This document shows, in pieces, positions 1 to 64,000 of a stretch of DNA of 64,000 nucleotides; positions within the stretch are counted from its first letter, which is position 1; each line of letters begins with the position of its first letter. Position numbers and translations under genes: made by a program. This DNA comes from Thiohalobacter sp. IOR34 (GTDB lineage: Bacteria; Pseudomonadota; Gammaproteobacteria; Thiohalobacterales; Thiohalobacteraceae): positions 717,438-781,437 of the forward strand of contig NZ_CP128988.1 in NCBI RefSeq assembly GCF_030406045.1. Reading direction: 5' to 3'. The notes beneath the pieces are model-generated. The model searched no databases. It saw only the letters and a program-made list of their open reading frames with translations, and was not told where the DNA came from.

Positions 1-402
1 TGTATTGACTGGCAAAGTCTAACAAGCCGGGGCGCGTCGCACCAGCCGCGCCGCCGGGTCCGGGGCAGGGTGGGTGCGGCATCGGCCGGGATCGCGCTCG
101 CGGGGCGCGGCCCGGTACAGGCCGTGTTCCCCATTTGGAAGCGCCTGTCGGTAAAGCTTACATGTCGTTGGGGCGGGCCGACCCGGAAGCTAGTTTTTAA
201 CTTATTGTATATTTGGGTAAAAGTGTAATTTTCCGAGCCGGCTCCGCCAGTCGAATGTCGGCAGGGCTTACATTCTTTCTGTCGCTGCTTGGGGGTCTGC
301 GCTCAACTCTATGTTTAACAAGCGTTTTTGTCCTCTGGCACAGGGCTTGCACTTTGGCCGGGAGTCCGGCATAAGCCTGCCTACCCGCGTTCTGAGGAGT
401 CG
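1..402. other. Intergenic region upstream of the first secreted-protein gene
   Basis: No convincing gene is seen. The first 120 bases are GC-rich and unremarkable. Bases 190-240 are AT-rich. The short dyad GTAA-AGC-TTAC lies at 151-161 and a CTTAC motif at 267-271. The same GTAAG/CTTAC motif recurs upstream of the second sigma-54 promoter near 4549-4581, so these may be activator-binding sites. That role is inference. A sigma-54 promoter follows at 336-351. Confidence 0.5.
336..351 (+). promoter_or_regulatory. Sigma-54 (RpoN) promoter of the secreted-protein gene at 403
   Basis: The sequence is TGGCACA-GGGC-TTGCA. The -24 GG lies at 337-338 and the -12 GC at 349-350, giving the required GG-N10-GC spacing. 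The expected transcription start is near 362, about 40 bases before the start codon. The consensus used is TGGCACG-N4-TTGCW. Such promoters need an AAA+ enhancer-binding activator, which is not encoded in this window. Confidence 0.75.
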
Positions 403-1413
403 ATGAAAATGAAACTGCATGTTCTGGCTGCCGCCCTAGTGCTGACCACGACCGCTGTCACCGCCAGCCGTCCGGGCGACGACGAAGCGGATTCCGTCTA
501 CCAATGGGGACGCTGGTCGGTGCTGGCGCCGGCGGCCGGTCTGCCGCAGGGGGTGCAGGCGCCGGGGCAGCTCCGGGTGAGGGGGGTCCGCGTCGGTGAG
601 GCCGAGCAGCTCACGCCCAAGGTGCAGCCGCTCAGCCAGGCGACCAGCGGCGACGAGGATTCGTCGCCGGATCTGCCGCTCGCTCCGCAATCGCTGGGCT
701 GCACGGCCGGGGCGCCCTGCGGTCTTGCCTCCCGCGCCGCGGGCAGAACGGGGGGCACGGCTGCCGGGACGGTGCTGAACGCCTTCCTGCTCGAGCAGGA
801 TGGCACGGCAGGAACGGCCGCTTTCCGGCTGAATTCAGGGGCAGCGGACGAGGCCGCCTCGGTGAGCATGGCGGCGCGGCTGATCGCCGCCAGCCGGTTG
901 CGCGCCGGTGGCAGCGACGGTGCGGCGAATTCGACCCTGTTTTCCAGTGACCTGACCCTGGCCGGCGACGGCAGTATCGCTCGCGCGGTTGGCTTCTGGG
1001 GGCATGACGACGGTACCGGTGGCATCGAGTCGGGCCGCTTTGCCTGGGGCATCGCCACCGGCCAGGCCGATCTGGACGCCCTGAACGCCGGCAACGTCAG
1101 TGCTGCCTTCAGCGGGGCGATGGCCGGCGATCCGACGACCCGGGTGGACATCACCGTGGACTTCGGTGCCGCCGCCTCCTGGAGCGGCAGCTGGAGTGGC
1201 GGTCACAGCTTCGGTGCCAGTGGCAGCCTGAGCGGGCCGAACCTGGTTGCCGACAGCTTCAGCAACGTCGACTCGGGGCGGGTCGAGGGCGTGCTGCTGG
1301 GGCCGGCCGCCGATCAGGCTGTGGCGGTGGGGGTCGATGTGCAGATCAGCGGCCAGGGCCAGTACACCGATGTCGGCCTGATTCCGCAGGTGGTCAGCGG
1401 CGGCGCCCTCTGA
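403..1413 (+). CDS. Hypothetical exported protein, sigma-54 controlled
   Basis: The product has about 336 residues. It starts with a typical secretion signal (two Lys, then a hydrophobic Leu/Ala/Val run, cleavage probably after the first ~20 residues). I prefer a start at 403 or 409 because GAGGAG lies at 394-399. The N-terminal third is Pro/Gly-rich and low in structure, with a CTAGAPC pair that could form a disulphide. The C-terminal half is rich in Gly, Ser and Ala with beta-strand-like alternation. It ends with segments such as GRVEGVLLGPAADQ, which loosely resemble the C-terminal barrel of transferrin-binding-protein-B-like proteins; that resemblance is weak. No PEP-CTERM tail is present. 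The product is probably periplasmic or surface-associated. Function is unknown. The sigma-54 promoter links it to the VPLPA-CTERM gene at 4778. Confidence 0.6.
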   Translation: MKMKLHVLAAALVLTTTAVTASRPGDDEADSVYQWGRWSVLAPAAGLPQGVQAPGQLRVRGVRVGEAEQLTPKVQPLSQATSGDEDSSPDLPLAPQSLGCTAGAPCGLASRAAGRTGGTAAGTVLNAFLLEQDGTAGTAAFRLNSGAADEAASVSMAARLIAASRLRAGGSDGAANSTLFSSDLTLAGDGSIARAVGFWGHDDGTGGIESGRFAWGIATGQADLDALNAGNVSAAFSGAMAGDPTTRVDITVDFGAAASWSGSWSGGHSFGASGSLSGPNLVADSFSNVDSGRVEGVLLGPAADQAVAVGVDVQISGQGQYTDVGLIPQVVSGGAL

Positions 1414-1437
1414 TCGTGACCAAGGCGGGCCCCCCGC

Positions 1438-1466
1438 TTGGCAAAGCGCGGGGGCTGTTCTATAGT
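1438..1466 (+). promoter_or_regulatory. Sigma-70 promoter of the leu leader and leuA
   Basis: TTGGCA at 1438-1443 and TATAGT at 1461-1466 are separated by exactly 17 bases. The expected start near 1473 places the leader-peptide ATG about 43 bases into the transcript and leuA about 265 bases downstream, as expected for an attenuation leader. Confidence 0.7.
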
Positions 1467-1515
1467 CGGGTTTCGTTGCCACGAGACTTTATTCGACAGC
1501 CTGCCAGATCAAACC

Positions 1516-1596
1516 ATGCAGTCAGCCAGCATCCATCGCCGTCATCTGCTGCTTCTCCGGGACGCCCTGCTGTCCCTGCGACTGCTGCTGCCCTAG
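1516..1596 (+). CDS. leuL: Leucine-rich leader peptide of leuA (attenuator)
   Basis: This 26-codon frame runs from ATG at 1516 to TAG at 1594-1596. It encodes ten leucines, grouped LLLL, LL, L and LLL, plus several Arg and His residues. It sits between a good sigma-70 promoter and leuA. That is the arrangement of leucine-operon attenuators, in which ribosome stalling at Leu codons under leucine starvation prevents termination. The ribosome-binding site is weak. A short dyad, GCTGC...GCAGC, overlaps the last Leu codons. The assignment rests on composition and position; the alternative secondary structures were not computed. Confidence 0.7.
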   Translation: MQSASIHRRHLLLLRDALLSLRLLLP

Positions 1597-1650
1597 TGCA
1601 GCGACCTCTCCCATCCCACAATCCGTGAATTTCCACCCCTGCCGGCCGCG

Positions 1651-1670
1651 GGCATGGTCGTCATGCCTTT
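1651..1670 (+). terminator. Possible leu attenuator hairpin
   Basis: GGCATG-GTCGT-CATGCC is a perfect 6-bp stem with a 5-base loop, followed by TTT at 1668-1670. It lies 54 bases after the leader-peptide stop and 67 bases before leuA. The T-run is short, so as a terminator it is weak. It is the best candidate seen for the attenuator stem. A GC-rich segment just upstream (1641-1650) could compete in pairing. Confidence 0.4.
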
Positions 1671-1737
1671 GCTATAGTGGCGCGCCGTAGGGTCGATCCC
1701 AGGGCAAGACATTTGCCTGGCTTACTGGAGCCGGAAC

Positions 1738-3285
1738 ATGAGTCAAGAAACGCTCATCATCTTTGATACCACCTTGCGCGACGGGGAGCAGAGCCCGGGC
1801 GCATCCATGACCAGGGAAGAGAAGGTCCGCATCGCCCGCGCGCTGGAACGCATGCGCGTGGACGTGATCGAGGCGGGCTTCCCGATCGCCAGCCCCGGCG
1901 ACTTCGAGGCCGTGCAGGCGGTCGCCCAGGCGGTGCGGGAGAGCACCGTCTGCGGCCTGGCGCGTGCCCTGGACAAGGATATCGACCGCGCCGGCGAAGC
2001 CCTGCGTGACGCCGCCCGCGGTCGCATCCATACCTTCATCGCCACCTCGCCCATCCACATGAAGATGAAGCTGCGCATGGAGCCGGAGCAGGTGATCGAG
2101 CAGGCGGTGCAGGCGGTGCGCCGGGCGCGGCGTTACACCGACGACGTGGAGTTCTCGCCCGAGGACGCCGGGCGTTCCGAGCCCGATTTCCTCTGCCGGG
2201 TGCTCGAGGCGGTGATCGAGGCCGGCGCCGGCACGGTCAATATCCCGGATACCGTGGGCTACAACCTGCCGCACCAGTTCGGCGAGCTGATCCGCAGCCT
2301 CCGGGAGCGGGTGCCCAATTCCGACAAGGCGGTGTTCTCGGTGCACTGCCACAACGACCTGGGACTGGCGGTGGCCAACTCGCTGTCGGCGGTGCTCAAC
2401 GGCGCGCGCCAGGTGGAGTGCACCATCAACGGCCTGGGTGAGCGCGCCGGCAATGCGGCGCTGGAAGAAGTGGTGATGGCGGTGCGCACCCGCCAGGACG
2501 TCTTTGCCTGCGACACCCGGCTGGACACGACCCAGATCGTCCCCTGCTCGCGGCTGGTATCGAGCATCACCGGTTTCCCGGTGCAGCCGAACAAGGCCAT
2601 CGTCGGCGCCAATGCCTTCGCCCACGAGTCCGGCATCCACCAGGACGGGGTGCTCAAGAGCCGCGAGACCTACGAGATCATGCGCGCCGAGGACGTTGGC
2701 TGGAGCGCCAACCGCATCGTGCTCGGCAAGCACTCGGGGCGCAACGCCTTCCGCACCCGGCTCGCCGAGCTGGGCATCGAGTTTGCTTCCGAGGAGGCGC
2801 TCAACGAGGCCTTCGCCCGGTTCAAGGTGCTGGCCGACAAGAAGCACGAGATCTATGACGAGGACCTGCAGGCGCTGGTCACCGAGGCCAATCTGGAGGC
2901 GGAGAACGAGCGCTTCCGGCTGATCGCCCTGCGCGTCTGTTCGGAGACCGGCGAGACCCCCAGCGCCGACGTCACCCTGCTGGTCGACGGCGAGGAGCGG
3001 CAGGCCAGCGAGACCGGCGGCGGCCCGGTCGATGCCGCCTTCCGCGCCATCGAGGCCATCGTCCACAGCGGCACCGAGTTGCAACTCTACTCGGTCAACA
3101 ACATCACCAGCGGTACCGACGCCCAGGGCGAGGTCACTGTGCGCCTGGAGAAGGGCGGGCGCATCGTCAACGGCCAGGGGGCCGATACCGACATCGTCAT
3201 CGCCTCGGCCAAGGCCTATATCAACGCCCTGAACAAGGTGCTGGTGTCCGAGGACCGCGAGCATCCCCAGCTGGGGGACGTCTGA
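1738..3285 (+). CDS. leuA: 2-isopropylmalate synthase
   Basis: This enzyme condenses acetyl-CoA with 2-oxoisovalerate, the first committed step of leucine biosynthesis, in the cytoplasm. The 515-residue length is that of the bacterial short-form LeuA. The HMGL-like TIM barrel opens with the [12 protein letters not shown] signature at residues ~10-21. The metal-binding HCHND lies near residue 202, and the [10 protein letters not shown] segment follows. The C-terminal ~150 residues form the LeuA dimer domain that binds leucine for feedback inhibition. ATG at 1738 follows a GGAG motif. Upstream are a promoter and a Leu-rich leader peptide, so transcription attenuation is likely in addition to feedback inhibition. 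leuBCD are not adjacent; the next gene starts 10 bases downstream and encodes a DNA-repair enzyme. Confidence 0.96.
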
Positions 3286-3295
3286 CGGGACGGCA

Positions 3296-4006
3296 ATGAC
3301 GGCCGGTGTCGACGAGTTGCAGCGCTATCTCGAGGCCATGGGCATCGTGCTCTGGCGCGAGGGCCGCCCGGGGGCGGGCAGCGTGGCCGCTGCCTCGCCG
3401 GAGCCTGCGCCGCCGGCAGCGGGGCCGGCGGACGCAGCGGATGTCCTGGAAGGACTCGACTGGGACGCCCTGGCCGAACGGGTGGCGCACTGCACCCGTT
3501 GCGAACTGCACCAGACCCGCAGCCGGACGGTGTTCGGGGTCGGCAACCGGACGGCCGACTGGCTGGTGGTGGGGGAGGCGCCAGGGGCGGAGGAGGACCG
3601 GCGGGGCGAGCCCTTCGTCGGCCGTGCCGGTCAGCTGCTGGATGCCATGCTGCGGGCGATCGACTTGGACCGGCAAAAGGTCTATATCGCCAACGTCCTC
3701 AAGTGCCGGCCGCCCAACAACCGCGACCCGCGGCCGGAGGAGGTCGCTGCCTGCGAACCCTACCTGCGGCGCCAGATCGAGCTGATCCAGCCGAAGATCA
3801 TTCTCGCCGTGGGACGCATCGCCGCCCAGAATCTGCTCAAGACCCAGCAGCCGCTGGGACGGCTGCGTGGCCGGGTGCACGACTACCAGGGCATTCCCCT
3901 GGTGGTCACCTACCATCCCGCCTATCTGCTGCGTGCGCCGGCCGAGAAGCGCAAGGCCTGGCAGGATCTGCTGCTGGCCCGGCAGGTGGTGCGCGAGGCA
4001 GATTGA
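3296..4006 (+). CDS. Uracil-DNA glycosylase, family 4 (iron-sulfur)
   Basis: The product has 236 residues. The first ~60 are a variable Ala/Pro-rich region. The catalytic core follows, with the motif [20 protein letters not shown], then [10 protein letters not shown], and the late HPAYLLR motif. Four cysteines fit a [4Fe-4S] cluster: the HCTRC pair near residues 64-67, the Cys of KCRPP, and the Cys of ACEPYLRRQ. Members of this family remove uracil from DNA and are often annotated as phage SPO1 DNA polymerase-related proteins. It lies 10 bases after leuA and 46 bases before rimI, so it is probably co-transcribed with them. The same pairing with rimI is common in Gammaproteobacteria. The name udg is used in some genomes, but I leave the symbol empty. 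Confidence 0.9.
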
Positions 4007-4052
4007 TGGCCGCGTGGCGGGTCCGGCAGCCCGGCTGGGGGAGGATCAGGCC

Positions 4053-4535
4053 ATGGCTGCCGTGCTGAAGCAGCCAGGCGGCCGCTATCGGCCGATGACG
4101 GCGGATGACGTCGCCGCGGTGATGGAGATCGAGCGCCGCGCCTACCCCTATCCCTGGACCGAGGGCATCCTGCGCGACTGCCTGCGGGTCGGTTACAACT
4201 GCTGGGTCCACGAATGCGAGGGGCGGATCGAGGGCTACGCGGTGATGAGCGTGGCAGTCGGCGAGGCGCACATCCTCAATCTCTGCGTGCGGCCCGAATC
4301 CCAGGGGCGGGGGTTGGGGCGGCGTCTGCTGCGGCATCTGATCTCGGTAGCGCGCCGCAACCGGGCCGATACCCTGTTTCTGGAGGTGCGTCCGTCCAAC
4401 CGGGTCGCGCTCAGGCTGTACGAGGCGCTGGGCTTCGTCGAAGTGGGTCGCCGGCGTGACTACTACCCCGCGGGGGAAGCGCGGGAGGATGCCCTGGTGC
4501 TGGCCCGCCCGCTGGAGGGCGAGATCCCGGATTGA
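4053..4535 (+). CDS. rimI: Ribosomal protein bS18-alanine N-acetyltransferase
   Basis: This GNAT-fold acetyltransferase acetylates the N-terminal alanine of ribosomal protein S18 in E. coli; related enzymes can modify other N-termini. The start at 4053 is chosen because GGGGGAGG lies at 4037-4044 and the protein then begins shortly before the conserved PMTADDVAAVMEIE segment, giving 160 residues, close to the usual ~150. The acetyl-CoA-binding motif is seen as RPESQGRGLGRRLL, and the late LEVRPSNRVALRLYEALGF segment is typical of RimI. It ends the leuA-udg-rimI run. The following 240 bases contain a sigma-54 promoter for the next gene. Confidence 0.92.
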   Translation: MAAVLKQPGGRYRPMTADDVAAVMEIERRAYPYPWTEGILRDCLRVGYNCWVHECEGRIEGYAVMSVAVGEAHILNLCVRPESQGRGLGRRLLRHLISVARRNRADTLFLEVRPSNRVALRLYEALGFVEVGRRRDYYPAGEAREDALVLARPLEGEIPD

Positions 4536-4548
4536 AGTGTCGAAAACC

Positions 4549-4581
4549 CTTACACCTCTTTGTTCCTGGAATTGGCGTAAG
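4549..4581 (+). promoter_or_regulatory. CTTAC/GTAAG dyad, possible activator site
   Basis: CTTAC at 4549-4553 and GTAAG at 4577-4581 form an inverted pair 112-144 bases upstream of the sigma-54 -24 element at 4693. A second dyad, TATGTC...GACATA, lies nearby. Similar GTAA/CTTAC motifs occur upstream of the sigma-54 promoter at 336. A role as enhancer-binding sites is inference. Confidence 0.3.
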
Positions 4582-4692
4582 CTGTTGAAATTCCAAAGCC
4601 TGCAAGGCCGTGTATGTCGGGATTATTGACATATTCTGTGGCCGGATGCGTCGTTTATCCCTAACCTGTTGTATAGAAAAGAAAAGTTTTCG

Positions 4693-4708
4693 TGGCACGG
4701 GGCTTGCT
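4693..4708 (+). promoter_or_regulatory. Sigma-54 (RpoN) promoter of the VPLPA-CTERM gene
   Basis: TGGCACG-GGGC-TTGCT is a complete match to the sigma-54 consensus. The -24 GG lies at 4694-4695 and the -12 GC at 4706-4707. The predicted transcription start is near 4719, and the coding start is at 4778 behind GGAGGAGG. Confidence 0.85.
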
Positions 4709-4777
4709 TCAGGCTCAGGATCATAACAACAGTCCGTCGGTACCGGGGGTACCGATCCTGGAGGAGGCGAACGAGCC

Positions 4778-5338
4778 ATGTGCAAGATCCTTAGCAAATT
4801 CTGGCTGCTGGCGGCCCTGTGCCTGGGTATGGCAACCGCCCAGGCCGTGGTCACCACCGGCAACCAGGTTTGGTTGCAGGCCACCACGCCGACGGTCGCC
4901 GTGGGCGATACCCTGAGCATCGATCTGGTGTTCGACTTCAGCAGCGATCCCACCCTGGGCGGCGTGGTCGACATCAGCTACGACAGTACCCTGCTCAGCT
5001 TCAGCGGCTACGGCGCGCCGGCCACCGGCTGGATCCTCACCGCGCCGACGACGACAGCGGGCAGCCTCACCGGCCTGGGGCTGGATGCCCTGACGGCGTC
5101 CACCGGCGGCAGCGTCCTGACCCTGGACTTCCTGGCCATCGGCGCCGGCACGGCCAGCATCGGGGTCGCCAACAGCGGCGCCTGGAACACCTTCTACGAT
5201 GCGAACAATAGCCCGCAGAGCGTAACCTTTACCGGCACCAGCGTCACCGTCAGCGCCGTTCCCCTTCCCGCCGCGCTGTGGTTGATGCTTGGTGGCCTGG
5301 GGTTGCTTGGCTGGCAGGGGCGCCGCCTTGGCAGCTAG
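4778..5338 (+). CDS. Exported protein with cohesin-like domain and VPLPA-CTERM sorting signal
   Basis: The product has 186 residues. A signal peptide covers residues ~1-23. The middle part, from about residue 30 to 155, has the alternating pattern of cohesin-like beta-sandwich domains (VAVGDTLSIDLVFDF, then GGVVDISYDSTLLSF). The C-terminus has the tripartite exosortase signal: VPLPAA, then a hydrophobic helix (LWLMLGGLGLLGW), then a basic tail (RRLGS). Such proteins are exported, processed by an exosortase and displayed or released with exopolysaccharide in biofilm-forming Gram-negatives. No exosortase gene is in this window. The strong ribosome-binding site GGAGGAGG and the sigma-54 promoter upstream are clear. 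In Zoogloea, PEP-CTERM genes are known to depend on RpoN with a PrsK/PrsR two-component system, which fits this promoter. Confidence 0.85.
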   Translation: MCKILSKFWLLAALCLGMATAQAVVTTGNQVWLQATTPTVAVGDTLSIDLVFDFSSDPTLGGVVDISYDSTLLSFSGYGAPATGWILTAPTTTAGSLTGLGLDALTASTGGSVLTLDFLAIGAGTASIGVANSGAWNTFYDANNSPQSVTFTGTSVTVSAVPLPAALWLMLGGLGLLGWQGRRLGS

Positions 5339-5718
5339 CCTGCCTATCGCACCAGGGATTCGATTGGCAGCTTGGCCGACCGCCGCGTAGGAGCGGTCTC
5401 CAGGCCGCGATCGGTGTTGGCCGCATGGCATCTTCAGCCGGCCCCCTGGGTAGGAGCGGTCTCCAGGCCGCGATCGGTGTTGGCTGCGCGGCACCTTCAG
5501 CCGGCCCCCTGGGTAGGAGCGGCCTCCAGGCCGCGATCGGTGTTGGCCGCACGGCATCTTCAGCCGGCCCCCTGGAACCAGAAAGGCGCGGAGCGACACA
5601 GGTTGGCGTTCCCTCCGGGCTCAAGGGGTACCCCCGCGATGCCCGCGGGTTTTTCGGGCAGGACCGGCCGCAAATGGGGTAGAATGAACGGTCTTTGTAC
5701 CGATTCCATACGATCCCC
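5339..5718. other. Intergenic region between the VPLPA-CTERM gene and prfC
   Basis: About half of this gap is a three-unit tandem repeat built on a REP element (5387-5575). A stretch at 5344-5375 faintly resembles one end of the 250-bp MITE-like family (CACCAGGGATTCGAT); this is tentative. No gene is seen. The prfC promoter was not recognised with confidence. Confidence 0.5.
5387..5575 (+). repeat. Tandem array of three 63-bp REP-containing units
   Basis: The units start at 5387, 5450 and 5513, exactly 63 bases apart. Each starts with the REP core GTAGGAGCGG(T/C)CTCCAGGCCGCGATC, whose halves pair as a hairpin. Each continues with a ~37-base non-palindromic segment ending GCCGGCCCCCTGG. The units differ at only a few positions, so they arose by duplication of the whole unit rather than by separate REP insertions. 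Confidence 0.9.
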
Positions 5719-7299
5719 ATGTCCAGCATTGCCTCCGAAGCGGCCCGGCGCCGCACCTTTGCCATCATCTCCCACCCGGATGCGGGCAAGACCACCCTGA
5801 CCGAAAAGCTGCTGCTGTTCGGCGGCGCCATCCAGCAGGCCGGCAGTGTCAAGGGCCGCAAGGCGGCGCGTCATGCCACCTCGGACTGGATGGCGCTGGA
5901 GAAGGAACGCGGCATCTCGGTGACCTCTTCGGTGATGCAGTTCCCCTACCGGGAGCGCATGGTCAATCTGCTCGATACCCCCGGTCACGAGGACTTCTCG
6001 GAAGACACCTACCGTACCCTGACCGCAGTCGACTCGGCGCTGATGGTGATCGACGTGGCCAAGGGCGTCGAGGCGCGCACCATCAAGCTGATGGAGGTCT
6101 GCCGCCTGCGCACCACGCCCATCTTCACCTTCATCAACAAGCTCGACCGCGAGGGCAAGGAACCGATCGAGCTGCTGGACGAGGTGGAGGAGGTGCTCGA
6201 CATCCGCTGTGCGCCGGTCACCTGGCCGATCGGCATGGGCAAGCGCTTTCGCGGCGTCTATCACCTGCTCGAGGACAGCATCCATCTCTACACCCCGGGC
6301 AAGGGCAGCGAGCGCCAGGACGTGACCGTCATCAAGGGGCTGGACAACCCGCTGGCCGACGAGGTGCTGGGCGGACAGGCCGAGGAGCTGCGCGAGGAGA
6401 TCGAACTGGTGCGCGGTGCCAGCCACGCCTTCGAGGTCGAGCCCTACCTGGCCGGTGAACTGACCCCGGTGTTCTTCGGTTCGGCGATCAACAACTTCGG
6501 TATCCAGGAACTGCTCGACTACTTCGTCGAGTACGCCCCGCCGCCGCAGCCGCGTCCGACCGAGACGCGCAGCGTCGCCGCCGACGAAGAGGCGTTCAGC
6601 GGTTTCGTGTTCAAGATCCAGGCAAACATGGACCCCGCTCACCGCGACCGTATCGCCTTCCTGCGGGTCTGCTCCGGCTGTTACCGCAAGGGCATGAAGA
6701 TGCGCCATGTGCGCATCGGCCGTGACGTGACCGTGGCCAATGCGCTGACCTTCCTAGCCGCCGAGCGCGGCCATGTGGAGGAGGCCTGGCCGGGGGACAT
6801 CATCGGCCTGCACAATCACGGCACCATCCGCATCGGCGATACCTTCACCCAGGGCGAGGTGCTCAAGTTCACCGGCATCCCCAACTTCGCGCCGGAGCTG
6901 TTCCGCCGCGCCATCCTCAGGGATCCGCTGAAGATGAAGGCGCTGCAGAAGGGCCTCGACCAGCTGTGCGAGGAGGGCGCCACCCAGCTGTTCCGGCCGT
7001 TGAAGAACAACGATCTTATCCTTGGCGCGGTCGGTGTGCTGCAGTTCGACGTGGTGGCGCAGCGGCTGCGGGACGAATACAAGGTCGACTGCAGTTTCGA
7101 GGCCGTGCCGGTGGCAACCACTCGCTGGATCGAATGCGATGACCCGAAGCTGCTGGAGCGGTTCCGCGAGAAGGCCCACGACAACCTGGCCATCGACCAG
7201 GCCGGCGAGCTGGTATATATCGCGCCGACCCGGGTCAATCTGCAGATGGCCGAGGAGAAGTGGCCCGAGATCCGCTTCCACGCCACCCGCGAGCATTGA
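5719..7299 (+). CDS. prfC: Peptide chain release factor 3
   Basis: RF3 is the GTPase that recycles RF1/RF2 from the ribosome after termination. The start at 5719 gives a 526-residue protein beginning [18 protein letters not shown], matching the usual RF3 N-terminus; an upstream in-frame TTG at 5695 would add eight unlikely residues. The G1 motif SHPDAGKT is at residues ~18-25, and the DTPGHEDF (G3) and NKLD (G4) motifs follow. The remaining EF-G-like domains II and III extend to the C-terminus, ending near [19 protein letters not shown]. It is transcribed alone between two REP arrays. The ribosome-binding site is weak. Confidence 0.95.
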
Positions 7300-7365
7300 C
7301 AGCGGGGTGACGCAGTCGCTGGGATGATGCGTGCTGCGCCGCGAATCCTGGCTGCCACGGGGGGG

Positions 7366-7392
7366 CAAATCGCGGCCTGGAGACCGCTCCTA
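7366..7392 (-). repeat. REP element, inverted copy
   Basis: This is a REP core in the opposite orientation to the array that follows, reading TCGCGGCCTGGAGACCGC then TCCTAC on the + strand. A single inverted copy facing a direct array gives the REP-pair (BIME-like) arrangement. Confidence 0.8.
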
Positions 7393-7393
7393 C

Positions 7394-7990
7394 GGGGCAA
7401 GACAGAACCTGAGCGTAGGAGCGGCCTCCAGGCCGCGACAGAAGGCCCGCAACAATCACAACGCAGCCGCCCATCCCACGGGGCAAGACAGAACCCGTGC
7501 GTAGGAGCGGCCTCCAGGCCGCGACAGAGGCCCACAACAATCGCAGCGCGGCCGCCATTCCCACGGGGCAAGGCCGACCCCCTCCCGTAGGAGCGGTCTC
7601 CAGGCCGCGACAGAGGCTCACAACAATCACAACGCAGCCGCCCATCCCCACGGGGCAAGACAGAACCCGTGCGTAGGAGCGGTCTCCAGGCCGCGACAGG
7701 GGGTCCCAACAATCGCAGCGCGGCCACCATTCCCAAGGGGCAAGGCCGACCCCCTCCCGTAGGAGCGGTCTCCAGGCCGCGACAGAGGCCCACAACAATC
7801 GCAGCGCGGCCACCATTCCCACGGGGCAAGGCCGCCCCCCTCCCGTAGGAGCGGCCTCCAGGCCGCGACAGAGGCCCACAACAATCGCAGCGCGGCCACC
7901 ATTCCCACGGGGCAAGGCCGACCCCCTCCCGTAGGAGCGGTTTCCAGGCCGCGACAGAAGGCCACGACAATCGCGGTGCGGCCGCCACCC
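7394..7990 (+). repeat. Tandem array with exact 86-bp period, seven REP cores
   Basis: REP cores starting GTAGGAGCGG lie at 7415, 7501, 7587, 7673, 7759, 7845 and 7931, each exactly 86 bases apart. The ~60-base segments between them are near-identical (CAGAGGCCCACAACAATCGC, then CACGGGGCAAG). Two subtypes differ at the 3' part: ACAGAACCCGTGC versus CCGACCCCCTCCC. The pattern of subtypes suggests repeated unequal crossing-over. Because the intervening sequences are repeats too, this is not a CRISPR. Confidence 0.92.
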
Positions 7991-8008
7991 CGGGCAACGG
8001 GATGGATC

Positions 8009-9226
8009 TCAGAGCACCGCGTCCCTGGCCACTACCACGATGCCGTTGGGCGAGATGGTGAAACGCTCGCGGTCGGCCTCCGGCTCGACACCGATACGGG
8101 TGCCGTCCGGGATCCGTACCCCCTTGTCGACGATGCAGCGATGCAGTTCGCAGCCATCCCCCACCTCCACCTCGTTGAACAGCAGGCTGTCCTGCACCAC
8201 GGTCTCGTCGCCGATATAGACGTGGGGGAAGAGGATGGAATGCTGTACGCTGCCGCCGGCGATCACCGTGCCGCCGGCGACGATGGAATTGAGGAACAGG
8301 CCCTCGTTGCCGGAGGCGCCGGGTATGGTTCGGGCCGGTGCCGCCTGCGGCTGATAGGTGCGGATCGGCCAGTCCTTCTGGTAGAGGTTGAGCGAGGGCT
8401 GCGGACGAAGCAGGTCCATGTTGGCCTCGTAGAAGGCGTCCAGGGTACCGACGTCGCGCCAGTAGCGGTCCGGTGTGACCCGCCCCTGTTCGCCGCCGAA
8501 GCGGTGGGCATAGAGACGCCGCTCCTGGATCAGGCCGGGGAGGATGTCCTTGCCGAAGTCGTGGCTGGAGGCGGGATCGGCATGGTCGGCGCGTAGCCGG
8601 TCCAGCAGCAGCTCGGTGGAGAACACATAGATGCCCATCGATACCAGGGCACGGCGGGGATCGTCCGGCATCGCGGTCGGCTGATCCGGTTTCTCCGCGA
8701 AGGCTGTGATGCGTTGCTCCGCGTCCACGCTGAGCACGCCGAACTGACTCGCCTCTTGCAGATCGACCTCCATGCAGGCGATGGTCACGTCAGCCGCCTG
8801 CTGTTCGTGGAAACGCAGCATGGCGGCATAGTCCATGCGGTAGATGTGATCGCCGGAGAGAATCAGCACCTGGCGCGCACCGCTGCGCTCCAGCAGATAG
8901 AGATTCTGGTAGATGGCATCGGCGGTGCCGGCATACCAGCTCTCGCCCATGCGCATCTGCGGCGGCACCGTGGTGATGTATTCGCCCAGTTCCGGATTGA
9001 AGATCGACCATCCGTCACGCAGGTGTTTCTGCAGCGAATGCGACTTGTACTGGGTCAGCACCAGGATGCGGCGCAATCCCGAGTGCAGACAGTTGCTGAG
9101 GGTGAAATCGATGATCCGGTATTTGCCACCGAAGGGGACCGCTGGCTTGGCACGGTCGCGGGTCAGCGGTTGCAGGCGTGAACCGATGCCGCCGGCCAGG
9201 ATGATGGTGAGGGTTTCGTCCAGCAT
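8009..9226 (-). CDS. glgC: Glucose-1-phosphate adenylyltransferase
   Basis: This enzyme makes ADP-glucose from ATP and glucose-1-phosphate, the regulated step of bacterial glycogen synthesis. The start at 9226 gives a 405-residue protein beginning [18 protein letters not shown]; a GAAGGA motif precedes it. The nucleotide-binding loop [22 protein letters not shown] is at residues ~10-32 and the [14 protein letters not shown] segment follows. A C-terminal left-handed beta-helix domain is indicated by the isoleucine-rich repeats ([19 protein letters not shown]). No other glg gene is adjacent. The 3' end faces the REP array. Confidence 0.94.
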
Positions 9227-9688
9227 GGTCTTGGTCCTTCGATTAATAGCACCAGCCCGGGTTGAGTGGGGGCGCATTATACCGATCGCCCGGCCGATGT
9301 CCTTGTTCTTCCTCCAGCATCGGGCGGGGCGCCGCCAGGGCCGAAAAAAAACCGCTCTGACCGTAACTGACAGTCGGCAGCGGCAGCTCGCCGGGCACGG
9401 CCCGGCAGGGTCGTTCCATGGCTGCCAGCACCCGCTATGCCCCGCTGGAGCGGCCTTGCATTAACCATTTATTTATCCTGGGTTTTATCCTGTCGCCCGC
9501 CGTCGCTGGCCGTGCCTGCGAGGTATATTAGAATATTGCTGATTTCCGTTTGATGGCCTTTTCTCCTTGTAACGCTTGGCTTTTCCTGCCAGGGGGCGGC
9601 TTGATGCAAGTCAATGAGGCCGCTTCAGGGTTGATGTCTAGTTTCCCTGTCTTTGGTGAGGGTATGTCAACTGTTAAGGAGATCCGGT
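9227..9688. other. Intergenic region between divergent glgC and porin genes
   Basis: This 462-base gap carries the promoters of two divergent genes. A GC-rich dyad (CCGGGC-AC-GGCCCGG) lies near 9390-9406 with no T-run. An AT-rich segment at 9519-9540 (GTATATTAGAATATT) may hold the porin promoter, but no good -35/-10 pair was found. No coding capacity was recognised. Confidence 0.4.
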
Positions 9689-10909
9689 ATGAAACAGAAA
9701 GGGCTTTTCCGGCAGCCAGTCCTGCGGCTGCATCCGCTGGCCGCGGCCTGCATGGCCATAACCACGCTCGGCGCGGCACCGCTGGTGCAGGCCGGCGACG
9801 ACATCACCGCCGCGCTGACTGGCGGCACGCCCAACCTGGATATGCGGCTGCGCTACGAGACGGTCGACCAGGACGGCGTCAGCAAGGATGCCAAGGGGCT
9901 GACCCTGCGTACCCGCCTCGGTTACCGCACCGGCGACTATCGGGGCTTCAAGGTATTCGCCGAGTTCGAGGACACCACGGCGATCGGTGACGACGATTTC
10001 AACAGCAGCAAGAACGGCAAGACCAACTACCCGACGATCGCCGACCCGGATGCCACCGAGGTCAATCAGGCCTACATCGATTACACCGGCCTGAGCGACA
10101 CCACCCTGCGCTACGGCCTGCAGCGGGTGATTCTCGACAATGCCCGTTTCGTGGGCAACGTCGGCTGGCGCCAGAACGAGCAGACCTTCAACGGCTTCAG
10201 CCTGGTCAACACCTCGTTGCCGGATACCACCCTGGTCTATGGCTATGTCACCAACGTCAACACCATCACGGATACCGACATCGACGTCAAGGCGCATGTG
10301 TTGAATGCCGGCTACAACGGTTTGTCCTTCGGCAAGCTGACCGCCTATGCCTATCTGATCGAGTTCACCAACTCCCCGGCCGCCTCGCAGAAGACCCTGG
10401 GCCTGCGCTTCGCCGGTTCACACGACATGGATGGCTGGTCGCTGCTGTACACGGCGGAATATGCCCAGCAGAGCGACTACAAGGATGGCGACAACGGCAT
10501 CGATGGCGACTACCAGCTGTTCGAGCTGGGTGCCAAGGTCAGCGGCATCACCGCCAAGGTCAGCTACGAGCTGCTCGGCGCCGACAACTACAGCGGCTTC
10601 GAGACGCCGATCGCCACCAAGCATGCCTTCAACGGCTGGGCCGACAAGTTCCTCAACACCCCGGCCGACGGTCTGAAGGATGTGTTCGTGACCGTCGGCG
10701 GTTCGCTGGCCGGGGTCAAGCTGAAGGCGGTCTACCACGATTTCTCTTCCGACCGGGGCAGCACCGACTACGGTACGGAGTGGGATCTGCTGGCCGCCAA
10801 GAAGTTCGGCAAGCACTACAGCGTCGGCGCCAAGTATGCCAACTACGATGCCGACAACTACCTCACCGACACCAGCAAGTTCTGGCTCTGGGGCAGTCTG
10901 AAGTTCTGA
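9689..10909 (+). CDS. Outer-membrane porin, alginate-export-like beta-barrel
   Basis: The product has 406 residues with an N-terminal signal peptide ending near VQAGDD. The mature protein has alternating strand patterns throughout and a C-terminal Phe (GSLKF), typical of outer-membrane barrels recognised by the Bam complex. The segment NLDMRLRYETVDQDG...LTLRTRLGYRTGDYRGFKVFAEFED is like Alginate_exp-family porins found in many Proteobacteria, where the true substrate is often unknown. Start 9689 has AGGAG at 9676-9680. A strong terminator follows at 10929. The substrate cannot be told from the sequence. Confidence 0.78.
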   Translation: MKQKGLFRQPVLRLHPLAAACMAITTLGAAPLVQAGDDITAALTGGTPNLDMRLRYETVDQDGVSKDAKGLTLRTRLGYRTGDYRGFKVFAEFEDTTAIGDDDFNSSKNGKTNYPTIADPDATEVNQAYIDYTGLSDTTLRYGLQRVILDNARFVGNVGWRQNEQTFNGFSLVNTSLPDTTLVYGYVTNVNTITDTDIDVKAHVLNAGYNGLSFGKLTAYAYLIEFTNSPAASQKTLGLRFAGSHDMDGWSLLYTAEYAQQSDYKDGDNGIDGDYQLFELGAKVSGITAKVSYELLGADNYSGFETPIATKHAFNGWADKFLNTPADGLKDVFVTVGGSLAGVKLKAVYHDFSSDRGSTDYGTEWDLLAAKKFGKHYSVGAKYANYDADNYLTDTSKFWLWGSLKF

Positions 10910-10928
10910 TCCTCCTCCCCTGGGATCG

Positions 10929-10961
10929 GGCCGCAGCTCCTTCCGGGGTTGCGGCCTTTTT
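10929..10961 (+). terminator. Rho-independent terminator of the porin gene
   Basis: The GGCCGCA/TGCGGCC stem (10929-10935 with 10950-10956) is followed by TTTTT at 10957-10961, 20 bases after the stop codon. Confidence 0.85.
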
Positions 10962-10995
10962 CGTTGTTCCGGTTTGCTCGGGAGGCGATCATAGT

Positions 10996-11116
10996 GATCG
11001 CAGCCTGGAGGCCGCTCCTACCGATGGCCTGGTGGCCGCCCTGACCGTAACCTGGCGATCGCTCCTACCGTTGGCGTGGCGGATCCGCCCGTAGGAGCGG
11101 TCGCCAGGCCGCGATC
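10996..11116. repeat. Cluster of three REP-type elements
   Basis: An inverted REP core lies at 10996-11021, a degenerate inverted one near 11053-11069, and a direct one at 11091-11116 (GTAGGAGCGGTCGCCAGGCC). The cluster lies between the porin terminator and the 3' end of the kinase gene, a typical position between convergent genes. Confidence 0.85.
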
Positions 11117-11186
11117 GGGGTTGTGACCGAATCGTGGTGTGGCCGTTTGTCTCAGACGAAACCGCCCCGGCTCTGTCAGCAGCCTG

Positions 11187-12896
11187 CTAGGACATGAAGT
11201 GGAACAGCAGGGCCAGATTGGCCAGCAGCAGGAAGATGGCCAGGCCACGCCAGAAGGCGACCGGGTTGCGTTCCAGCAGCGGAGGGATCTCGTCGCGCTG
11301 CAGTTGCGTGTTGGGCTGGCCGATGTCGTGCACGAACTCCGACAGCAGCCGGTAGCGCCGCTCGGGATCGATGCGGGTGGCCTTCTGCAGGGCGGCGTCC
11401 ATCCAGGCCGGCACCTCGGGGTTGAACTGCCGCGCCGGCCGGTAGCGGACCCGCTGCAGGTTGCGCGGCCTGAGTTCCGCCTTGTAGGGTAGCTGGCCGG
11501 TGAGCATCTCGTAGCTGATCACGCCGAGCGAGAAGATGTCGGAGACATTGCTTGCGGGGTAGCCCTGCAGATACTCGGGTGCCGTGTAGTGTCGGGTGCC
11601 GAGCAGATTGTCGCGGCCGAAGGGCATGCTGATCTCCTCGATGCCGGCAATCTTGGTGGAGCCGAAGTCGATGAGCTTCACCGTCCCCTGTTCGTCGATC
11701 AGGATGTTCTCCGGTTTCAGGTCCTGGTGGATCATCTCCAGGCGATGGAAGGCACGCAGGCCGGCGGCGATCTGGGTGACGATGTCGCGCACCGCGGTCA
11801 GCGAGGGGCCGGGGTGGTCGTGCATCCATTCGCGCAGGGTCTGGCCGGCAACGTGCTCGGTGACATAGTACAGGCAGCTACGCCGCCGCGGCGGCTCCAG
11901 CACCCGCAGCACGTGCGGACTGTTCAGCCGCCGTCCCACCCACTCCTCGTGCAGAAAGGCGTCGATGTATTCCGCATCGTCCTCGTAGTTCACCGAAGGG
12001 GTCTTGATCACCACCTGCTGCTGCGTCTCGGTATCGACAGCCAGGTAGACCTGGGTCCGGCGGCTGGCATGCAGTTCGCGCAGGATGCGGTAGCCGTCCA
12101 GCACCATGCCGGCTTCCAGCGGTGGCGGGAAGGGCAGTTCGGTGAGGCGCTGATAGACCTCGTCCGCGCTGGGTAGCGGAAGCTGCACCAGGTGCAGCAT
12201 CTGGCAAGTCAGGTTGTCGTCGCTGCCTGCCGCCAGCGCGGCCTCGACGATGGCCCGGGTGCAGGCCTCCGGATCCTCGGCATGTGCCTCGATCAGCTGT
12301 TCGAGCTGGCGGTCGTCGAGCACGTCGTGGATGCCGTCGGTGGTGAGCAGGAAGCGGTCGCCGCGCTCCACGGGCAGGCTGCGGAAATCGATGTCCAGGT
12401 GCAGGTCGATGCCCATGGCCCGGCTCAGGTAGCTCTTGTGCTCGTCGACGTGGAAGCGGTGGTCGCGGGTCAGGCGCTCGAGGGGTTCACCGCTGCGCTT
12501 GCGGTAGATGCGCGTGTCGCCGACATGGAACAGAAAGGCGGTGTCGGACTTGACGATCAGGGCGCTGAGGGTGGCCACCATGCCCTTGTGGCTGCCGTAC
12601 TGCTGCTGCCCCTGGCCGTACAGCCAGCGGTTCAGGGCGGTGAGGATCTTGGCGCCGGAGGTCTCGACGCTCCAGGAGTCCGGGGTGCTGAAGTAGTCGT
12701 TGAGAAAGCCCTGCACGCAGGCCTCGGCGGCCTCCTTGCCGGCCTCGCTGCCGCTCATGCCGTCGGCGATCACCACGGCGATGCCCTTGGTGAGCAGCAG
12801 CGGCGGCCTGGGGATGCGGATGCCGCAGGAGTCGTCGTTGGACTCCTTGACCCCGGCCGAGGAGTACTGGCCGGCGTTGACGTCGAGTTCTGGCAT
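11187..12896 (-). CDS. Fusion of PP2C-type protein phosphatase and serine/threonine kinase, membrane anchored
   Basis: The product has 569 residues. The N-terminal PP2C domain (~5-240) has the Asp-rich motifs IADGMSGSEAGKEAA, GDTRIYR and LLTTDGIHD. A protein kinase domain (~265-520) has the catalytic lysine in VVIKTP, HQDLKPENILI in the catalytic loop (HQD in place of HRD) and DFG in IDFGSTK. A C-terminal membrane helix (~545-565) should anchor it to the inner membrane. Genes of this architecture sit next to nitrate transporter and nirBD genes in pseudomonads. Here it follows the nitrate transporter in the same direction (gap 103 bases, with a REP). It probably regulates nitrate uptake or assimilation by reversible phosphorylation; the target is unknown. 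Confidence 0.88.
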   Translation of the reverse strand: MPELDVNAGQYSSAGVKESNDDSCGIRIPRPPLLLTKGIAVVIADGMSGSEAGKEAAEACVQGFLNDYFSTPDSWSVETSGAKILTALNRWLYGQGQQQYGSHKGMVATLSALIVKSDTAFLFHVGDTRIYRKRSGEPLERLTRDHRFHVDEHKSYLSRAMGIDLHLDIDFRSLPVERGDRFLLTTDGIHDVLDDRQLEQLIEAHAEDPEACTRAIVEAALAAGSDDNLTCQMLHLVQLPLPSADEVYQRLTELPFPPPLEAGMVLDGYRILRELHASRRTQVYLAVDTETQQQVVIKTPSVNYEDDAEYIDAFLHEEWVGRRLNSPHVLRVLEPPRRRSCLYYVTEHVAGQTLREWMHDHPGPSLTAVRDIVTQIAAGLRAFHRLEMIHQDLKPENILIDEQGTVKLIDFGSTKIAGIEEISMPFGRDNLLGTRHYTAPEYLQGYPASNVSDIFSLGVISYEMLTGQLPYKAELRPRNLQRVRYRPARQFNPEVPAWMDAALQKATRIDPERRYRLLSEFVHDIGQPNTQLQRDEIPPLLERNPVAFWRGLAIFLLLANLALLFHFMS

Positions 12897-12936
12897 GGGG
12901 AGATTCTATCTGCTCAGCGCGCAATAGCCACGGAGT

Positions 12937-12985
12937 GTAGGAGCGGCCTCCCGGCCGCGATCAGGGTTCCCAGCAAAATCGCGGC
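12937..12985. repeat. REP element plus partial inverted copy
   Basis: A REP core GTAGGAGCGGCCTCCCGGCC starts at 12937. A truncated inverted copy (AATCGCGGCCGGAA) lies near 12975-12988. They occupy the gap between the transporter stop and the kinase start, so they could reduce the kinase level relative to the transporter. Confidence 0.75.
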
Positions 12986-12999
12986 CGGAACGCCGCCCC

Positions 13000-14469
13000 T
13001 CAGCTCACCTCGATCATCTGCACCGTGCCATCGGGCAGCACCTCGTGCATGTGGCCCCTGGGTTCGTCGAGGAAGACGAACACCGCGACCAGGGTGAGCA
13101 GCGCGGCGCCGGCGATGGTGAGGAAGAAGACCTGCGGCGTGACGAAGGATAGCACGGTGAGGAAGGTCACGGCGCCGACGCTGCCGTAGGCGCCGGCCAT
13201 GCCGGCCACCTGTCCGGTGAGGCGGCGTTTGACCAGGGGAACCATGGCGAACACCGCACCTTCACCCGCCTGGACGAAGAAGGAGCAGGTCATGGTGGCG
13301 ATCACCGCCAGCCATACCGGCCAGCCGCTGTCGATGTTGCCGAGCAGGAAGTAGCCCGCGACCAGGCCGCCGATCAGGATCAGCAGGGTCTTCTTGCGAC
13401 CGAAGCGATCGCTGATCAGGCCGCCGCCGGGGCGGGCCACCAGGTTCATGAAGGCATAGCCCGAGGCCAGCAGGCCGGCGCTGGCCGGACTCAGCCCGAA
13501 GGTGTCGAGGAAGAATAGCGGCAGCATGGAGACCACCGCCAGTTCGGAGCCGAAGGTGACCATGTAGGCCAGATCCAGCACGGCCACCTGCTTGAAGCTG
13601 TAGCGCTCGATCTCCGGCACCTCCTGGTGAAAGACATGGCCGTTGATCTGATAGATGCGGACCACCTGGAAAAGATAGATGCCCGCCAGCGAGGCATAGA
13701 TGAACCAGGTGGTCGTCGTCTCCAGCATGCCCAGGTTGCCGGGGCCGAGCTTCCAGGTGAGCAGGGCCAGGGCGGCATACATGGGGATGTTCATGACGAG
13801 GTAGAGGAAGAAGTCCCCCTTGCTGGTGACTTCCATGGCGCCCGATTTCCTCGGCTTGAAGTAGGTCGAGCCCTTGGGTGTGTCCGAGACCGAAAAGAAA
13901 TAGACCATCGAATAGATCAGCGCCAGCACGCCGGTCGCGGCGATGGCCCAGCGCCAGCCGTCCTCGCCACCGAACCACAGGGCGAGGCTGGGCAGGATCA
14001 TGGCGGCAGCGGCCGAGCCGAAGTTGCCCCAGCCGCCATAGACGCCTTCGGCGACGCCGACCTGCCTGGCCGGGAACCATTCGCTGACCATGCGGATGCC
14101 GATGACGAAGCCGGCGCCGACGAAGCCGAGCAGGAAGCGCATCAGGGCCAGTTGCTCGTATTCATCGGCGAAGGCGAAGCCGAAGCAGAGGAAGGCGCCG
14201 GCGACCAGCAGCAGGGCATACATGCGCCGTGGACCGAAGTGATCGACCAGCATGCCGACGACGATTCGCGCGGGAATGGTCAGCGCCACGTTGAGGATGA
14301 ACAGTGTCTTGACCTGCTGGTCGGTCAGATTCAGCGCCTCGCGCATCACCCCGATCAGCGGTGCCATGTTGAACCAGATGAAGAAGCTGAGGAAGAAGGC
14401 AAACCAGGTGAGATGCAGGATGCGCATGTTGCCCTTGAAACTGAGCAGGTTGAGTGTCGGTTGTGACAT
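13000..14469 (-). CDS. Nitrate/nitrite transporter, MFS family (NarK/NasA type)
   Basis: The start at 14469 gives a 489-residue protein beginning [14 protein letters not shown], with GAGG upstream. The upstream in-frame extension to 14586 overlaps the promoter and is not used. About twelve hydrophobic helices are seen. The NarK signature occurs in both halves: [16 protein letters not shown] near residue 155 and [14 protein letters not shown] near residue 430. The conserved GIRMVSEWF carries the substrate-binding arginine. It imports nitrate and/or exports nitrite across the inner membrane. Its divergence from nirBD-nasA and its own sigma-54/NtrC-type promoter indicate an assimilatory role. 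Confidence 0.92.
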
Positions 14470-14510
14470 GGGGTACCTCGAAAGACGATGTTCGAATGTC
14501 TCCACCTTCA

Positions 14511-14525
14511 GCAAGCACCATGCCA
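14511..14525 (-). promoter_or_regulatory. Sigma-54 promoter of the nitrate transporter-kinase operon
   Basis: Read on the minus strand the sequence is TGGCATG-GTGC-TTGC, with GG-N10-GC spacing. The expected start lies near 14500, about 30 bases before the transporter ATG at 14469. Confidence 0.75.
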
Positions 14526-14589
14526 TGAATGCAAGTCGATGATTAAGAAGCTGATTCCATTGTTGCTGGAGGTTCATGAGCGCCACAGG

Positions 14590-14605
14590 TGCACGAAATG
14601 GGTGC
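14590..14605. promoter_or_regulatory. NtrC-like binding site
   Basis: TGCAC-GAAATG-GGTGC is a 16-base near-palindrome matching the NtrC pattern TGCACC-N4-TGGTGC in its outer five bases on each side. It lies about 95-105 bases upstream of the predicted start of the transporter operon, a usual enhancer distance. Confidence 0.6.
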
Positions 14606-14677
14606 GTGTGGACAGCCGTTTGCTCCTGCAGGGGGTGAGGGGTTGCTCATAGGCGCGGCAAAGATATGGGCTGCCCT

Positions 14678-14703
14678 GATCGCGGCCGGGAGGCCGCTCC
14701 TAC
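14678..14703 (-). repeat. REP element
   Basis: This is a single REP core in inverted orientation (GATCGCGGCCGGGAGGCC then GCTCCTAC) between the NtrC-like site and the MITE-like element. Confidence 0.8.
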
Positions 14704-14728
14704 GGGCGGATTCACCTGCAAGCGGTGG

Positions 14729-14980
14729 CTATCCCGGATATTGCACCAAGGCGGCTGGCATGAACGGGGTTCGCGCTGTAATCCAAGGACGCCATGGGCA
14801 TGAAAGGCCCTCCGGGCGGGTTGCAGTTTGCGCCTATTCGATGTCAGGCCGACTCTGGCTGCGCATCCTGGGCGATCCCCCTCGAACCATAGCGACGGCC
14901 ATGGTTTTTCGGACGATCACCCAAGCTGCTTTGCCAGCCTCGCCCTGAGCATCGAATCCTTGGTGCAATATCCGGGCTAT
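14729..14980. mobile_element. MITE-like element, copy A
   Basis: A 244-bp core (14733-14976) has perfect 19-bp terminal inverted repeats, CCCGGATATTGCACCAAGG and its complement. It is flanked by the direct repeat CTAT at 14729-14732 and 14977-14980, a likely 4-bp target duplication. No transposase frame is inside. The interior, read on the minus strand, is clearly similar over its length to copy B at 26543-26794. It separates two divergent nitrogen-regulated operons. Confidence 0.85.
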
Positions 14981-15030
14981 CCCGGATGCGGATGGCCGGG
15001 GCTGTATGAGGAGGCAGGCAGGCGCTCCGC

Positions 15031-15059
15031 TGCACCAGGTTGGTGCGCCATTTTGGGGC
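15031..15059. promoter_or_regulatory. Two overlapping NtrC-like sites upstream of nirB
   Basis: TGCACC-AGGT-TGGTGC at 15031-15046 is a full match to the NtrC consensus. TGCGCC-ATTT-TGGGGC at 15044-15059 is a second, weaker copy. They lie about 90-115 bases upstream of the sigma-54 promoter at 15147. Confidence 0.8.
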
Positions 15060-15146
15060 GCAAGATTCCGCTTCAGTCCCCGGGTTTATCAGTAAACTCT
15101 AATCATCACATCGGCTTAGCCCTGCGCAGGCGCGGCCTGCGGTCGC

Positions 15147-15161
15147 TGGCACGCTCCTTGC
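15147..15161 (+). promoter_or_regulatory. Sigma-54 promoter of nirB-nirD
   Basis: TGGCACG-CTCC-TTGC has GG at 15148-15149 and GC at 15160-15161. The transcript should start near 15173, giving a short leader before nirB at 15211. Confidence 0.85.
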
Positions 15162-15210
15162 CATAACCCCGGTATCGCATTGAGAACGCATGCACTTGGA
15201 GCAACCACAG

Positions 15211-17652
15211 ATGACGAAAGAGAAACTGGTCCTGGTCGGCAATGGCATGGCAGGTGTCCGCACCCTCGAGGAGTTGCTGAAGATCGACCCCGAGCAATAC
15301 GAGATCACGGTGTTCGGTGCCGAGCCCTATGGCAACTACAACCGCATCATGCTGTCGCCGGTACTGGCCGGTGAGAAGACGCTCGACGAGATCATGCTCA
15401 ACGACGAGCAATGGTATGCGGAAAACGGCATCACCCTGCACAAGGGCAAGAAGGTGGTGGAGATCGACCGGGTGCGGCGCATCGTCCGCGCCGACGATGG
15501 CACCGAGGCCGCCTATGACCGCCTGATCCTGGCCACCGGCTCGCAGCCCTTCATCATCCCGGTGCCCGGCAAGGAGCTGGACGGGGTGATCGCCTTCCGC
15601 GACATCGCCGACGTGGAGCGCATGCTGCAGGCGGCCGGCAAGACCAATGGCAAGGCGGTGGTCATCGGCGGCGGCCTGCTCGGGCTGGAGGCGGCCAACG
15701 GTCTGCAGAAGCAGGGCATGGACGTCACCGTGGTGCATCTCATGGACAGCCTGATGGAGCGGCAGCTCGATGCGCCGGCGGCGGGCATGCTGAAGCGCTC
15801 GCTGGAGGCGCGGGGGCTGAGTTTCCTGATGCCGGCCCAGACCGAGGCGATCCTTGGCCGGGACCGGGTCGAGGGGGTGCGCTTCAAGGACGGCCTGGAG
15901 GTGGCCGCCGACCTGGTGGTGATGTCGGTCGGCATCCGCCCCAACATCGAACTGGCCAAGTCCTGTGGCCTGCACTGCGAGCGCGGCGTGGTCGTCAACG
16001 ACACGCTGCAGACCTTCGATCCGCGCATCTATGCGGTCGGCGAATGCGTGCAGCACCGCGGCCAGACCTACGGCCTGGTGGCGCCGTTGTTCGAGATGGC
16101 CAAGGTCTGCGCCAACCACCTGGCGAAGATGGGCATCGCCCGCTATGAGGGCTCGCTGACCTCGACCAAGCTCAAGGTGACCGGCATCGACCTGTTCTCG
16201 GCCGGCGACTTCCACGGCGACGAGAACACCGAGTCGCTGGTGCTGCAGGATCCGGGGCGCGAGGTCTACAAGAAGGTGGTGCTGCGCGACAACCGCATCA
16301 TCGGTGCCGTGATGTACGGCGACACCATCGACGGTAGCTGGTATTTCGAGCTGATGCGCGATGCCACCGACGTCAGCGACATCCGCGACCACCTGCTGTT
16401 CGGCCAGGCGCACCTCGGCGATTCCGGGCATGGCGACGACAAGCGGGTGGCGGCCATGGCCGACAGCGCCGAGATCTGCGGCTGCAACGGCGTCTGCAAG
16501 GGCGACATCGTCAAGGCCATCACCGAGAAGAAGCTGTTCACCCTGGAGGAGGTGCGCGCCCACACCAAGGCGTCCAGCTCCTGCGGTTCCTGCACCGGCC
16601 TGGTCGAGGCGCTGCTGTCCCACGTGCTGGGTGGCGACTACTCCACCGCCCCGCACCTCAAGCCGCTGTGCGGTTGCACCGAACACACCCACGACGAGGT
16701 CCGCGCGGCGATCCGCGACCAGGAACTGAAGTCGATGCAGGCGCTGATGCGCGCCCTCGACTGGAAGACCCCGGACGGCTGCGCCAAGTGCCGGCCGGCG
16801 CTGAACTACTATCTGCTCTGCCAGTGGCCGGCGGACTACCAGGACGACAGCCAGTCGCGCTTCATCAACGAGCGCGCCCACGCCAACATCCAGAAGGACG
16901 GCAGCTACTCGGTAATCCCGCGCATGTGGGGTGGCATCACCTCGCCGGAGGAACTGCGCACCATCGCCGACATCGCCGAGCGCTACGAGGTCAAGACGGT
17001 GCACGTCACCGGTGGCCAGCGTATCGGTCTCTATGGTCTGGCCAAGGAACAGTTGCCCGCCATCTGGCGAGAGTTGAGCGCGGCGGGCATGGTCTCCGGG
17101 CATGCCTATGGCAAGGCGCTGCGCACGGTGAAGACCTGTGTCGGCAAGGAGTGGTGCCGCTTCGGCACCCAGGACTCGACGGCCCTGGGCATCGCCCTGG
17201 AGCAGTTGACCTGGGGTTCGTGGACGCCGCACAAGTTCAAGCTGGCTGCCTCTGGCTGTCCGCGCAACTGCGCCGAGGCGACCATCAAGGACTTCGGCGT
17301 GGTCTGTGTCGACTCCGGCTATGAGCTGCACGTCGGCGGCAACGGCGGCGTCAAGGTACGGGCCACCGACTTCCTGTGCCACGTCAAGACCGAGGCCGAG
17401 GTGCTGGAATACTGCGCGGCCTTCATGCAGGTCTATCGCGAGGAGGCGCACTATCTGGAGCGCACCGCGCCCTGGATCGAGCGCGTCGGCCTCAGCTACG
17501 TCAAGGAGCGGGTGGTCGAGGACGACGAAGGCCGCAAGGCGCTGGCCCGGCGCTTCCAGGAGGCGCAGAAGCATGCCCAGGTCGATCCCTGGGAGGCGCG
17601 GGCCAGGGGCGAGGCGGCGCACGAGTTCGTGCCGATCAAGCTGGTCGGTTGA
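15211..17652 (+). CDS. nirB: Nitrite reductase (NAD(P)H), large subunit
   Basis: This enzyme reduces nitrite to ammonium in the cytoplasm using NAD(P)H, FAD, Fe-S clusters and siroheme. The start at 15211 (MTKEKLVLVGNGMAG) is preceded by GGAG; an ATG at 15190 would add seven residues. The 813-residue protein has an FAD-binding N-terminus, an NAD-binding GGGLLGLEAA near residue 150, a BFD-like [2Fe-2S] domain (CGCNGVC near residue 423 and CGSCTG near 457), ferredoxin-like half domains, and the siroheme/[4Fe-4S] cysteines in KTCVGKEWCRFG (~640) and SGCPRNC (~681). It is followed by nirD and nasA and preceded by a sigma-54/NtrC-type promoter region. Confidence 0.95.
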   Translation: MTKEKLVLVGNGMAGVRTLEELLKIDPEQYEITVFGAEPYGNYNRIMLSPVLAGEKTLDEIMLNDEQWYAENGITLHKGKKVVEIDRVRRIVRADDGTEAAYDRLILATGSQPFIIPVPGKELDGVIAFRDIADVERMLQAAGKTNGKAVVIGGGLLGLEAANGLQKQGMDVTVVHLMDSLMERQLDAPAAGMLKRSLEARGLSFLMPAQTEAILGRDRVEGVRFKDGLEVAADLVVMSVGIRPNIELAKSCGLHCERGVVVNDTLQTFDPRIYAVGECVQHRGQTYGLVAPLFEMAKVCANHLAKMGIARYEGSLTSTKLKVTGIDLFSAGDFHGDENTESLVLQDPGREVYKKVVLRDNRIIGAVMYGDTIDGSWYFELMRDATDVSDIRDHLLFGQAHLGDSGHGDDKRVAAMADSAEICGCNGVCKGDIVKAITEKKLFTLEEVRAHTKASSSCGSCTGLVEALLSHVLGGDYSTAPHLKPLCGCTEHTHDEVRAAIRDQELKSMQALMRALDWKTPDGCAKCRPALNYYLLCQWPADYQDDSQSRFINERAHANIQKDGSYSVIPRMWGGITSPEELRTIADIAERYEVKTVHVTGGQRIGLYGLAKEQLPAIWRELSAAGMVSGHAYGKALRTVKTCVGKEWCRFGTQDSTALGIALEQLTWGSWTPHKFKLAASGCPRNCAEATIKDFGVVCVDSGYELHVGGNGGVKVRATDFLCHVKTEAEVLEYCAAFMQVYREEAHYLERTAPWIERVGLSYVKERVVEDDEGRKALARRFQEAQKHAQVDPWEARARGEAAHEFVPIKLVG

Positions 17653-17724
17653 GAATGACCCTCGGCGGGAATGGGCCGTTGGCCCGGATGCCCGCCCGCA
17701 AACAAACCATCAGGTGTTGAAAAC

Positions 17725-18084
17725 ATGCAAGCAGAAGCAGCGATGACAGAGCAGGAATGGATCGAGGTGGGGCGGCTGGAGGAGATCCCGCGCCAAGGGG
17801 CGCGCGTGGTCCGCAGTCGGGACGGTGACATCGCCGTGTTTCGTACCGCGGACGACCAGGTGTTCGCGCTGCGCGACAGATGCCCGCACAAGGGCGGGCC
17901 GCTGTCGCAGGGCATCGTGCACGACCACAAGGTCGCCTGCCCGCTGCACGACTGGAAGATCAGCCTGGAGACCGGCGAGGCCGTGGCCCCCGACGAGGGC
18001 TGCGCGGCACGTTTCCCGGTACGGGTCGAGGACGGCGTGATCTTTCTCGCGCTGAGTCCGGACCAAGGCTGTCCGAACCGCTGA
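17725..18084 (+). CDS. nirD: Nitrite reductase (NAD(P)H), small subunit, Rieske type
   Basis: The product has ~119 residues beginning MQAEAAMTEQEWIEVG; translation could also begin at 17743 (MTEQEW). It has an intact Rieske motif, CPHKGGP and CPLHDWK, for a [2Fe-2S] cluster; E. coli NirD lacks these ligands. It pairs with NirB and lies 72 bases downstream of it. The ribosome-binding site is weak at either start. The gene ends 122 bases before nasA, with a REP between them. Confidence 0.9.
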   Translation: MQAEAAMTEQEWIEVGRLEEIPRQGARVVRSRDGDIAVFRTADDQVFALRDRCPHKGGPLSQGIVHDHKVACPLHDWKISLETGEAVAPDEGCAARFPVRVEDGVIFLALSPDQGCPNR

Positions 18085-18115
18085 CAGCCGCGGAGCACAG
18101 GGGCGTGGGTTGCCC

Positions 18116-18141
18116 GTAGGAGCGGTCACCAGGCCGCGATA
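18116..18141 (+). repeat. REP element between nirD and nasA
   Basis: The core GTAGGAGCGGTCACCAGGCC continues GCGAT. It could attenuate read-through into nasA or stabilise the nirBD message; neither is shown by sequence alone. Confidence 0.8.
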
Positions 18142-18194
18142 CCCGCAACATGCGGAACCTGTGGCAACCTGCAGGAACACCCCGCTGCGCTCCG

Positions 18195-18200
18195 TATAAT
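18195..18200 (+). promoter_or_regulatory. Possible -10 element just before nasA
   Basis: TATAAT lies only six bases before the nasA ATG at 18207. If used, the transcript would be almost or fully leaderless. No clear -35 box is 16-18 bases upstream, so this may be a chance match. Confidence 0.3.
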
Positions 18201-18206
18201 GATCCG

Positions 18207-20912
18207 ATGTCTTCCAGCGAAATAAAGACCACCTGCCCCTACTGCGGCGTTGGCTGCGGCGTCCTGGTCTCGGTGGACGAGGCCATGAACGTCAGCGTGC
18301 GCGGCGACCCCGAGCATCCCGCCAACCTCGGCCGGCTGTGCTCCAAGGGCGCCGCGCTGGGCGAGACGCTCGGCCCCGACAACCGGCTGCTGTATCCGAT
18401 GCTGGATGGTGAGCGCAGCGACTGGGGGAGGGCGCTGGACCGGGTGGCGGGCGAATTCAGGCGCATCATCGAGACCCACGGGCCGGACGCGGTGGCCTTC
18501 TACGTCTCCGGCCAGTTGCTCACCGAGGACTACTACGTGGCCAACAAGCTGATGAAGGGCTTCATCGGCTCGGCCAACATCGACACCAACTCCAGGCTGT
18601 GCATGTCCTCGGCGGTGGCCGGCCACAGGCGCGCCTTCGGCAGCGACAGCGTGCCCTGCAGCTACGAGGACCTGGAGCGGGCCAAGCTGATCGTGCTGGC
18701 CGGCTCCAACACCGCCTGGTGCCACCCGGTGCTGTTCCAGCGCATCCGCAGGGCAAAGCAGGACAACCCGGACCTGATGGTGGTGGTCATCGACCCGCGC
18801 CGCACGTCGAGCTGCGACATCGCCGATTTGCACCTGGCGCTGCGTCCCGGCAGCGACCTCACCCTGTTCAACGGCCTGCTGGCCTGGCTGGAACGGGCCG
18901 GCGAGGTCAACCGCCTGTTCGTCGAGCGCTGCACCGAGGGCGCGGCCGAGGCCCTGGCCGCCGCCCGCGAACAGGCGGGCGATCCCGACCAGGTGGCGCG
19001 CGACTGTGGCCTGCCCACGGAGCAGTTGCGCGAATTCTACCGCCTGTTCGCCCGCACCGAGCGGGTGGTGACGGTGTTCTCGCAGGGCATCAACCAGTTC
19101 TCCTATGGCACCGACAAGGTCAACGCCATCCTCAACTGCCACCTTGCCACCGGGCGCATCGGCCGCCCCGGCATGGGACCCTTCTCCCTTACCGGCCAGC
19201 CCAACGCCATGGGCGGGCGTGAGGTGGGCGGCCTGGCCAACCAGCTTGCCGCGCACATGGACATCGAAGATCCCGCTCACCGTGATCGGGTGCAGCGTTT
19301 CTGGGACTCGCCACGCATCGCCGAACGCCCCGGCCTGAAGGCGGTGGAGCTGTTCCAGGCGGTGGCCGAAGGTCGGGTGAAGGCGCTGTGGATCATGGCC
19401 ACCAACCCGGCGGTGAGCCTGCCCGACAGCAACCGCGTGCGTGCAGCGCTCGAGGCCTGCGAGTTCCTGGTAGTGTCGGACTGCGTGGAACGCACCGACA
19501 CCACCGCCTATGCCGACGTGCTGCTGCCCGCGCTGGGCTGGGGCGAGAAGGAAGGCACGGTCACCAACTCCGAGCGACGCATCTCGCGCCAGCGCGCCTT
19601 CCTGTCCGCGGCGGGCGAAGCCCGTCCCGACTGGTGGATCGTCAGCGAGGCGGCGCGGCGCATGGGCTTCGAGCAGGCCTTTGACTACCGCACGGTGGCG
19701 GAGGTGTGGCGCGAGCATGCGGCCCTGTCCGGTTTCGAGAACGACGGCGCGAGGGATTTCGACATCAGCGCCCTGGCCGGACTCGGCGACGAGGCCTATG
19801 ATCACCTGCAGCCCATTCAATGGCCGGTGACGGCCAACACGCCTGACGGCACGGCGCGCCTGTTCGGCGACGGGCGCTTCCATACCCCCAGCGGTCGCGC
19901 GCGGCTGGTGGCGGTGGGCGAACGCCGGCCCGAGCACGCCACCGACGCCGACTACCCGCTGGTGCTCAACACCGGCCGGGTGCGCGACCACTGGCACACC
20001 ATGACCCGCACCGGCAAGTCGCCGCGCCTGTCCGGCCACATCGTCGAACCCTATGCCGAGCTGCATCCGCACGACGCCGCGCGTTATGGCATCAGCGACA
20101 ACGGCCTGGTGCGGCTGCGCAGCCGCTGGGGCGAGATCAGCGTGCGGGCGCGCGTCAGCGATGCCCAGCAGCCGGGCAGCGTGTTCGTGCCCATGCACTG
20201 GAACCTGCAGTTCTCCAGTGTGCCCAGCGTCGACTGCCTGGTGAACCCGGCTACCGACCCCGTCTCGGGCCAGCCCGAGTTCAAGCACACGCCGGTGGCC
20301 ATCGAGCCACGCGACCTGGCCTGGTACGGCTTCATCCTCTCGCGCCGCCGGCTGGAACTGCACGACGCCGTACCCCAGGGCGCCTTCTCTGGCTCCTGCG
20401 GAACCATTCACCTTGCCTACTGGGTCTGCGCCAAAGGGCAGGGCATGTGGCGTTACGAGATCGCCGGCGACCAGGCGCCGGAAGACTGGGCGCGCCAGGC
20501 CCGCGTGCTGCTGTGCAGCCAGGACAGAGAGGTGGACTGGCTGGAATACTTCGATACCGCCGCCAACCGCTACCGCGCCGCGCGCCTGGTGGACGGCCGG
20601 CTGGAGAGCTGCATCTTCATCGGTCCGGACATCGAGTTGCCGTCGCGTGACTGGCTGTCGCAACTGTTCGAGCAGGGCCCCCTGAACGATGCCGAGCGCA
20701 CCAGCCTGCTCACTGGCAAGCCCGCCGCCGGCCAGAAGGATGCCGGGCACGTCGTCTGTGCCTGCTTCGGGGTCGGCGTCAATACCCTGATCGAAGCCAT
20801 ACAGGAACAGAAGCTGAGCAGCGTGGAAGAGATCGGGGAGGTGCTGAAAGCCGGTACCAATTGCGGTTCCTGCGTCCCGGAACTCAAGGCATTGCTGGCG
20901 GCACATCACTGA
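18207..20912 (+). CDS. nasA: Assimilatory nitrate reductase, catalytic subunit
   Basis: This cytoplasmic molybdenum enzyme reduces nitrate to nitrite. The start at 18207 (MSSSEIKTTCPYCGVGCG) gives 901 residues. An N-terminal [4Fe-4S] cluster is bound by the cysteines of TCPYCGVGCGV (residues ~10, 13, 17) and LCSKG (~48). The bis-MGD domains follow, with GSNTAWCHPV and GQPNAMGGREVGG segments. At the C-terminus a BFD-like [2Fe-2S] domain (CACFGVGVNTL near 851 and NCGSCVPEL near 885) is fused, as in Klebsiella-type NasA. An electron-donor subunit (NasB) is not adjacent, so electrons may come from ferredoxin or a distant partner. It completes the nirBD-nasA group. Confidence 0.94.
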   Translation: MSSSEIKTTCPYCGVGCGVLVSVDEAMNVSVRGDPEHPANLGRLCSKGAALGETLGPDNRLLYPMLDGERSDWGRALDRVAGEFRRIIETHGPDAVAFYVSGQLLTEDYYVANKLMKGFIGSANIDTNSRLCMSSAVAGHRRAFGSDSVPCSYEDLERAKLIVLAGSNTAWCHPVLFQRIRRAKQDNPDLMVVVIDPRRTSSCDIADLHLALRPGSDLTLFNGLLAWLERAGEVNRLFVERCTEGAAEALAAAREQAGDPDQVARDCGLPTEQLREFYRLFARTERVVTVFSQGINQFSYGTDKVNAILNCHLATGRIGRPGMGPFSLTGQPNAMGGREVGGLANQLAAHMDIEDPAHRDRVQRFWDSPRIAERPGLKAVELFQAVAEGRVKALWIMATNPAVSLPDSNRVRAALEACEFLVVSDCVERTDTTAYADVLLPALGWGEKEGTVTNSERRISRQRAFLSAAGEARPDWWIVSEAARRMGFEQAFDYRTVAEVWREHAALSGFENDGARDFDISALAGLGDEAYDHLQPIQWPVTANTPDGTARLFGDGRFHTPSGRARLVAVGERRPEHATDADYPLVLNTGRVRDHWHTMTRTGKSPRLSGHIVEPYAELHPHDAARYGISDNGLVRLRSRWGEISVRARVSDAQQPGSVFVPMHWNLQFSSVPSVDCLVNPATDPVSGQPEFKHTPVAIEPRDLAWYGFILSRRRLELHDAVPQGAFSGSCGTIHLAYWVCAKGQGMWRYEIAGDQAPEDWARQARVLLCSQDREVDWLEYFDTAANRYRAARLVDGRLESCIFIGPDIELPSRDWLSQLFEQGPLNDAERTSLLTGKPAAGQKDAGHVVCACFGVGVNTLIEAIQEQKLSSVEEIGEVLKAGTNCGSCVPELKALLAAHH

Positions 20913-20947
20913 AGGTTCCGTCAGCCCCCAAGCAAGCCCAGGTTAAC

Positions 20948-20980
20948 CCCGATATTGCACCAGGGATTTTCAGGGTGAAG
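20948..20980. repeat. Solo end of the MITE-like family
   Basis: CCGATATTGCACCAGGGATT followed by TTCAGGGTGAAGC matches the terminal ~33 bases of the 250-bp element family. It has no partner end nearby and is joined directly to a REP. Confidence 0.65.
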
Positions 20981-20984
20981 CTAC

Positions 20985-21010
20985 GTAGGAGCGGCCACCA
21001 GGCCGCGATT
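20985..21010 (+). repeat. REP element at the broken end of intI
   Basis: The core GTAGGAGCGGCCACCAGGCC continues GCGATT. It ends where the truncated integrase frame stops, so it marks or caused the deletion of the rest of intI. Confidence 0.8.
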
Positions 21011-21326
21011 ACCCGTGCCCCAACACGCTGCAGCTTTCCCTGACCCACCCATCAGCCTTCCCCAAAGGCTTCCCCAACACCTCGGCATAGAGAAAGACCA
21101 GGGCATTGAAGGCCTGATGCTGACTCGTCACCGAAAGCCGCCGTTCAAGTGCAAGGTGGGAAAGAAAGCGGGCAACATCCCTATTGCACAGCGAGATCGG
21201 GTGTCGGTATTGATGAAAACGAATGTAGTGGCGTATCCAATAACAATACGCCTGTTCCGTCTTGCGGCTGTAATGAAGGGCGCGGATGGTATTCCGCACC
21301 TGATCGAGAAGGCGAATCCCCGTCAT
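21009..21326 (-). pseudogene. intI: Integron integrase, N-terminal fragment
   Basis: The surviving frame encodes 105 residues beginning MTGIRLLDQVRNTIRALHYS, then RKTEQAYCYWIRHYIRF and the core-binding-domain segment ending LYAEVLGKPLG. This is the standard SAM-like N-terminal domain of IntI tyrosine recombinases, normally ~320-340 residues. The catalytic domain with its Arg, His and Tyr residues is missing. The last ~10 residues are unrelated sequence running into a REP. The start has a good GGAGG site and a LexA box just upstream. The divergent orientation relative to the cassettes at right is the standard integron layout. It cannot recombine cassettes as it stands. Confidence 0.88.
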
Positions 21327-21353
21327 TGGCTGTTTCCTCCCTGAAACAACATA

Positions 21354-21373
21354 TACTGTTATTCTATACAGTA
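21354..21373. promoter_or_regulatory. LexA (SOS) box upstream of intI
   Basis: TA-CTGT-TATTCTAT-ACAG-TA contains a perfect CTGT-N8-ACAG core with the flanking TA on both sides. It lies 28 bases upstream of the intI ATG. SOS control of intI through LexA is established for mobile and Vibrio integrons, and the box supports the integron assignment. Confidence 0.85.
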
Positions 21374-21670
21374 TAGAACAGATATCAACAGAGGCGATTC
21401 AGAAAATACGCCGTGATATCAGACCGGATAGCACGGCGAGAGCATATAATCCCATGTTTTTCACTGAGTTAGTGCGCCGTATCAAACGGGCCAAAGCAGA
21501 TGGATATACGGCGCCACCCGCACTATTGCTGGAAATCTGATGTCACCGCATGCGCCGCTCAACCCGGAGGCTTGCAAGATTGGTGGTTTTTATATAAAAG
21601 CATCAAATAGATAAGGGAATATGGCGAGTCCTTGGAAACCGTGATAGGCGGCAGCCGCCGTCTATTACCC
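21374..21670. other. Presumed attI and first cassette region, decayed
   Basis: This AT-richer stretch should contain attI and the first cassette. I see no clear attI core. A short frame (21454-21540) and the hairpin ATAGGCGGC-AGCC-GCCGTCTAT near 21646 are the only structures noticed. Confidence 0.4.
21454..21540 (+). CDS. Small unrecognised frame in the first cassette
   Basis: The 28-codon frame runs from ATG at 21454 to TGA at 21540 (MFFTELVRRIKRAKADGYTA, then a hydrophobic tail). The same frame stays open upstream to about 21330 with coding-like codons but no start. It may be the 3' end of a decayed cassette gene. No family was recognised. Confidence 0.3.
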   Translation: MFFTELVRRIKRAKADGYTAPPALLLEI

Positions 21671-21735
21671 GGTACTGGCTATCAATGCGGCGCTCGCCGT
21701 GCGTTTCTTGATATACGGCGAGAGCCGTCTACTAA
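21671..21735. other. attC-like site 0 (degenerate)
   Basis: GCTCGCCGT (21692-21700) pairs with ACGGCGAG-A-GC (21715-21725), leaving one extrahelical A, as in folded attC sites. The site ends at TACTAATAG. TACTAA is complementary to the TTAGTA that opens attC site 1, as expected for the two ends of one cassette. Confidence 0.5.
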
Positions 21736-21838
21736 TAGTTCGGCATAAAAAAATCATGAGTCCAACCGTTTTCAAGGAGAAAGGTTACAGATTCTTCTTT
21801 GAACCGCCCCGGATATTCCGGAGACTATTTTGTTTGAG

Positions 21839-23058
<1,220 letters not shown>

Positions 23059-23266
23059 GACTCTATCCTCTCAAGAAATAGAGTCTCCGGTAAACCCGGG
23101 GCGGTTCACTTTTTCTCGAAAGAAGAAGAGAGAATGCATGTTCACATCATATCTGGGGAAGGGGAGGCAAAGTTCTGGCTAAGTCCAGAGATAGAATTGG
23201 CCAGGAATTATCAGTTCAGCAGAAAGCAGCTGAAGGAAATCGAATCATTGATAGAGGTTCATTACG

Positions 23267-23536
23267 ATGAGCTCGTTAGCACATGGCAAAAACACTTCAG
23301 CCGTTGAAGTAACAAATATTTCGTTCCATGGCTTGTGGATTCTTGCGCATGGTAAGGAATTGTTTATTCCATACGATCAATTCCCTTGGTTCAAAGATCA
23401 AAAATTATCATCTGTACTAAAAGTAGAAGAGGTGTCGCCTGGTCATTTCTATTGGCCCGATTTGGATGTCGACTTAACTGAAGAGATTATCGAACACCCA
23501 GAGCGTTTTCCATTGTCAGCCAAAAGCACCTCTTAG
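23267..23536 (+). CDS. DUF2442 domain protein
   Basis: The product has 89 residues with the DUF2442 pattern: WILAHGKELFIPYDQFPWF followed by the LSSVLKVEEVSPGHFYWPDLDVDL segment. It overlaps the 3' end of the DUF4160 frame by 41 bases, so the two were translationally coupled. In other genomes this pair behaves like an addiction-type module, with DUF2442 thought to be the DNA-binding or antitoxin-like member; that role is not certain. Its partner is now interrupted by the IS. It ends at an attC-like site, which marks it as an integron cassette gene. Confidence 0.8.
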   Translation: MSSLAHGKNTSAVEVTNISFHGLWILAHGKELFIPYDQFPWFKDQKLSSVLKVEEVSPGHFYWPDLDVDLTEEIIEHPERFPLSAKSTS

Positions 23537-23612
23537 TAACAATTGCGCCCAGTTCGCCCCTGCGGGGATCGGGCCTCGTTTACGCTCGGCCGCTGGCGCA
23601 CAACGTTATCGG
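23537..23612. other. attC-like site 1
   Basis: TAACAATTGCGCCCAG (from 23537) pairs with CGCTGGCGCACAACGTTA (ending 23608) apart from a few bulged bases. The central part CGCCCCTGCGGGG...CTCGGCCG forms the loop region. The recombination point would be G^TT at 23605/23606. The geometry and position directly after a cassette stop codon support attC. Confidence 0.78.
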
Positions 23613-23665
23613 TCAAAAGGAAGTTCGGAGTAATATTATGCCACCTGACGATTAAGGTGAGTGAC

Positions 23666-23899
23666 ATGGTAAAAACAGTCGAAGAGTTAGAACGTGAAAT
23701 CCGCTCCTTGAGCGATGATGATCGAAATCATTTGTTGAGGGATCTTGTAGCGGATCTAGATGGTGAACGTGACCCGGAAGTTGAGAAAGCCTGGCTAGAG
23801 GAAGCACAGAGAAGATTTCGTGAGCTAAAGGATGGCGTTGTTGAAGGTATATCATCCCGGGACGTTTTTAAAAATTCGAGGAATCGCCTGAATAAATGA
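23666..23899 (+). CDS. Antitoxin of the addiction-module family
   Basis: The product has 77 residues beginning MVKTVEELEREIRSLSDDDR, with an acidic helical body and EVEKAWLEEAQRRFRELKDG, the pattern of Unstab_antitox (PF09720) antitoxins. GGTGAGTGAC precedes the ATG. It overlaps the toxin start by four bases (ATGA). It should neutralise the ParE/RelE-like toxin and probably represses its own promoter. AT content is well above that of the flanking chromosome. Confidence 0.85.
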   Translation: MVKTVEELEREIRSLSDDDRNHLLRDLVADLDGERDPEVEKAWLEEAQRRFRELKDGVVEGISSRDVFKNSRNRLNK

Positions 23900-24171
23900 A
23901 TATCGAATTCCACCCAGAAGCAAGCGTGGAATTTCTGGCTGCAGCGGACTTTTACGAAAATGAAGTTCCCGGACTTGGTGAAGGATTTATATCCGAGGTG
24001 AAGCGAATAACCGCGCTTATAGGATCGCATCCTGCCATTTGCACGCCAATTGATGAAGTTTTCCGTAGGGATGTATTAGTACGATTTCCGTTCTCTGTCA
24101 TATATGATTCTGAAAATAACAGGTTATGGATTATTGCAGTAGCTAACCAGAGGCGTCGGCCCGGCTATTAG
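23896..24171 (+). CDS. RelE/ParE-family toxin
   Basis: The product has 91 residues: MNIEFHPEASVEFLAAADFY, then the ParE-type strand RDVLVRFPFSVIYD and the terminal AVANQRRRPGY. Family members inhibit gyrase or cleave mRNA on the ribosome; which applies here cannot be told. The gene stops 14 bases before attC 2. Such pairs are common in chromosomal integrons, where they help to keep cassette arrays. Confidence 0.88.
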   Translation: MNIEFHPEASVEFLAAADFYENEVPGLGEGFISEVKRITALIGSHPAICTPIDEVFRRDVLVRFPFSVIYDSENNRLWIIAVANQRRRPGY

Positions 24172-24185
24172 CGTGACAGAGATGA

Positions 24186-24246
24186 CCGATAACCAGCGCT
24201 TCCAGCCGACGCAAAAAACGCGCGGCTGAAGTACACCGTTATGTGC
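24186..24246. other. attC-like site 2
   Basis: CCGATAAC at the left and GTTATGTGC at the right bracket the stem CTTCCAGCCG/CGGCTGAAG, which leaves one extrahelical base, with a loop ACGCAAAAAACGCG. The recombination point is G^TT at 24238/24239. This is the best-formed attC in the window. Confidence 0.82.
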
Positions 24247-24266
24247 AATAAAGCAAAATAAATAAG

Positions 24267-26240
24267 ATGAGTCGAGCATATTACTCCGCCACATTAGAGA
24301 AATTTCAGAATGATCGAGATGACTTGATCCTTGGCGAGTTAACTCGGAATCATCAATTTGCACTTGAAGATTTACAGAGAAATGCATGGATATATCAAGT
24401 CCATATACTTAAAAACACACTAACGGAATTGCCAGGCTGTTACCTTGCATTTGAGTATGCAATTCCAAGAATGGGGAAGCGTGTAGATATTGTTCTTCTT
24501 TATCAAGGCGTGATTTTTGTCCTTGAATTTAAAGTCGGGGAAAAGAGTTATACCAATTCTGCCATAGAACAAAGCTTGGACTATGCGGTAGACTTAAAAA
24601 ATTTCCATGAGGAGAGTCACAGTCGAGCCATTGTTCCCATAGTTGTTGCAACTGAAGCATTTGATTGTGAACTGGAAATTCAATCGTACCCCGATCGTGT
24701 CTTCTCACCTGTAAGATCAAACCAGAGTAATTTTGTCTCACATATAAAGTTAATCTCAGCTGAAATCAATGAAGATAAACATTTAGATCCCGTTCAATGG
24801 ATTGAGTCGATATACAAGCCAACACCCACCATCATTGAAGCGGCCCAGGCTTTATATAAAGGTCACAATGTCAAAGAGATATCCAGGTCAGATTCAGGAG
24901 CTATCAATCTTGGAGTCACTTCAGACACGATAAATGAAATTATAAATTCATCTAAGGAAAATAATAGAAAATCAATTTGTTTCATTACAGGGGTGCCCGG
25001 TGCCGGAAAGACGCTAGCGGGTCTCAATATTGCGAACGAACGCCACAACGTTGACGAAGGTGAGCATGCGGTATTTCTCTCCGGCAATGGCCCCCTTGTT
25101 GAAGTGCTTCAAGAAGCTCTGGCCAGAAATGAAGTGGCTGAAAAAAAAGGCACAGCTCAGCAAATAAGCAAAAACCAGGCTTTAACGAAAACGAAAGCAT
25201 TTATTCAGAATATTCACCATTTCAGAGATGATGCACTTCAAAATGACAAGCCCCCTATAGAGCGTGTAGCGGTGTTCGATGAGGCGCAACGTGCATGGAC
25301 ATTAGAGCAAACAAGATCTTTTATGGCTCGAAAAAAAGGTATCCAAGGTTTTGATATGTCAGAACCAGAATTCCTTATTAGCGTGCTAGATCGGCATAGT
25401 GATTGGGCAACTATTATTTGCTTAATTGGAGGTGGTCAGGAAATAAATACTGGTGAAGCCGGTTTGTCTGAATGGTTTTCGGCAATTCAAAGAGATTACC
25501 CGCATTGGGATGTTTATGTTTCAAAGAAACTCACAGATCAAGAGTACACAAATGGGGAAAACATATACTCCTCGTTGAATGATAATCAACTAACAGTAAG
25601 AGATGAACTTCATCTATCGGTATCAGTCAGGTCCTATCGCTCAGAGAAGTTGGCTGCTTTCGTTAAAGCTTTCCTAGATGGTAATACTCTGGAGGCCCGT
25701 ACAATATACGCGCAACTAAAGGACGATTATCCTATTGTGGTAACGCGAAATATTGATGATGCGAAAAAATGGTTGAGGTCGCAGGCTCGTGGTGGTGAGG
25801 GCCTGGGTATTATCGCTTCGTCAGGTGCATATAGGTTAAGACCATATGGTATACATGTGAAATCCGCTATTGACCCAAAAACATGGTTCTTAAATGATAG
25901 GAGTGATATTCGTTCGGCCGGATTTCTTGAAGACGTTGCAACTGAATTCGATATCCAAGGACTCGAACTTGATTGGGCCTGTGTGGCATGGGATGCCAAT
26001 TTAAGAAAACTTGATGACTACTGGGAATTTAAGAGCTTTCGCGGCACCGAATGGCAGAACATTAATGACGAAATTAGGAGGCGGTACCTATTAAATGCTT
26101 ATCGAGTTTTATTGACAAGGGCAAGACAAGGCATGGTTATATTTATACCAGAAGGTGATGAATCAGATAGAACTAGAAAACCTGATTTCTATAACCCAGT
26201 CTTTCAGTATTTTATGGAGTGTGGTGTGGCATGTATATAA
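24267..26240 (+). CDS. Nuclease-helicase fusion: PD-(D/E)XK domain plus DUF2075 (Schlafen group 3-like) helicase
   Basis: The product has 657 residues. The N-terminal ~200 residues contain a nuclease signature: Asp in GKRVDIVLL, the ExK motif in LEFKVG, and QSLDYA, as in RecB/Cas4-type PD-(D/E)XK folds. An SF1-type NTPase follows, with Walker A GVPGAGKT near residue 243, Walker B VFDEAQRAW near 335, and motif VI LLTRARQGMVIFIPEGD near 620. This matches Pfam DUF2075. The fusion suggests a DNA- or RNA-degrading ATP-dependent enzyme, and a role in phage defence is plausible but inferred. It is AT-rich and sits directly after attC 2, so it is probably a ~2-kb integron cassette. Confidence 0.82.
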   Translation: MSRAYYSATLEKFQNDRDDLILGELTRNHQFALEDLQRNAWIYQVHILKNTLTELPGCYLAFEYAIPRMGKRVDIVLLYQGVIFVLEFKVGEKSYTNSAIEQSLDYAVDLKNFHEESHSRAIVPIVVATEAFDCELEIQSYPDRVFSPVRSNQSNFVSHIKLISAEINEDKHLDPVQWIESIYKPTPTIIEAAQALYKGHNVKEISRSDSGAINLGVTSDTINEIINSSKENNRKSICFITGVPGAGKTLAGLNIANERHNVDEGEHAVFLSGNGPLVEVLQEALARNEVAEKKGTAQQISKNQALTKTKAFIQNIHHFRDDALQNDKPPIERVAVFDEAQRAWTLEQTRSFMARKKGIQGFDMSEPEFLISVLDRHSDWATIICLIGGGQEINTGEAGLSEWFSAIQRDYPHWDVYVSKKLTDQEYTNGENIYSSLNDNQLTVRDELHLSVSVRSYRSEKLAAFVKAFLDGNTLEARTIYAQLKDDYPIVVTRNIDDAKKWLRSQARGGEGLGIIASSGAYRLRPYGIHVKSAIDPKTWFLNDRSDIRSAGFLEDVATEFDIQGLELDWACVAWDANLRKLDDYWEFKSFRGTEWQNINDEIRRRYLLNAYRVLLTRARQGMVIFIPEGDESDRTRKPDFYNPVFQYFMECGVACI

Positions 26241-26242
26241 AA

Positions 26243-26297
26243 GTACATACAAGGCACTCCACTGGACAGCAATTTCGCTGCGCTACATTGCCGCCGG
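26243..26297. other. attC-like site 3, truncated
   Basis: ACATACAAGGCACTCCACTGG followed by the CAGCAAT/ATTGCCG stem resembles the left arm and loop of an attC. ACATA-C is close to the CACATAAC expected from the TTATGTG at the start of this cassette. No right arm with GTT is found; chromosomal GC-rich sequence begins after ~26390. Confidence 0.45.
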
Positions 26298-26542
26298 GCT
26301 AGATCTCACTATGGTTCATCGCGGGTGGATAGGAAATTGGAATTACGAGAGAGCGCCTGCAGAAGCAAAGATGAGATTTTTTAGCGGATTGGCGAGGCGT
26401 CGCGGGCTGGCGGCCGTTACCTTAACGGCGGTGACGTCTGCCGTTCTTGCCCAGGCATGAGGGTCAGCAGGGAAGGGTGGGGTGCCCGGCCCGTCTGCCC
26501 TGCATTGGGCCGGGGCGGGCCGGATTGTGGTCAGCCGGCGGC
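26298..26542. other. Junction between integron island and chromosome
   Basis: Sequence changes from AT-rich to GC-rich around 26390. A frame at 26155-26460 overlaps the nuclease-helicase gene and shows no recognisable family. I see no promoter, terminator or gene. Confidence 0.4.
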
Positions 26543-26794
26543 CTAGCCCGCATATTGCACGAAGGATTCGAGTTTCAGGGCGAATCTGGCCAAGCAATTT
26601 GTTCGATCGCCCCCGAAACATAGCCGTAGCTAGGGTTCAAGGGGGATCGGGCAAAATGCGACGCCAGATTTGGTCTGAACTCGAATAGGCACAAACTGTA
26701 ACAGGGCACAATTGCTCGCAGAGGGAATTACTGCCTTGATAAATACCGGAAAAATTACGCATTCAAGGCCGCCTTCGTGCAATATGCGGGCTAG
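26543..26794. mobile_element. MITE-like element, copy B
   Basis: A 244-bp core (26547-26790) has perfect 19-bp terminal repeats CCCGCATATTGCACGAAGG. CTAG lies at 26543-26546 and 26791-26794, a likely 4-bp target duplication. It has the same length as copy A and is similar to it over the interior in opposite orientation; for example GTTCAAGGGGGATCG here matches GTTCGAGGGGGATCG in copy A. The two arms differ from copy A by the same compensated change (G/C) at two positions, so pairing is preserved. Confidence 0.88.
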
Positions 26795-28812
26795 GCCTCG
26801 TCCTCGATCTTGAACTCGTGGAACTTGTCCATCAGATCATCGGCGATCCTGACCAGCTGGTCGCCGATCTGCCTGATCTCCTGGCTTTCGCCCAGGGTCT
26901 TGTCCGCGAGGTCGGCGATGGCGACCACGTTGCGGTTCATTTCCTCGGCGACCGCACCCTGTTCGCTGGCTGCGGTTGCGATCTGGGTGGTCATGCTGTC
27001 GATGGAGTCGACGGCGTGGTCGATCTCGCTCAGCGAGTCCCGGGCACTGCCCGCTTCGGCAACGGCAGCCTCGGCGCGGCTGCGGCCGACATCCATGGCT
27101 GTGACCGCCTGTTCGACGCCGCTGCAGAGTTCTTCGATCACGCTGTTGATCTCCTGGGTCGCATCCTGGGTGCGGTTGGCCAGGGAGCGGACCTCGTCGG
27201 CCACCACGGCGAAGCCGCGTCCGTGCTCGCCAGCCCGGGCCGCCTCGATGGCGGCGTTGAGGGCCAGCAGGTTGGTCTGCTCGGCGATGCCGCTGATGGT
27301 TTCGATGATGGTGCCGATGTTGCGGCTCTTCTCTGAGAGTTCCTGGATGACGCCGGACGAATGCCGTACGTCGTCAGCCAGTTTGTGGACGGTATCGGCT
27401 ACCTGGGCGACGATGGCCTGGCCCTTCTTGGTTTCCTGATGGGCGCTGTGGGTGGCCCGGGCGCCTTCCTCGGCATTCCTCGCCACGTCCTGCACGGTGG
27501 CGGCCATCTCGTTCATCGCCGTCGCCACCTGGTCGGTTTCTATGTGTTGGCGCTGCATGCTGTCGGCGAGCAAGCTGACGCTGTCGTTGATGTTGCCCGA
27601 TTTCGTGGTCAGGGCCACGGCCGTGTCCGACAGGTTGTGGATCATGGTGCGCAGGTTCGAGCGCATGTAGTTCAGGGCCTCGCACAGATGGCCGATCTCG
27701 TCCTGGCTGTGAGTCTCGATGTGACCGCTGAGGTCGCCATTGGCGACGCGCTTGGCAAAGCCGGTCGCCTGCAGCAGTGGCAGGGAGATGCTGCGGCCCA
27801 CGAACCAGAGAGCGGCCAGGATGATGCCGACCGAGGCCAGGGCGATGGAGACGAGCAGTTGCAGGTCATGCCAGGCCTGCTGCTGCTTGCCTGTCATGGC
27901 CGCCTGCAGGTCGCCGGCCAGTCGGTCCTCGACCTTTTTCAGAAGATTGATCTTGTGGGTGATGGTGTCGAACCAGTACTTGGAGTCGATGCCGAAGCCG
28001 GTCATGGCCTGCGGAGTGGTGGCAGACAGTCTCTGGTCGATGTATTTGCTCGCTACGGCAACCATGCGCGTGACCTCGGCAACACGGGGATCGGAGAGGG
28101 TCTGCGCATAGAATTCGCGCTGCGCGGGGGAGGCCAGAGAGGTGAATTTTGCAAGATAGATGGATTGCGCCTCGAGAAGGCGTATGAAGTAGCTGCCCGT
28201 ATTCCCAGCAAAATGATTCTGGCCAAAGGCGGCGCTGAGCACGGCGCGGATGACGCCTTCCCGCTCCTTGGCCTGCATGAAATTCTCGTAGGCGGAATAG
28301 TGGTGGTTGATCTCCTGTTCATCCACGGCATAGGCGGCGAAACGTACTACATCGAGCAACAGGCGGTTGATGTGGGTATAGAATTCCAGTTCCTCCTCGA
28401 GGTCGAGCGTATGCTGGTCGACCCGGGTGCGGAAAGCGTCGATGCTTTGCAGTGCCGCCAGGGCCTGCTGCAGGCTGTTGGCGAAGTCCTCCCCGTAGCC
28501 TGCACTGGAAAAGCCACCAAGGAATTGCAGTAGCTGGTGGCGTTTCTCATCCGTCAACTGGCGCTGCTTGCGCATGGTTTCCAGGAATGCCTGGGAACCC
28601 TTGGCGAGATAGCCGGCCGAGGCGCCGCGTTCCTTCTGGGTTTCGTGGAGCAGGCTGCCAATCCGGATGCCCAGATCGGTGACGGGGGCGAAGGCTTCCA
28701 TCTCTTGGGCCAGACGGTAGCGGTCGAACACCTGCATGGCAGCAAATGTCAGGGCCAGGATGAGGGGGGCAAGACCCAGTATCAGGATCTTGGCTTTAAT
28801 GCTGTGAAACAT
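26791..28812 (-). CDS. Methyl-accepting chemotaxis protein with nitrate/nitrite-sensing (NIT) domain
   Basis: The product has 673 residues, starting at 28812 with GGAGGAAACC upstream. A membrane helix at ~10-30 is followed by a ~280-residue periplasmic helical region with [25 protein letters not shown], the NIT-domain opening. A second membrane helix at ~315-335, a HAMP domain and the cytoplasmic signalling hairpin with [16 protein letters not shown] complete it. NIT domains sense nitrate or nitrite in related proteins. The stop codon TAG coincides with the CTAG flank of MITE copy B. A FliA-type promoter and an FNR/DNR-like box lie upstream. It should signal through CheW/CheA to the flagellar motor. 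Confidence 0.9.
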
Positions 28813-28866
28813 GGTTTCCTCCGTCGAGCGGATCATTGCAGGCAGGGTAGGCAGGACTCGTCAGGG

Positions 28867-28893
28867 TTATCGTTCTCGGGGCGGTTTTCTTGA
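28867..28893 (-). promoter_or_regulatory. Sigma-28 (FliA)-like promoter of the NIT chemoreceptor
   Basis: On the minus strand TCAA (28893-28890), N15, AACGATAA (28874-28867) matches the FliA pattern TAAA-N15-GCCGATAA in spacing and in six of eight -10 bases. The gene starts 55 bases downstream. Confidence 0.6.
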
Positions 28894-28911
28894 GTTGTCC
28901 CGGTGATGGAT

Positions 28912-28925
28912 TTGACCTGGATCAC
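28912..28925. promoter_or_regulatory. FNR/DNR-like box
   Basis: TTGAC-CTGG-ATCAC differs from TTGAT-N4-ATCAA at one base in each half. It lies ~20 bases upstream of the sigma-28-like -35 element. It could place the nitrate chemoreceptor under oxygen- or NO-responsive control. Confidence 0.5.
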
Positions 28926-29079
28926 GCAAGGCAGAATTGATTTAAGTCAGTGTATGTCATGGCGAATTCTGGTGGCCACGATTGTGTGCGCGCCTTCGGG
29001 AGCGTGGCCGGATTGCCTCCGTTTCTGCTCCGGGTCAGCGGCTGCGCCAGCGGTGCATGGGCATGCAAAAGAGAGGAAA

Positions 29080-29105
29080 GAAAAACGGCCGCGCAAGGCG
29101 GCCGT
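29080..29105 (-). terminator. Terminator of the sox operon
   Basis: ACGGCCGC/GCGGCCGT (29085-29092 with 29098-29105), loop of five bases, reads on the minus strand into TTTTTCTTT. It lies 21 bases after the soxB stop. Confidence 0.88.
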
Positions 29106-29125
29106 CAGGGGAGTGGGGAGGCGGT

Positions 29126-30880
29126 TCAGGCCAGGGCGAGGCCCGGGTTGCCTTCCACGTTCTTCAGCTTCGGAACATTCAGTTCGGTAATGTTCACGGT
29201 CTTCTTGCTGCGCAGGTAGTTCGCCACCACGTCCCATACGGGACGGGTGTCCAGGGGCTGCGCAACGCTGGCCCAGCCGGCGACCACGTATTCCTTGTTG
29301 GCCTCGATCGGCTTGCCGTTCAGTTCCATGTGGGTGATCCGCTTGCCGATGCGGGCGGTGGGGTCGATCTCGTACTTGAGGCCGCCGACCCGTACCATGT
29401 CGCCACCCTGCTGGTAGTAGGGATCCTCGTTGAACAGGTTGTCGGCGACGTCCTCCAGCACCTCCTTGATCCGCGTGCCGCTCATGTTGTTGAGCGTCAC
29501 CGAGGGGTAGGTGATGGCGGTCTGGGTCATTACGTCTTCGAAGGTGATGGGCGAGCCGGGCAACAGGCTGACGCCCCAGCGGAAGCCGGGCGAGAGGGAG
29601 ATCTCGGCGCCCATTTCCTCGATCAGCGCGTCGCAGATCAGTTGGTCGAAGGTGCCGTTGAAGTTGCCGCGGCGGTAGAGCAGGGTGTCGGTGGTCGCCA
29701 GTTCCTCGTTCAGCTTGTCCTTGTACGGGGCGCGGACCTTGTCGACATAGGCGGCCATCTGCGGATCGGGCTCCAGCATGTTGGCGAACACCGGCAGCAG
29801 GTGGTAGCGGTAGTCGCGGACCTTGCCGTCCCTGACATCGAGGTCGAGCACCGCCAGGTACTTGCCGTTGGAGCCGGCATTGGTGACCAGGGTTTTGCCG
29901 CCGGCATTGTCGACCAGAACCGGCTGCGGAATGGCGTCGTGGGTGTGGCCGCCCATGATGGCATCGATGCCGGTTACCCGGCTGGCCATCTTCAGGTCGA
30001 CGTCCATGCCGTTGTGCGACAGTACCACCACGACCTGGGCGCCCTCGCCACGGGCCTTGTCGACCATCTCCTGCATGTGCTCGTCGCGGATGCCGAAGCT
30101 CCAGTCCGGGATCATGTAGCGGGGGTTGGCGATCGGGGTGTAGGGAAAGGCCTGGCCGATGATGGCGGTCGGCACGCCGTTGATCTCGCGGATCACGTAG
30201 GGCTTGAAGACCTGCTCGCCCCAGTCCTTGTCGACGATGTTCTGGGCAACGAAGTCGATCTTGTCCTTGAAGTCCTTCTCGATGATCTCGCTGACCCGCT
30301 CGGCGCCGAAGGTCATCTCCCAGTGCGGCGTCATCACGTCGACGCCGAGCAGCAACTGGGCGTCGACCATGTCCTGGGCGTTGGTCCACAGCGAGGTGGC
30401 CGAGCCCTGCCAGGTGTCGCCACCGTCCAGCAGCACCGAGCCCGGGCGCTGGGCACGGATCTTCTTGACCAGACTGGCCAGATGGGCGAAGCCGCCAACC
30501 TTGCCGAACTTGCGCGCTGCCTCGACGAAATCGATGTAGGTGAAGGCGTAGGCCTCGGGAGTGCCGGCCTGGATTCCGTATTTTTTCAGGAAATGCTTGC
30601 CGACCAGGTGGGGCGGCCGGCCGCGCATGCTGCCGATGCCGAGATTGATGCTCGGCTCGCGGAAATAGATGGGCATCAGCTGGGCATGACAGTCCGTGTA
30701 GTGCAGCAGCGAGACATTGCCGAAGCTGGGGATCTCATAGAGTGTGCTCGACATCTTGTTGGGCTTGATGCCGGTCGGCAGCTTCTGGGTCTGGAAACCG
30801 GATTCGCACCCTGCGAGATAGATGCCGGAAGCGCTGGCGACGGCAAGCATCTGCAAGAATTCACGGCGCGATATGGTCAT
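29126..30880 (-). CDS. soxB: Thiosulfohydrolase SoxB
   Basis: SoxB hydrolyses the terminal sulfone from the cysteine-bound intermediate on SoxYZ in the periplasm. The 584-residue protein has a twin-arginine signal (SRREFLQM) and an N-terminal Cys after a hydrophobic stretch. The dinuclear-manganese 5'-nucleotidase-like motifs are present: TDCHAQLMP, GGDTWQGS, LSHNGMDVD and GGHTHDA. The C-terminal domain has GSPITFEDVMTQTAITYP. It is the last gene of soxXYZAB and starts after a GGAGG site. A terminator lies between soxA and soxB, so its expression may be lower or partly independent. Confidence 0.96.
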   Translation of the reverse strand: MTISRREFLQMLAVASASGIYLAGCESGFQTQKLPTGIKPNKMSSTLYEIPSFGNVSLLHYTDCHAQLMPIYFREPSINLGIGSMRGRPPHLVGKHFLKKYGIQAGTPEAYAFTYIDFVEAARKFGKVGGFAHLASLVKKIRAQRPGSVLLDGGDTWQGSATSLWTNAQDMVDAQLLLGVDVMTPHWEMTFGAERVSEIIEKDFKDKIDFVAQNIVDKDWGEQVFKPYVIREINGVPTAIIGQAFPYTPIANPRYMIPDWSFGIRDEHMQEMVDKARGEGAQVVVVLSHNGMDVDLKMASRVTGIDAIMGGHTHDAIPQPVLVDNAGGKTLVTNAGSNGKYLAVLDLDVRDGKVRDYRYHLLPVFANMLEPDPQMAAYVDKVRAPYKDKLNEELATTDTLLYRRGNFNGTFDQLICDALIEEMGAEISLSPGFRWGVSLLPGSPITFEDVMTQTAITYPSVTLNNMSGTRIKEVLEDVADNLFNEDPYYQQGGDMVRVGGLKYEIDPTARIGKRITHMELNGKPIEANKEYVVAGWASVAQPLDTRPVWDVVANYLRSKKTVNITELNVPKLKNVEGNPGLALA

Positions 30881-31002
30881 GGGTAATCCTCCAGGAAAGA
30901 CGGCAGAGAGTAGGGTAGTCCATTTGCTCCATTACATGCTGAATACAGACGCGGCGGGACGTCTGGATATTCCCTGGGCAGGTCGCACGTGCGGAAACAA
31001 AA

Positions 31003-31030
31003 AACCCGGTCTGGCTGCCCAGACCGGGTT
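31003..31030 (-). terminator. Strong hairpin terminator between soxA and soxB
   Basis: A perfect 12-bp stem, AACCCGGTCTGG/CCAGACCGGGTT with a 4-base loop, reads on the minus strand into TTTTTTG. It lies 18 bases after soxA and 122 bases before the soxB start. Confidence 0.88.
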
Positions 31031-31047
31031 TCGACAGCGTGCGACGC

Positions 31048-31884
31048 CTATTTGCGGGCGCCCGGGCCGTTGACCGGCAGCCCGTTGCTCATGTAGGAGT
31101 GGAAGTACTCGAGAGCCCGGTACTCGTCGCTCTGGGCCTTGTAGGGCTTGGCACGGACCTGCTTGTTGCAGCCTCCGTAGCGGCGGTGCAGGGTGCCGAG
31201 ACTGCCCCACTTGGAACGGTAGACCGGGAAGTGCGTCACGTGGCCCAGTGCCGGGCTGAGGATATCGGCACGGATGCGGTTGCCGGCGTTGTACTGGTGG
31301 CAGTCCGCGCAGGACATGTTCAGCTGGCCACGCTTGGCATAGAAGTGGTGCTTGCCACGCTCATAGGCGGCGATTGCCCGGGGATCGTTCGGCACCTTGA
31401 TGTTCATCTTCTTGCCACGCGAGGTGTAGGCCATGTAGGCGGAGATCTGGGCGATCGCGCCTTTCTTCCACTTCAGCGGCTTTTCGCCGTTCTTCACCCG
31501 GCAGTCGTTGATGGCGCTCTCCAGGGTGACCACCTTGCCACTGGCGGTGTCGAAGTAGGGGTAGTTCTGGCGGATGCCGATACCCTCGTTCTCGAAGCAG
31601 CTGGCGTAGGTCTTGCCGTTCTTGAATGGCGTATTGAACAGCTTCTTGCCCTTGTCGATATCGAGCTCGTAGGGCGGGAAGTCCTCGATCGATTCCCACT
31701 GCGCGCGCGATGCAGCGTCCACGGCGTAGACGCCGTTGACATAGTCCTCGAACGGAATGTTCGGGAAGCGTTGCTGGTAATAGGCGCGGAAGGCCTTCAG
31801 GTCTTCCTGTGGGGTGGCGCTGGCCGTCTGCGGCATGCTGGCCACCAGGCCGAGTACCGCGACGATGCTCAGGAGTTTCTTCAT
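31048..31884 (-). CDS. soxA: L-cysteine S-thiosulfotransferase subunit SoxA, monoheme type
   Basis: SoxA pairs with SoxX to attach thiosulfate oxidatively to the SoxY cysteine. The 278-residue product has a Sec signal (cleavage near TASA). Only one CxxCH is present (MSCADCHQY). The first haem site of dihaem SoxA proteins is replaced by ASCFENEG. The active-site cysteine that carries persulfide is in YGGCNKQVRA. Monohaem SoxA is known from other organisms (for example Starkeya-type), so the protein is likely functional. A GAGGAGG site precedes the ATG. A strong terminator follows. Confidence 0.95.
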   Translation of the reverse strand: MKKLLSIVAVLGLVASMPQTASATPQEDLKAFRAYYQQRFPNIPFEDYVNGVYAVDAASRAQWESIEDFPPYELDIDKGKKLFNTPFKNGKTYASCFENEGIGIRQNYPYFDTASGKVVTLESAINDCRVKNGEKPLKWKKGAIAQISAYMAYTSRGKKMNIKVPNDPRAIAAYERGKHHFYAKRGQLNMSCADCHQYNAGNRIRADILSPALGHVTHFPVYRSKWGSLGTLHRRYGGCNKQVRAKPYKAQSDEYRALEYFHSYMSNGLPVNGPGARK

Positions 31885-31942
31885 GGAATATTGCCTCCTC
31901 TGATAGTGGGCAGGTTCACGCCGATCGGCGTGAACCAGGCTC

Positions 31943-32266
31943 TTATTCGACTTCGATGATCTTGGTCTCGATGGAGTCGCTTTTGCCCTTGTTATCCACC
32001 CAGCGCAGTTTCAGGATGTCACCGTTGCTGGCCCCCTTGAAGCGGAACGACAGGTAGGGGTTCTTGGAGATGGCCGGACCCCATTCCGCGGTCAGTACCG
32101 CGTTGCCGTTGTGTTCGCAAACCACCTCCTGAATGAAGTGGGCCGGAATCAGTTTTCCGGTGCTCTTGTCTTTGCGCTGTCCGGTTTCCATCGGGTGGCT
32201 GATGAGAGCCTTCACCGTGGTAACGCCCTTGGACAGCTTTGCACGAATCTTGATCGTGTTAGCCAT
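31943..32266 (-). CDS. soxZ: Sulfur carrier complex subunit SoxZ
   Basis: The product has 107 residues without a signal peptide, as usual: SoxZ is exported together with SoxY through the Tat pathway. The MANTIKIRAKLSKGVTTVKA start and the IPAHFIQEVVCEHNG and GPAISKNPYLSFRFKG segments are typical. It forms the SoxYZ heterodimer that holds sulfur intermediates. It lies 55 bases after soxY and 58 before soxA. Confidence 0.96.
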   Translation of the reverse strand: MANTIKIRAKLSKGVTTVKALISHPMETGQRKDKSTGKLIPAHFIQEVVCEHNGNAVLTAEWGPAISKNPYLSFRFKGASNGDILKLRWVDNKGKSDSIETKIIEVE

Positions 32267-32321
32267 GTCTTCTCGTCCTCTTTGAAACTGGATCCAGGAT
32301 TTCGTGATTGGCGCGCAGGGC

Positions 32322-32795
32322 CTAGCCGCCGCAGCCGCCGATGGTGACCTTGACTTCCTTGCCGGTGCTGTACAGCTTGCCGCCGGCCTTGACCACAGCG
32401 ATCACGCTGGAAGTCTTGCCCATCTTGATGCGGGTGGCGATGTAGCCCGCGGTGCCCGGCCCCAGGGTGTAGGACGAGGTCAGGGGGTTGGCGTTCTTCT
32501 CGGCAACGATGCTGATCGATTCGATGCCATCGATGCTGGTGCTGACGGAGACCGGCACCACGGCACCGTTCTCGGCGATGTCCGGCGCCTTGATCTTGAT
32601 CTTGTCACTGCCCTCCAGTGCGCTGCTGCCGAACAGTGCGTTCAGTGCGGCATCGACGGAAGTGGCGGTGAAAGCGTCCTTGGGCCAGGCAGCCATGACG
32701 GTGCGGGGCGTCAGCAGACCGCTGCCTGCTGCAATGCTGACGGCGCCGGCAGCGAGAGTGCCCTTCAGTAACGTTCTGCGTTTCATGTTAGTCAC
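32322..32795 (-). CDS. soxY: Sulfur carrier protein SoxY
   Basis: The product has 157 residues with a twin-arginine signal (MKRRTLLKG) and the C-terminal swinging-arm motif GGCGG, whose Cys carries the thiosulfate-derived sulfur. The frame can begin at GTG 32795 (spaced well from GGGAG) or ATG 32786. It acts in the periplasm with SoxZ as the substrate carrier for SoxXA and SoxB. It lies 32 bases after soxX. Confidence 0.96.
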   Translation of the reverse strand: MTNMKRRTLLKGTLAAGAVSIAAGSGLLTPRTVMAAWPKDAFTATSVDAALNALFGSSALEGSDKIKIKAPDIAENGAVVPVSVSTSIDGIESISIVAEKNANPLTSSYTLGPGTAGYIATRIKMGKTSSVIAVVKAGGKLYSTGKEVKVTIGGCGG

Positions 32796-32827
32796 TTGAT
32801 GTTTCTCCCAGCGAAACGGTTGATCGC

Positions 32828-33208
32828 TTACAGCGAATGGATGAATTCCACGACCTTGTCGATTTCACTCTCCGACAGGATCTTGTGCCGGCCGAACGGC
32901 GGCATGATGGTGTTCGGGTTTCTCTTGGTCGGATCCCAGATCTGGGCGCGAAGCTTGGCCTTGTCCGGGAAGCGGGCCTGCATGGCTACCAGCGGCGGGC
33001 CGATGTTGCCGGGCAGCTTGCCGCCGGCGATCTGGTGGCAGGCCAGGCAGTTGCCCTTCTTGCGGTTGAACGCGATCTCCTTGCCTTGTTCGATGACAGA
33101 CTTCGCGCCGCCGGCTTCGGCTGCGCTGACTGTCGGAGCGAGTGCCAGGCTTCCGAGCATGACTGCTACGGAAGCGGCTGTCGAGATGATGCTAGAACGT
33201 TGCCGCAT
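32828..33208 (-). CDS. soxX: Sulfur-oxidation c-type cytochrome SoxX
   Basis: The start at 33208 follows GAGGAGGCACC and gives 126 residues. A signal peptide ends near VSAAEAGG. One haem site is seen (CLACHQ), with the distal Met in TIMPPFGRHKILSE. SoxX receives electrons from SoxA-bound thiosulfate and passes them to other cytochromes. It is the first gene of the soxXYZAB operon behind a clear sigma-70 promoter. Confidence 0.95.
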   Translation of the reverse strand: MRQRSSIISTAASVAVMLGSLALAPTVSAAEAGGAKSVIEQGKEIAFNRKKGNCLACHQIAGGKLPGNIGPPLVAMQARFPDKAKLRAQIWDPTKRNPNTIMPPFGRHKILSESEIDKVVEFIHSL

Positions 33209-33321
33209 CGGTGCCTCCTCAGTGGGTTGGTTATTCAACGGATGGCTGCTGTCTTTTTGTGGGAATTGTCCGGGTATGCCGAAACGCGTCGCTTTATCAG
33301 ATGGATGCTCGACATCACCGG

Positions 33322-33350
33322 AATATAGTCCCGCACCATGCCTGAGTCAA
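33322..33350 (-). promoter_or_regulatory. Sigma-70 promoter of soxXYZAB
   Basis: On the minus strand TTGACT (33350-33345), 17 bases, TATATT (33327-33322). The transcript would start near 33315, leaving a ~107-base leader before soxX. Confidence 0.75.
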
Positions 33351-33375
33351 AAAACAAATCGTCGGTTTTCCGACG
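33351..33375 (-). terminator. Probable terminator of the bepA-like gene
   Basis: CGTCGG-TTTT-CCGACG (33360-33375) reads on the minus strand into ATTTGTTTTTT. It lies ~150 bases after the protease gene and immediately upstream of the sox promoter -35, insulating the two. It could also be an operator. Confidence 0.5.
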
Positions 33376-33523
33376 TACCAGGGCTGCCCTCTCTCCGGCT
33401 GTTCAGATGGCAGTAGCCGGTATTTCAGTTGCGGGTTGCGGGTCGATGCAACCGCTGTCTGTTATGACGTCGGGGGTTGTCGATTTATTCCGTCTCTTGC
33501 GCCTGACGGCTGGAGGGCGTGTT
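33376..33523. other. Intergenic region downstream of the protease gene
   Basis: A frame at 33338-33610 on the plus strand overlaps the end of the protease gene and is low-complexity; I do not accept it. Nothing else is recognised. Confidence 0.4.
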
Positions 33524-35005
33524 TCAGGGGGTATGCCGGGTGTCGCCGTGCTCCTCCTGGTCGGCGAGCGCCTCCTGCTTGAGCTGCCGGAGCCGCGATT
33601 CGACCCGTGACACCTGGTAGAAGTCCAGATCGTCCTGCTTCAGCGCCAGGGTCAGTTGCTCGATGGCAGTTCTTGTCTGGCCCTGCAGGTAGTAGTACTC
33701 GGCCATGGCGGCATGGGCCTCGGCGACGGCGCCCAGCCCGGTCTCGGCCCGGGCGAGCAGGGCGTAGAGGCTCGGGTCGCGGGTTTCGCCGTCCCGCAGG
33801 CGGGATGTCAGGAGTTCCCGGGCCTGCCGGAAGTGACGGGTTCCGACCAGGGCCTCGGCATAGACGCGGATCACCGTCAGGTTGTCGGGGTAGATCTTGA
33901 GCAGACGGTCCAGCTCTGCCAGGGCCTCATCGTCGCGGTGACTCTGGCGCAGGGCCTGGCTGTAGGCGGTGCGGTAGGCGATCCGGTCCGGGTCGGCCTT
34001 GCGCAGGCTGGAGAGGATCTGCAGGGCCTGTTCGTTCCGGCCAAGCCGCAATGCGGCCAGGGCCAGGCCATAGCGCCGGGCGGCGGCCGGCATCGGCCGG
34101 TCCGGTTCCCGGAAATAGCTCAGCAGCTGTTGCGGGTCGCGGGCGTCGAGTACCCGCAGCTTGGCCTGGGTGAGGTGGAAAGCCAGGCTGTTGCGAGCCT
34201 GTGCCGCCGGCATCTGGTCGGCGCGTGACAGGGCATCGGAGATGCGTTCCGAGGTGACCGGGTGGGTGCTGAGGAAGGGTGGCGGGCGGTTGCCGTAATA
34301 ACGGGTGAACTGCTGCAGCCGTTCGAAGAAGGCCGGCATGCCCAGTGGATCGAAGCCGGCCTGCTGCAGGGTCTGCATGCCGATGTGGTCGGCCTCCTTC
34401 TCGTTACTGCGGGTGAAGTCGATCTGCTGCTGCAGGCTGCCGGCCTGGGCCGACATCAGGGCGGCCATGCCGGCCTCGCTGTTCTGGGTGCCGATGAGGA
34501 TGGCGGCCAGGATGGCGGCCGCCGTGGGCAGGCTCATGCGGCTGGCGCTGTCGTAGGCGCGGGCCAGGTGGCGCTGGGTGACGTGGGCGATCTCGTGGGC
34601 CATGACCGCGGCCAGCTCGCTTTCGTTGCGGGCCGCCAGGATCAGACCGGAGTGGATGCCGATGTAGCCACCAGGCCCTGCGAAGGCGTTGATGGCGTCG
34701 TCCTTGACCACGAAGAAGGTGAAGGGTTGAGCGGCCCCGTCGCCGGCCGCGGCCAGCCGGCTGCCGAGCGCCTGGACGTAGCTGGTGATCTCCGGGTCCT
34801 CGACGAAGGCCACGCTGAGGCGCAGCTGGCGCATGAACACCTCGCCCAGGGCGCGTTCCTGTTCCGGCGATACCGTGGCGCCGGCAGGATCGCCGATCTC
34901 CGGCAGAACGATGGGGGCGGCCGGGACGGACAGGCTGGTGGCCAGGCACAGGATGGCCAGGGTGGTGCGGATGCGCTGAGGGGTTCTCACGGCATGACGA
35001 TCCAT
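33524..35005 (-). CDS. bepA: M48-family periplasmic metalloprotease/chaperone, BepA (YfgC)-like
   Basis: BepA assists assembly and degradation of outer-membrane proteins, notably LptD, in the periplasm. The ~493-residue product has a signal peptide, an M48 domain with the zinc motif MAHEIAHVTQRH and the downstream ligand Glu in NEKEADHIG, and a C-terminal TPR region (~300-480) ending in EALADQEEHGD. The start is uncertain: ATG 35005 and ATG 35041 both lack a good ribosome-binding site. Family length in E. coli is ~487, which favours 35005. Confidence 0.88.
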   Translation of the reverse strand: MDRHAVRTPQRIRTTLAILCLATSLSVPAAPIVLPEIGDPAGATVSPEQERALGEVFMRQLRLSVAFVEDPEITSYVQALGSRLAAAGDGAAQPFTFFVVKDDAINAFAGPGGYIGIHSGLILAARNESELAAVMAHEIAHVTQRHLARAYDSASRMSLPTAAAILAAILIGTQNSEAGMAALMSAQAGSLQQQIDFTRSNEKEADHIGMQTLQQAGFDPLGMPAFFERLQQFTRYYGNRPPPFLSTHPVTSERISDALSRADQMPAAQARNSLAFHLTQAKLRVLDARDPQQLLSYFREPDRPMPAAARRYGLALAALRLGRNEQALQILSSLRKADPDRIAYRTAYSQALRQSHRDDEALAELDRLLKIYPDNLTVIRVYAEALVGTRHFRQARELLTSRLRDGETRDPSLYALLARAETGLGAVAEAHAAMAEYYYLQGQTRTAIEQLTLALKQDDLDFYQVSRVESRLRQLKQEALADQEEHGDTRHTP

Positions 35006-35517
35006 TGCCGAACGACTGCGTTCGTACTCTGTGACCACCATACGGGAGTCTTCGTTCCATGGCCAGACGGGACGCTTCTGCCCGCGCCAGCGTGGGGCAG
35101 GCTGCCTGGCCCGCGCGGCGAATCCCCGGGGCGACCTATGGCGCAGGGGTTGAAGGCAAGGTCGGCAAACAATATTATTGGATTCTAATATACCTTGGGC
35201 ATGGCTTTTATTAACCCGGCAACTAAATATGCCGAGTTCAGGACTTCAGGCCTGTTCCGGGACAAGGCGCGGCCCGCCGGCAAGGGTCGGTCTCCTTGTC
35301 AAGGGCCGGAACGCCGGACCGGGACAGGCCTGAAGCCCCGGTCATTCCATGATTCAATGGGTTCGGCCGCCGTGTGCCTGTCTGCGGACGGCGTTATCGA
35401 ACCTTGCCGTAGGCATGCTACGGCGGCGTTTCGATGCCTTGCCGCAGGCAGGCACACGGCGGCTGAACACGGCATATTTAGTCGCCGGGTTAATATCGAG
35501 TAGAGGCAATAAAAAGG
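35006..35517. other. Intergenic region between the BepA-like gene and the rhodanese gene
   Basis: Apart from the first ~200 bases next to the protease gene, it is occupied by a palindromic MITE-like element (35209-35495). The promoter of the rhodanese gene may lie in the element's right end. No gene is seen. Confidence 0.5.
35209..35495. mobile_element. MITE-like element with nested palindromes
   Basis: Outer inverted repeats of 26 bp with one mismatch are seen: 35209-35234, starting TATTAACCCGGCAACTAAAT, with 35470-35495. Inside are two large hairpins. The first pairs CTTCAGGCCTGT (35244-35255) with ACAGGCCTGAAG (35324-35335) and has an inner GACAAGG/CCTTGTC stem. The second pairs CCGCCGTGTGCCTG (35367-35380) with CAGGCACACGGCGG (35449-35462) and has an inner GCCGTAG/CTACGGC stem (35406-35424). 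No frame encodes a transposase. It ends 22 bases before the rhodanese start. Confidence 0.8.
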
Positions 35518-35880
35518 ATGGATATGTATACAGTCAACGAGATCGACAGTCAGACCCTGGCAGAGACCCTGGCCGAGAATCCGCAGGCGGTTCGGCTGAT
35601 CGATGTCCGTTCCCCCGCGGAGATGGCGCAGGGGATCATCCCGGGCAGCGAGCCGCTGCCCCTGCATCTGCTGCCGCTGCAGGCGGATACCCTGCTCGCA
35701 GGTGACCGGCCGCTGGTCATCTATTGCCGGAGTGGCGCGCGTTCCGCCCAGGCCTGCATGTTCCTTGCGGGGCGCGGTGGGAATGCACAGCGTATCCTCA
35801 ACCTGCGTGGTGGAATCATCGATTGGGTCCGCCAGGGAAATCAGGTGGTTAGCCCGGAAGCAGGGCGCGCTGTGGGTTGA
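35518..35880 (+). CDS. Rhodanese-like sulfurtransferase
   Basis: The product has 120 residues: a single rhodanese domain with the active-site loop CRSGARS (Cys near residue 70). The IDVRSPAEMAQGIIPGS segment is the usual CH2A-type start and NLRGGIIDWVRQG the end. No signal peptide is seen, so it is cytoplasmic. It likely moves persulfide sulfur to acceptors such as TusA, encoded 146 bases downstream. Together with the sox operon, this suggests a role in handling stored or Sox-derived sulfur. AAAAAGG precedes the ATG. Confidence 0.92.
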   Translation: MDMYTVNEIDSQTLAETLAENPQAVRLIDVRSPAEMAQGIIPGSEPLPLHLLPLQADTLLAGDRPLVIYCRSGARSAQACMFLAGRGGNAQRILNLRGGIIDWVRQGNQVVSPEAGRAVG

Positions 35881-35920
35881 TGCGCCGCGTCTGCGACGCT
35901 GTTCGGTGATACGCTCGGGC

Positions 35921-35949
35921 TTGCGTTTACAGGGTACTTACCTTATAAG
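35921..35949 (+). promoter_or_regulatory. Sigma-70 promoter of tusA
   Basis: TTGCGT (35921-35926), 17 bases, TATAAG (35944-35949). The transcript should start near 35956, 70 bases before tusA. Confidence 0.6.
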
Positions 35950-36025
35950 TGCACACTCAAAAATTCGAGCACCACTGATTTCCGTACCACAATGATGTAC
36001 TTGTAAAGAGAGGAGTACCCTGATA

Positions 36026-36256
36026 ATGGCGAATTTCGACGATGAACTGGATGCGTCCGGCCTGAACTGCCCGCTGCCGATCCTGCGTGCCAAGAAGGCG
36101 CTGACTGCCCTGGATAGCGGCAAGGTCCTGCATATCATTGCGACCGATCCGGGTTCGGTGAAGGATTTCGAGGCCTTTGCCAAGCAGACCGGCAACGAGC
36201 TGCTGGAGTCCAAGGAAGAGGGTGGCAAGTTCCACTTCCTGATCAAGAAGGCCTGA
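36026..36256 (+). CDS. tusA: Sulfur carrier protein TusA
   Basis: The product has 76 residues with the CPxP motif (GLNCPLPILRAKKAL) whose Cys carries persulfide. In sulfur oxidisers TusA delivers sulfur between rhodanese, DsrE-type proteins and the Dsr or Hdr-like oxidation systems; in other bacteria it serves tRNA thiolation. The neighbourhood (rhodanese, Sox) favours the former. AGAGAGGAG lies upstream. A strong bidirectional terminator follows. Confidence 0.95.
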   Translation: MANFDDELDASGLNCPLPILRAKKALTALDSGKVLHIIATDPGSVKDFEAFAKQTGNELLESKEEGGKFHFLIKKA

Positions 36257-36304
36257 TCCGGAGACTGGTCCGCGCCGGCGTCTCGGCAGCGGGCGGACTA
36301 TCCG

Positions 36305-36349
36305 AAAAAAGACGGCCCGGCGGGGATCTCCGCCGGGCCGTCTTTTTTT
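36305..36349. terminator. Bidirectional terminator between tusA and the FadL-type gene
   Basis: AGACGGCCCGGCGG (36310-36323) and CCGCCGGGCCGTCT (36330-36343) pair perfectly, with an A-run on the left and a T-run on the right. It serves the convergent genes on both sides. Confidence 0.95.
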
Positions 36350-36365
36350 GCAGTGGGCAACTCGT

Positions 36366-37754
36366 TCAGAGGTTCCAGACCAGCTGGGCGCTGAGGATGT
36401 CGACGCTGTTGTCGTAGCTGCCGCTCAGGGTGTTGCTGACGCTGTCGGCATGGTTGATCGGCGTGTCGCTGATGAACAGATGCGAGTAGCCGGCATCGAT
36501 CCGGGTGTCGGCGTCGAGGCGATAGCTGAAGCCGGCCGAGAGCCAGCGCCGGTCGTTGCCGGGGATGCGCGGCGTGCGGTGGCGGGCATCGGGGATGGGT
36601 TCTTCGTCGAAGGCCAGGCCGGCGCGCAGGGTCCAGCGATCGTCGTAGCGGTAGTTCAGGCCCAGGGCGTAACGCAACACGTTTTCCCAGCTTTCGTCGA
36701 CCACCGACAGGGTGGTGCTGCCGTTGGCGCCGATGATGCGCAGTTCCTCGAAGCGGCTCCAGCGGGTCCAGGTGATGTCGGCCAGCCACTGCAGGTCGGG
36801 GTGGCTCTGCCAGGCCAGCGACAGGGAAAGGCTCTCCGGCAGATTCAGCCTGGCCGTGACCTTCTGATCGGTGAACACGGCATTGAACAGAGCGGCCTGG
36901 GCGGCTGACGCCGGGGCCGTGTAGTCGACGTTGCCCTTCAGGGTGTGGTTGATCCTGGAACGGTAGGCAAGGCCGAGGCGGACGGCGTCGCTGAGCTCGT
37001 AGGTCAGGCCCAGGTTGTAGCCCCAGCTCCAGTCGTCACCGGTCATGGTGGCGAAGCCGTCCGCGGTCTGGGGCGCGGTGATGCCGGCGCCGATGCAGGT
37101 GGCGGTGGGGATGCTGAAGGGAATGAGGCTGCTGCTGGAACTTGCCAGGCAGAGGCTGCCGAAGTCCACGGCATTGCTGAGTTCGGCATCGATGTACTGG
37201 GCGTCGATGCCGATGCCGAGCGACAGGCGGTCGGTGGCGCGCCAGGCCAGGGTCGGATTGATGTTGAGTGTCAACAGCTCTGACTTGACGCCCTCATAGC
37301 GTCCCACCCAGTCCCGGTCGTAGCGGGTCTCCAGGCCGAAGGGGGCGTTGATGCCGATGCCCAGAACGAACCGTCCGCCGAGCGGATGGCTGTAATAGAA
37401 GTTGGGTACGAATGCGGTTTCGCCGCCATCCCCGCCGTTGCCGCCGCTGAGCGGCAGGCCGCCGAGCGACGGGTTGGTCGACGAAGCGTTGTTGCTGAAT
37501 TTTGCCGTCGGCGAAATGATGTGGCCCGCCACTACCAGCTGCGATCGGTCCAGCCGGGTCAGGCCGGCGGGGTTGAAGAACAGGGTACTGGCATCCGCCG
37601 CCGTGGCGGCGCTGCCGGCAAAGGCGTTGCCCAGGCTGCTGGCGCTCTGTTCGATGATGGCAAAACCGGCACCTTGTGCCGAACTGGCGACGCCTGCCAG
37701 CAGAATGGCGACGGCGAATTGACATCTGGCGGCAAACTGGAAGCAATCTGACAT
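36366..37754 (-). CDS. Outer-membrane transport protein, FadL/TodX/OmpP1 family
   Basis: The start at 37754 has GGGGAG upstream and gives 462 residues. A signal peptide ends near SSAQG. The mature N-terminus GAGFAIIEQSASSLGNAFAGSAATAADASTLFFNPAGLTRL is the FadL hatch signature with the conserved NPA motif. The rest is a ~14-strand barrel ending in a strand with terminal Leu. FadL proteins take up long-chain fatty acids or other hydrophobic compounds; the substrate here is unknown. It is divergent from a second FadL-type gene. Confidence 0.9.
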   Translation of the reverse strand: MSDCFQFAARCQFAVAILLAGVASSAQGAGFAIIEQSASSLGNAFAGSAATAADASTLFFNPAGLTRLDRSQLVVAGHIISPTAKFSNNASSTNPSLGGLPLSGGNGGDGGETAFVPNFYYSHPLGGRFVLGIGINAPFGLETRYDRDWVGRYEGVKSELLTLNINPTLAWRATDRLSLGIGIDAQYIDAELSNAVDFGSLCLASSSSSLIPFSIPTATCIGAGITAPQTADGFATMTGDDWSWGYNLGLTYELSDAVRLGLAYRSRINHTLKGNVDYTAPASAAQAALFNAVFTDQKVTARLNLPESLSLSLAWQSHPDLQWLADITWTRWSRFEELRIIGANGSTTLSVVDESWENVLRYALGLNYRYDDRWTLRAGLAFDEEPIPDARHRTPRIPGNDRRWLSAGFSYRLDADTRIDAGYSHLFISDTPINHADSVSNTLSGSYDNSVDILSAQLVWNL

Positions 37755-38034
37755 GGAAGACTCCCCTGGGTTTTTGTCGTCGATCGCCGTCATTGAAGCA
37801 CAAAACCTTCCTGAGATCAGTGAATACAGGGCCCTGCGGCCTTTTCGCCCCCCCATGGCGGGATGTTGCTTGGGTGCAACGCGCTTCCTTGAGCCGTTTG
37901 TCGGCATGGTCTTTGCTAATACAACGCTGATTTGACAATTTGTTGGGTGGTCGTCATCCTGTTGCGGTCGTCACAACGGGTTGTTGCCAAAATACAACGA
38001 CGGTAGATTTCCTTGAGCCAGGAGGGATGAAAGC
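37755..38034. promoter_or_regulatory. Divergent promoter region between two FadL-type genes
   Basis: This 280-base region has several TTG/CAAC-type short repeats (TTGTTGGG, GTTGCGGTCGTCACAAC, TTGTTGCC) between 37935 and 38000 that could be operators. TTGACA occurs at 37932-37937, but no good -10 lies 17 bases downstream. Confidence 0.35.
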
Positions 38035-39519
38035 ATGAAACACACATATAAGGGATCGGTGATTGCCTGTGCAGTCGCTGCCGCACTCGCCGCCCCCGCT
38101 GTCTACGCCACCAATGGGTATTTCAAGATCGGTTACGGGTCCAAGTCGCGCGGCATGGCCGGTGTTTCCACCGCCTATGCCCAGGACGCCATGGCCGGTG
38201 TCACCAACCCGGCCAACATGGCCCTGGTCGGCAATCGTGTCGACGTCGGCATGGAGCTGTTCAACCCGCGGCGTGATGCGCGCCTGGATGCAACGGGCAT
38301 GACGGCCGATGGCGTGAATGCGGCCGGTGCCGACAGCGGCAAGGTCGAGAGCGGCGCCACCCTGTTCGCCATCCCCCATGCCGGTTTCGTGATGAATATG
38401 GCCGGCGGCATGTCCATGGGCCTGACCATCGCGGCCAACGGCGGCATGAACACCCGTTACAACTCGAACGTCTATTTCAATTCCCTGGGTCCGGCAATCA
38501 GCGCCTTTGCCTCGGCACTCGCTGCAGGCCCCTATTCGGGCAGCGCCTCCGACGTCGCAGCCATCAATGCCGTGGCTGCCGGACTGGGCACCGATCCTGA
38601 TACCACGACCCAGACGCTGGGTGTCAACCTGGCCCAGCTGATCATCGCGCCGTCGGTCGCCTGGAAGCTCAACGAGAACCACAGCGTCGGCGCCTCGCTG
38701 CAGATCGGCTACCAGCGTTTCCGTGCCTATGGCATCGGCCTGTTCAAGGGCTTCTCCAGCAACCAGAACAAGGTGACCAACAACGGTGACGACGACGCCT
38801 GGGGTGCCGGTCTGCGTGTGGGCTGGACCGGCCAGATCACCGACAGCCTCACCCTGGGTGCCAGCGCTGCGTCCAAGATCTACATGCAGAAATTCGATAC
38901 CTACAAGGGGTTGTTCGCCGAGCAGGGTGACTTCGACGTGCCGGCCAACCTGTCTCTGGGCATCGCCTTCAAGGCCACGCCCAAGACCACCCTGGCCATC
39001 GACGTGCAGCGCATCTTCTATGGCGACGTTGCCGCCATCGCCAATCCGGGCCCGACTGCGGATGAGTTCATGGATGGCTTCATGGCGGTGCTGACCAGCA
39101 ATACCAGCAACCCGATTCGTTCGGTCGCCAAGCCCTTGGGTACCGACAATGGCTGGGGCTTCGGCTGGGACGACATCACCGTGGTCAAGATCGGCATCGA
39201 GCACCAGTACAACGAGAAGTGGACCTTCCGCGGGGGCGTCAATCTGGGTCAGAACCCGATCGACGACAAGGAGAACCTGTTCAACATCCTCGCGCCCGGC
39301 GTGGTCCGCAATCACCTGACCCTGGGCTTCACCTACAGCCCGACTCCCAGCAGCGAGCTGACCATGGGTTATATGCATGCCTTCCGCGTGGACCAGTCCT
39401 TCAACTACCAGACGAGCACCGCCTGGAGTGCGGCGACCGGTTTCCCGCAGCAGCAGTACCTGACCGAGATCGGCATGGACCAGAACTCGCTGGAATTCAG
39501 CTACGCGATGAAGTTCTGA
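38035..39519 (+). CDS. Outer-membrane transport protein, FadL-related, second copy
   Basis: The product has 494 residues with a signal peptide ending near AVYA. The mature N-terminus ATNGYFKIGYGSKSRGMAGVSTAYAQDAMAGVTNPANMAL again shows the FadL hatch and NPA motif, but the protein is longer and clearly diverged from its neighbour. It ends in a final strand with Phe (FSYAMKF). AGGAGGG precedes the ATG. A terminator lies just after it. The substrate is unknown. Confidence 0.88.
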   Translation: MKHTYKGSVIACAVAAALAAPAVYATNGYFKIGYGSKSRGMAGVSTAYAQDAMAGVTNPANMALVGNRVDVGMELFNPRRDARLDATGMTADGVNAAGADSGKVESGATLFAIPHAGFVMNMAGGMSMGLTIAANGGMNTRYNSNVYFNSLGPAISAFASALAAGPYSGSASDVAAINAVAAGLGTDPDTTTQTLGVNLAQLIIAPSVAWKLNENHSVGASLQIGYQRFRAYGIGLFKGFSSNQNKVTNNGDDDAWGAGLRVGWTGQITDSLTLGASAASKIYMQKFDTYKGLFAEQGDFDVPANLSLGIAFKATPKTTLAIDVQRIFYGDVAAIANPGPTADEFMDGFMAVLTSNTSNPIRSVAKPLGTDNGWGFGWDDITVVKIGIEHQYNEKWTFRGGVNLGQNPIDDKENLFNILAPGVVRNHLTLGFTYSPTPSSELTMGYMHAFRVDQSFNYQTSTAWSAATGFPQQQYLTEIGMDQNSLEFSYAMKF

Positions 39520-39555
39520 GGTCGATCGGGAGAGGGATTGCCCGACGCAGTAACA

Positions 39556-39590
39556 AAAAGGGGTCATGGCAGCATGACCCCTTTTCTTTT
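39556..39590 (+). terminator. Terminator after the second FadL-type gene
   Basis: AAAAGGGGTCATG and CATGACCCCTTTT (39556-39568 and 39573-39585) form a 13-bp stem with a 4-base loop and a T-rich tail. Confidence 0.92.
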
Positions 39591-39679
39591 CGAAAAAGAA
39601 GGCTATAAAGCTGTAAGGTTTTTTCGGCGTTTGCCGCAAAAAGACTGATATCCGATCACAGAGGATGAGGAGGGTAAGG

Positions 39680-40618
39680 ATGAGGACGTTGCTGAAACTG
39701 TTGTTTGCATCGCTGCTTGCAGTCGCTACGCTGCTGCCTATGGCCGGCGCCGTGCAGGCGGCCGAGCGTTACAAGCCATTCGTGCTGGCCTGGCGCGGTA
39801 CCGGTGATTTCCAGGAAAAGGTCGAGGAGGTGAAGCAGAACCTGGAGGATGCCGGTTTCACCATCGTAGCGGTTTTCGATCCCTATGATGAGAATGCCCA
39901 TGTCGACGATGCGCGAGTCATCGTCTTCACCAGCGAGGCGCTGAAAAAGGTCGCGGCCAAGTCGGAGATGGGCGGCTTTGCCGCGCCGCAGCGCGCCGCG
40001 GTGACGCGCATCGGTGACGATCTCCAGGTGGCCTACTTCAACCCGCTCTATATGGCCTATGCCTACCGCCTGAAGAGTGACCTGTCGAACACGGCAGCGG
40101 CGCTGGAGAAGGCCCTGGGCAAGATCGAGACCTTTGGTTCCAGGAAGGGGCTGACCGCGCGCAAGCTGCGCAAGTATCACTATACCTTCGGCATGGAGTA
40201 CTTCGACGACCCCTATGAGCTGGCCGAATATGGCAGTCACAAGGAGGCGCTGGCCGCGGTGGAGAAGCATCTGGACAACAACGACCTGGGCGTAAAGAAA
40301 GTCTACCGCATCGACATCCCCGGCACGGAGCAGAGCGTATTCGGTATCACCCGCCGGATCCCTGAGGGTGGTGACAAGCACGCCGACGATCAGTGGATCA
40401 TGGGGGTGGTGGATTTCGAGGAACTGAAGGTGACACCCTATCTGCCCTACGAGATCATGGTCGACGGCAAGGACGTGGTTGCCCTGCACATGCGTTTCCG
40501 CATGGCGGTCAGCCGGCCGGACCTGAAGATGATGGGCAAGAACAGCTTCATGAACCTGATGCCCAGCCCGGAGGCGATCCGCAAGCTGCTGACCCGCGCC
40601 GTGGGTGGCGAGCCCTAG
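39680..40618 (+). CDS. Secreted protein with DUF302-like domain
   Basis: The product has 312 residues from ATG 39680, which follows GAGGAGGGTAAGG. A signal peptide ends near AVQAAE. The first half (GDFQEKVEEVKQNLEDAGFT, then APQRAAVTRIGDDLQVAYFNP) has the layout of DUF302 proteins: an N-terminal alpha/beta unit in which a helix packs against a sheet and a late strand defines the pocket. The second half has no family that I recognise. It is probably periplasmic. Function is unknown. It lies between the FadL-type gene and two chemoreceptors with terminators on both sides, so it is transcribed alone. Confidence 0.65.
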   Translation: MRTLLKLLFASLLAVATLLPMAGAVQAAERYKPFVLAWRGTGDFQEKVEEVKQNLEDAGFTIVAVFDPYDENAHVDDARVIVFTSEALKKVAAKSEMGGFAAPQRAAVTRIGDDLQVAYFNPLYMAYAYRLKSDLSNTAAALEKALGKIETFGSRKGLTARKLRKYHYTFGMEYFDDPYELAEYGSHKEALAAVEKHLDNNDLGVKKVYRIDIPGTEQSVFGITRRIPEGGDKHADDQWIMGVVDFEELKVTPYLPYEIMVDGKDVVALHMRFRMAVSRPDLKMMGKNSFMNLMPSPEAIRKLLTRAVGGEP

Positions 40619-40645
40619 TTCGGCTCTGTTCAGGCATACACCTCG

Positions 40646-40671
40646 AGCCCCGGCTTTGCCGGGGCTTTTTT
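40646..40671 (+). terminator. Terminator after the DUF302-like gene
   Basis: AGCCCCGGC/GCCGGGGCT (40646-40654 with 40658-40666), 3-base loop, followed by TTTTT. Confidence 0.92.
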
Positions 40672-40796
40672 GTTCAACCGCCGGGGAATCGCGATCTGGC
40701 GATCGTTCCCACACCACGACAGCGAGCTGTCAGCAGGCACGGCGGTCACGCCGCGATTGCCCGTTTCCCGCGGGTCAACGGCCCCCGCCGCAGGCA

Positions 40797-40823
40797 TAAA
40801 GTATTACAACAGCGTGTCGCTAT
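40797..40823 (+). promoter_or_regulatory. Sigma-28-like promoter of the chemoreceptor at 40892
   Basis: TAAA (40797-40800), N15, GTCGCTAT (40816-40823) fits the FliA spacing with five of eight -10 bases matching GCCGATAA. Confidence 0.45.
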
Positions 40824-40891
40824 AGGGCGTAAGCAGGGATGAAGGTGGCTGACAAGAGGTTTCCTGAGAACGAAAGTGGGGATTGGGATCA

Positions 40892-42040
40892 ATGAACATG
40901 ACCGGGTTCGTGAAGAATAACTATCTGAAAATCTTTGGCTTTGTTCCTGCGTGTGTCCTGTTTGCCGTTGGCGCGCTGGACATGCTTGGCCTGGATTTTC
41001 TGGAAGATGCTTCGCCGGGGCTGATGCTCGCCATCGGTGCCCTGGCCTCGTTGCCGCTGTTCCTGGTCATGCGGCGGGGGGCGCCGGCAGCGACAGTGGC
41101 AACGGCCATGCAGCGTCTGGCTACGGGTGAGCCGGGGGTGTCGCTGGAAGCTTCCCGCGACCGGGTCAGTGAGGAATTCGCTTCAGCCTTCAATGCCCTG
41201 GCCGAGGCCAACGGCCAGCGCGCCGCCACCCTGCAGCATTTCAACGACATGCTGGGCGAGGCGCTGGATCAGCTTCAGCTTCTCACGGCCCAGGTGGCAG
41301 ATCAGTCGCAGGGCGGCGATCAGGGGCAGGCGCTCTCGGTGGCGATCGACGAGCTGGCCGCGGCGGTCAACGAGATTGCGAGCAACGCCGCCTCGGCGGC
41401 GGGCACCACCCACCAGGCGCTGGAAGAGAGCGACAAGGGCAAGGTGTCCATGACCGATGCCATGGGTTCGATGAGCAGCCTGGCGGACTACATCGGCCGG
41501 GCCACGGGCACGGTCGAGGGGCTGAGCCAGGAGTCGCTGAACATCGGCGCGGTGCTCGACGTCATCCGTGGCATCGCCGAGCAGACCAATCTGTTGGCCC
41601 TGAATGCGGCCATCGAGGCGGCCCGGGCTGGCGAGCAGGGGCGCGGCTTTGCGGTGGTGGCCGACGAGGTCCGCACCCTGGCCAGCCGCACCCAGCAGTC
41701 GACCAGCGAGATTCAGGAGATGATCGAGTCTCTGCAGAAGAAGGCCCAGGAGGCCGCCTCGGTGATGGAGGAAGGCGGTGGCCAGGTCTCCAGGGTCGAG
41801 GAGATGATCGAGAATGCCTGCATCTCCCTGGCCGAGATCGGCGGCTACATGCAGACCATCGACACCCTGAATACCACGGTGGCCAGCGCCGCCGAGGAAC
41901 AGAGCGCCGCGGTGCAATCGATCCGCGGCATCATCGAAAGCTGCAATGACGCATCCGGTCAGAGCGGAGAGCTCCTTTCCGGGTTGAGCCGCGTTGCCGA
42001 ACGGTTGAGCGATGCGCGGATGCAGCTGGGCTCGATGTAA
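40892..42040 (+). CDS. Chemoreceptor-like signalling protein without periplasmic sensor domain
   Basis: The product has 382 residues from ATG 40892. Two membrane helices (~10-30 and ~40-60) are separated by only a short loop, so no periplasmic ligand domain exists. A HAMP-like linker and the MCP signal domain (~150-370) follow with [20 protein letters not shown] and [16 protein letters not shown]. It probably senses a cytoplasmic or membrane signal such as redox or energy state, or works through a partner. It is close in sequence to the next chemoreceptor in the signalling region. Confidence 0.85.
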
Positions 42041-42170
42041 CGGCATAGCAGCCCCGCCTCCTGTCTGCCCTGCGGGCGGGAGGCGGTCGGGATTCGCAGG
42101 GCACGTGCCGGCAAGGCCGCTGTCATCGCCACTGGCACGGTTTACGGATATCTTGCCGGGGTAATGGATT

Positions 42171-43349
42171 ATGAAAAAGAGCATCCTGCGTCGACTTCTT
42201 CTTGCCAGTCTTCTCTTCGGCCTGTTCATCGGTGCCCTGTTCCCCCTCTTTGCCCAGTTGTTCGTCGACTGGAAGGACGGCATGTTCGGCTGGTTCGTGC
42301 TGAGCTGTCTGCTCGGAGGGGGGCTGGTCGGTCTCAGCAACTACTGGCTGGTGCAGGCGATCCTGTTGCGCAAGCTGCGCCGCATCTCAGAGGTCGCCAA
42401 CGCCATCAGTCAGAACGACGTCAGCCAGCACTGCGAGATCGAGAGCCATGACCTGATCGGGGAGATCGTCGACAGCTTCAATCGCATGGCGGCCAATCTG
42501 CGTGAGGTGATCGGCGAGATCAGCGGCGTCACCGCCCAGCTCGCCTCGGCGGCGGAGGAGATGTCGGCCATCACCGACGAGGCCAGCCGGGGCGTGCAAC
42601 GCCAGCATCAGGAGATCGAACGTGTCGCCACGGCGATGGGCGAGATGAACCACACCGTGCAGGACATGGCGGAGCAGGCGGGTCAGGCCGCGGAATCGGC
42701 CTGTCGGGCCGATAGCGAGGCGCGCAGCGGTGCCGAGCTTTCCACCGAGGCGCGGGCCGGCATCGGCAAGCTGGTGAGCGAGGTTGAGAAGGCCTCGGGC
42801 GTGATCGGACGCCTGGAGCAGGAGTCGGACAACATCGGCATGGTGCTGGACGTCATCCGCGGCATCGCCGAGCAGACCAATCTGCTGGCCCTGAACGCGG
42901 CCATCGAGGCGGCCCGGGCCGGCGAGCAGGGCCGCGGCTTTGCAGTGGTGGCCGACGAGGTGCGCACCCTGGCCAGCCGCACCCAGCAGTCGACCGAGGA
43001 GATCCAGGGCATGATCGAGCAGCTGCAGACCGGAAGTCGTGATGCGGTGCAGGTGATGCGGGCGGCCCAGGAGATGGCGCATGGTAGTGCCTCCCAGGTC
43101 GAGGAGGCAGCCGGCTCCCTCTGCGAGATCGCCGAGGCCGTCGCCTTCGTCAGCGGCCAGACCAGCCGGATCGCCGAGGCGGCCCGCAGCCAGAGCCAGG
43201 TCGCGAGCGAGATCAACGGCAACGTGGAGGCCATTCAGGTCGCCGCCGACCAGACCGCAGCCGGCGCCCAGCAGACGGCCAGCGCCAGCGATGAACTGGC
43301 GCGCCTGTCCTCCCAGCTGCAGACCCTGATGGCCCGTTTCCGGACCTAG
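42171..43349 (+). CDS. Methyl-accepting chemotaxis protein with HAMP, no periplasmic domain
   Basis: The product has 392 residues. Two membrane helices (~8-28 and ~40-60) are joined by a short WKDGMFG loop. HAMP lies at ~65-120 and the MCP signalling hairpin in the C-terminal two thirds, with [16 protein letters not shown] near residue 245. The stretch of ~25 residues around the hairpin is almost identical to that of the upstream gene, suggesting local duplication or gene conversion. No ligand-binding module is seen. It ends before the repeat region at 43350. Confidence 0.88.
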
Positions 43350-43372
43350 CTAGCTGGCTGTTACATCACGCC

Positions 43373-43443
43373 AATCGCGGCCTGGAGGCCGCTCCTACCA
43401 TGGTGCCGCCATGTCCCGTAGGAGCGGCCTCCAGGCCGCGATC
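43373..43443. repeat. REP pair, first
   Basis: An inverted REP (43373-43398) and a direct REP (43418-43443) flank 19 bases (CATGGTGCCGCCATGTCCC) that are themselves a partial dyad. The two cores can pair with each other to form a long hairpin. Confidence 0.88.
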
Positions 43444-43915
43444 CCCGGCGGGTCCAGGCACGCCTTGATCCGGGGCCTTGGTGCAATATCCGGGCTAGGA
43501 GTCTGACGGACTCAGGCCCCATCTACTGCGCTGATGGGAGGGTGGCCGAATTCCCCCGATTTCTTGTTGCGTAGGTCCGCGATGCGCCTTGAAATCGTGA
43601 AGATTTGTTCTCCCTCTTCCGCCATGCTCGCTACGATTGCCTGAATCCGGCAGACTCCTGGTGCCTGTCAACACCGCGATCCCCGGCGGGTCGAGGCACG
43701 CCTTGATCCGGGGCCTTGGTGCAATATCCGGGCTAGGAGTCTGACGGACTCAGGCCCCATCTACTGCGCTGATGGGAGGGTGGCCGAATTCCCCCGATTT
43801 CTCGTTGCGTTGGTCCGCGATGCGCCTTGAAATCGTGAAGATTTGTTCTCCCTCTTCCGCCATGCTCGCTACGATTGCCTGAATCCGGCAGACTCCTGGT
43901 GCCTGTCAACACCGC
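43438..43915 (+). repeat. Tandem duplication, two 238-bp units
   Basis: Units start at 43438 and 43676 with GCGATCCCCGGCGGGTC and differ at only a few positions. Each contains a solo MITE-family end (43476-43494 and 43714-43732, CCTTGGTGCAATATCCGGG followed by CTAG) and a ~161-base segment bounded by GGAGTCTG and CAGACTCC. A third, partial unit follows the second REP pair at 43987-44050. Confidence 0.9.
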
Positions 43916-43918
43916 GCC

Positions 43919-43989
43919 AATCGCGGTCTGGAGGCCGCTCCTACCATGGTGCCTCCATGCCCCGTAGGAGCGGCCTCCAGGCCGCGATC
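43919..43989. repeat. REP pair, second
   Basis: This is the same arrangement as at 43373-43443: an inverted REP (43919-43943), a short spacer CATGGTGCCTCCATGCCCC and a direct REP (43964-43989). The pairs bracket the 238-bp duplication, so the whole block has been duplicated at more than one scale. Confidence 0.88.
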
Positions 43990-44125
43990 CCCGGCGGGTC
44001 CAGGCCGCCTTCATCCGGGGCCTGTGCAATATCCGGGTTAGGAGTCTGTCCGAGTCATGTCACCATGGTGGCGTAGCCGATAGGCAGGCGGCCGCGAATC
44101 CGATAAAATGAGCAAATACCACGAT

Positions 44126-44149
44126 AAAACCCGCTCTTTGGCGGGTTTT
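44126..44149. terminator. Terminator-like hairpin upstream of the efflux genes
   Basis: AAAACCCGC/GCGGGTTTT with a 6-base loop. It reads as a terminator in either direction. It lies 51 bases before the adaptor start, so it may sit in the leader of that operon or end transcripts arriving from the left. Confidence 0.6.
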
Positions 44150-44199
44150 GTCCATTCCGGACCCTGCCTGGTCCATCGTCGGATACAAGGGGAGTCGCC

Positions 44200-45228
44200 A
44201 TGCGCTGGTTTCTGATGCTGTTTGTCCTGCTCTCGACGCTGGTGCGGGCGGAGCTGCAGAGCGTGCCGGCCGAATTGCAGCCCGTGGCGCGTGAACAGCG
44301 TTTCGAAGGCGTGATCGAGGCCGTCAACCAGGCCACGGTCGAGGCCCAGACCGCCGGCCAGATCGAGCAGATCTTTTTCGACGTCGACGACTATGTCGAA
44401 CGCGGGGCGGTGCTGCTGAAGCTGAAGGACACCGAGCAGAAGGCGCGCGTCCGCCAGGCCGAGGCGGCGCTGGCCGAGGCCACGGCACGGCTGCGCGAGG
44501 CAGAGAGCGAATACCGCCGCATCAAGGAGATCTTTGCCCGCAAGCTGGTCTCGCGATCCGCGATGGACAGCGCCAGTGCCGCGCTCAAGGCGGCCAGGGC
44601 ACGCTTGCACAAGGCCGAGGCGGCGCTGGCCGAGGCCAGGGAACAGCTCGAACATACGGTGGTGCGCGCCCCCTACAGCGGCATCGTCGTCGAGCGCCAC
44701 GTCGAGGTCGGTGAGCTGGCCAGTCCCGGCAAGCCCTTGATGACCGGACTGTCACTGGAACAGCTGCGGGTGGTGCTCTATCTCCCGCAGCGCTACCTGG
44801 AGGAGGTGCGGGACGGTGTGCCGAGCCGGATCTATGTCGGCGAGGACCGCCAGCGGACGCTGTCCGGCGGCCGGGTGACGGTCTACCCCTATGCCCATCC
44901 GGTAACGCACAGTTTCCGCACCCGCATCGCCCTGCCGGACGGGACGCCGGGCCTCTATCCGGGGATGCTGGTCAAGGTGGGCTTCGAGCTGGGCAAGCGC
45001 GAGCGGCTGCTGGTGCCGGCTACGGCGGTGGTGCGGCGCAGCGAGGTGACCGGCCTGTACGTGCTGGATGAGAGCGGCGGTGTGCATTTCCGCCAGGTGC
45101 GGCTGGGTCCGCCGGCAGCCGAGGGCCGGGTGGTGATTCTCGCCGGGCTGGCGGCCGGGGAACGGGTGGCCATCGATCCGATCGCCGCCTCGGCGGTGCT
45201 CAAGCAGCAGGCCGGGGAGAGGCGATGA
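44200..45228 (+). CDS. RND efflux periplasmic adaptor (membrane-fusion protein)
   Basis: The product has 342 residues with a signal peptide (RWFLMLFVLLSTLVRA). The lipoyl-like half motif AVNQATVEAQTAGQIEQIFFDVDDYVERG, a coiled-coil hairpin (KARVRQAEAALAEATARLREAESEY), and the second lipoyl half VVRAPYSGIVVERHVEVGE follow. It links the inner-membrane RND pump to an outer-membrane channel. ATGA at its end overlaps the permease start. No TolC-like gene is adjacent. GGGGAG precedes the ATG. Confidence 0.92.
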   Translation: MRWFLMLFVLLSTLVRAELQSVPAELQPVAREQRFEGVIEAVNQATVEAQTAGQIEQIFFDVDDYVERGAVLLKLKDTEQKARVRQAEAALAEATARLREAESEYRRIKEIFARKLVSRSAMDSASAALKAARARLHKAEAALAEAREQLEHTVVRAPYSGIVVERHVEVGELASPGKPLMTGLSLEQLRVVLYLPQRYLEEVRDGVPSRIYVGEDRQRTLSGGRVTVYPYAHPVTHSFRTRIALPDGTPGLYPGMLVKVGFELGKRERLLVPATAVVRRSEVTGLYVLDESGGVHFRQVRLGPPAAEGRVVILAGLAAGERVAIDPIAASAVLKQQAGERR

Positions 45229-48200
45229 GCGCCCCGCTCGGCATCTCCGGGCACATCGCTCGGCGTTTCCTGCATTCCCAGATCACGCCCCTGCTGGCCC
45301 TGGTCGGCTTTCTGCTCGGCCTGTTCGCCATTGCCATCACGCCGCGCGAGGAAGAGCCGCAGATCAACGTCACCTTCGCCAACGTCTTCATCCCCTTTCC
45401 CGGGGCCACGGCCGGCGAGGTGGAGAGCCTGGTTACCGCCTCCGCGGAGCAGGTGCTGTCCGAGATCGAAGGGGTCAAGCACATCTACTCCATGTCCCGG
45501 CCGGGGATGGCGGTGCTGACCGTGGAGTACGAGGTGGGCGAGGACCGCACCCAGGCCATCGTCCGCCTGTACAACGCCATCTTCTCCAATCAGGACTGGT
45601 TGCCGCCGAACGTCGGCGTGGGCCGGACCCTGATCAAGCCCAAGGGCATCGACGATGTGCCCATCGTCACCGCCACCCTCTGGACCCGCGACCCCGAGCG
45701 CGGTGCCTTCGATCTGCAGGCCATCGCCCATGCCATCGAGGCAGAGCTGAAGCGGGTGCCTGGGACGCGCGAGATCCAGACCATCGGCGGCGCCGACCGG
45801 GTGGTGCACGTGCTGCTCGACGCGCAGCGCATGGCCGGCCACGGTATCGCCCTCGACGATCTGCGCCTGGCACTGACCGCCGCCAACCAGGTGCGCGAGA
45901 GCGGCGCCCTGGTCAGCGGCAACCGGGAGCTGCTGGTGCGTACCGGGACCTTCCTGCTGAGTCCCGAGGAGATCGGTGATCTGGTGGTCGGGGTGCAGGA
46001 CGGCGCCCCGGTCTATCTGCGCGAGGTGGCCGAGATCCGTTACGGGCCCGATCAGCCCGAGCAGTACGTCTGGCTGGGCACCGGGGCGGCCGCCGCCGAC
46101 AAGGGGATCGAGGCGCGCGGCGAGTTCCCGGCCGTGACCCTGGCCATCGGCAAGAAGCCGGGCACCAATGCGGTGGAGATCGCCGATCAGGTGATCGAGC
46201 GCTTCGAACAGTTGCGCGGCATCTTCATACCCGAGGGCGTGGAGGTCACCATCACCCGCAACTACGGGGTGACCGCCAACGACAAGGCGCAGACCCTGAT
46301 CGGCAAGCTGATATTCGCCACCGGCTTCGTGGTGCTGCTGGTGTGGCTGGCGCTCGGCTGGCGCGAGGCCTTCATCGTCGGCACGGCGGTGGTGATCACC
46401 CTGGCCATCACCCTGTTTGCCTCCTGGGCCTGGGGCTTCACCCTCAACCGGGTCTCGCTGTTCGCCCTGATCTTCTCCATCGGCATCCTGGTCGACGACG
46501 CCATCGTGGTGGTGGAGAACATCCACCGGCACATGCAGATGGGTGGCCGGTCGCTGAGCGAGGCCATTCCCCTGGCCGTGGACGAGGTCGGCGGGCCGAC
46601 CATCCTCGCCACTTTCACGGTGATTGCCGCGCTCCTGCCGATGGCCTTCGTCACCGGGTTGATGGGACCCTACATGAGTCCCATTCCGATCAATGCCAGC
46701 ATCGGCATGCTGATCTCCCTGGCGGTGGCCTTCGTGGTCACCCCCTGGCTGACCTACCAGGTGCTGAAGGGACGTGCCGGGGAGGCGCATGCGTCGGCCG
46801 GGGAGGGCGTGCCGCCGGGCCTGTACCGCCTGTTCAGCCGCCTGGTCGGTCCCTTCCTGGGCACCGAGGGCGGGGCCAAGCGGCGTCGGCTGCTGGCCGT
46901 GGTGGTGTTGCTGCTGGTGGTTGCCTCGCTGGGCCTGGCCGGGGCCAAGTGGGTGGTGTTGAAGATGCTGCCCTTCGACAACAAGTCCGAGTTCCAGATC
47001 GTGGTCGACCTGCCGGAGGGCAGCAGCGTCGAGCAGACCGCGCGGGTGCTGGGCGAGATGGGCCGCTATCTGGCCGCGGTGCCCGAGGTAACCGACTACC
47101 AGATCTACGCCGGCACCGCGGCGCCGATCAATTTCAACGGCCTGGTGCGCCAGTACTATCTGCGTCAGGCGGCCAACCTGGGCGACATCCAGGTCAACCT
47201 GGCCGACAAGAAGCACCGTGAGCGCAAGAGTCACGACATCGCGCGCGCGGTCCGCGCGCCGCTGCAGGCGATCGCCGAGCGCTACGACGCCCGGCTCAAA
47301 GTGGTCGAGGTGCCACCGGGCCCGCCGGTGTTCGCTCCCCTGGTGGCCGAGGTCTATGGCCCTGACTACGCCGGCCAGATCGCGACCGCGAAGCGCATCC
47401 GTGAGCTTTTCGAGGCCACCCCGGACATCGTCGACATCGACGACAGCGTGGAGACGCCGGCGCCGGAGCTGGTGCTCAAGGTCGACCGGGAGCGGGCGGC
47501 CCTGCTCGGTGTCTCCCAGGCAGCGGTGGTCGAGGCCGTGGGCACGGCGCTGGCCGGCAGCGACGTCACCTACCTGCATGGCGAGACCGACAAGTATCCG
47601 GTGCCGGTGCGGCTGGAATTCCCGGTCAGCGAGAAGGCCGACATCGACTCGCTGCTCGCCATCCGCCTGCGTAACCGGCAGGGTGAATGGGTGGCCCTGG
47701 CGGACATCGTCTCGGTGTTGCGTCGGGAACGCTCGCACACCATCTATCACAAGGATCTGCTGCCGGTGGTGTACGTCACCGCCGACATGACCGGTGCGCT
47801 GGACAGCCCCTTGTATGGCATGTTCGAGATGGTCGGCCGGCTGAATGAACTGCCGCAAACGGACGGGCCGGCGATCGGCCAGACCTTCATCAGCCAGCCG
47901 GAGAATCCCTACCGCTACAGCATGAAGTGGGACGGCGAATGGCAGATCACCTATGAGACCTTCCGCGACATGGGCATCGCCTATTCGGTGGGGCTGCTGT
48001 TGATCTATCTGCTGGTGGTGGCCCAGTTCCACTCCTATCTGGTGCCGCTGATCATCATGGCGCCCATCCCACTGACCCTGATCGGGGTGATGCCGGGGCA
48101 TGCCCTGCTCGGTGCGCCCTTTACCGCGACCTCGATGATCGGCATGATCGCCCTGGCCGGCATCATCGTCCGCAACTCCATCCTGCTGGTGGACTTCATC

Positions 48201-48461
48201 AACGACGAGCTGGCCCGCGGCGTCGGTTTCGAGGAGGCGGTGCTGCGTTCAGGCGCAGTGCGGGCCAAGCCGATCGTGCTCACCGGTCTGGCCGCCATGC
48301 TGGGCGCGCTGTTCATCCTCGACGATCCGATCTTCAGCGGTCTGGCGATCTCGTTGATCTTCGGCATCTTCGTCTCCACCCTGCTGACCCTGGTGGTCAT
48401 CCCGATCATGTACTACGCCCTGCGCCGGAGGCAGTTCGCGGCCCGGGAGGCGGGGGAATGA
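45225..48461 (+). CDS. RND efflux permease
   Basis: The product has 1078 residues with the twelve-helix, two-loop layout of RND transporters. The TM4 proton-relay motif GILVDDAIVVVENIHRHM and the duplicated late segment (GMIALAGIIVRNSILLVDFI) are clear. It starts four bases before the end of the adaptor gene. The PATRIC-style periplasmic domain motifs resemble those of bacterial drug/organic-compound pumps rather than metal pumps; there is no metal-type signature in TM4. The substrate is unknown. Confidence 0.92.
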   Translation: MSAPLGISGHIARRFLHSQITPLLALVGFLLGLFAIAITPREEEPQINVTFANVFIPFPGATAGEVESLVTASAEQVLSEIEGVKHIYSMSRPGMAVLTVEYEVGEDRTQAIVRLYNAIFSNQDWLPPNVGVGRTLIKPKGIDDVPIVTATLWTRDPERGAFDLQAIAHAIEAELKRVPGTREIQTIGGADRVVHVLLDAQRMAGHGIALDDLRLALTAANQVRESGALVSGNRELLVRTGTFLLSPEEIGDLVVGVQDGAPVYLREVAEIRYGPDQPEQYVWLGTGAAAADKGIEARGEFPAVTLAIGKKPGTNAVEIADQVIERFEQLRGIFIPEGVEVTITRNYGVTANDKAQTLIGKLIFATGFVVLLVWLALGWREAFIVGTAVVITLAITLFASWAWGFTLNRVSLFALIFSIGILVDDAIVVVENIHRHMQMGGRSLSEAIPLAVDEVGGPTILATFTVIAALLPMAFVTGLMGPYMSPIPINASIGMLISLAVAFVVTPWLTYQVLKGRAGEAHASAGEGVPPGLYRLFSRLVGPFLGTEGGAKRRRLLAVVVLLLVVASLGLAGAKWVVLKMLPFDNKSEFQIVVDLPEGSSVEQTARVLGEMGRYLAAVPEVTDYQIYAGTAAPINFNGLVRQYYLRQAANLGDIQVNLADKKHRERKSHDIARAVRAPLQAIAERYDARLKVVEVPPGPPVFAPLVAEVYGPDYAGQIATAKRIRELFEATPDIVDIDDSVETPAPELVLKVDRERAALLGVSQAAVVEAVGTALAGSDVTYLHGETDKYPVPVRLEFPVSEKADIDSLLAIRLRNRQGEWVALADIVSVLRRERSHTIYHKDLLPVVYVTADMTGALDSPLYGMFEMVGRLNELPQTDGPAIGQTFISQPENPYRYSMKWDGEWQITYETFRDMGIAYSVGLLLIYLLVVAQFHSYLVPLIIMAPIPLTLIGVMPGHALLGAPFTATSMIGMIALAGIIVRNSILLVDFINDELARGVGFEEAVLRSGAVRAKPIVLTGLAAMLGALFILDDPIFSGLAISLIFGIFVSTLLTLVVIPIMYYALRRRQFAAREAGE

Positions 48462-48578
48462 GGACATCAGAATATTTTATATTGAGGGCATAGCTGCTAG
48501 GATGGGCAGCCGTCCCGCGCGCGCCGAAGAACGGGCCCTTCAGCGGCTGCGGACCATCCCCGCGTTGCAGAGAGAATC

Positions 48579-49484
48579 ATGGCTGATCGTAGACTTCAGG
48601 TTTTTCACACCGTTGCTCGACTGTTGAGTTTCACCAAGGCGGCCGAGACGCTGCACATGACCCAGCCGGCGGTGACCTTTCAGGTGCGCCAGCTGGAGGA
48701 GCACTTCAATACCCGCCTGTTCGACCGGACCCACAACCGCATCAGCCTCACCGAGGCCGGCAAGCGGGTCTTCGAGTTCGCCGACCGCATCTTCGTGCTC
48801 TATGACGAAATGGAAGAGGCGGTGCGCGAGATGACCGGCGAGGTCAGCGGGGTGATCAGCATCGGCGCCAGTACCACCATCGCCGAGTACATGCTGCCGG
48901 CTCTGCTCGGGGATTTCCGTACCCAGTATCCGGACGTCAACGTCCAGCTCAAGGTGTCGAACACCGACGGCATCGTCTCCATGGTCGAGAACAACGTCAT
49001 CGACCTGGGCGTGGTCGAAGCGCCGGTGAGCAACAAGAATCTGCTGGTGGAGGTCTGCCGCATGGACGAGCTGGTCGGCATCGTCCCCCCAGGCCATGCG
49101 CTGGCCGACCGCGCCTCCGTCACCCTGGAGGAGTTGCTCAAGTTCCCCTATATCTGCCGTGAGGAAGGCTCCGGTACCCGCGAGGTGATCCAGGAATACC
49201 TGCAGTCCTGTCAGGTCAACGTCAACGAGGTCAGCATCTGCATGGAATTGGGCAGCCCGGAGGCGGTGAAGGGCGCGGTGGAGGCGGCGATGGGGGTGTC
49301 CATCGTCTCCCGCGCGACCATCCACAAGGAGTTGCAGCTCGGTACCCTGGTGGCGCTGCCGCTGGAACCCAGGCTGGAACGGCCGTTCTCCTTCGTCCAT
49401 CAGAAACAGAAGTTCCGGCATCGGGCCATGGACGAACTGCTGGATTTCGCGCGCAGCTACTGCGAGACCCACCAGGAAATCTGA
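48579..49484 (+). CDS. LysR-family transcriptional regulator (CysL/YeiE-like)
   Basis: The product has 301 residues: a winged helix-turn-helix (~5-65, FHTVARLLSFTKAAETLHMTQPAVTFQVRQLEEHFNTRLFDR) and a substrate-binding domain with GVISIGASTTIAEYMLP near residue 90. The opening of the second domain is like the CysL/YeiE/selenium-associated group, of which YeiE responds to sulfite in enterics. A sulfur-related signal would fit this organism, but the target genes are not shown. It starts behind an AGAGAATC region and stands alone. Confidence 0.82.
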   Translation: MADRRLQVFHTVARLLSFTKAAETLHMTQPAVTFQVRQLEEHFNTRLFDRTHNRISLTEAGKRVFEFADRIFVLYDEMEEAVREMTGEVSGVISIGASTTIAEYMLPALLGDFRTQYPDVNVQLKVSNTDGIVSMVENNVIDLGVVEAPVSNKNLLVEVCRMDELVGIVPPGHALADRASVTLEELLKFPYICREEGSGTREVIQEYLQSCQVNVNEVSICMELGSPEAVKGAVEAAMGVSIVSRATIHKELQLGTLVALPLEPRLERPFSFVHQKQKFRHRAMDELLDFARSYCETHQEI

Positions 49485-49569
49485 ACACGGCGTTGCCGTC
49501 CGCCGGCGCTGTGCCGCCGGCCCGATACCCGCTATCATCAGTTGCATCATCCGGGATGCAGGGCAGAGC

Positions 49570-49959
49570 ATGGCCTCTTTGAACGACAGACTGCTGGATA
49601 TCTTCCAGTCGCTGGGTGCGGCCGATCAGGCAACGCTGCTCAGTTTCGCGGAATTCCTGCACAGCCGCAGCGGGGCAGGCGCCGCCACCGTGCCGGCGCC
49701 CGTGGCATCCCCCGAGCCGCCGCCGGTCGAGGAGCCACGGGACATCCCGCGGCCGGCCGAGGAATCGGTCATCAAGGCGGTCAAGCGTCTCGCCGCCACC
49801 TATCCGATGCTGGACAAGAGCAAGATGCTCAACGAGACCTCGGGGCTGGTCACCCAGCACGTGATCATGGGTCGTGATGCCGCCGAGGTCATCGACGAAC
49901 TGGAAGCGGTGTTCGCCCGCTGTTACGAAGACTACCGGGCGGAGCGGGGTGGTGCCTGA
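49570..49959 (+). CDS. Conserved hypothetical protein
   Basis: The product has 129 residues: an N-terminal helical part (LNDRLLDIFQSLGAADQATLLSFAEFLHSR), a Pro-rich linker (~38-65) and a second helical part (VIKAVKRLAATYPMLDKSKMLNETSGLVTQHVIMGRDAAEVIDEL). I recognise no family. It ends one base before the next ATG (49961), so it is very likely co-translated with the AI-2E-family transporter. Confidence 0.7.
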   Translation: MASLNDRLLDIFQSLGAADQATLLSFAEFLHSRSGAGAATVPAPVASPEPPPVEEPRDIPRPAEESVIKAVKRLAATYPMLDKSKMLNETSGLVTQHVIMGRDAAEVIDELEAVFARCYEDYRAERGGA

Positions 49960-49960
49960 G

Positions 49961-51061
49961 ATGAACATCGTCCGCCAGTGGTTCCGGCGCCATTTCTCCG
50001 ATCCCCAGGTGGTGATCCTGGCACTGTTCCTGGTCGCCGGCTTCCTGGTGGTGGCGACCATGGGCGACATGCTCGCTCCACTGCTGGCCGGTGTGGTGAT
50101 CGCCTATCTGCTTGAAGGCGTGGTCCAGTGGCTGGAACGGCGTAGCCTGGGGCGGACCCCGGCGGTGCTGCTGGTGTTCCTGACCTTCGTGTTCTTCCTG
50201 CTGTTCCTGATCTTCGGCCTGGTGCCACGCCTGTCGAGCCAGATCACCCAGCTGGTGCAGCAGTTGCCGGAGATGGTCGCCAAGTGGCAGGAGAGCCTGC
50301 TGCAACTTCCCGAACGCTACCCCGGTTTCGTCAGCGACGAGCAGGTGCGACAGCTGATGGCGGCGCTGCGCACCGAGCTCGGCGCCTTCGGCCAGAAGGT
50401 GTTGTCGCTGTCGGTGGCCTCGCTGTTCGGGTTGATCACCCTGCTGGTGTATCTGGTGCTGGTGCCGGTGCTGGTGTTCTTTCTGCTCAAAGACAAGCGG
50501 CGCATCCTCGGCTGGATCACCCAGCACCTGCCGCGCGAGCGGGCCCTGGCCACCGAGGTCTGGCGCGAGGTCGACGTGCAGATCGGCAACTACGTGCGTG
50601 GCAAGGTGTGGGAGATCTTCATCGTCGGCGGCGCCAGCTATCTGACCTTCAAGCTGATGGGGCTGCAGTACGCCGTGCTGCTCGGCACCCTGGTCGGCCT
50701 GTCGGTGATCGTGCCCTACATCGGCGCCGCCGTGGTCACCCTGCCGGTGGCGGTGATCGCCTACTTCCAGTGGGGCTGGTCGGCCGACTTCGCCTGGGTG
50801 CTGTTCGCCTATGGCCTGATCCAGGCCCTGGACGGCAACGTGCTGGTGCCGCTGCTGTTCTCCGAGGTGGTCAACCTGCATCCGGTGGCGATCATCGTCG
50901 CGGTGCTGGTGTTCGGCGGCCTGTGGGGGTTCTGGGGCGTGTTCTTCGCCATCCCCCTGGCGACCCTGGTGCAGGCCGTGCTTCGGGCCTGGCCGCGGCG
51001 TGAGTCGGAGCCGGTGCCGGCCGCTTCAGAGGCTCTCGGAGGCGAAGTCGGCCAGCCGTGA
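49961..51061 (+). CDS. AI-2E/PerM-family transporter
   Basis: The product has 366 residues starting at 49961, directly after the stop of the upstream gene. Several hydrophobic helices are seen, with LVPRLSSQITQLVQQLPEMV, LKDKRRILGWI and the late GGLWGFWGVFFAIPLA motif typical of this family. Members export or exchange small molecules including autoinducer-2 or act as sodium/proton antiporters; the substrate here is not known. The 3' end overlaps the convergent phoH gene by 36 bases. Confidence 0.88.
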   Translation: MNIVRQWFRRHFSDPQVVILALFLVAGFLVVATMGDMLAPLLAGVVIAYLLEGVVQWLERRSLGRTPAVLLVFLTFVFFLLFLIFGLVPRLSSQITQLVQQLPEMVAKWQESLLQLPERYPGFVSDEQVRQLMAALRTELGAFGQKVLSLSVASLFGLITLLVYLVLVPVLVFFLLKDKRRILGWITQHLPRERALATEVWREVDVQIGNYVRGKVWEIFIVGGASYLTFKLMGLQYAVLLGTLVGLSVIVPYIGAAVVTLPVAVIAYFQWGWSADFAWVLFAYGLIQALDGNVLVPLLFSEVVNLHPVAIIVAVLVFGGLWGFWGVFFAIPLATLVQAVLRAWPRRESEPVPAASEALGGEVGQP

Positions 51062-52444
51062 GCGTTCGCCCTGGCGCAGGGTGATGTGGCCGCTGTGTGA
51101 CCACTGCTTGAAACGGTCGACCACATAGGTCAGGCCGGAGGTGGTCTCGGTGAGATAGGGGGTGTCGATCTGCGCCACGTTGCCGAGACAGATCACCTTG
51201 GTGCCGGGGCCGGCGCGGGTGATCAGCGTCTTCATCTGCTTCGAGGTGAGGTTCTGCGCCTCGTCGATGATCAGGTACTTGTTGAGGAAGGTGCGGCCGC
51301 GCATGAAGTTCAGGGAGTGGATCTTGATCCGCCGCTGCAGCAGGTCGTTGGTCGCGGCCCGGCCCCATTCGCCGCCTTCCGAGTCGGTGAGCACCTCCAG
51401 GTTGTCCATCAGGGCGCCCATCCAGGGCGTCATCTTCTCCTCCTCGGTGCCGGGAAGGAAGCCGATGTCCTCGCCGACCGGCACCGTGACCCGGGTCATG
51501 ATGATCTCGCTGTAGCTCTGCTCTTCCAGTACCTGGGTGAGGCCGGCGGCCAGGGTCAGCAAGGTCTTGCCGGTGCCGGCCATGCCGACCAGGCTGACGA
51601 AGTCGATGTTCGGGTCCATCAGCAGGTTGAGGGCGAAGTTCTGTTCCCGGTTGCGGGCCGTGATGCCCCACACGGCATGGCTCTTCTTGCGATAGTCGCG
51701 GGCCAGTTCCAGCACCGTGCCGTCCTCGCCAGTCTCGCGTACCAGGGCCTCCAGCTCGCGGCCGTCGCCAATGTGGATGCACTGGTTGGGATAGAGTTCC
51801 AGGTCGCCCGGACCCTGGATGCGGTAGAAGGTGCGGCCCTCCTCCTGCCAGGAGTCCATGCTGTCGCCATGGCTGTCCCAGAAGCCGGCATCGAATTCAC
51901 GGGTGCCGCTGTAGAGCAGCGAGACATCGTCCAGCACTTGGTCGTTGTAGTAATCCTCGGCGGGGATGCCCAGCACCGCGGCCTTGATGCGCAGGTTGAT
52001 GTCCTTGGAGACCAGGGTGACGTGACGCTCCGGGTACTGTTTCTGCAGCGCCAGGGCGGTGCCGAGGATGTTGTTGTCGGGGATGTTGCCCGGCATGCCG
52101 TCCGGCAGCTCGAAGGACAGGCTGCGGGTCTGGATGAACAGGGTGCCGCTGCTCTCCAGCGTGTTGCCGTTGGCATCGGCCGGGCGTTGGTTGAGCGGGA
52201 TGCCCTGTTCGATGTCCTGATGCGAGGCGTGGCTGGTGAGGTCGTCGAGGAAGCGGTTCACCTGGCGGACGTTGCGCGCCACTTCCGAGGTGCCCTTCTT
52301 GGCGGCGTCCAGCTCCTCCAGCACCGCCATGGGCAGAAAGATATCGTGTTCCTTGAAGCGGAACAGGGCGGTGGGGTCGTGCATCAGGACATTGGTGTCG
52401 ACCACGAACAGGCACTTGCCCGCGGCCCTTTCCCGGCCGCTCAT
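51026..52444 (-). CDS. PhoH-family PIN-domain ATPase
   Basis: The start at 52444 (MSGRERAAGKCLFVVDTNVL) gives 472 residues and overlaps the bcp stop by four bases. The N-terminal PIN domain (~10-150) has acidic residues in FVVDTNVLMHD and IPDNNILGTAL. The PhoH ATPase follows with Walker A GMAGTGKT (near 265) and Walker B YLIIDEAQN. Such PIN-PhoH (PhoH2-like) proteins are RNA helicases and ribonucleases in related bacteria. The 3' end overlaps the convergent transporter gene. Confidence 0.9.
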   Translation of the reverse strand: MSGRERAAGKCLFVVDTNVLMHDPTALFRFKEHDIFLPMAVLEELDAAKKGTSEVARNVRQVNRFLDDLTSHASHQDIEQGIPLNQRPADANGNTLESSGTLFIQTRSLSFELPDGMPGNIPDNNILGTALALQKQYPERHVTLVSKDINLRIKAAVLGIPAEDYYNDQVLDDVSLLYSGTREFDAGFWDSHGDSMDSWQEEGRTFYRIQGPGDLELYPNQCIHIGDGRELEALVRETGEDGTVLELARDYRKKSHAVWGITARNREQNFALNLLMDPNIDFVSLVGMAGTGKTLLTLAAGLTQVLEEQSYSEIIMTRVTVPVGEDIGFLPGTEEEKMTPWMGALMDNLEVLTDSEGGEWGRAATNDLLQRRIKIHSLNFMRGRTFLNKYLIIDEAQNLTSKQMKTLITRAGPGTKVICLGNVAQIDTPYLTETTSGLTYVVDRFKQWSHSGHITLRQGERSRLADFASESL

Positions 52445-52929
52445 GCCTCGTCCCTTGCTGCCCTGGAGAGCGCCTTCACCGCCTCCAGCACCTCGTCGAC
52501 ATGGCCCTTGACCTTGACCTTGCGCCACTCGCGGCGCAGGATTCCCTGCTCGTCGATGAGGAAGGTGCTGCGCTCGATGCCCATCACCTTGCGGCCGTAC
52601 ATGTTCTTTTCCTTGATCACGTCGAACAGCCGGCAGACAGTCTCGTCGCTGTCGGAGAGCAGATCGAAGGGGAAGCCCTGCTTGGCCTTGAAGTTCTCGT
52701 GGCTGCGCAGGCTGTCGCGGGAGACGCCGAGGACCACCGCCTTCTGGCGTCTGAACCTGGCGTACTGGTCACGGAAGTCCTGGCCCTCGGTGGTGCAGCC
52801 CGGGGTGCTGTCCTTGGGATAGAAGTAGAGCACCACCTTCTTGCCGCGCAGCTCGGAGAGGCGCGCCGTCTTGCCGCCGGTGGCCGGCAGTTCGAAATCG
52901 GGAACCTTCTTGCCTACTTCTGGCGTCAT
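52441..52929 (-). CDS. bcp: Thioredoxin-dependent peroxiredoxin, Bcp/PrxQ type
   Basis: The product has 162 residues. The peroxidatic Cys is in TPGCTTEGQDF; the resolving Cys usual five residues later is absent (GQ in place of xC). A second Cys in ETVCRLF near residue 96 could resolve instead, as in another PrxQ subclass. It reduces hydroperoxides with thioredoxin. It overlaps phoH by four bases (ATGA). The order gcvR-bcp next to dapA is as in enterics. Confidence 0.94.
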   Translation of the reverse strand: MTPEVGKKVPDFELPATGGKTARLSELRGKKVVLYFYPKDSTPGCTTEGQDFRDQYARFRRQKAVVLGVSRDSLRSHENFKAKQGFPFDLLSDSDETVCRLFDVIKEKNMYGRKVMGIERSTFLIDEQGILRREWRKVKVKGHVDEVLEAVKALSRAARDEA

Positions 52930-52968
52930 CTTTCCTCCGGGTCGTTGATGCTGGACAGGGGGGCGGTC

Positions 52969-53499
52969 TCAGCCCTTGGCGGGCTCGATGACCGCGTCGA
53001 GATTGAGCTGGTCGCAGAAATCCATGAACTCCTCGCGCAGGGTGGCGATATGCACCCGTGCCGGGATGTCCACCGTCATGTGCACCGCGAACATCGGCGT
53101 GCCGGTGTGGGGCGCGGCATAGGAGGTGGTGCTGAGATCCTGGATGTTGATGTTGCGGGCGGAAAAGAAGCTGGCCAGGTTGTGGACGATGCCGGGGTTG
53201 TCCAGGGCCACCACGTCGACCAGATAGGGGAGCTGGTCGCGGGTGGATTCGCGGGTCTCGGTGCGGCGGGTGGTGATGGTCATGCCGAGCCGCTCGCCGA
53301 TCGCGGGCAGCTGGTCTTCCAGCTTGGCGATGGCATTCCAGTTGCCGCTGACCAGCAGGATCACGGCAAAGTCGCCACCGAGCACGGTCATCCGGCTGTC
53401 GGCGATATTGCCGCCATGTTCGAGGATGCCTCGGGTCAGTTCATTGACGATGCCGGGTCGGTCTTCGCCGATCGCGGATATCACGAGATGGTTGCTCAT
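52969..53499 (-). CDS. gcvR: Glycine cleavage system transcriptional repressor
   Basis: The product has 176 residues from ATG 53499 (MSNHLVISAIGEDRPGIVNEL). Two ACT domains: residues ~3-80 and ~92-170, each with the glycine-binding loop pattern (EDRPGIVNEL and DNPGIVHNL). GcvR represses gcvTHP by binding GcvA in the absence of glycine. It is divergent from dapA, a conserved arrangement, and lies 39 bases upstream of bcp in the same direction. Confidence 0.9.
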   Translation of the reverse strand: MSNHLVISAIGEDRPGIVNELTRGILEHGGNIADSRMTVLGGDFAVILLVSGNWNAIAKLEDQLPAIGERLGMTITTRRTETRESTRDQLPYLVDVVALDNPGIVHNLASFFSARNINIQDLSTTSYAAPHTGTPMFAVHMTVDIPARVHIATLREEFMDFCDQLNLDAVIEPAKG

Positions 53500-53659
53500 G
53501 GGGGGTCGGTTCCGGAAAAGGGTTGTTGCGGACACTGCCCCACAGTGTACCACCAACCCGCGCTGGTCTCGCCTCCGCCCGACGCCCCGGCCGCCTTGTC
53601 AGTGGGGGGCGGGCCAAGTAGTATGTGACCGTTTTTCCTGATGATTGCGGAGTTCGCGC

Positions 53660-54538
53660 ATGTTCCACGGCAGCATGGTCGCGCTGGTCACCCCGATGCG
53701 GGAGGACGGCTCGATCGACGACGACAGCCTGGCCGGGCTGATCGAGTTCCACATCAGCCATGGAACGGATGCCCTGGTCGCAGTCGGTACCACCGGCGAG
53801 TCCGCCACCCTGGACGAGAAGGAGCACTGCGCGCTGATCCGGCGGGTGGTGGAACTGGTCGACGGGCGCCTCCCGGTGATCGCCGGCACCGGGGCCAATG
53901 CCACCACCGAGGCCATCAGCCTGACTCGCTGCGCCATGCAGGCGGGGGCCGACGCCTGTCTGCTGGTGACGCCCTACTACAACAAGCCCACCCAGGAGGG
54001 GCTCTACCTGCACCACCGGGCGGTGGCCGAGGCGGTGCCGATTCCGCAGATCCTCTATAATGTCCCGGGACGCACGGCCGTGGACATGCTGCCGGAGACG
54101 GTCGAGCGCCTCTCGCACATCGCCAACATCATCGGTCTCAAGGAGGCCACCGGCGACCTCGGGCGCCTGGAGCAGATCCTCGACCGCTGCGGCGGGCGCC
54201 TCGACCTGTACAGCGGCGACGACGCCACCGCCCGCGAGTTCATGCTCCGCGGCGGCAAGGGGGTCATCTCGGTGACCGCCAACGTGGCGCCGCGGGCCAT
54301 GCGCGAGATGTGCGCCGCGGCCCTGGCCGGCGACCGGACCCGGGCGGAGGCGCTGGATGCGCCGCTGCAGGCCCTGCACCGCGACCTGTTCGTGGAGGCC
54401 AATCCCATTCCGGTCAAATGGGCACTGTACGAGATGGGGCTGATCCCGCCGGGCATCCGCCTGCCGCTGACGCCGCTTTCCAGCCAGTACCACGAGACGC
54501 TGCGGGCCGCGTTGCGCCAGGCCGGCGTGCTCGACTGA
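53660..54538 (+). CDS. dapA: 4-hydroxy-tetrahydrodipicolinate synthase
   Basis: DapA condenses aspartate semialdehyde with pyruvate, the first step of the diaminopimelate/lysine branch. The start at 53660 ([13 protein letters not shown]) after GGAG gives 292 residues, the usual length. The Schiff-base lysine is in [13 protein letters not shown] (near 161). The GTTGESATL loop and the catalytic tyrosine in YNVPGRTA (near 133) are present. It lies 33 bases upstream of bamC, a conserved order. Confidence 0.95.
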
Positions 54539-54571
54539 ACAACAACGATTCATCCACAGGTCTTACCACGC

Positions 54572-55690
54572 ATGCACCCATACGCGAAGACGATTTTCCT
54601 GATGCTCCTGCTCGGTGTCCTGAGCGGCTGCAACAGCCTGCAGAACCTCATGCCGGGCAAGAAGGCCGACTACAGGACCAGCCGCTCCGAGCCGACCCTG
54701 GAGGTGCCGCCCGATCTGAGCAGTGCCGGTATCCAGGACAGCATGGTGGTGCCCAACGCGACCTATTCCGAATTCGAGGCCGAACAGAGCGGGCCGGCCG
54801 CCGGCCGTTCGCGCGCCGGTGGGGTGTTGCCCGAGCAGCCCGGCATGCGGCTGGAGCGGGACGGTGACCAGCGCTGGCTGGTGGTGGAGGCCGATGCGGC
54901 GACCCTCTGGCCGCGGATCCGCGAATTCTGGCTGAAGAACGGTTTCCTGCTGACCCTGGACGATCCGCAGATCGGGGTGATGGAGACCGACTGGGCCGAG
55001 AACCGCGCCGACATCCCCCAGGGACCGATCCGCCGGGTGATCGGCAAGGCGCTGGATTTCCTCTATTCGGCGGCGACCCGCGACAAGTTCCGGGTGCGTC
55101 TGGAACGTGCGCCCGACGGCGGCACCGAGATCTTTCTCACCCATCGCGGCATGGAGGAGGTGGTGCAGGGCACCCCGGACGAGGAGACCGGCACCATCTG
55201 GAAACCGCGTCCCAGCGACCCCGAGCTGGAGGCCGAGATGCTCAAGCGGCTGATGGTCTATCTGGGCACGGAAGAGCAGAAGGCCGAGCGCCTGCTCGCC
55301 GCCCAGGGCGGCAAGACCGAACGGGCCCGCCTGGTGCGCGACAGCGGCGGTGCCGCCATGCTGGTGGTCGACGAGGACTTCTCGCGCGCCTGGCGCCGCA
55401 CCGGCATCGCCCTCGACCGCGTCGGTTTCACGGTCGAGGATCGCAACCGCTCCCAGGGCCTCTACTACGTGCGCTACAACGATCCCCTCAAGGAGGAGCG
55501 CAAGAAGGGCATCCTCTCCAGGCTCAAGTTCTGGGGTGAGGAGGATGGCAAGGAGGCGGCGCAGTACCGCATCCGCCTGGAGGCGAACGGTCCCCAGACC
55601 CGGGTCACGGTGCTCGATGCCCAGGGGGCGCGCGACAACAGCGCCACGGCCCGGCGTATCCTCACCCTGTTGCAGGAACAGCTGAAGTAG
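54572..55690 (+). CDS. bamC: Outer-membrane assembly lipoprotein BamC
   Basis: The product has 372 residues. The lipobox LSGC (Cys near 20) marks lipid modification. The unstructured N-terminal BamD-binding segment (SRSEPTLEVPPDLSSAGI) is followed by two helix-grip domains (~90-190 and ~250-370). BamC is part of the BAM complex that inserts outer-membrane barrels. It follows dapA by 33 bases, as in E. coli. Confidence 0.92.
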   Translation: MHPYAKTIFLMLLLGVLSGCNSLQNLMPGKKADYRTSRSEPTLEVPPDLSSAGIQDSMVVPNATYSEFEAEQSGPAAGRSRAGGVLPEQPGMRLERDGDQRWLVVEADAATLWPRIREFWLKNGFLLTLDDPQIGVMETDWAENRADIPQGPIRRVIGKALDFLYSAATRDKFRVRLERAPDGGTEIFLTHRGMEEVVQGTPDEETGTIWKPRPSDPELEAEMLKRLMVYLGTEEQKAERLLAAQGGKTERARLVRDSGGAAMLVVDEDFSRAWRRTGIALDRVGFTVEDRNRSQGLYYVRYNDPLKEERKKGILSRLKFWGEEDGKEAAQYRIRLEANGPQTRVTVLDAQGARDNSATARRILTLLQEQLK

Positions 55691-55705
55691 CGGCCGCCGC
55701 GCGCG

Positions 55706-56467
55706 ATGCGTTTTGCCTCGCTGGGCAGCGGCAGCCGCGGCAACGCGACCCTGATCGAGGCCGGCGATACCTGCTTGCTGGTCGATTGCGGCTTCTCGGT
55801 GGCGGAGACCCGGCGCCGGCTGGAGCGCCTGGGCAGCGGTCTCGATCGGCTGAGCGCCATCCTCGTCACCCATGAGCACGGCGATCACCTGCGCGGTGTG
55901 GCGCCCCTGGCGCGCCGACTCGGCATCCCGCTGTGGATGACGGATGGTACCGCGGCCGTGGCGCGCGACACCGAGGTGCCGGTATTGCGCCGTTTCAACA
56001 GCCACCGGCCCTTCACCATTGGTGACATCCGCATCGAACCCTTCCCCGTTCCGCACGATGCCCGCGAACCCTGTCAGTTCGTGTTCGGCGACGGGGCGTG
56101 CCGGCTCGGCCTGCTGACGGACACCGGCAGCGCCACCGACCACATCGTGCGCAGCCTGGCCGGTTGCGATGCCCTGATCCTGGAATGCAACCACGACGAA
56201 CGGATGCTGGCTGAGGGGCCCTATCCGCCACTGCTCAAGCAGCGCGTCAGCGGCCGCTATGGCCATCTCAGCAACGCCCAGGCGGCGGACCTGCTGGGAC
56301 GGCTGGATGCCGGCCGGCTGCAGCACCTGATCGCCGCTCACCTCAGCGAAAAGAACAACCGGCCGGCGCTGGCCGTGGAGGCCCTGGCCGGGACGCTCGA
56401 CTGTGAGGCCGGGTGGATCCAGGTCGCCGACCAGGACCAGGGCTTCGGCTGGCGCGACCTCGTCTGA
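55706..56467 (+). CDS. MBL-fold metallohydrolase (YycJ/WalJ-like)
   Basis: The product has 253 residues. The metal-binding motif THEHGDH is near residue 54, with further ligands in PVPHDAREP (~115) and LILECNHD (~155) and the late HLSEKNN (~213). Similar proteins act on nucleic acids or in cell-wall-related signalling. It lies 15 bases after bamC, so it is probably co-transcribed with dapA-bamC. There is no clear ribosome-binding site. Confidence 0.88.
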   Translation: MRFASLGSGSRGNATLIEAGDTCLLVDCGFSVAETRRRLERLGSGLDRLSAILVTHEHGDHLRGVAPLARRLGIPLWMTDGTAAVARDTEVPVLRRFNSHRPFTIGDIRIEPFPVPHDAREPCQFVFGDGACRLGLLTDTGSATDHIVRSLAGCDALILECNHDERMLAEGPYPPLLKQRVSGRYGHLSNAQAADLLGRLDAGRLQHLIAAHLSEKNNRPALAVEALAGTLDCEAGWIQVADQDQGFGWRDLV

Positions 56468-56782
56468 CGGTGGCCGCGAAATTCACAATAGCCACGAAAC
56501 CCACGAAATCCACAAAAAGACTGATAGCCAAGGAATCCACGGAGAACACGGAAGGTTCCTTGCCGGGAGTCTGTGCGTAGAGCGTCTCCCGGAAAAATGG
56601 TTTTTCCGTGGGTTCCGTGGCCATGGATCTTTTCGTGGGTTTCGTGGCTGTCCTCAGAAACCGCTGCGGCCCGTGACGCCGCCCGAGCCTTGGCATTGCG
56701 CGCCTTCCGTGGCCATCATCCGGCGCGGCTGCTATCATTCCGCCCTTTCCCGACGGCACTGAATTCCCTCAGAGGCGGACCC
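56468..56782. other. Intergenic region between the MBL gene and purL
   Basis: The first ~190 bases are a palindromic CACGAAA-type repeat (copy 1). The rest (56660-56780) carries AGAGG before purL. No gene is seen. Confidence 0.5.
56480..56655 (+). repeat. Palindromic CACGAAA-type repeat, copy 1
   Basis: A left arm of short near-repeats (GCCACGAAACCCACGAAATC, then CACAAAAAG) is followed by CACGGAAGGTT, a central dyad (CCGGGAG...CTCCCGG) and a right arm (TTTTTCCGTGGGTTCCGTGG, then CATGGATCTTTTCGTGGG) that is complementary to the left. The whole can fold into one long hairpin. Confidence 0.88.
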
Positions 56783-59700
56783 ATGCTGCATTTGCCCGGT
56801 GGCCCTGCGCTATCCCCTTTCCGGACCGAAAAACTCATCCAACGTGCCCGCCAGACCGGCATCGGCATCGTCGGGCTGCATGCCGAATACCAGCACTTCG
56901 TCGATACCGAACAGCTGCTTGGCGCCGAGGAGCTGCTGGTGCTGGAGGGGTTGCTGGACTACGGTCCGCCACGCGAGCCCGCGCCGGAGGATGCCGAGCT
57001 GTTCGTGGTGGTGCCGCGCATCGGCACCATCTCGCCCTGGGCCAGCAAGGCGACCGATATCGCCCACAACTGCGGTCTGGACAAGGTGCACCGCATCGAA
57101 CGCGGCATTGCCTACCGCGTCCGGCTGGAGAAGCCGCTGGACGATGCCGGCTACGCCGCGCTCACCGGGCTGCTGCACGACCGCATGACCGAGTCGGTGC
57201 TGCGCAACTTCGCCGATGCCGCGGCGCTGTTCACCACCGCCGAGCCGGCGCCGCTGCAGACGGTCGACATCCTCGGCGGCGGCCGGGATGCCCTGCTCAG
57301 GGCCAATGCCGACTGGGGGCTGGCGCTGTCCGAGGACGAGATCGACTACCTGGTGGAGAACTTCACGGCGCTGAACCGCAACCCCACCGACGTCGAGCTG
57401 ATGATGTTCGCCCAGGCCAATTCCGAGCACTGCCGGCACAAGATCTTCAACGCCAACTGGGTGATCGACGGCAAGCGCCGGGACGAAACCCTGTTCGGCA
57501 TGATCCGCGAGACCTATCGGGCCAGCCCCGCCGGTGTGCTCTCGGCCTACAAGGACAACGCCGCGGTAATCGAGGGCTTTCCCGCCGCCCGTTTCTATCC
57601 GGGCCGCGACCGGCGCTACGCCGAGCACCGGGAAGACGCCCACATCCTGATGAAGGTGGAGACCCACAACCACCCGACCGCCATCTCGCCCTTCCCGGGT
57701 GCGGCCACCGGCTCCGGCGGCGAGATCCGCGACGAGGGTGCCACCGGCCGCGGCGGCAAGCCCAAGGCTGGGCTGTGCGGCTTCTCCGTCTCCAACCTGC
57801 GCATCCCCGGCTTCGAACAGCCCTGGGAGACCGATCACGGCAAGCCGGGGCGCATCGTCTCGGCGCTGGACATCATGATCGAGGGGCCGCTGGGCGCGGC
57901 GGCCTTCAACAACGAGTTCGGCCGGCCCAATCTGTGCGGCTACTTCCGCACCTTCGAGGAGCGGGTGCCGGGGCCGGATGGCGAAGAGATCCGCGGCTAT
58001 CACAAGCCGATCATGATCGCCGGCGGCTATGGCAACCTGCGTTCCGATCACGTCGAGAAGCAGGACATCCCGCCCGGCGCCCAGCTGGTACTGCTGGGTG
58101 GTCCGGCCATGCTGATCGGCCTCGGCGGCGGCGCGGCCTCCAGCATGGACAGCGGCGCCAGCGCCGAGGATCTCGATTTCGCCTCGGTGCAGCGCGGCAA
58201 CCCGGAGATGGAGCGCCGCGCCCAGGAGGTCATCGACCGTTGCTGGGCGATGGGCGAGGACAACCCCATCATCTCCATCCATGACGTCGGTGCCGGTGGC
58301 GTGTCCAACGCCTTTCCCGAGCTGGTCAACGACAGCGGCCGCGGCGGCCGCTTCGAGTTGCGCAACTTCCCCAACGACGAGCCGGGCATGTCGCCCATGC
58401 AGATCTGGTGCAACGAATCCCAGGAGCGCTACGTGCTGGCCATCGCCCCCGAGCGGCTGGAGGAGTTTCAGGCCCTGTGCGAGCGCGAGCGCTGCCCCTG
58501 TGCCGTGGTCGGCGAGGCCACCGAGGAACAGACGCTGATCGTCGGCGACGGCCACTTCGACAACACCCCGGTCGATCTGCCGCTGTCGCTGCTGCTGGGC
58601 AAGCCGCCGAAGATGCTGCGCGACGTGCAGCACCGCTCCTTCCACAAGCCCGAGTTCGAGACGGCCGGCATCGATCCGCGCGAGGCGGCCTACCGGGTGC
58701 TGCGCCTGCCGGCGGTGGCCAACAAGACCTTCCTCATCACCATCGGTGACCGCTCGGTGACCGGCCTGGTGACCCGCGATCAGATGGTCGGTCCCTGGCA
58801 GGTGCCGGTGGCCGATGCCGCGGTGAGCAGCACCGACTACCGTCACTACACCGGCGAGGCCATGGCCATGGGCGAGCGCACCCCGGTGGCGCTGGTCGAC
58901 GGCCCGGCCTCGGGCCGCATGGCGGTGGGCGAGGCGATCACCAACATCGCCTGCGCGGCCATCGCCGACATCGGCCGCATCCGCCTGTCGGCCAACTGGA
59001 TGGCGCCGGCCGGCCACCCGGGGGAGGACGCCAGGTTGTTCGACACCGTGCGCGCCGTGGGCCACGAGCTCTGCCCGGCGCTGGGCATCGCCATCCCGGT
59101 GGGCAAGGATTCGATGTCGATGAAGACCGTCTGGGAGGAGGGCGGCGAGCGCCGCGAGGTCACGGCACCGCTGTCGCTGATCGTCACCGCCTTCGCCCCG
59201 GTCGAGGACGTGCGCCGCACCCTGACGCCCGAGCTGCGCACCGACCGCGGCGACACCGACCTGATCCTCATCGACCTCGGCAAGGGTCGCAACCGCCTGG
59301 CCGGCTCGGCCCTGGCCCAAGTCTACAAGCAGGTCGGCCACCAGCCGCCGGACCTGGACGACCCGCAGGCGCTCAAGGCCTTTTTCGCCGCCATCCAGGA
59401 CCTGAACCGCGCCGGCCTGCTGCTCGCCTGTCACGATCGCTCCGACGGCGGCCTGTTCGCCACCCTCTGCGAGATGGCCTTCGCCGCCCACTGCGGTCTC
59501 GACATCACCCTGGACGACCTTGGCGAGGATCCGCTCGCCGCCCTGTTCAGCGAGGAACTGGGCGCCGTGGTGCAGGTGCGCCACTGTGATACCGATACCG
59601 TGCTGGAGACCTTGCGCGAGGCGGGCCTGGGGCACGCCAGCCACGTCATCGGCACCCTGGCCGACGACGACCATGTCCAGTTCAGTTTCGACGCCCGGCC

Positions 59701-60667
59701 GCTGCTGCGCGAATCACGGGTCGAATTGCAGCGCGCCTGGAGCGAGACCAGCTACCGCATGCAGGCGCTGCGCGACAACCCGGACTGCGCCCGCCAGGAG
59801 TTCGATACCCTGCTGGAAACCGACGACCCCGGTCTCAATGTGTCGCTCGGCTTCGACATCGACGAGGACCCGGCCGCCCCCTTCATCAAGCGCGGCATCC
59901 GCCCGCCGGTGGCCATCCTGCGCGAGCAGGGGGTCAACGGTCAGCTGGAGATGGCGGCGGCCTTCCACCGCGCCGGCTTCGAGGCAGTGGACGTGCACAT
60001 GAGCGACCTGCTGTCGGGCGAGGTCAGCCTGGACGGCTTCAAAGGGCTGGTTGCCTGCGGCGGCTTCTCCTACGGCGACGTGCTGGGCGCCGGTCTCGGC
60101 TGGGCCAAGAGCATCCTCTACCACGCCCGCACGCGGGACGCCTTCGAAGCCTTCTTCGAGCGCGACGACAGCTTCGCCCTCGGCGTCTGCAATGGCTGCC
60201 AGATGCTCTCCGGTCTGAAGGATCTGATTCCCGGCACCGATCACTGGCCGCGCTTCGCGCGCAACCTGAGCGAGCAGTTCGAGGCGCGCTTCTCGCTGGT
60301 CGAGGTCACCGAATCCCCTTCCATCCTGCTCGCCGGCATGGCCGGCTCGCGCATGCCCATCGCCGTCGCCCACGGCGAGGGCCGCGCCGAGTTCGCCTCG
60401 GATGAAGCGCGCCAGGCTGCGGCGGGCCTGATCGCCCTGCGCTACGTCGATCACTTCGGCCAGCCGACTGAAACCTATCCCTTCAACCCCAACGGCTCGC
60501 CCGACGGCATCACCGGCCTGACCAATGACGACGGCCGGGTGACCATCATGATGCCCCACCCCGAGCGGGTGTTCCGCGCCGTGCAGCACGCCTGGCACCC
60601 GGACGACTGGGGCGAGGACGGACCCTGGATGCGGATGTTCCGCAACGCTCGTGTCTGGGTGGGATGA
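56783..60667 (+). CDS. purL: Phosphoribosylformylglycinamidine synthase, large single-chain form
   Basis: PurL converts FGAR and glutamine to FGAM in purine synthesis. The start at 56783 ([20 protein letters not shown]) after AGAGG gives 1294 residues, the normal length of the single-chain Gram-negative form. Domains in order: an N-terminal PurS-like part (1-150), a linker, the two AIR-synthase-like halves (~170-970, with the ATP-binding [20 protein letters not shown] segment), and a C-terminal class I glutaminase (~1040-1294) with the nucleophile Cys in GVCNGCQML near 1135 and His/Glu in PHPERVF near 1262. Confidence 0.97.
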
Positions 60668-61009
60668 CGGGATAGCCACGAAACCCACAAAAAGGACTGA
60701 TAGCCACGAAACCCACGAAATCCACGAAAAAGAGTGATAGCCACGGAATCCACGAAATCCACGAAAAAGACTGATAGCCACGGAATCCACGGAAAACACG
60801 GAAGGTTTCATGCCGAGAGTCCGCGCGTAGCGCGTCTCTCGCAAAAAATAGCTTTTTTCCGTGGATTCCGTGGCCATGGATCTTTTCGTGGGTTTCGTGG
60901 GTTTCGTGGCCATTTCCACAATGCCCCTGTGTTCGCGGTTCGAAGGAACTCGTTCCGCTTCCGTCGGTCGGACAAGGCAGGTTCAGTTGCCGGGTCAATT
61001 TAAAGGGGG
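60668..61009. other. Intergenic region between purL and msrP
   Basis: Most of this 342-base gap is copy 2 of the palindromic repeat (60674-60914). The remaining ~95 bases lead to the AGGGGG site of msrP. No gene is seen. Confidence 0.5.
60674..60914 (+). repeat. Palindromic CACGAAA-type repeat, copy 2
   Basis: This is the longest copy. The left arm has four units of the type GCCACGAAACCCACGAAATC-CACGAAAAAG separated by (A/G)(G/C)TGATA. The centre is GAGAGTCCGCGCGTAGCGCG, continuing TCTCTCG, and the right arm ends TCTTTTCGTGGGTTTCGTGG. The number of left-arm units differs among the three copies. Confidence 0.9.
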
Positions 61010-61957
61010 ATGGATATGCCGAACCGCAGGCCCGATGCCGTTCCGGCATCCGAGATCACGCCCGAGGCTGTCTACCGTCAGCGCCGGGAATTCATGCGCC
61101 AGGGGCTGGCGGCGGGGCTCGGTCTGGTGGCGGGCGTGCCGCCGCTGGCGCGGGCCCGGGAGCTGCCAGCAGGCGGCTATCCGTCGCGCGATTTCAGCGC
61201 GGGGGAGGCGCCGACCGACTGGGAGGATGCCACCCGCTATAACAATTTCTATGAGTTCGGCACGGGCAAGGATGAGCCGGCCAAGAAGGCGCGCCGCCTG
61301 AAGACCGACCCCTGGTCGGTCAGCATCGAGGGCGCCTGCGAGAAACCCGGCATCCTGGCGCTCGAGGATCTGCTCCGGCCACACCCCCTCGAGGAACGCA
61401 TCTACCGGCTGCGCTGTGTCGAAGGCTGGTCGATGGTGATCCCCTGGCTGGGCTTCCCGCTCGGCGACCTGCTCAGGCGCTTCCGGCCGACATCACAGGC
61501 GAAATACGTGGTCTTCGAGACCCTGCACGATCCCGAGCAGATGCCGGGCCAGCGCTGGCCCGTCCTGCAATGGCCCTATACCGAGGGGCTGCGCATCGAC
61601 GAGGCCATGCACCCGCTGACACTGATCGCCGTGGGCATGTATGGCAGGCAACTGCCGAAGCAGAACGGTGCGCCGTTGCGGCTGGTGGTGCCCTGGAAGT
61701 ATGGTTTCAAGAGCATCAAATCCATCGTCCGCATCCGTTTCCAGGAACGCCAGCCGGTCACCAGCTGGATGCGCGCCGCGCCCAGGGAATACGGCTTCTA
61801 TGCCAACGTCAATCCGACGGTCGACCACCCGCGCTGGAGCCAGAGGAAGGAACGCCGTATCGGCGAATTCTTCAAGCGCGACACCCTGATGTTCAACGGC
61901 TATGCCGATCAGGTGGCGGGGCTGTACCGCGGCATGGATCTGCGGAAGCATTTCTGA
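61010..61957 (+). CDS. msrP: Protein-methionine-sulfoxide reductase, molybdopterin subunit
   Basis: MsrP (YedY) repairs oxidised methionines in periplasmic proteins. The product has 315 residues (or 313 from ATG 61016, which is spaced better from GGGGG). A signal region with [18 protein letters not shown] has the RR of a Tat signal. The molybdenum-ligand Cys is in [14 protein letters not shown] near 146. Segments [14 protein letters not shown] and [14 protein letters not shown] are family signatures. msrQ follows after a palindromic repeat. Confidence 0.94.
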
Positions 61958-62263
61958 TCGGGGAGATGGCCACGGTGCCACCCTCAAAGGATATGGCCAC
62001 GAAACCCACGAAACGCACGAAAAAGGCTGATAGCCACGAAACCCACGAAATCCATAAAAAGGAGTGATAACCACGGAATCCATGGAAAACACGGAAGGTT
62101 TCTTGCCGGGAGTCCGCGCGTAGCGCGTCTCCCGCAATGAATGGCTTTTTTCCGTGGATTCCGTGGCCATGGATCTTTTCGTGGAGTCCGTGGCCGTCGA
62201 TCATCCTTTTCTCTGGCGATTATTGATGACCCTGCATTCTGGAGCCTGGCGTTTCCTGTGGTC
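61958..62263. other. Intergenic region between msrP and msrQ
   Basis: This 306-base gap is unusually long for msrPQ, which are normally adjacent. It consists mainly of copy 3 of the palindromic repeat (61993-62190), which appears to have inserted between the two genes. Confidence 0.6.
61993..62190 (+). repeat. Palindromic CACGAAA-type repeat, copy 3
   Basis: The left arm has three units of the CACGAAACCCACGAAA type, then ACGGAAGGTTTC, a centre GGGAGTCCGCGCGTAGCGCG-TCTCCC and a right arm CCGTGGATTCCGTGGCCATG. It is in the same orientation as copies 1 and 2. Confidence 0.9.
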
Positions 62264-62854
62264 ATGACGAGGAGAGATGCACGACCGCTCCTCTTCGTGG
62301 TCTGCCTGTTGCCGTTGGCCTGGCTGGTCTACGGGGTGCTGGCCGACCGTCTGGGTGCCAATCCGATCGAGGCCATCACCCAGGCTACTGGCCTGTGGAC
62401 CCTGCGCCTGCTAGTGCTGGGCCTGCTGATGACGCCGCTCAGGCGCCTGTTCGGCTGGCAGTGGCCGCTGAGGCTACGGCGCATGCTGGGGCTGTTCGCC
62501 TTCTTCTATGCCTCCCTGCATCTGCTGACCTACCTGTGGCTGGACCAGTTCTTCGACTGGGGCGAGATCGGCCGCGATCTGCTCAAACGTCCCTTCATCA
62601 CCCTCGGCATGACGGCCTGGCTGTTGCTGGTCCCTCTGGCCATGACCTCGACGCGAGGCATGATGCGCCGCCTCGGTCGTCACTGGAAGGCGCTGCATCG
62701 ACTGGTCTATCTGGTGGCCCCCCTGGGGGCGCTGCATTTCCTGCTGCTGGTCAAGGCCGACTGGCGGGAGCCGCTGCTCTACCTGCTGTTGACGGCTGGG
62801 CTGCTGATGCTGCGCCTGCCGCGCGTCGCCGCCCGCCGACCGTTGCGCGGCTGA
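62264..62854 (+). CDS. msrQ: Haem-binding membrane subunit of methionine sulfoxide reductase
   Basis: MsrQ (YedZ) is an inner-membrane b-haem protein that passes electrons from the quinol pool to MsrP. The start at 62264 (MTRRDARPLLFV) gives 196 residues with about six membrane helices. Conserved histidines are in FYASLHLLTYLW, HWKALHRLVYL and LGALHFLLL, which should ligate haem. The ribosome-binding site is weak. It follows msrP but is separated from it by a repeat, so its expression may be reduced or independent. Confidence 0.92.
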   Translation: MTRRDARPLLFVVCLLPLAWLVYGVLADRLGANPIEAITQATGLWTLRLLVLGLLMTPLRRLFGWQWPLRLRRMLGLFAFFYASLHLLTYLWLDQFFDWGEIGRDLLKRPFITLGMTAWLLLVPLAMTSTRGMMRRLGRHWKALHRLVYLVAPLGALHFLLLVKADWREPLLYLLLTAGLLMLRLPRVAARRPLRG

Positions 62855-62903
62855 CGGCACTGGTATAGTAGGACCGTCCATAAGCCGGAAGAAGGTCGCC
62901 AGC

Positions 62904-64000
62904 ATGGTACGTCGTCTGTTCATCATCCTTTCGCTGTTCAGCATCCTGCTGGTGGTGGCGCTGGCCCAGCGTTGGCCCGCTGCCTGGTGGCTGTTTGTGA
63001 TCATTGGGCCGTTCATTCTCCTTGGCCTCTTCGACATGAGTCAGCGCCGTCATACCATTCGCCGCATCTATCCGGTGATCGGCAATCTGCGCTATCTGTT
63101 CGAGGCCATTCGCCCGGAGATCCAGCAGTATTTCGTGGAGTCCGACACCAACGGCCTGCCCTTCAGCCGCGAATTCCGCTCGCTGGTCTATCAGCGGGCC
63201 AAGGGGGTGCGTGACACGCGGCCCTTCGGTACCGTCTTCGAGGTCTATCGCCCCGGCTATGAGTGGATGAATCCCTCGCTGGCCCCACATCCGGCGCCGG
63301 CGCAGGAGCCGCGGGTGAGCATCGGGGGGGCAGATTGCAGCCAGCCCTATGCGGCCTCCCATCTGAACATCTCGGCCATGAGCTACGGGGCCCTGGGCAG
63401 GAACGCCATCCTGGCACTGAACAAGGGGGCGCGGCTCGGTGGTTTTGCACATAACACCGGCGAAGGCGGGATCAGCTCCTGGCACTTGGAGCATGGCGGT
63501 GATCTGGTCTGGCAGATCGGCACCGGCTACTTCGGCTGCCGTACGCCGCAAGGCCGTTTCGACGCTGAGCTGTTCGCCGAGCGCGCACGCCTGCCGCAGG
63601 TGAAGATGATCGAGATCAAGCTGTCGCAGGGTGCCAAGCCCGGCCATGGTGGTATCCTGCCGGCGGCCAAGGTAACCGAAGAGATCGCCCGGATCCGCCT
63701 GGTGCCGCAGGGTGAGGATGTCATCTCGCCGCCGGGCCACACGGCCTTCGATTCCCCGCTCGGCCTGCTCGAGTTCATTGCCCGGCTGCGTGAGCTGTCC
63801 GGGGGCAAGCCGGTTGGCTTCAAGCTCTGCGTCGGCCATCGCGCCGAGTTCTTCGGCATCTGCAAGGCGATGCTGGAGACCGGTATCACCCCGGACTTCA
63901 TCACCGTCGACGGCAGCGAGGGCGGCACCGGAGCCGCGCCCATCGAGCTGACCAATTCGGTGGGCATGCCCATGCGTGACGGCCTGCTGCTGGTGCACAA
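62904..64000 (+). CDS. FMN-binding glutamate-synthase-family protein (partial, runs off the window)
   Basis: The frame begins at ATG 62904 with GAAGG upstream and continues open to the end of the window (365 codons seen). Two N-terminal membrane helices (~3-22 and ~27-45) precede a glutamate synthase alpha-subunit-like domain, with PYAASHLNISAMSYGALGRN near 155, the GFAHNTGEGGIS loop, KLSQGAKPGHGGILP and the start of FITVDGSEGGTGAAP. These are FMN-binding and catalytic motifs. Members are found in many Proteobacteria as membrane-attached proteins of unknown physiological substrate, and need not make glutamate. Confidence 0.9.
   Translation, partial: MVRRLFIILSLFSILLVVALAQRWPAAWWLFVIIGPFILLGLFDMSQRRHTIRRIYPVIGNLRYLFEAIRPEIQQYFVESDTNGLPFSREFRSLVYQRAKGVRDTRPFGTVFEVYRPGYEWMNPSLAPHPAPAQEPRVSIGGADCSQPYAASHLNISAMSYGALGRNAILALNKGARLGGFAHNTGEGGISSWHLEHGGDLVWQIGTGYFGCRTPQGRFDAELFAERARLPQVKMIEIKLSQGAKPGHGGILPAAKVTEEIARIRLVPQGEDVISPPGHTAFDSPLGLLEFIARLRELSGGKPVGFKLCVGHRAEFFGICKAMLETGITPDFITVDGSEGGTGAAPIELTNSVGMPMRDGLLLVH

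Follow-up and report, generated by a model that had tools for sequence, protein, structure and literature searches.

Analysis of a 64,000-nucleotide stretch of the Thiohalobacter sp. IOR34 genome (the window) identified a 2-kb mobile cassette, foreign to this genome, with a gene for a protein of 657 amino acids (ATG start, no internal stop) in which a PD-(D/E)XK nuclease domain is fused to a helicase domain (Table 1). This nuclease-helicase protein is probably a stand-alone single-gene defence protein of the candidate family PDC-S41, carried as an integron cassette, and its most likely activity is that of a stand-alone ATP-driven nuclease against invading DNA. The defence reading is based on a full-length match to PDC-S41, a patchy spread with absence from other genomes of the same family, the lack of a recurrent partner gene, a low dN/dS and defence genes among the neighbours of homologues. 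The GC content of the gene is 41% (34% at third positions) as compared to 64% for the window, in agreement with the AT-richness on which the original prediction had remarked.

PDC stands for phage defence candidate. The PDC-S41 model of PADLOC-DB v2 (PDLC05014) aligns to residues 1-655 of the protein over positions 1-651 of its 657, with 965.9 bits and an E value of 2.3e-291. Because PADLOC-DB already contains this model, which covers the protein over its full length, the gene adds one member to a candidate family that exists already, and its reading as a new defence family is ruled out. The proposal of a candidate anti-phage gene thus fits the evidence, but the candidate is not a new one. The PDC families were obtained by guilt-by-embedding; many have no link to known defence islands and most are unvalidated (PMC12988326). 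A literature search, which had most subscription papers and preprints outside its scope, found no paper naming PDC-S41 and no experimental validation. It also found no paper joining DUF2075, the former name of the helicase domain, with integrons and phage; the papers on DUF2075 and phage were strain-genome or probiotic studies by their titles.

Table 1. Features of the integron remnant and of the nuclease-helicase gene (window coordinates; the arrow marks a cassette border).
Feature	Position	Strand	Basis
Integron integrase, N-terminal fragment, first ~91 amino acids only	21009..21326	-	TIGR02249, 95 bits, profile 1-91 of 315
IS3-family insertion between integrase fragment and array	21800..23108	-	Terminal repeats 21800-21838 / 23070-23108
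First remaining cassette: DUF4160 + DUF2442, toxin-antitoxin-like pair	22981..23536	+	Pfam; 5' part adjoins IS3 end
Probable attC after DUF4160/DUF2442 cassette	23534..23605	+	TAACAATTGCGCC...GGCGCACAACG↓TTATCG with L''/L' pairing
Preceding cassette: addiction-module antitoxin (PF09720) + ParE-type toxin (PF05016)	23606..24238	+	Pfam; borders from sequence
attC of preceding cassette, to G of R' box	24186..24238	+	Fold with own cassette start
Nuclease-helicase cassette, minimal extent 2058 bp	24239..26296	+	5' border G↓TTATGTG, conserved 3' end ...CATTGCCGCCG; length identical in L002
PD-(D/E)XK nuclease-SLFN-g3 helicase protein, PDC-S41 family	24267..26240	+	ORF, PF09848, PADLOC, AlphaFold model
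Predicted PD-(D/E)XK nuclease domain, ~residues 1-190; catalytic D74, E87, K89, plus Q102, Y106	24267..24842	+	Invariance, model, PDB matches
SF1 / Schlafen-group-3 helicase domain, residues 235-628	24969..26150	+	PF09848, motifs, structural matches
Degenerate attC of nuclease-helicase cassette	26245..26296	+	R'' ACATACA, expected ACATAAC; weak fold

The helicase domain belongs to Pfam family PF09848 (SLFN-g3_helicase), with a score of 264 bits against a gathering cut-off of 24 (E 3e-78) and with intact motor motifs: Walker A GVPGAGKT (K248, T249), DEAQ at residues 338-341, and motif VI (R618, R620). In an alignment of 68 homologues with 54-89% identity to the query, K248, T249, D338, E339, Q341, R618 and R620 are invariant, as are D74, E87, K89, Q102 and Y106 of the nuclease domain. 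Both the nuclease motifs (D...ExK...QxxxYA) and the intact Walker A, DEAQ and motif VI that had been read from the single sequence are therefore not due to chance. An AlphaFold2 model of the whole protein, built from the same alignment, has a mean pLDDT of 84.8. Its best structural match is human SLFN11 (Z 18.4, rmsd 9.1, 383 residues aligned), closely followed by UvrD, HelD, SLFN14, Dda, Pif1 and RecD2, and these matches identify the motor as an SF1 helicase. Upf1 ranks high in the Foldseek list, and AddAB and RecBCD are also among the structural matches. A sequence search against solved structures gave nothing meaningful; its weak matches, for example the potassium channel SK2 (E 0.001), aligned the Walker-A stretch alone and were treated as chance. 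A search of PHROGs with the protein gave no family at E < 0.01. Some homologues from Bacteroidota (L048, L058, L063, L066, L072) possess an extra conserved C-terminal part of ~150-250 amino acids ending in FICSEWYE...NDRPYFLKWL.

When folded alone, the N-terminal domain is modelled with an AlphaFold pLDDT of 93.9, and the PDB structures that match it are, among the matches listed, mostly PD-(D/E)XK nucleases. The best of these is Can2 (Z 8.5, rmsd 3.9 over 137 residues); others are Cdn1, McrC, EndoMS, Card1, NucC, Hjc and DdmD. A single-sequence Pfam search of the domain gave nothing above threshold. When the N-terminal domains of 65 homologues were scanned, nuclease families of the PD-(D/E)XK type came first among the weak Pfam matches (NERD in 22, HSDR_N in 11), with CoiA_nuc, PDDEXK_9 and PDDEXK_4 as further matches. 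Since the Z values are modest, the assignment is made on the fold, the invariant D...ExK residues and the weak NERD/HSDR_N matches jointly; with this predicted fold and these residues the domain falls within the PD-(D/E)XK superfamily. The combination of a nuclease with a DUF2075 helicase, as originally proposed, was thus recovered for both parts of the protein, and a nuclease fold, the lack of which would have spoken against that proposal, is predicted with high confidence.

From these two domains a mechanism can be proposed in which the SF1 motor would load on the nucleic acid of an invader, most likely on phage or plasmid DNA at an end, a gap or a replication intermediate, and would then translocate at the expense of ATP. 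The fused PD-(D/E)XK domain would cut the strand during passage, and replication of the invader would fail as a result. We infer that the substrate is DNA, that the target is an invader and that no partner is needed; for the motor, DNA is the probable rather than an established substrate because the nearest solved motor structures include the RNA-acting SLFN11 and Upf1. The main rival, which we regard as unlikely, is an abortive-infection RNase, whose motor would sense or move on RNA while the PD-(D/E)XK domain cuts RNA, or RNA and DNA, so that the infected cell is stopped. It is the main rival because the helicase family includes the antiviral Schlafens and because CRISPR ancillary nucleases are among the nearest folds to the nuclease domain. 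Schlafen and Upf1 helicases sense or move on RNA, and the prominence of SLFN11 and Upf1 among the matches of the whole model agrees with such an activity, as do Can2, Cdn1 and Card1 as the best matches of the nuclease domain, some of which also cut RNA. However, DNA helicases such as UvrD, Dda and Pif1 reach similar scores (Z 14-18), the DNA-cutting McrC and EndoMS are within 1-2 Z of Can2, and the Schlafen RNase core domain is absent from the Pfam matches.

The similarity to Schlafens also allows an evolutionary reading, in which the nuclease and SLFN-g3-helicase unit would be the bacterial and archaeal counterpart of the linker-plus-helicase half of the vertebrate group III Schlafens, the linker being a dead PD-(D/E)XK domain. 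When the whole model is aligned with dimers of SLFN11 and SLFN14, the alignment does not stop at the helicase but continues into the linker (model 7-642 to SLFN11 399-899) and comprises 380-390 residues instead of ~270. In addition, the sequence DYAVDL at residues 105-110 resembles the Schlafen SWAVDL motif. In SLFN11 this motif is located at 444-449 (PMC9482658), but pairing of the two fits poorly with the aligned range, and the Schlafen alignments have an rmsd of 9-10. Because a structural search with the isolated nuclease domain retrieved no Schlafen among the matches listed, we consider this relationship very improbable. If true, the link between a widespread prokaryotic defence candidate and a human antiviral factor would extend over two domains and not just one.

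The integron cassette context that had been proposed for the gene is real but decayed. From left to right the array consists of an integrase fragment, an IS3 insertion, a DUF4160/DUF2442 pair, an antitoxin/ParE-type pair and, as the last cassette, the nuclease-helicase gene. The genome encodes one complete integron integrase (C1:57511-58449) and two fragments, that of the window (C1:738476-738748) and another at C1:1622698-1622973. Both fragments end after ~91 amino acids and their regions are 92% identical over ~620 bp, so the integron remnant seems to have been duplicated. The nuclease-helicase cassette is inserted right after the G of the R' box of the preceding attC, and its 5' border, TTATGT, is of the G↓TTRRRY type with a difference from TTRRRY at one base. 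Folded in the form it would have in the excised cassette, the preceding attC shows strong structure on its bottom strand (z -6.3, a value reached by none of 500 shuffles); the probable attC after the DUF4160/DUF2442 pair, as it stands, is not significant against shuffles. The cassette's own attC is degenerate both in the window and in L002, a copy of the cassette in a Sedimenticola MAG, and folding against shuffles gave z -0.4 and 0.1, respectively.

Some further elements were observed in this region. The only hit of an Rfam search of the integron region was an ALIL pseudoknot (RF01497, 99 bits) at 22664-22780 on the minus strand, which lies between the two transposase frames of the IS3 element. 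The DUF4160/DUF2442 pair is likely a toxin-antitoxin cassette and shows weak similarity to the DhiT toxin (20 bits, cut-off 100). Just right of the array lies a MITE-like element of 258 bp (26540-26797), bounded by perfect 26-bp inverted repeats (GGCCTAGCCCGCATATTGCACGAAGG); the stretch 26543-26700 recurs with 83% identity beside the second integrase fragment (L117 11632-11790).

The broken integron and the decayed attC also give rise to the reading that the copy in the window is a stranded passenger that is out of use, even if the family is defensive. It is favoured by the truncated integrase, the degenerate attC and the decay of other homologues: the homologue at L007 10001-11970 stops after 137 codons and a copy in genome G040 is split, which suggests occasional loss of the gene through decay. 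We nevertheless consider it fairly unlikely for the copy studied here, as the reading frame is intact and all catalytic residues are present. Comparison of the window with L002 gave dN 0.054 and dS 0.587, and the resulting dN/dS of 0.09 points to purifying selection on the gene, although this value reflects mostly the time before capture.

Comparison with related loci indicates that the cassette moves as a unit. The cassette in L002 shares both ends and the length of 2058 bp with that of the window, to which it is 87% identical at the DNA level and 89% at the protein level; it is flanked by an alpha/beta hydrolase gene and xthA and has no further cassette next to it. A relative, G079, has both flanks of L002 without the gene and reads ...CAGTCTG↓ATAGACTTCTG where L002 has ...GGTCTG, the cassette, ATGAGTTTTATCG and ATAGACTTCTG. 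G079 is not a base-for-base empty site, since ~245 additional bases lie more to the left within this gap. In L002 a remainder of 13 bases leaves some play in the position of the right-hand crossover: the end of the cassette may be ...GCCGCCG or a point a little beyond it, and the true 3' junction may lie up to ~30 bp further right. The left border CTG↓TTATGTG is common to L003 (81%) and L007 (82%), where it is preceded by unrelated DNA, so that L002, L003 and L007 all have the 5' border of the window with different DNA upstream.

A more distant homologue, in a Helicobacteraceae MAG of the Campylobacterota (L045, 57% identical), starts with G↓CTATGTG and is followed by an attC with R'' ACATAAC, which folded with its own cassette start gave z -2.7 (7 of 500 shuffles as low). 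With the cassette of the window and L002 on one side and that of L045 on the other, the gene has been carried by cassettes in at least two distant branches. A crude test for cassette-like ends by R''/R' complementarity, which has no power, found 2 among 80 loci with 3.6 expected, and cassette status is therefore claimed for a few homologues and not for most. The cassette after the homologue in L045 (12062-12850) encodes a protein starting with MIDMSWHDAIIKVLKESDSAMRYTDIAEKV, possibly a winged-helix restriction-type gene, and the array may thus harbor a second defence-like cassette.

A scan of ~85,000 species genomes gave 333 relatives of the nuclease-helicase protein, of which 80 loci were compared and 78 were placed in a tree. 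The tree members span 14 named phyla, including the archaeal Nitrososphaerota, Promethearchaeota and Woesearchaeota, and the tree needs at least 20 changes of phylum label against a minimum of 13, a count that contaminated bins may inflate. The gene has travelled as a self-contained unit through very different microbes. It was found in none of 10 other genomes of the same family and, among 55 other relatives, only once and in split form (G040:C40:105589-107564, split near residue 430). Conserved housekeeping homologues, which would have argued against the original prediction, are not what this patchy pattern shows. The distribution also bears on a possible role as an accessory enzyme of DNA repair or recombination, that is, a horizontally spread one-chain helicase-nuclease resembling AddAB or RecB. 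Such an enzyme would have the same two activities, AddAB and RecBCD are among the structural matches, and many copies occur outside defence islands. We consider a repair role improbable in view of the distribution, which is very patchy, with close relatives that do not have the gene; the full-length match to a defence-candidate model and the transfer as an integron cassette also argue against it.

Homologues are rare on plasmids (4 of 72,556 records), and the viral collections contain one record each. The latter are an unverified, unannotated faecal 'Bacteriophage sp.' record and an IMG/VR contig, and a reading as a phage gene was rejected on this basis. The rarity on plasmids and in viral collections would agree with a system directed against plasmids or integrative elements instead of phages, with the same nuclease-motor chemistry and a different target, and the anti-plasmid helicase-nuclease DdmD is among the matches of the nuclease domain. 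However, plasmid rarity has several explanations and the present evidence does not tell plasmid and phage targets apart; we assign a low probability to an exclusively anti-plasmid role.

No gene family is present beside more than 4 of the 80 homologues among immediate neighbours, in agreement with the earlier proposal that the gene has no partner. An obligate partner was rejected, since there is no common family and the short upstream gaps seen at some loci (L011, L016, L018, L048) involve unrelated genes. In a PADLOC scan, 243 neighbours from ~50 loci were compared with a control of 119 proteins encoded in random regions of 14 of these genomes. The neighbours, in two scans, matched 56 and 47 PADLOC models as compared to 32 for the control, where several models can match one protein, so that these are not per-gene counts, and the sample is small. 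Among the neighbour matches listed are Type I HsdR, AbiEi/AbiEii, AbiJ, HamB, pAgo, UzuA, SoFic (three proteins), a Type II methyltransferase and several PDC families. The control matches consist largely of regulators and of a single PDC-S02 match in many versions, and none of those listed is HsdR, AbiE, AbiJ, HamB, pAgo or one of the neighbour PDC families. In this modest sample more recognised defence genes are thus found beside homologues than in random regions, which supports a role in defence.

At L048 a Type I HsdR gene (439 bits) ends 5 bp upstream of the homologue, L005 has a PDC-S15 gene as neighbour and L049 an HNH restriction-type gene. Matches to GajB and DrmD-type proteins at L022, L034 and L072 are partial helicase matches. 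Clustering of homologues in defence islands, an expectation attached to the original prediction, is therefore true for some loci, but many copies are lone insertions between housekeeping genes (for example L002, L011, L018 and L055), and in the window the cassette adjoins toxin-antitoxin cassettes only.

If the role in defence is true, a compact, partnerless gene that occurs in bacteria as well as archaea and is mobilised by integrons would constitute a simple restriction system, with one protein and two point mutants, and a large two-domain enzyme would be added to the defence genes that integrons shuttle. The landing of the cassette alone between chromosomal genes bears on the spread of defence genes outside recognised islands. 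The gene is a clean and easily testable candidate.

Several known systems resemble the nuclease-helicase protein. The Nhi and AbiO-type proteins combine a nuclease and an SF1-type helicase in a single chain and, like the protein described here, are single-gene defence systems. The matches are local and restricted to motor motifs (Nhi 18.9 bits over 41 residues, AbiO 18.1 bits), and by sequence the protein belongs to neither family; a full-length match to an Nhi profile was not obtained. Gabija GajB, DdmD, Hna, Druantia DruE and other defence helicases likewise couple a helicase to nuclease activity against invading DNA. GajB, DdmD, Hna and DruE belong to different helicase subfamilies, and GajB matches in the motor motifs alone (11.5 bits).

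The vertebrate group III Schlafens SLFN11 and SLFN14 provide the best PDB structural match, and PF09848 takes its name from the helicase domain of group 3 Schlafens. Unlike these proteins, the query possesses an intact PD-(D/E)XK nuclease instead of the Schlafen RNase core: no Pfam match to the AlbA_2/SLFN core RNase domain was found at E values up to 1, and strictly speaking the protein is therefore no Schlafen. The bacterial Schlafen proteins recently reported to act in defence, as far as these are cited in PMC12839542, are Schlafen-family RNases, a different part from the helicase considered here.

Similar to integron-borne defence cassettes, the gene forms a single-gene cassette in an array adjoining toxin-antitoxin cassettes, whereas its integrase is a fragment, its own attC is degenerate and L002 has the same cassette outside any array. 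The correspondence to PDC-S41 comprises the whole protein. Both are single genes of equal length and equal domain order; the PDC-S41 model is a computational candidate, whereas the query sits in an integron cassette, and nothing in the comparison excludes membership of the family.

Follow-up and report, generated by a model that had tools for sequence, protein, structure and literature searches.

A facing-hairpin core shared by probable IS630-type MITEs with different ends, with one copy upstream of rhodanese-tusA in Thiohalobacter sp. IOR34

An element of 287 bp at 35209..35495 of the window, the 64-kb stretch of Thiohalobacter sp. IOR34 DNA analyzed here, is very probably a non-autonomous MITE of the IS630/Tc1-mariner type, and this genome has 12 full-length copies that can be delimited, the one described here included. 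MITEs as such are a known kind of element; the new part is the core of two facing hairpins, which is common to elements with different ends.

The element begins with TATTAACCCGGC at 35209 and runs up to GCCGGGTTAATA at 35495. Its left terminal inverted repeat, which extends on the + strand from TATTAACCCGGC to TTCA (35209..35239), pairs with the right one on the - strand (35465..35495) in an outer stem of 31 bp, and its first two and last two bases, TA in both cases, are the two copies of the presumed target duplication. Enclosed by these ends are hairpin A (35241..35339, + strand, 99 nt), a spacer of 26 nt defined by the hairpin model scan (35340..35365) and hairpin B (35366..35463, - strand, 98 nt), with an inner stem predicted in each hairpin. 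The two hairpins align as copies of a single motif, CAAGGC...AACGCnG, inverted such that A carries it on the + strand (73.6 bits with the hairpin model) and B, facing A, on the - strand (88.1 bits), both hairpins having been used to train that model; the common CAAGGC and AAC(G)CnG lie at internal-loop positions. The halves of the MITE are accordingly mirrored, each consisting of a terminus, (T)TCAG and a hairpin, with the motif strand starting at the outer end. No transposase gene is present in the 287 bp, which are overlapped only by short mechanical ORFs. The predicted fold of 35209-35495 has an energy of -199.9 kcal/mol, as against -115.93 (sd 4.82) for shuffles (z -17.4), and none of 200 shuffles folded as well. 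A prior sequence-only reading had delineated the nested palindromes at these coordinates, which are exact to the base, and had suggested the RNA fold, which is indeed far better than that of shuffled sequences. It had further described outer inverted ends of 26 bp and two independent hairpins of about 95 bases: the inverted ends, and two hairpins with inner stems, are borne out, but the terminal pairing runs over 31 bases and the hairpins are not independent, since B repeats the motif of A in inverted orientation.

A query of 341 bases recovered 101 matching pieces from the 2.96-Mb genome, many of them single ends or hairpin self-matches. Both ends are present in the 12 copies of 280-289 bp (loci L001-L008, L011, L013, L014 and L053:38-323), and there are additionally shorter forms of 250, 204, 201 and 128 bp as well as solo palindromes of about 34 bp. 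A 24-base end pattern (<=3 mismatches) has 45 matches in the genome, as opposed to 0 for the reversed control, and two in the 64-kb window (chance mean 0.00), both of which are the two ends of the element. The 287-bp query found no match in E. coli genomes, and plasmids, phages and viral contigs, the last searched with an exact pattern, likewise gave none. TA is found at 22 of the 24 ends of the full-length copies, the exceptions being one end each of L008 and L014. For empty sites, the flanks of 55 elements were joined with one TA and compared with uninterrupted repeats among the collected loci; such sites are paralogous, i.e. repeat copies, and most of the 55 elements gave no such comparison. 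Four comparisons were obtained. The joined flanks of L004 match an uninterrupted place (L012/L056) over 100 positions at 80% identity with a single TA kept and the junction ungapped, while a more divergent repeat (L037) has TC at the junction. L115, whose left end now reads AA, matches another stretch of the same locus over 34 positions at 88% identity with the TA kept. L016 is colinear with five distinct places having TG at the junction, and L075, from genome G001, with four distinct places of the Thiohalobacter sp. IOR34 genome having AA; in both a two-base step is seen. All four comparisons thus fit a two-base step, with exact TA in two. The sequence-only reading had named a MITE among its possibilities and pointed to further TATTAACCCGGC-ended copies as the check; the dozen full-length copies, their dispersal, the terminal inverted repeats, the TA ends and the empty sites fitting TA duplication all agree with that possibility.

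The solo palindromes have the form TATTAACCCGGCA-N8-TGCCGGGTTAATA and are shared by this genome with Ca. Thiodiazotropha (L032:3717-3750, L038:3593-3626, L113:346-379 and others); they are perhaps deletions between TGCCG repeats of full elements, or are themselves mobile. At L020:1488-1569, L038:3593-3626 and L042:3802 ends adjoin partial ends (CCCGGCAACTA followed by TTAACCC or similar), an arrangement that might reflect insertion of a copy at the TA inside another end, or else slippage.

The assignment to the IS630 type draws on two elements of about 1.09 kb each (L167 1309-2401 and L177 1453-2547) with TATTAACCCGGC at both ends and an intact transposase gene, the products of which score 224.6 and 226.2 bits against NF033545 (IS630) and possess DDE_3 and HTH_33 domains. 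Of the 31-bp ends of the MITE these elements share the 12 terminal bases, TA included; beyond them neither the remainder of the end nor the interior is alike. L177 resides in G387, a Chromatiales MAG that also carries a MITE at locus L125. Among the 25 genomes searched for this transposase, 17, counted from loci, carry TATTAACCCGGC-ended MITEs or ends, and of these 17 only G387 has a close homologue (71%); there is none in the genome of Thiohalobacter sp. IOR34 itself. In the other searched genomes homologues are absent at E<=1e-15 or distant, with 32-46% identity, and the DDE_3 domain was found in 2 of 11 carrier genomes searched. Other IS630 elements of the class end in TATTAACCGTCTCA, TATTGAGCCTTGC, TACTAACCTGCGCG or TACTAACTTTCACG, so that a TAYTRA start is common among IS630 elements. 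From these terminal sequences we infer that the likeliest mobilizer would be an IS630-family transposase sharing the TATTAACCCGGC termini and now missing from most carriers, where it may have been lost. Such a transposase would bind both ends of the MITE in trans, excise it and insert it at a TA, which would then be duplicated.

Several IS630 copies were considered and rejected as the parent. A degenerate IS630 gene at L047:2505-3632 has the TATTAACCCGGC end just past its former stop region on the right; this end is not native, because the left side, with the native end, reads TATTGACCGTCTCA and the closest relatives (L154 and L155) have TATTAACCGTCTCA at both ends. The foreign right end is either a replaced end or an inserted solo end. 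Five identical IS630 copies of the same genome end in TATTGAGCCTTGC, and an IS630 remnant beside L009 seems, as read by eye, to have TACTAA-type ends.

A different mobilization system is implied if the element is a REPIN, namely two inverted REPs moved by a RAYT (a Y1 transposase). The genome does encode three Y1_Tnp genes and contains the solo palindromes, but the TA duplication speaks against this, as does the REP-like family with GTAGGAGCGGCC in the window, the sequence of which is different from that of the element. RAYTs typically accompany GTAG REPs, and in the fetched loci no end-like site (<=9/24 mismatches) lies near any of the three Y1 genes, by which a RAYT was rejected as the mobilizer. 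We accordingly regard a REPIN as very unlikely. The window has further repeats in its own right. A REP-like repeat, GTAGGAGCGGYCTCCAGGCCGCGA, is found at 5380-5575, 7580-7649, 7924-7993, 43411-43480 and 43957-44026, partly in tandem at 63-bp spacing, and 7328-8073 comprises seven tandem copies at 86-bp spacing which contain the same REP-like unit. There is a 238-bp tandem duplication (99%) at 43436-43911, and two pairs of repeats of 200-239 bp (41500-41738 with 42791-43029, and 60700-60900 with 61993-62193), the members of each pair being about 1.29 kb apart.

The copy under study is separated by 22 bases (35496-35517), the very distance given in the sequence-only reading, from the ATG at 35518 of a gene for a rhodanese-domain protein (35518..35880, + strand), downstream of which lies a gene for a TusA-family sulfurtransferase (36026..36256, + strand). 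The rhodanese and tusA genes are adjacent in all 10 family relatives searched, and in none of the 10 is there a TATTAACCCGGC-like site (<=2 mismatches) at this locus within up to 1.5 kb on each side (about 490 bp upstream in L193). Upstream of the insertion is an AT-rich palindrome, AATATTATTGGATTCTAATAT (35171..35191), which appears promoter- or operator-like and is overlapped by a promoter-like match of the consensus scan at 35150-35178. Its ATATTA-N7-CTAATA pattern recurs upstream of rhodanese in 5 of the 10 relatives (L192, L194, L195, L196 and L198), belonging to several genera, at 34-40 nt before the aligned start in four and 118 nt in one, and looser versions are visible in other relatives. 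In the window the pattern stands at 35172-35190, 346 nt before the rhodanese start, because the MITE lies between. The palindrome is a candidate regulator site of the rhodanese-tusA operon, and the MITE, situated between it and the rhodanese start, most likely occupies the transcribed leader below the ancestral promoter. The rhodanese mRNA would then most likely begin with the folded element. This agrees with the sequence-only reading, which put the element in the gene's leader or promoter. The copy, whose 287-nt fold likely stands in the leader of an operon of sulfur metabolism, is thereby a natural test of the effect of such folds on a gene. When the 10 relatives were checked with the hairpin model, one of them, Thiohalobacter thiocyanaticus (G006, L197), showed a facing hairpin pair (69.0 and 29.5 bits) between TAGTGGTCCTTCAAGG-type ends upstream of rhodanese; this is apparently a separate, independent insertion, since the double hairpin lies beyond the AT-rich palindrome.

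The same location raises the question of whether the element evolved as a structured RNA leader to control rhodanese-tusA, the other suggestion of the sequence-only reading. The 22-base distance to the start codon, the strong fold and the covarying stems described below would suit such a leader. Nevertheless, the element is carried by many unrelated loci and is absent from this locus in all 10 relatives, which refutes the proposal as to its origin and leaves it highly improbable. Covarying stems in copies restricted to this locus had been named as the mark of an RNA element: covariation was indeed found, but in dispersed copies, and the restriction to the locus was not. A search of 34900-36300 against Rfam gave 0 matches at the gathering cut-off; the relaxed threshold gave six weak matches to microRNA families, far below the cut-off.

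Constraint on the stems was assessed in an alignment of 34 full-length elements from this genome, G001, Thiohalobacter thiocyanaticus, Sedimenticola, Ca. Thiodiazotropha, Ca. Tenderia and Chromatiales MAGs, leaving aside L134 and L148, which repeat L061 and L062. Length and both hairpins are conserved across genera. Over the 34 elements 97.3% of cells pair (98.1% in the outer 31-bp stem), and 65 of the 103 predicted pairs show compensatory change, i.e. both sides altered with the pair kept in at least one sequence. Cells with double changes number 451, as against 119.0 (sd 10.7) in shuffles, with none of 500 shuffles reaching this value, though relatedness of the elements inflates this test. 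Pairing falls to 35-40% when partners are slid by 1-3 columns, a control biased toward the structure, because the structure was derived from the same alignment. The two ends of one element mostly match each other even where the ends differ between elements, and, in place of selection, template switching could well have homogenized the arms. That the whole is a chance structure, or else a simple internal-deletion derivative lacking a conserved core, is barely credible: internal deletion of an IS is a frequent origin of MITEs, according to the relevant passage of PMC10969869, yet the folding z-score, the length and hairpins kept across genera, the covariation and the recurrence of the core with other ends together refute it.

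This recurrence emerged from searches with a covariance model of the hairpin motif, R1 (98 positions, 24 pairs), which was trained on the TATTAACCCGGC family and does not impose facing pairs; about 10 candidates per genome were scored, and the E-values are rough. Within the class, 369 genomes were sampled and 98 gave a match to R1 (E<=1e-4, including that of Thiohalobacter sp. IOR34), or 84 of 314 when only those of high quality are counted. In the phylum, 58 of 398 genomes gave candidate matches (E<=1e-5), many of them weak; 29 of these genomes do not belong to the class. A second copy of the hairpin is nearby in 23 of 28 loci scanned from the class-level matches, the remaining 5 having a single copy, and all 23 pairs face inward (+ then -). 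Many of the facing pairs are flanked by inverted repeats that measure about 33 bp and have TCA as their last bases, among them TATTAACCCGGC, TACTAATGAGAACG, TACTAAGACAAACG, TACTAAGCCGAACC, TAGTGTCCTGTCACACG, TAGTACTCTTTC, TAGTGTGGTGTAACG and others; in a few the ends are short or unclear, or start, as read, with bases other than TA. In loci that do not belong to the TATTAACCCGGC set, grouped into 33 clusters, the loop bases are conserved at 0.85-1.00; for part of these loci the ends were determined, bearing in mind that R1 also scores these bases. Where the ends are TATTAACC or TACTAATG, and also in L227, about 25-26 nt separate the two hairpins, and otherwise mostly 7-11 nt.

Comparison of the cores suggests that their similarity does not track end type, as judged from pairwise identities. 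The core of L064, with TACTAATGAG ends, and that of L120, which comes from Ca. Tenderia and is TATTAACCCGGC-ended, have an identity of 0.80; the nearest cores to the one with TACTAAGACAAACG ends in this genome, outside its own family, are those of L214 and L219 (0.74 and 0.72); and for the core of G067, with TACTAAGCCGAACC ends, the closest is a TATTAACC core, though the similarity is weak (0.67-0.68). In many other cases the closest core does have the same or similar ends. The identity of the TACTAAGACAAACG-ended family with the 244-bp family mentioned in the sequence-only reading was considered and found unsupported: R1 has no further strong match in the window (a weak one lies at 18559-18644, E 0.48), and the repeats of about 239 nt give no strong match either. 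A second family of this genome, with a facing-hairpin core and TACTAAGACAAACGATAAC ends, is represented at L013:1816-2016, L010:1705-1907, L024:1660-1860, L042:3555-3757, L053:3251-3453 and L037:5555-5755, and some of its copies directly adjoin TATTAACCCGGC ends.

Based on these observations we tentatively propose, well aware that the proposal could turn out wrong, that the inherited part of this proteobacterial group is the two facing CAAGGC...AACGCnG hairpins, the termini having changed to suit different IS630-type transposases across bacterial families, and that the hairpin rather than the terminus carries the selected function, as a single-stranded DNA transposition signal or as an RNA signal. 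The mirrored arrangement of end plus hairpin might help transposition or persistence, e.g. if it folds where the DNA becomes single-stranded during replication or excision, and the hairpin core would be kept while the recognition ends change, following whichever IS630 transposase is at hand. If this is true, a covariance model can unite seemingly unrelated MITE families, and the question arises as to why two copies of a 98-base hairpin are retained in a parasite for which the ends alone would suffice.

A rival possibility, which we consider rather unlikely, is that the hairpin core acts as RNA: a transcript from either side would first meet a sense copy of the motif, shielding, cutting or terminating the message, and transposition would only spread the core. 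The facing arrangement in all 23 pair-holding loci of the 28 scanned would make such an effect independent of orientation, the internal-loop bases of the hairpin are conserved, and transcription through the rhodanese copy is likely; however, the facing symmetry also suits a DNA-level end complex, and the consensus scan found no terminator-like site. A further pointer is that on the motif strand G.T mismatches modestly outnumber A.C mismatches, although G.T is the milder mismatch in DNA too. The alignment-based version of this strand test gives 41 G.T against 22 A.C cluster-cells (p 0.011), together with a + strand contrast between hairpins A and B (Fisher p 0.016). With the model-derived set the counts are 80 against 34 in the outer stem and 19 against 5 in an inner stem, for which p 1.7e-7 is overstated, since two stem positions account for much of the excess and an RNA model had been used to select the set; without poorly paired positions they become 41 against 23 (p 0.016) or 33 against 15 (p 0.007). 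One version is devoid of the excess (30 against 33), but in that version a boundary pair of hairpin B that never varies (alignment columns 160-262) enters as A.C for every one of 19 clusters, and without this pair the counts are, by subtraction, 30 against 14. As the result varies with the treatment, the G.T excess is suggestive only. The proposal of an inherited hairpin core with changing termini allows for a signal in either nucleic acid.

In the open-access literature, as far as its text is available to searches, neither the hairpin core nor an exchange of ends is described, which, with subscription papers and ISfinder lying outside this scope, is no proof of novelty. Text matches to the end sequences included none about the element as judged by title, and those in PMC8542531 are primers. 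Among known systems, RUP of pneumococcus, of 107 bp, has ends like those of IS630-Spn1, inserts at TA and is proposed, in the account of PMC2229807, to be mobilized in trans. RUP together with IS630-Spn1 thus resembles our element in being short and non-coding with IS630-like ends and a TA target; it differs, on a comparison by description only, in that no structural motifs are reported for it in that account, as against 287 bp with two facing hairpins. The Correia/NEMIS elements of Neisseria are likewise small palindromic MITEs, whose RNA folds and can be processed when co-transcribed with neighboring genes, but by their description in the same source they measure about 107 and 155 bp, with a double facing hairpin undescribed there (PMC2229807). 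The CIR repeats of Caulobacter and its relatives similarly have two long arms joined by a linker, and differ, again by description only, in being devoid of end-to-end pairing, in containing a GANTC motif and in being only partly MITE-like (PMC2229807). QMITE1 and QMITE2 of Coxiella burnetii are gammaproteobacterial MITEs with very stable predicted folds, as is the element, and with transcripts; in contrast, the portion of PMC5896051 dealing with them gives variable direct repeats of 2-4 or 7-11 nt, and its authors found no relatives in other genomes. Hairpin-forming MITEs are also described from a sulfur oxidizer, Ca. Thiomargarita nelsonii, one of which has TATA-type ends and was related by the authors to IS630/Correia; compared by description only, the ends of these MITEs are TATAG, or consist of 10-bp direct and 19-bp inverted repeats, in the corresponding section of PMC4853749. 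In the passages of these papers bacterial MITEs are thus treated as separate families by their ends or repeats, whereas in the group described here the ends vary and the structured core stays.
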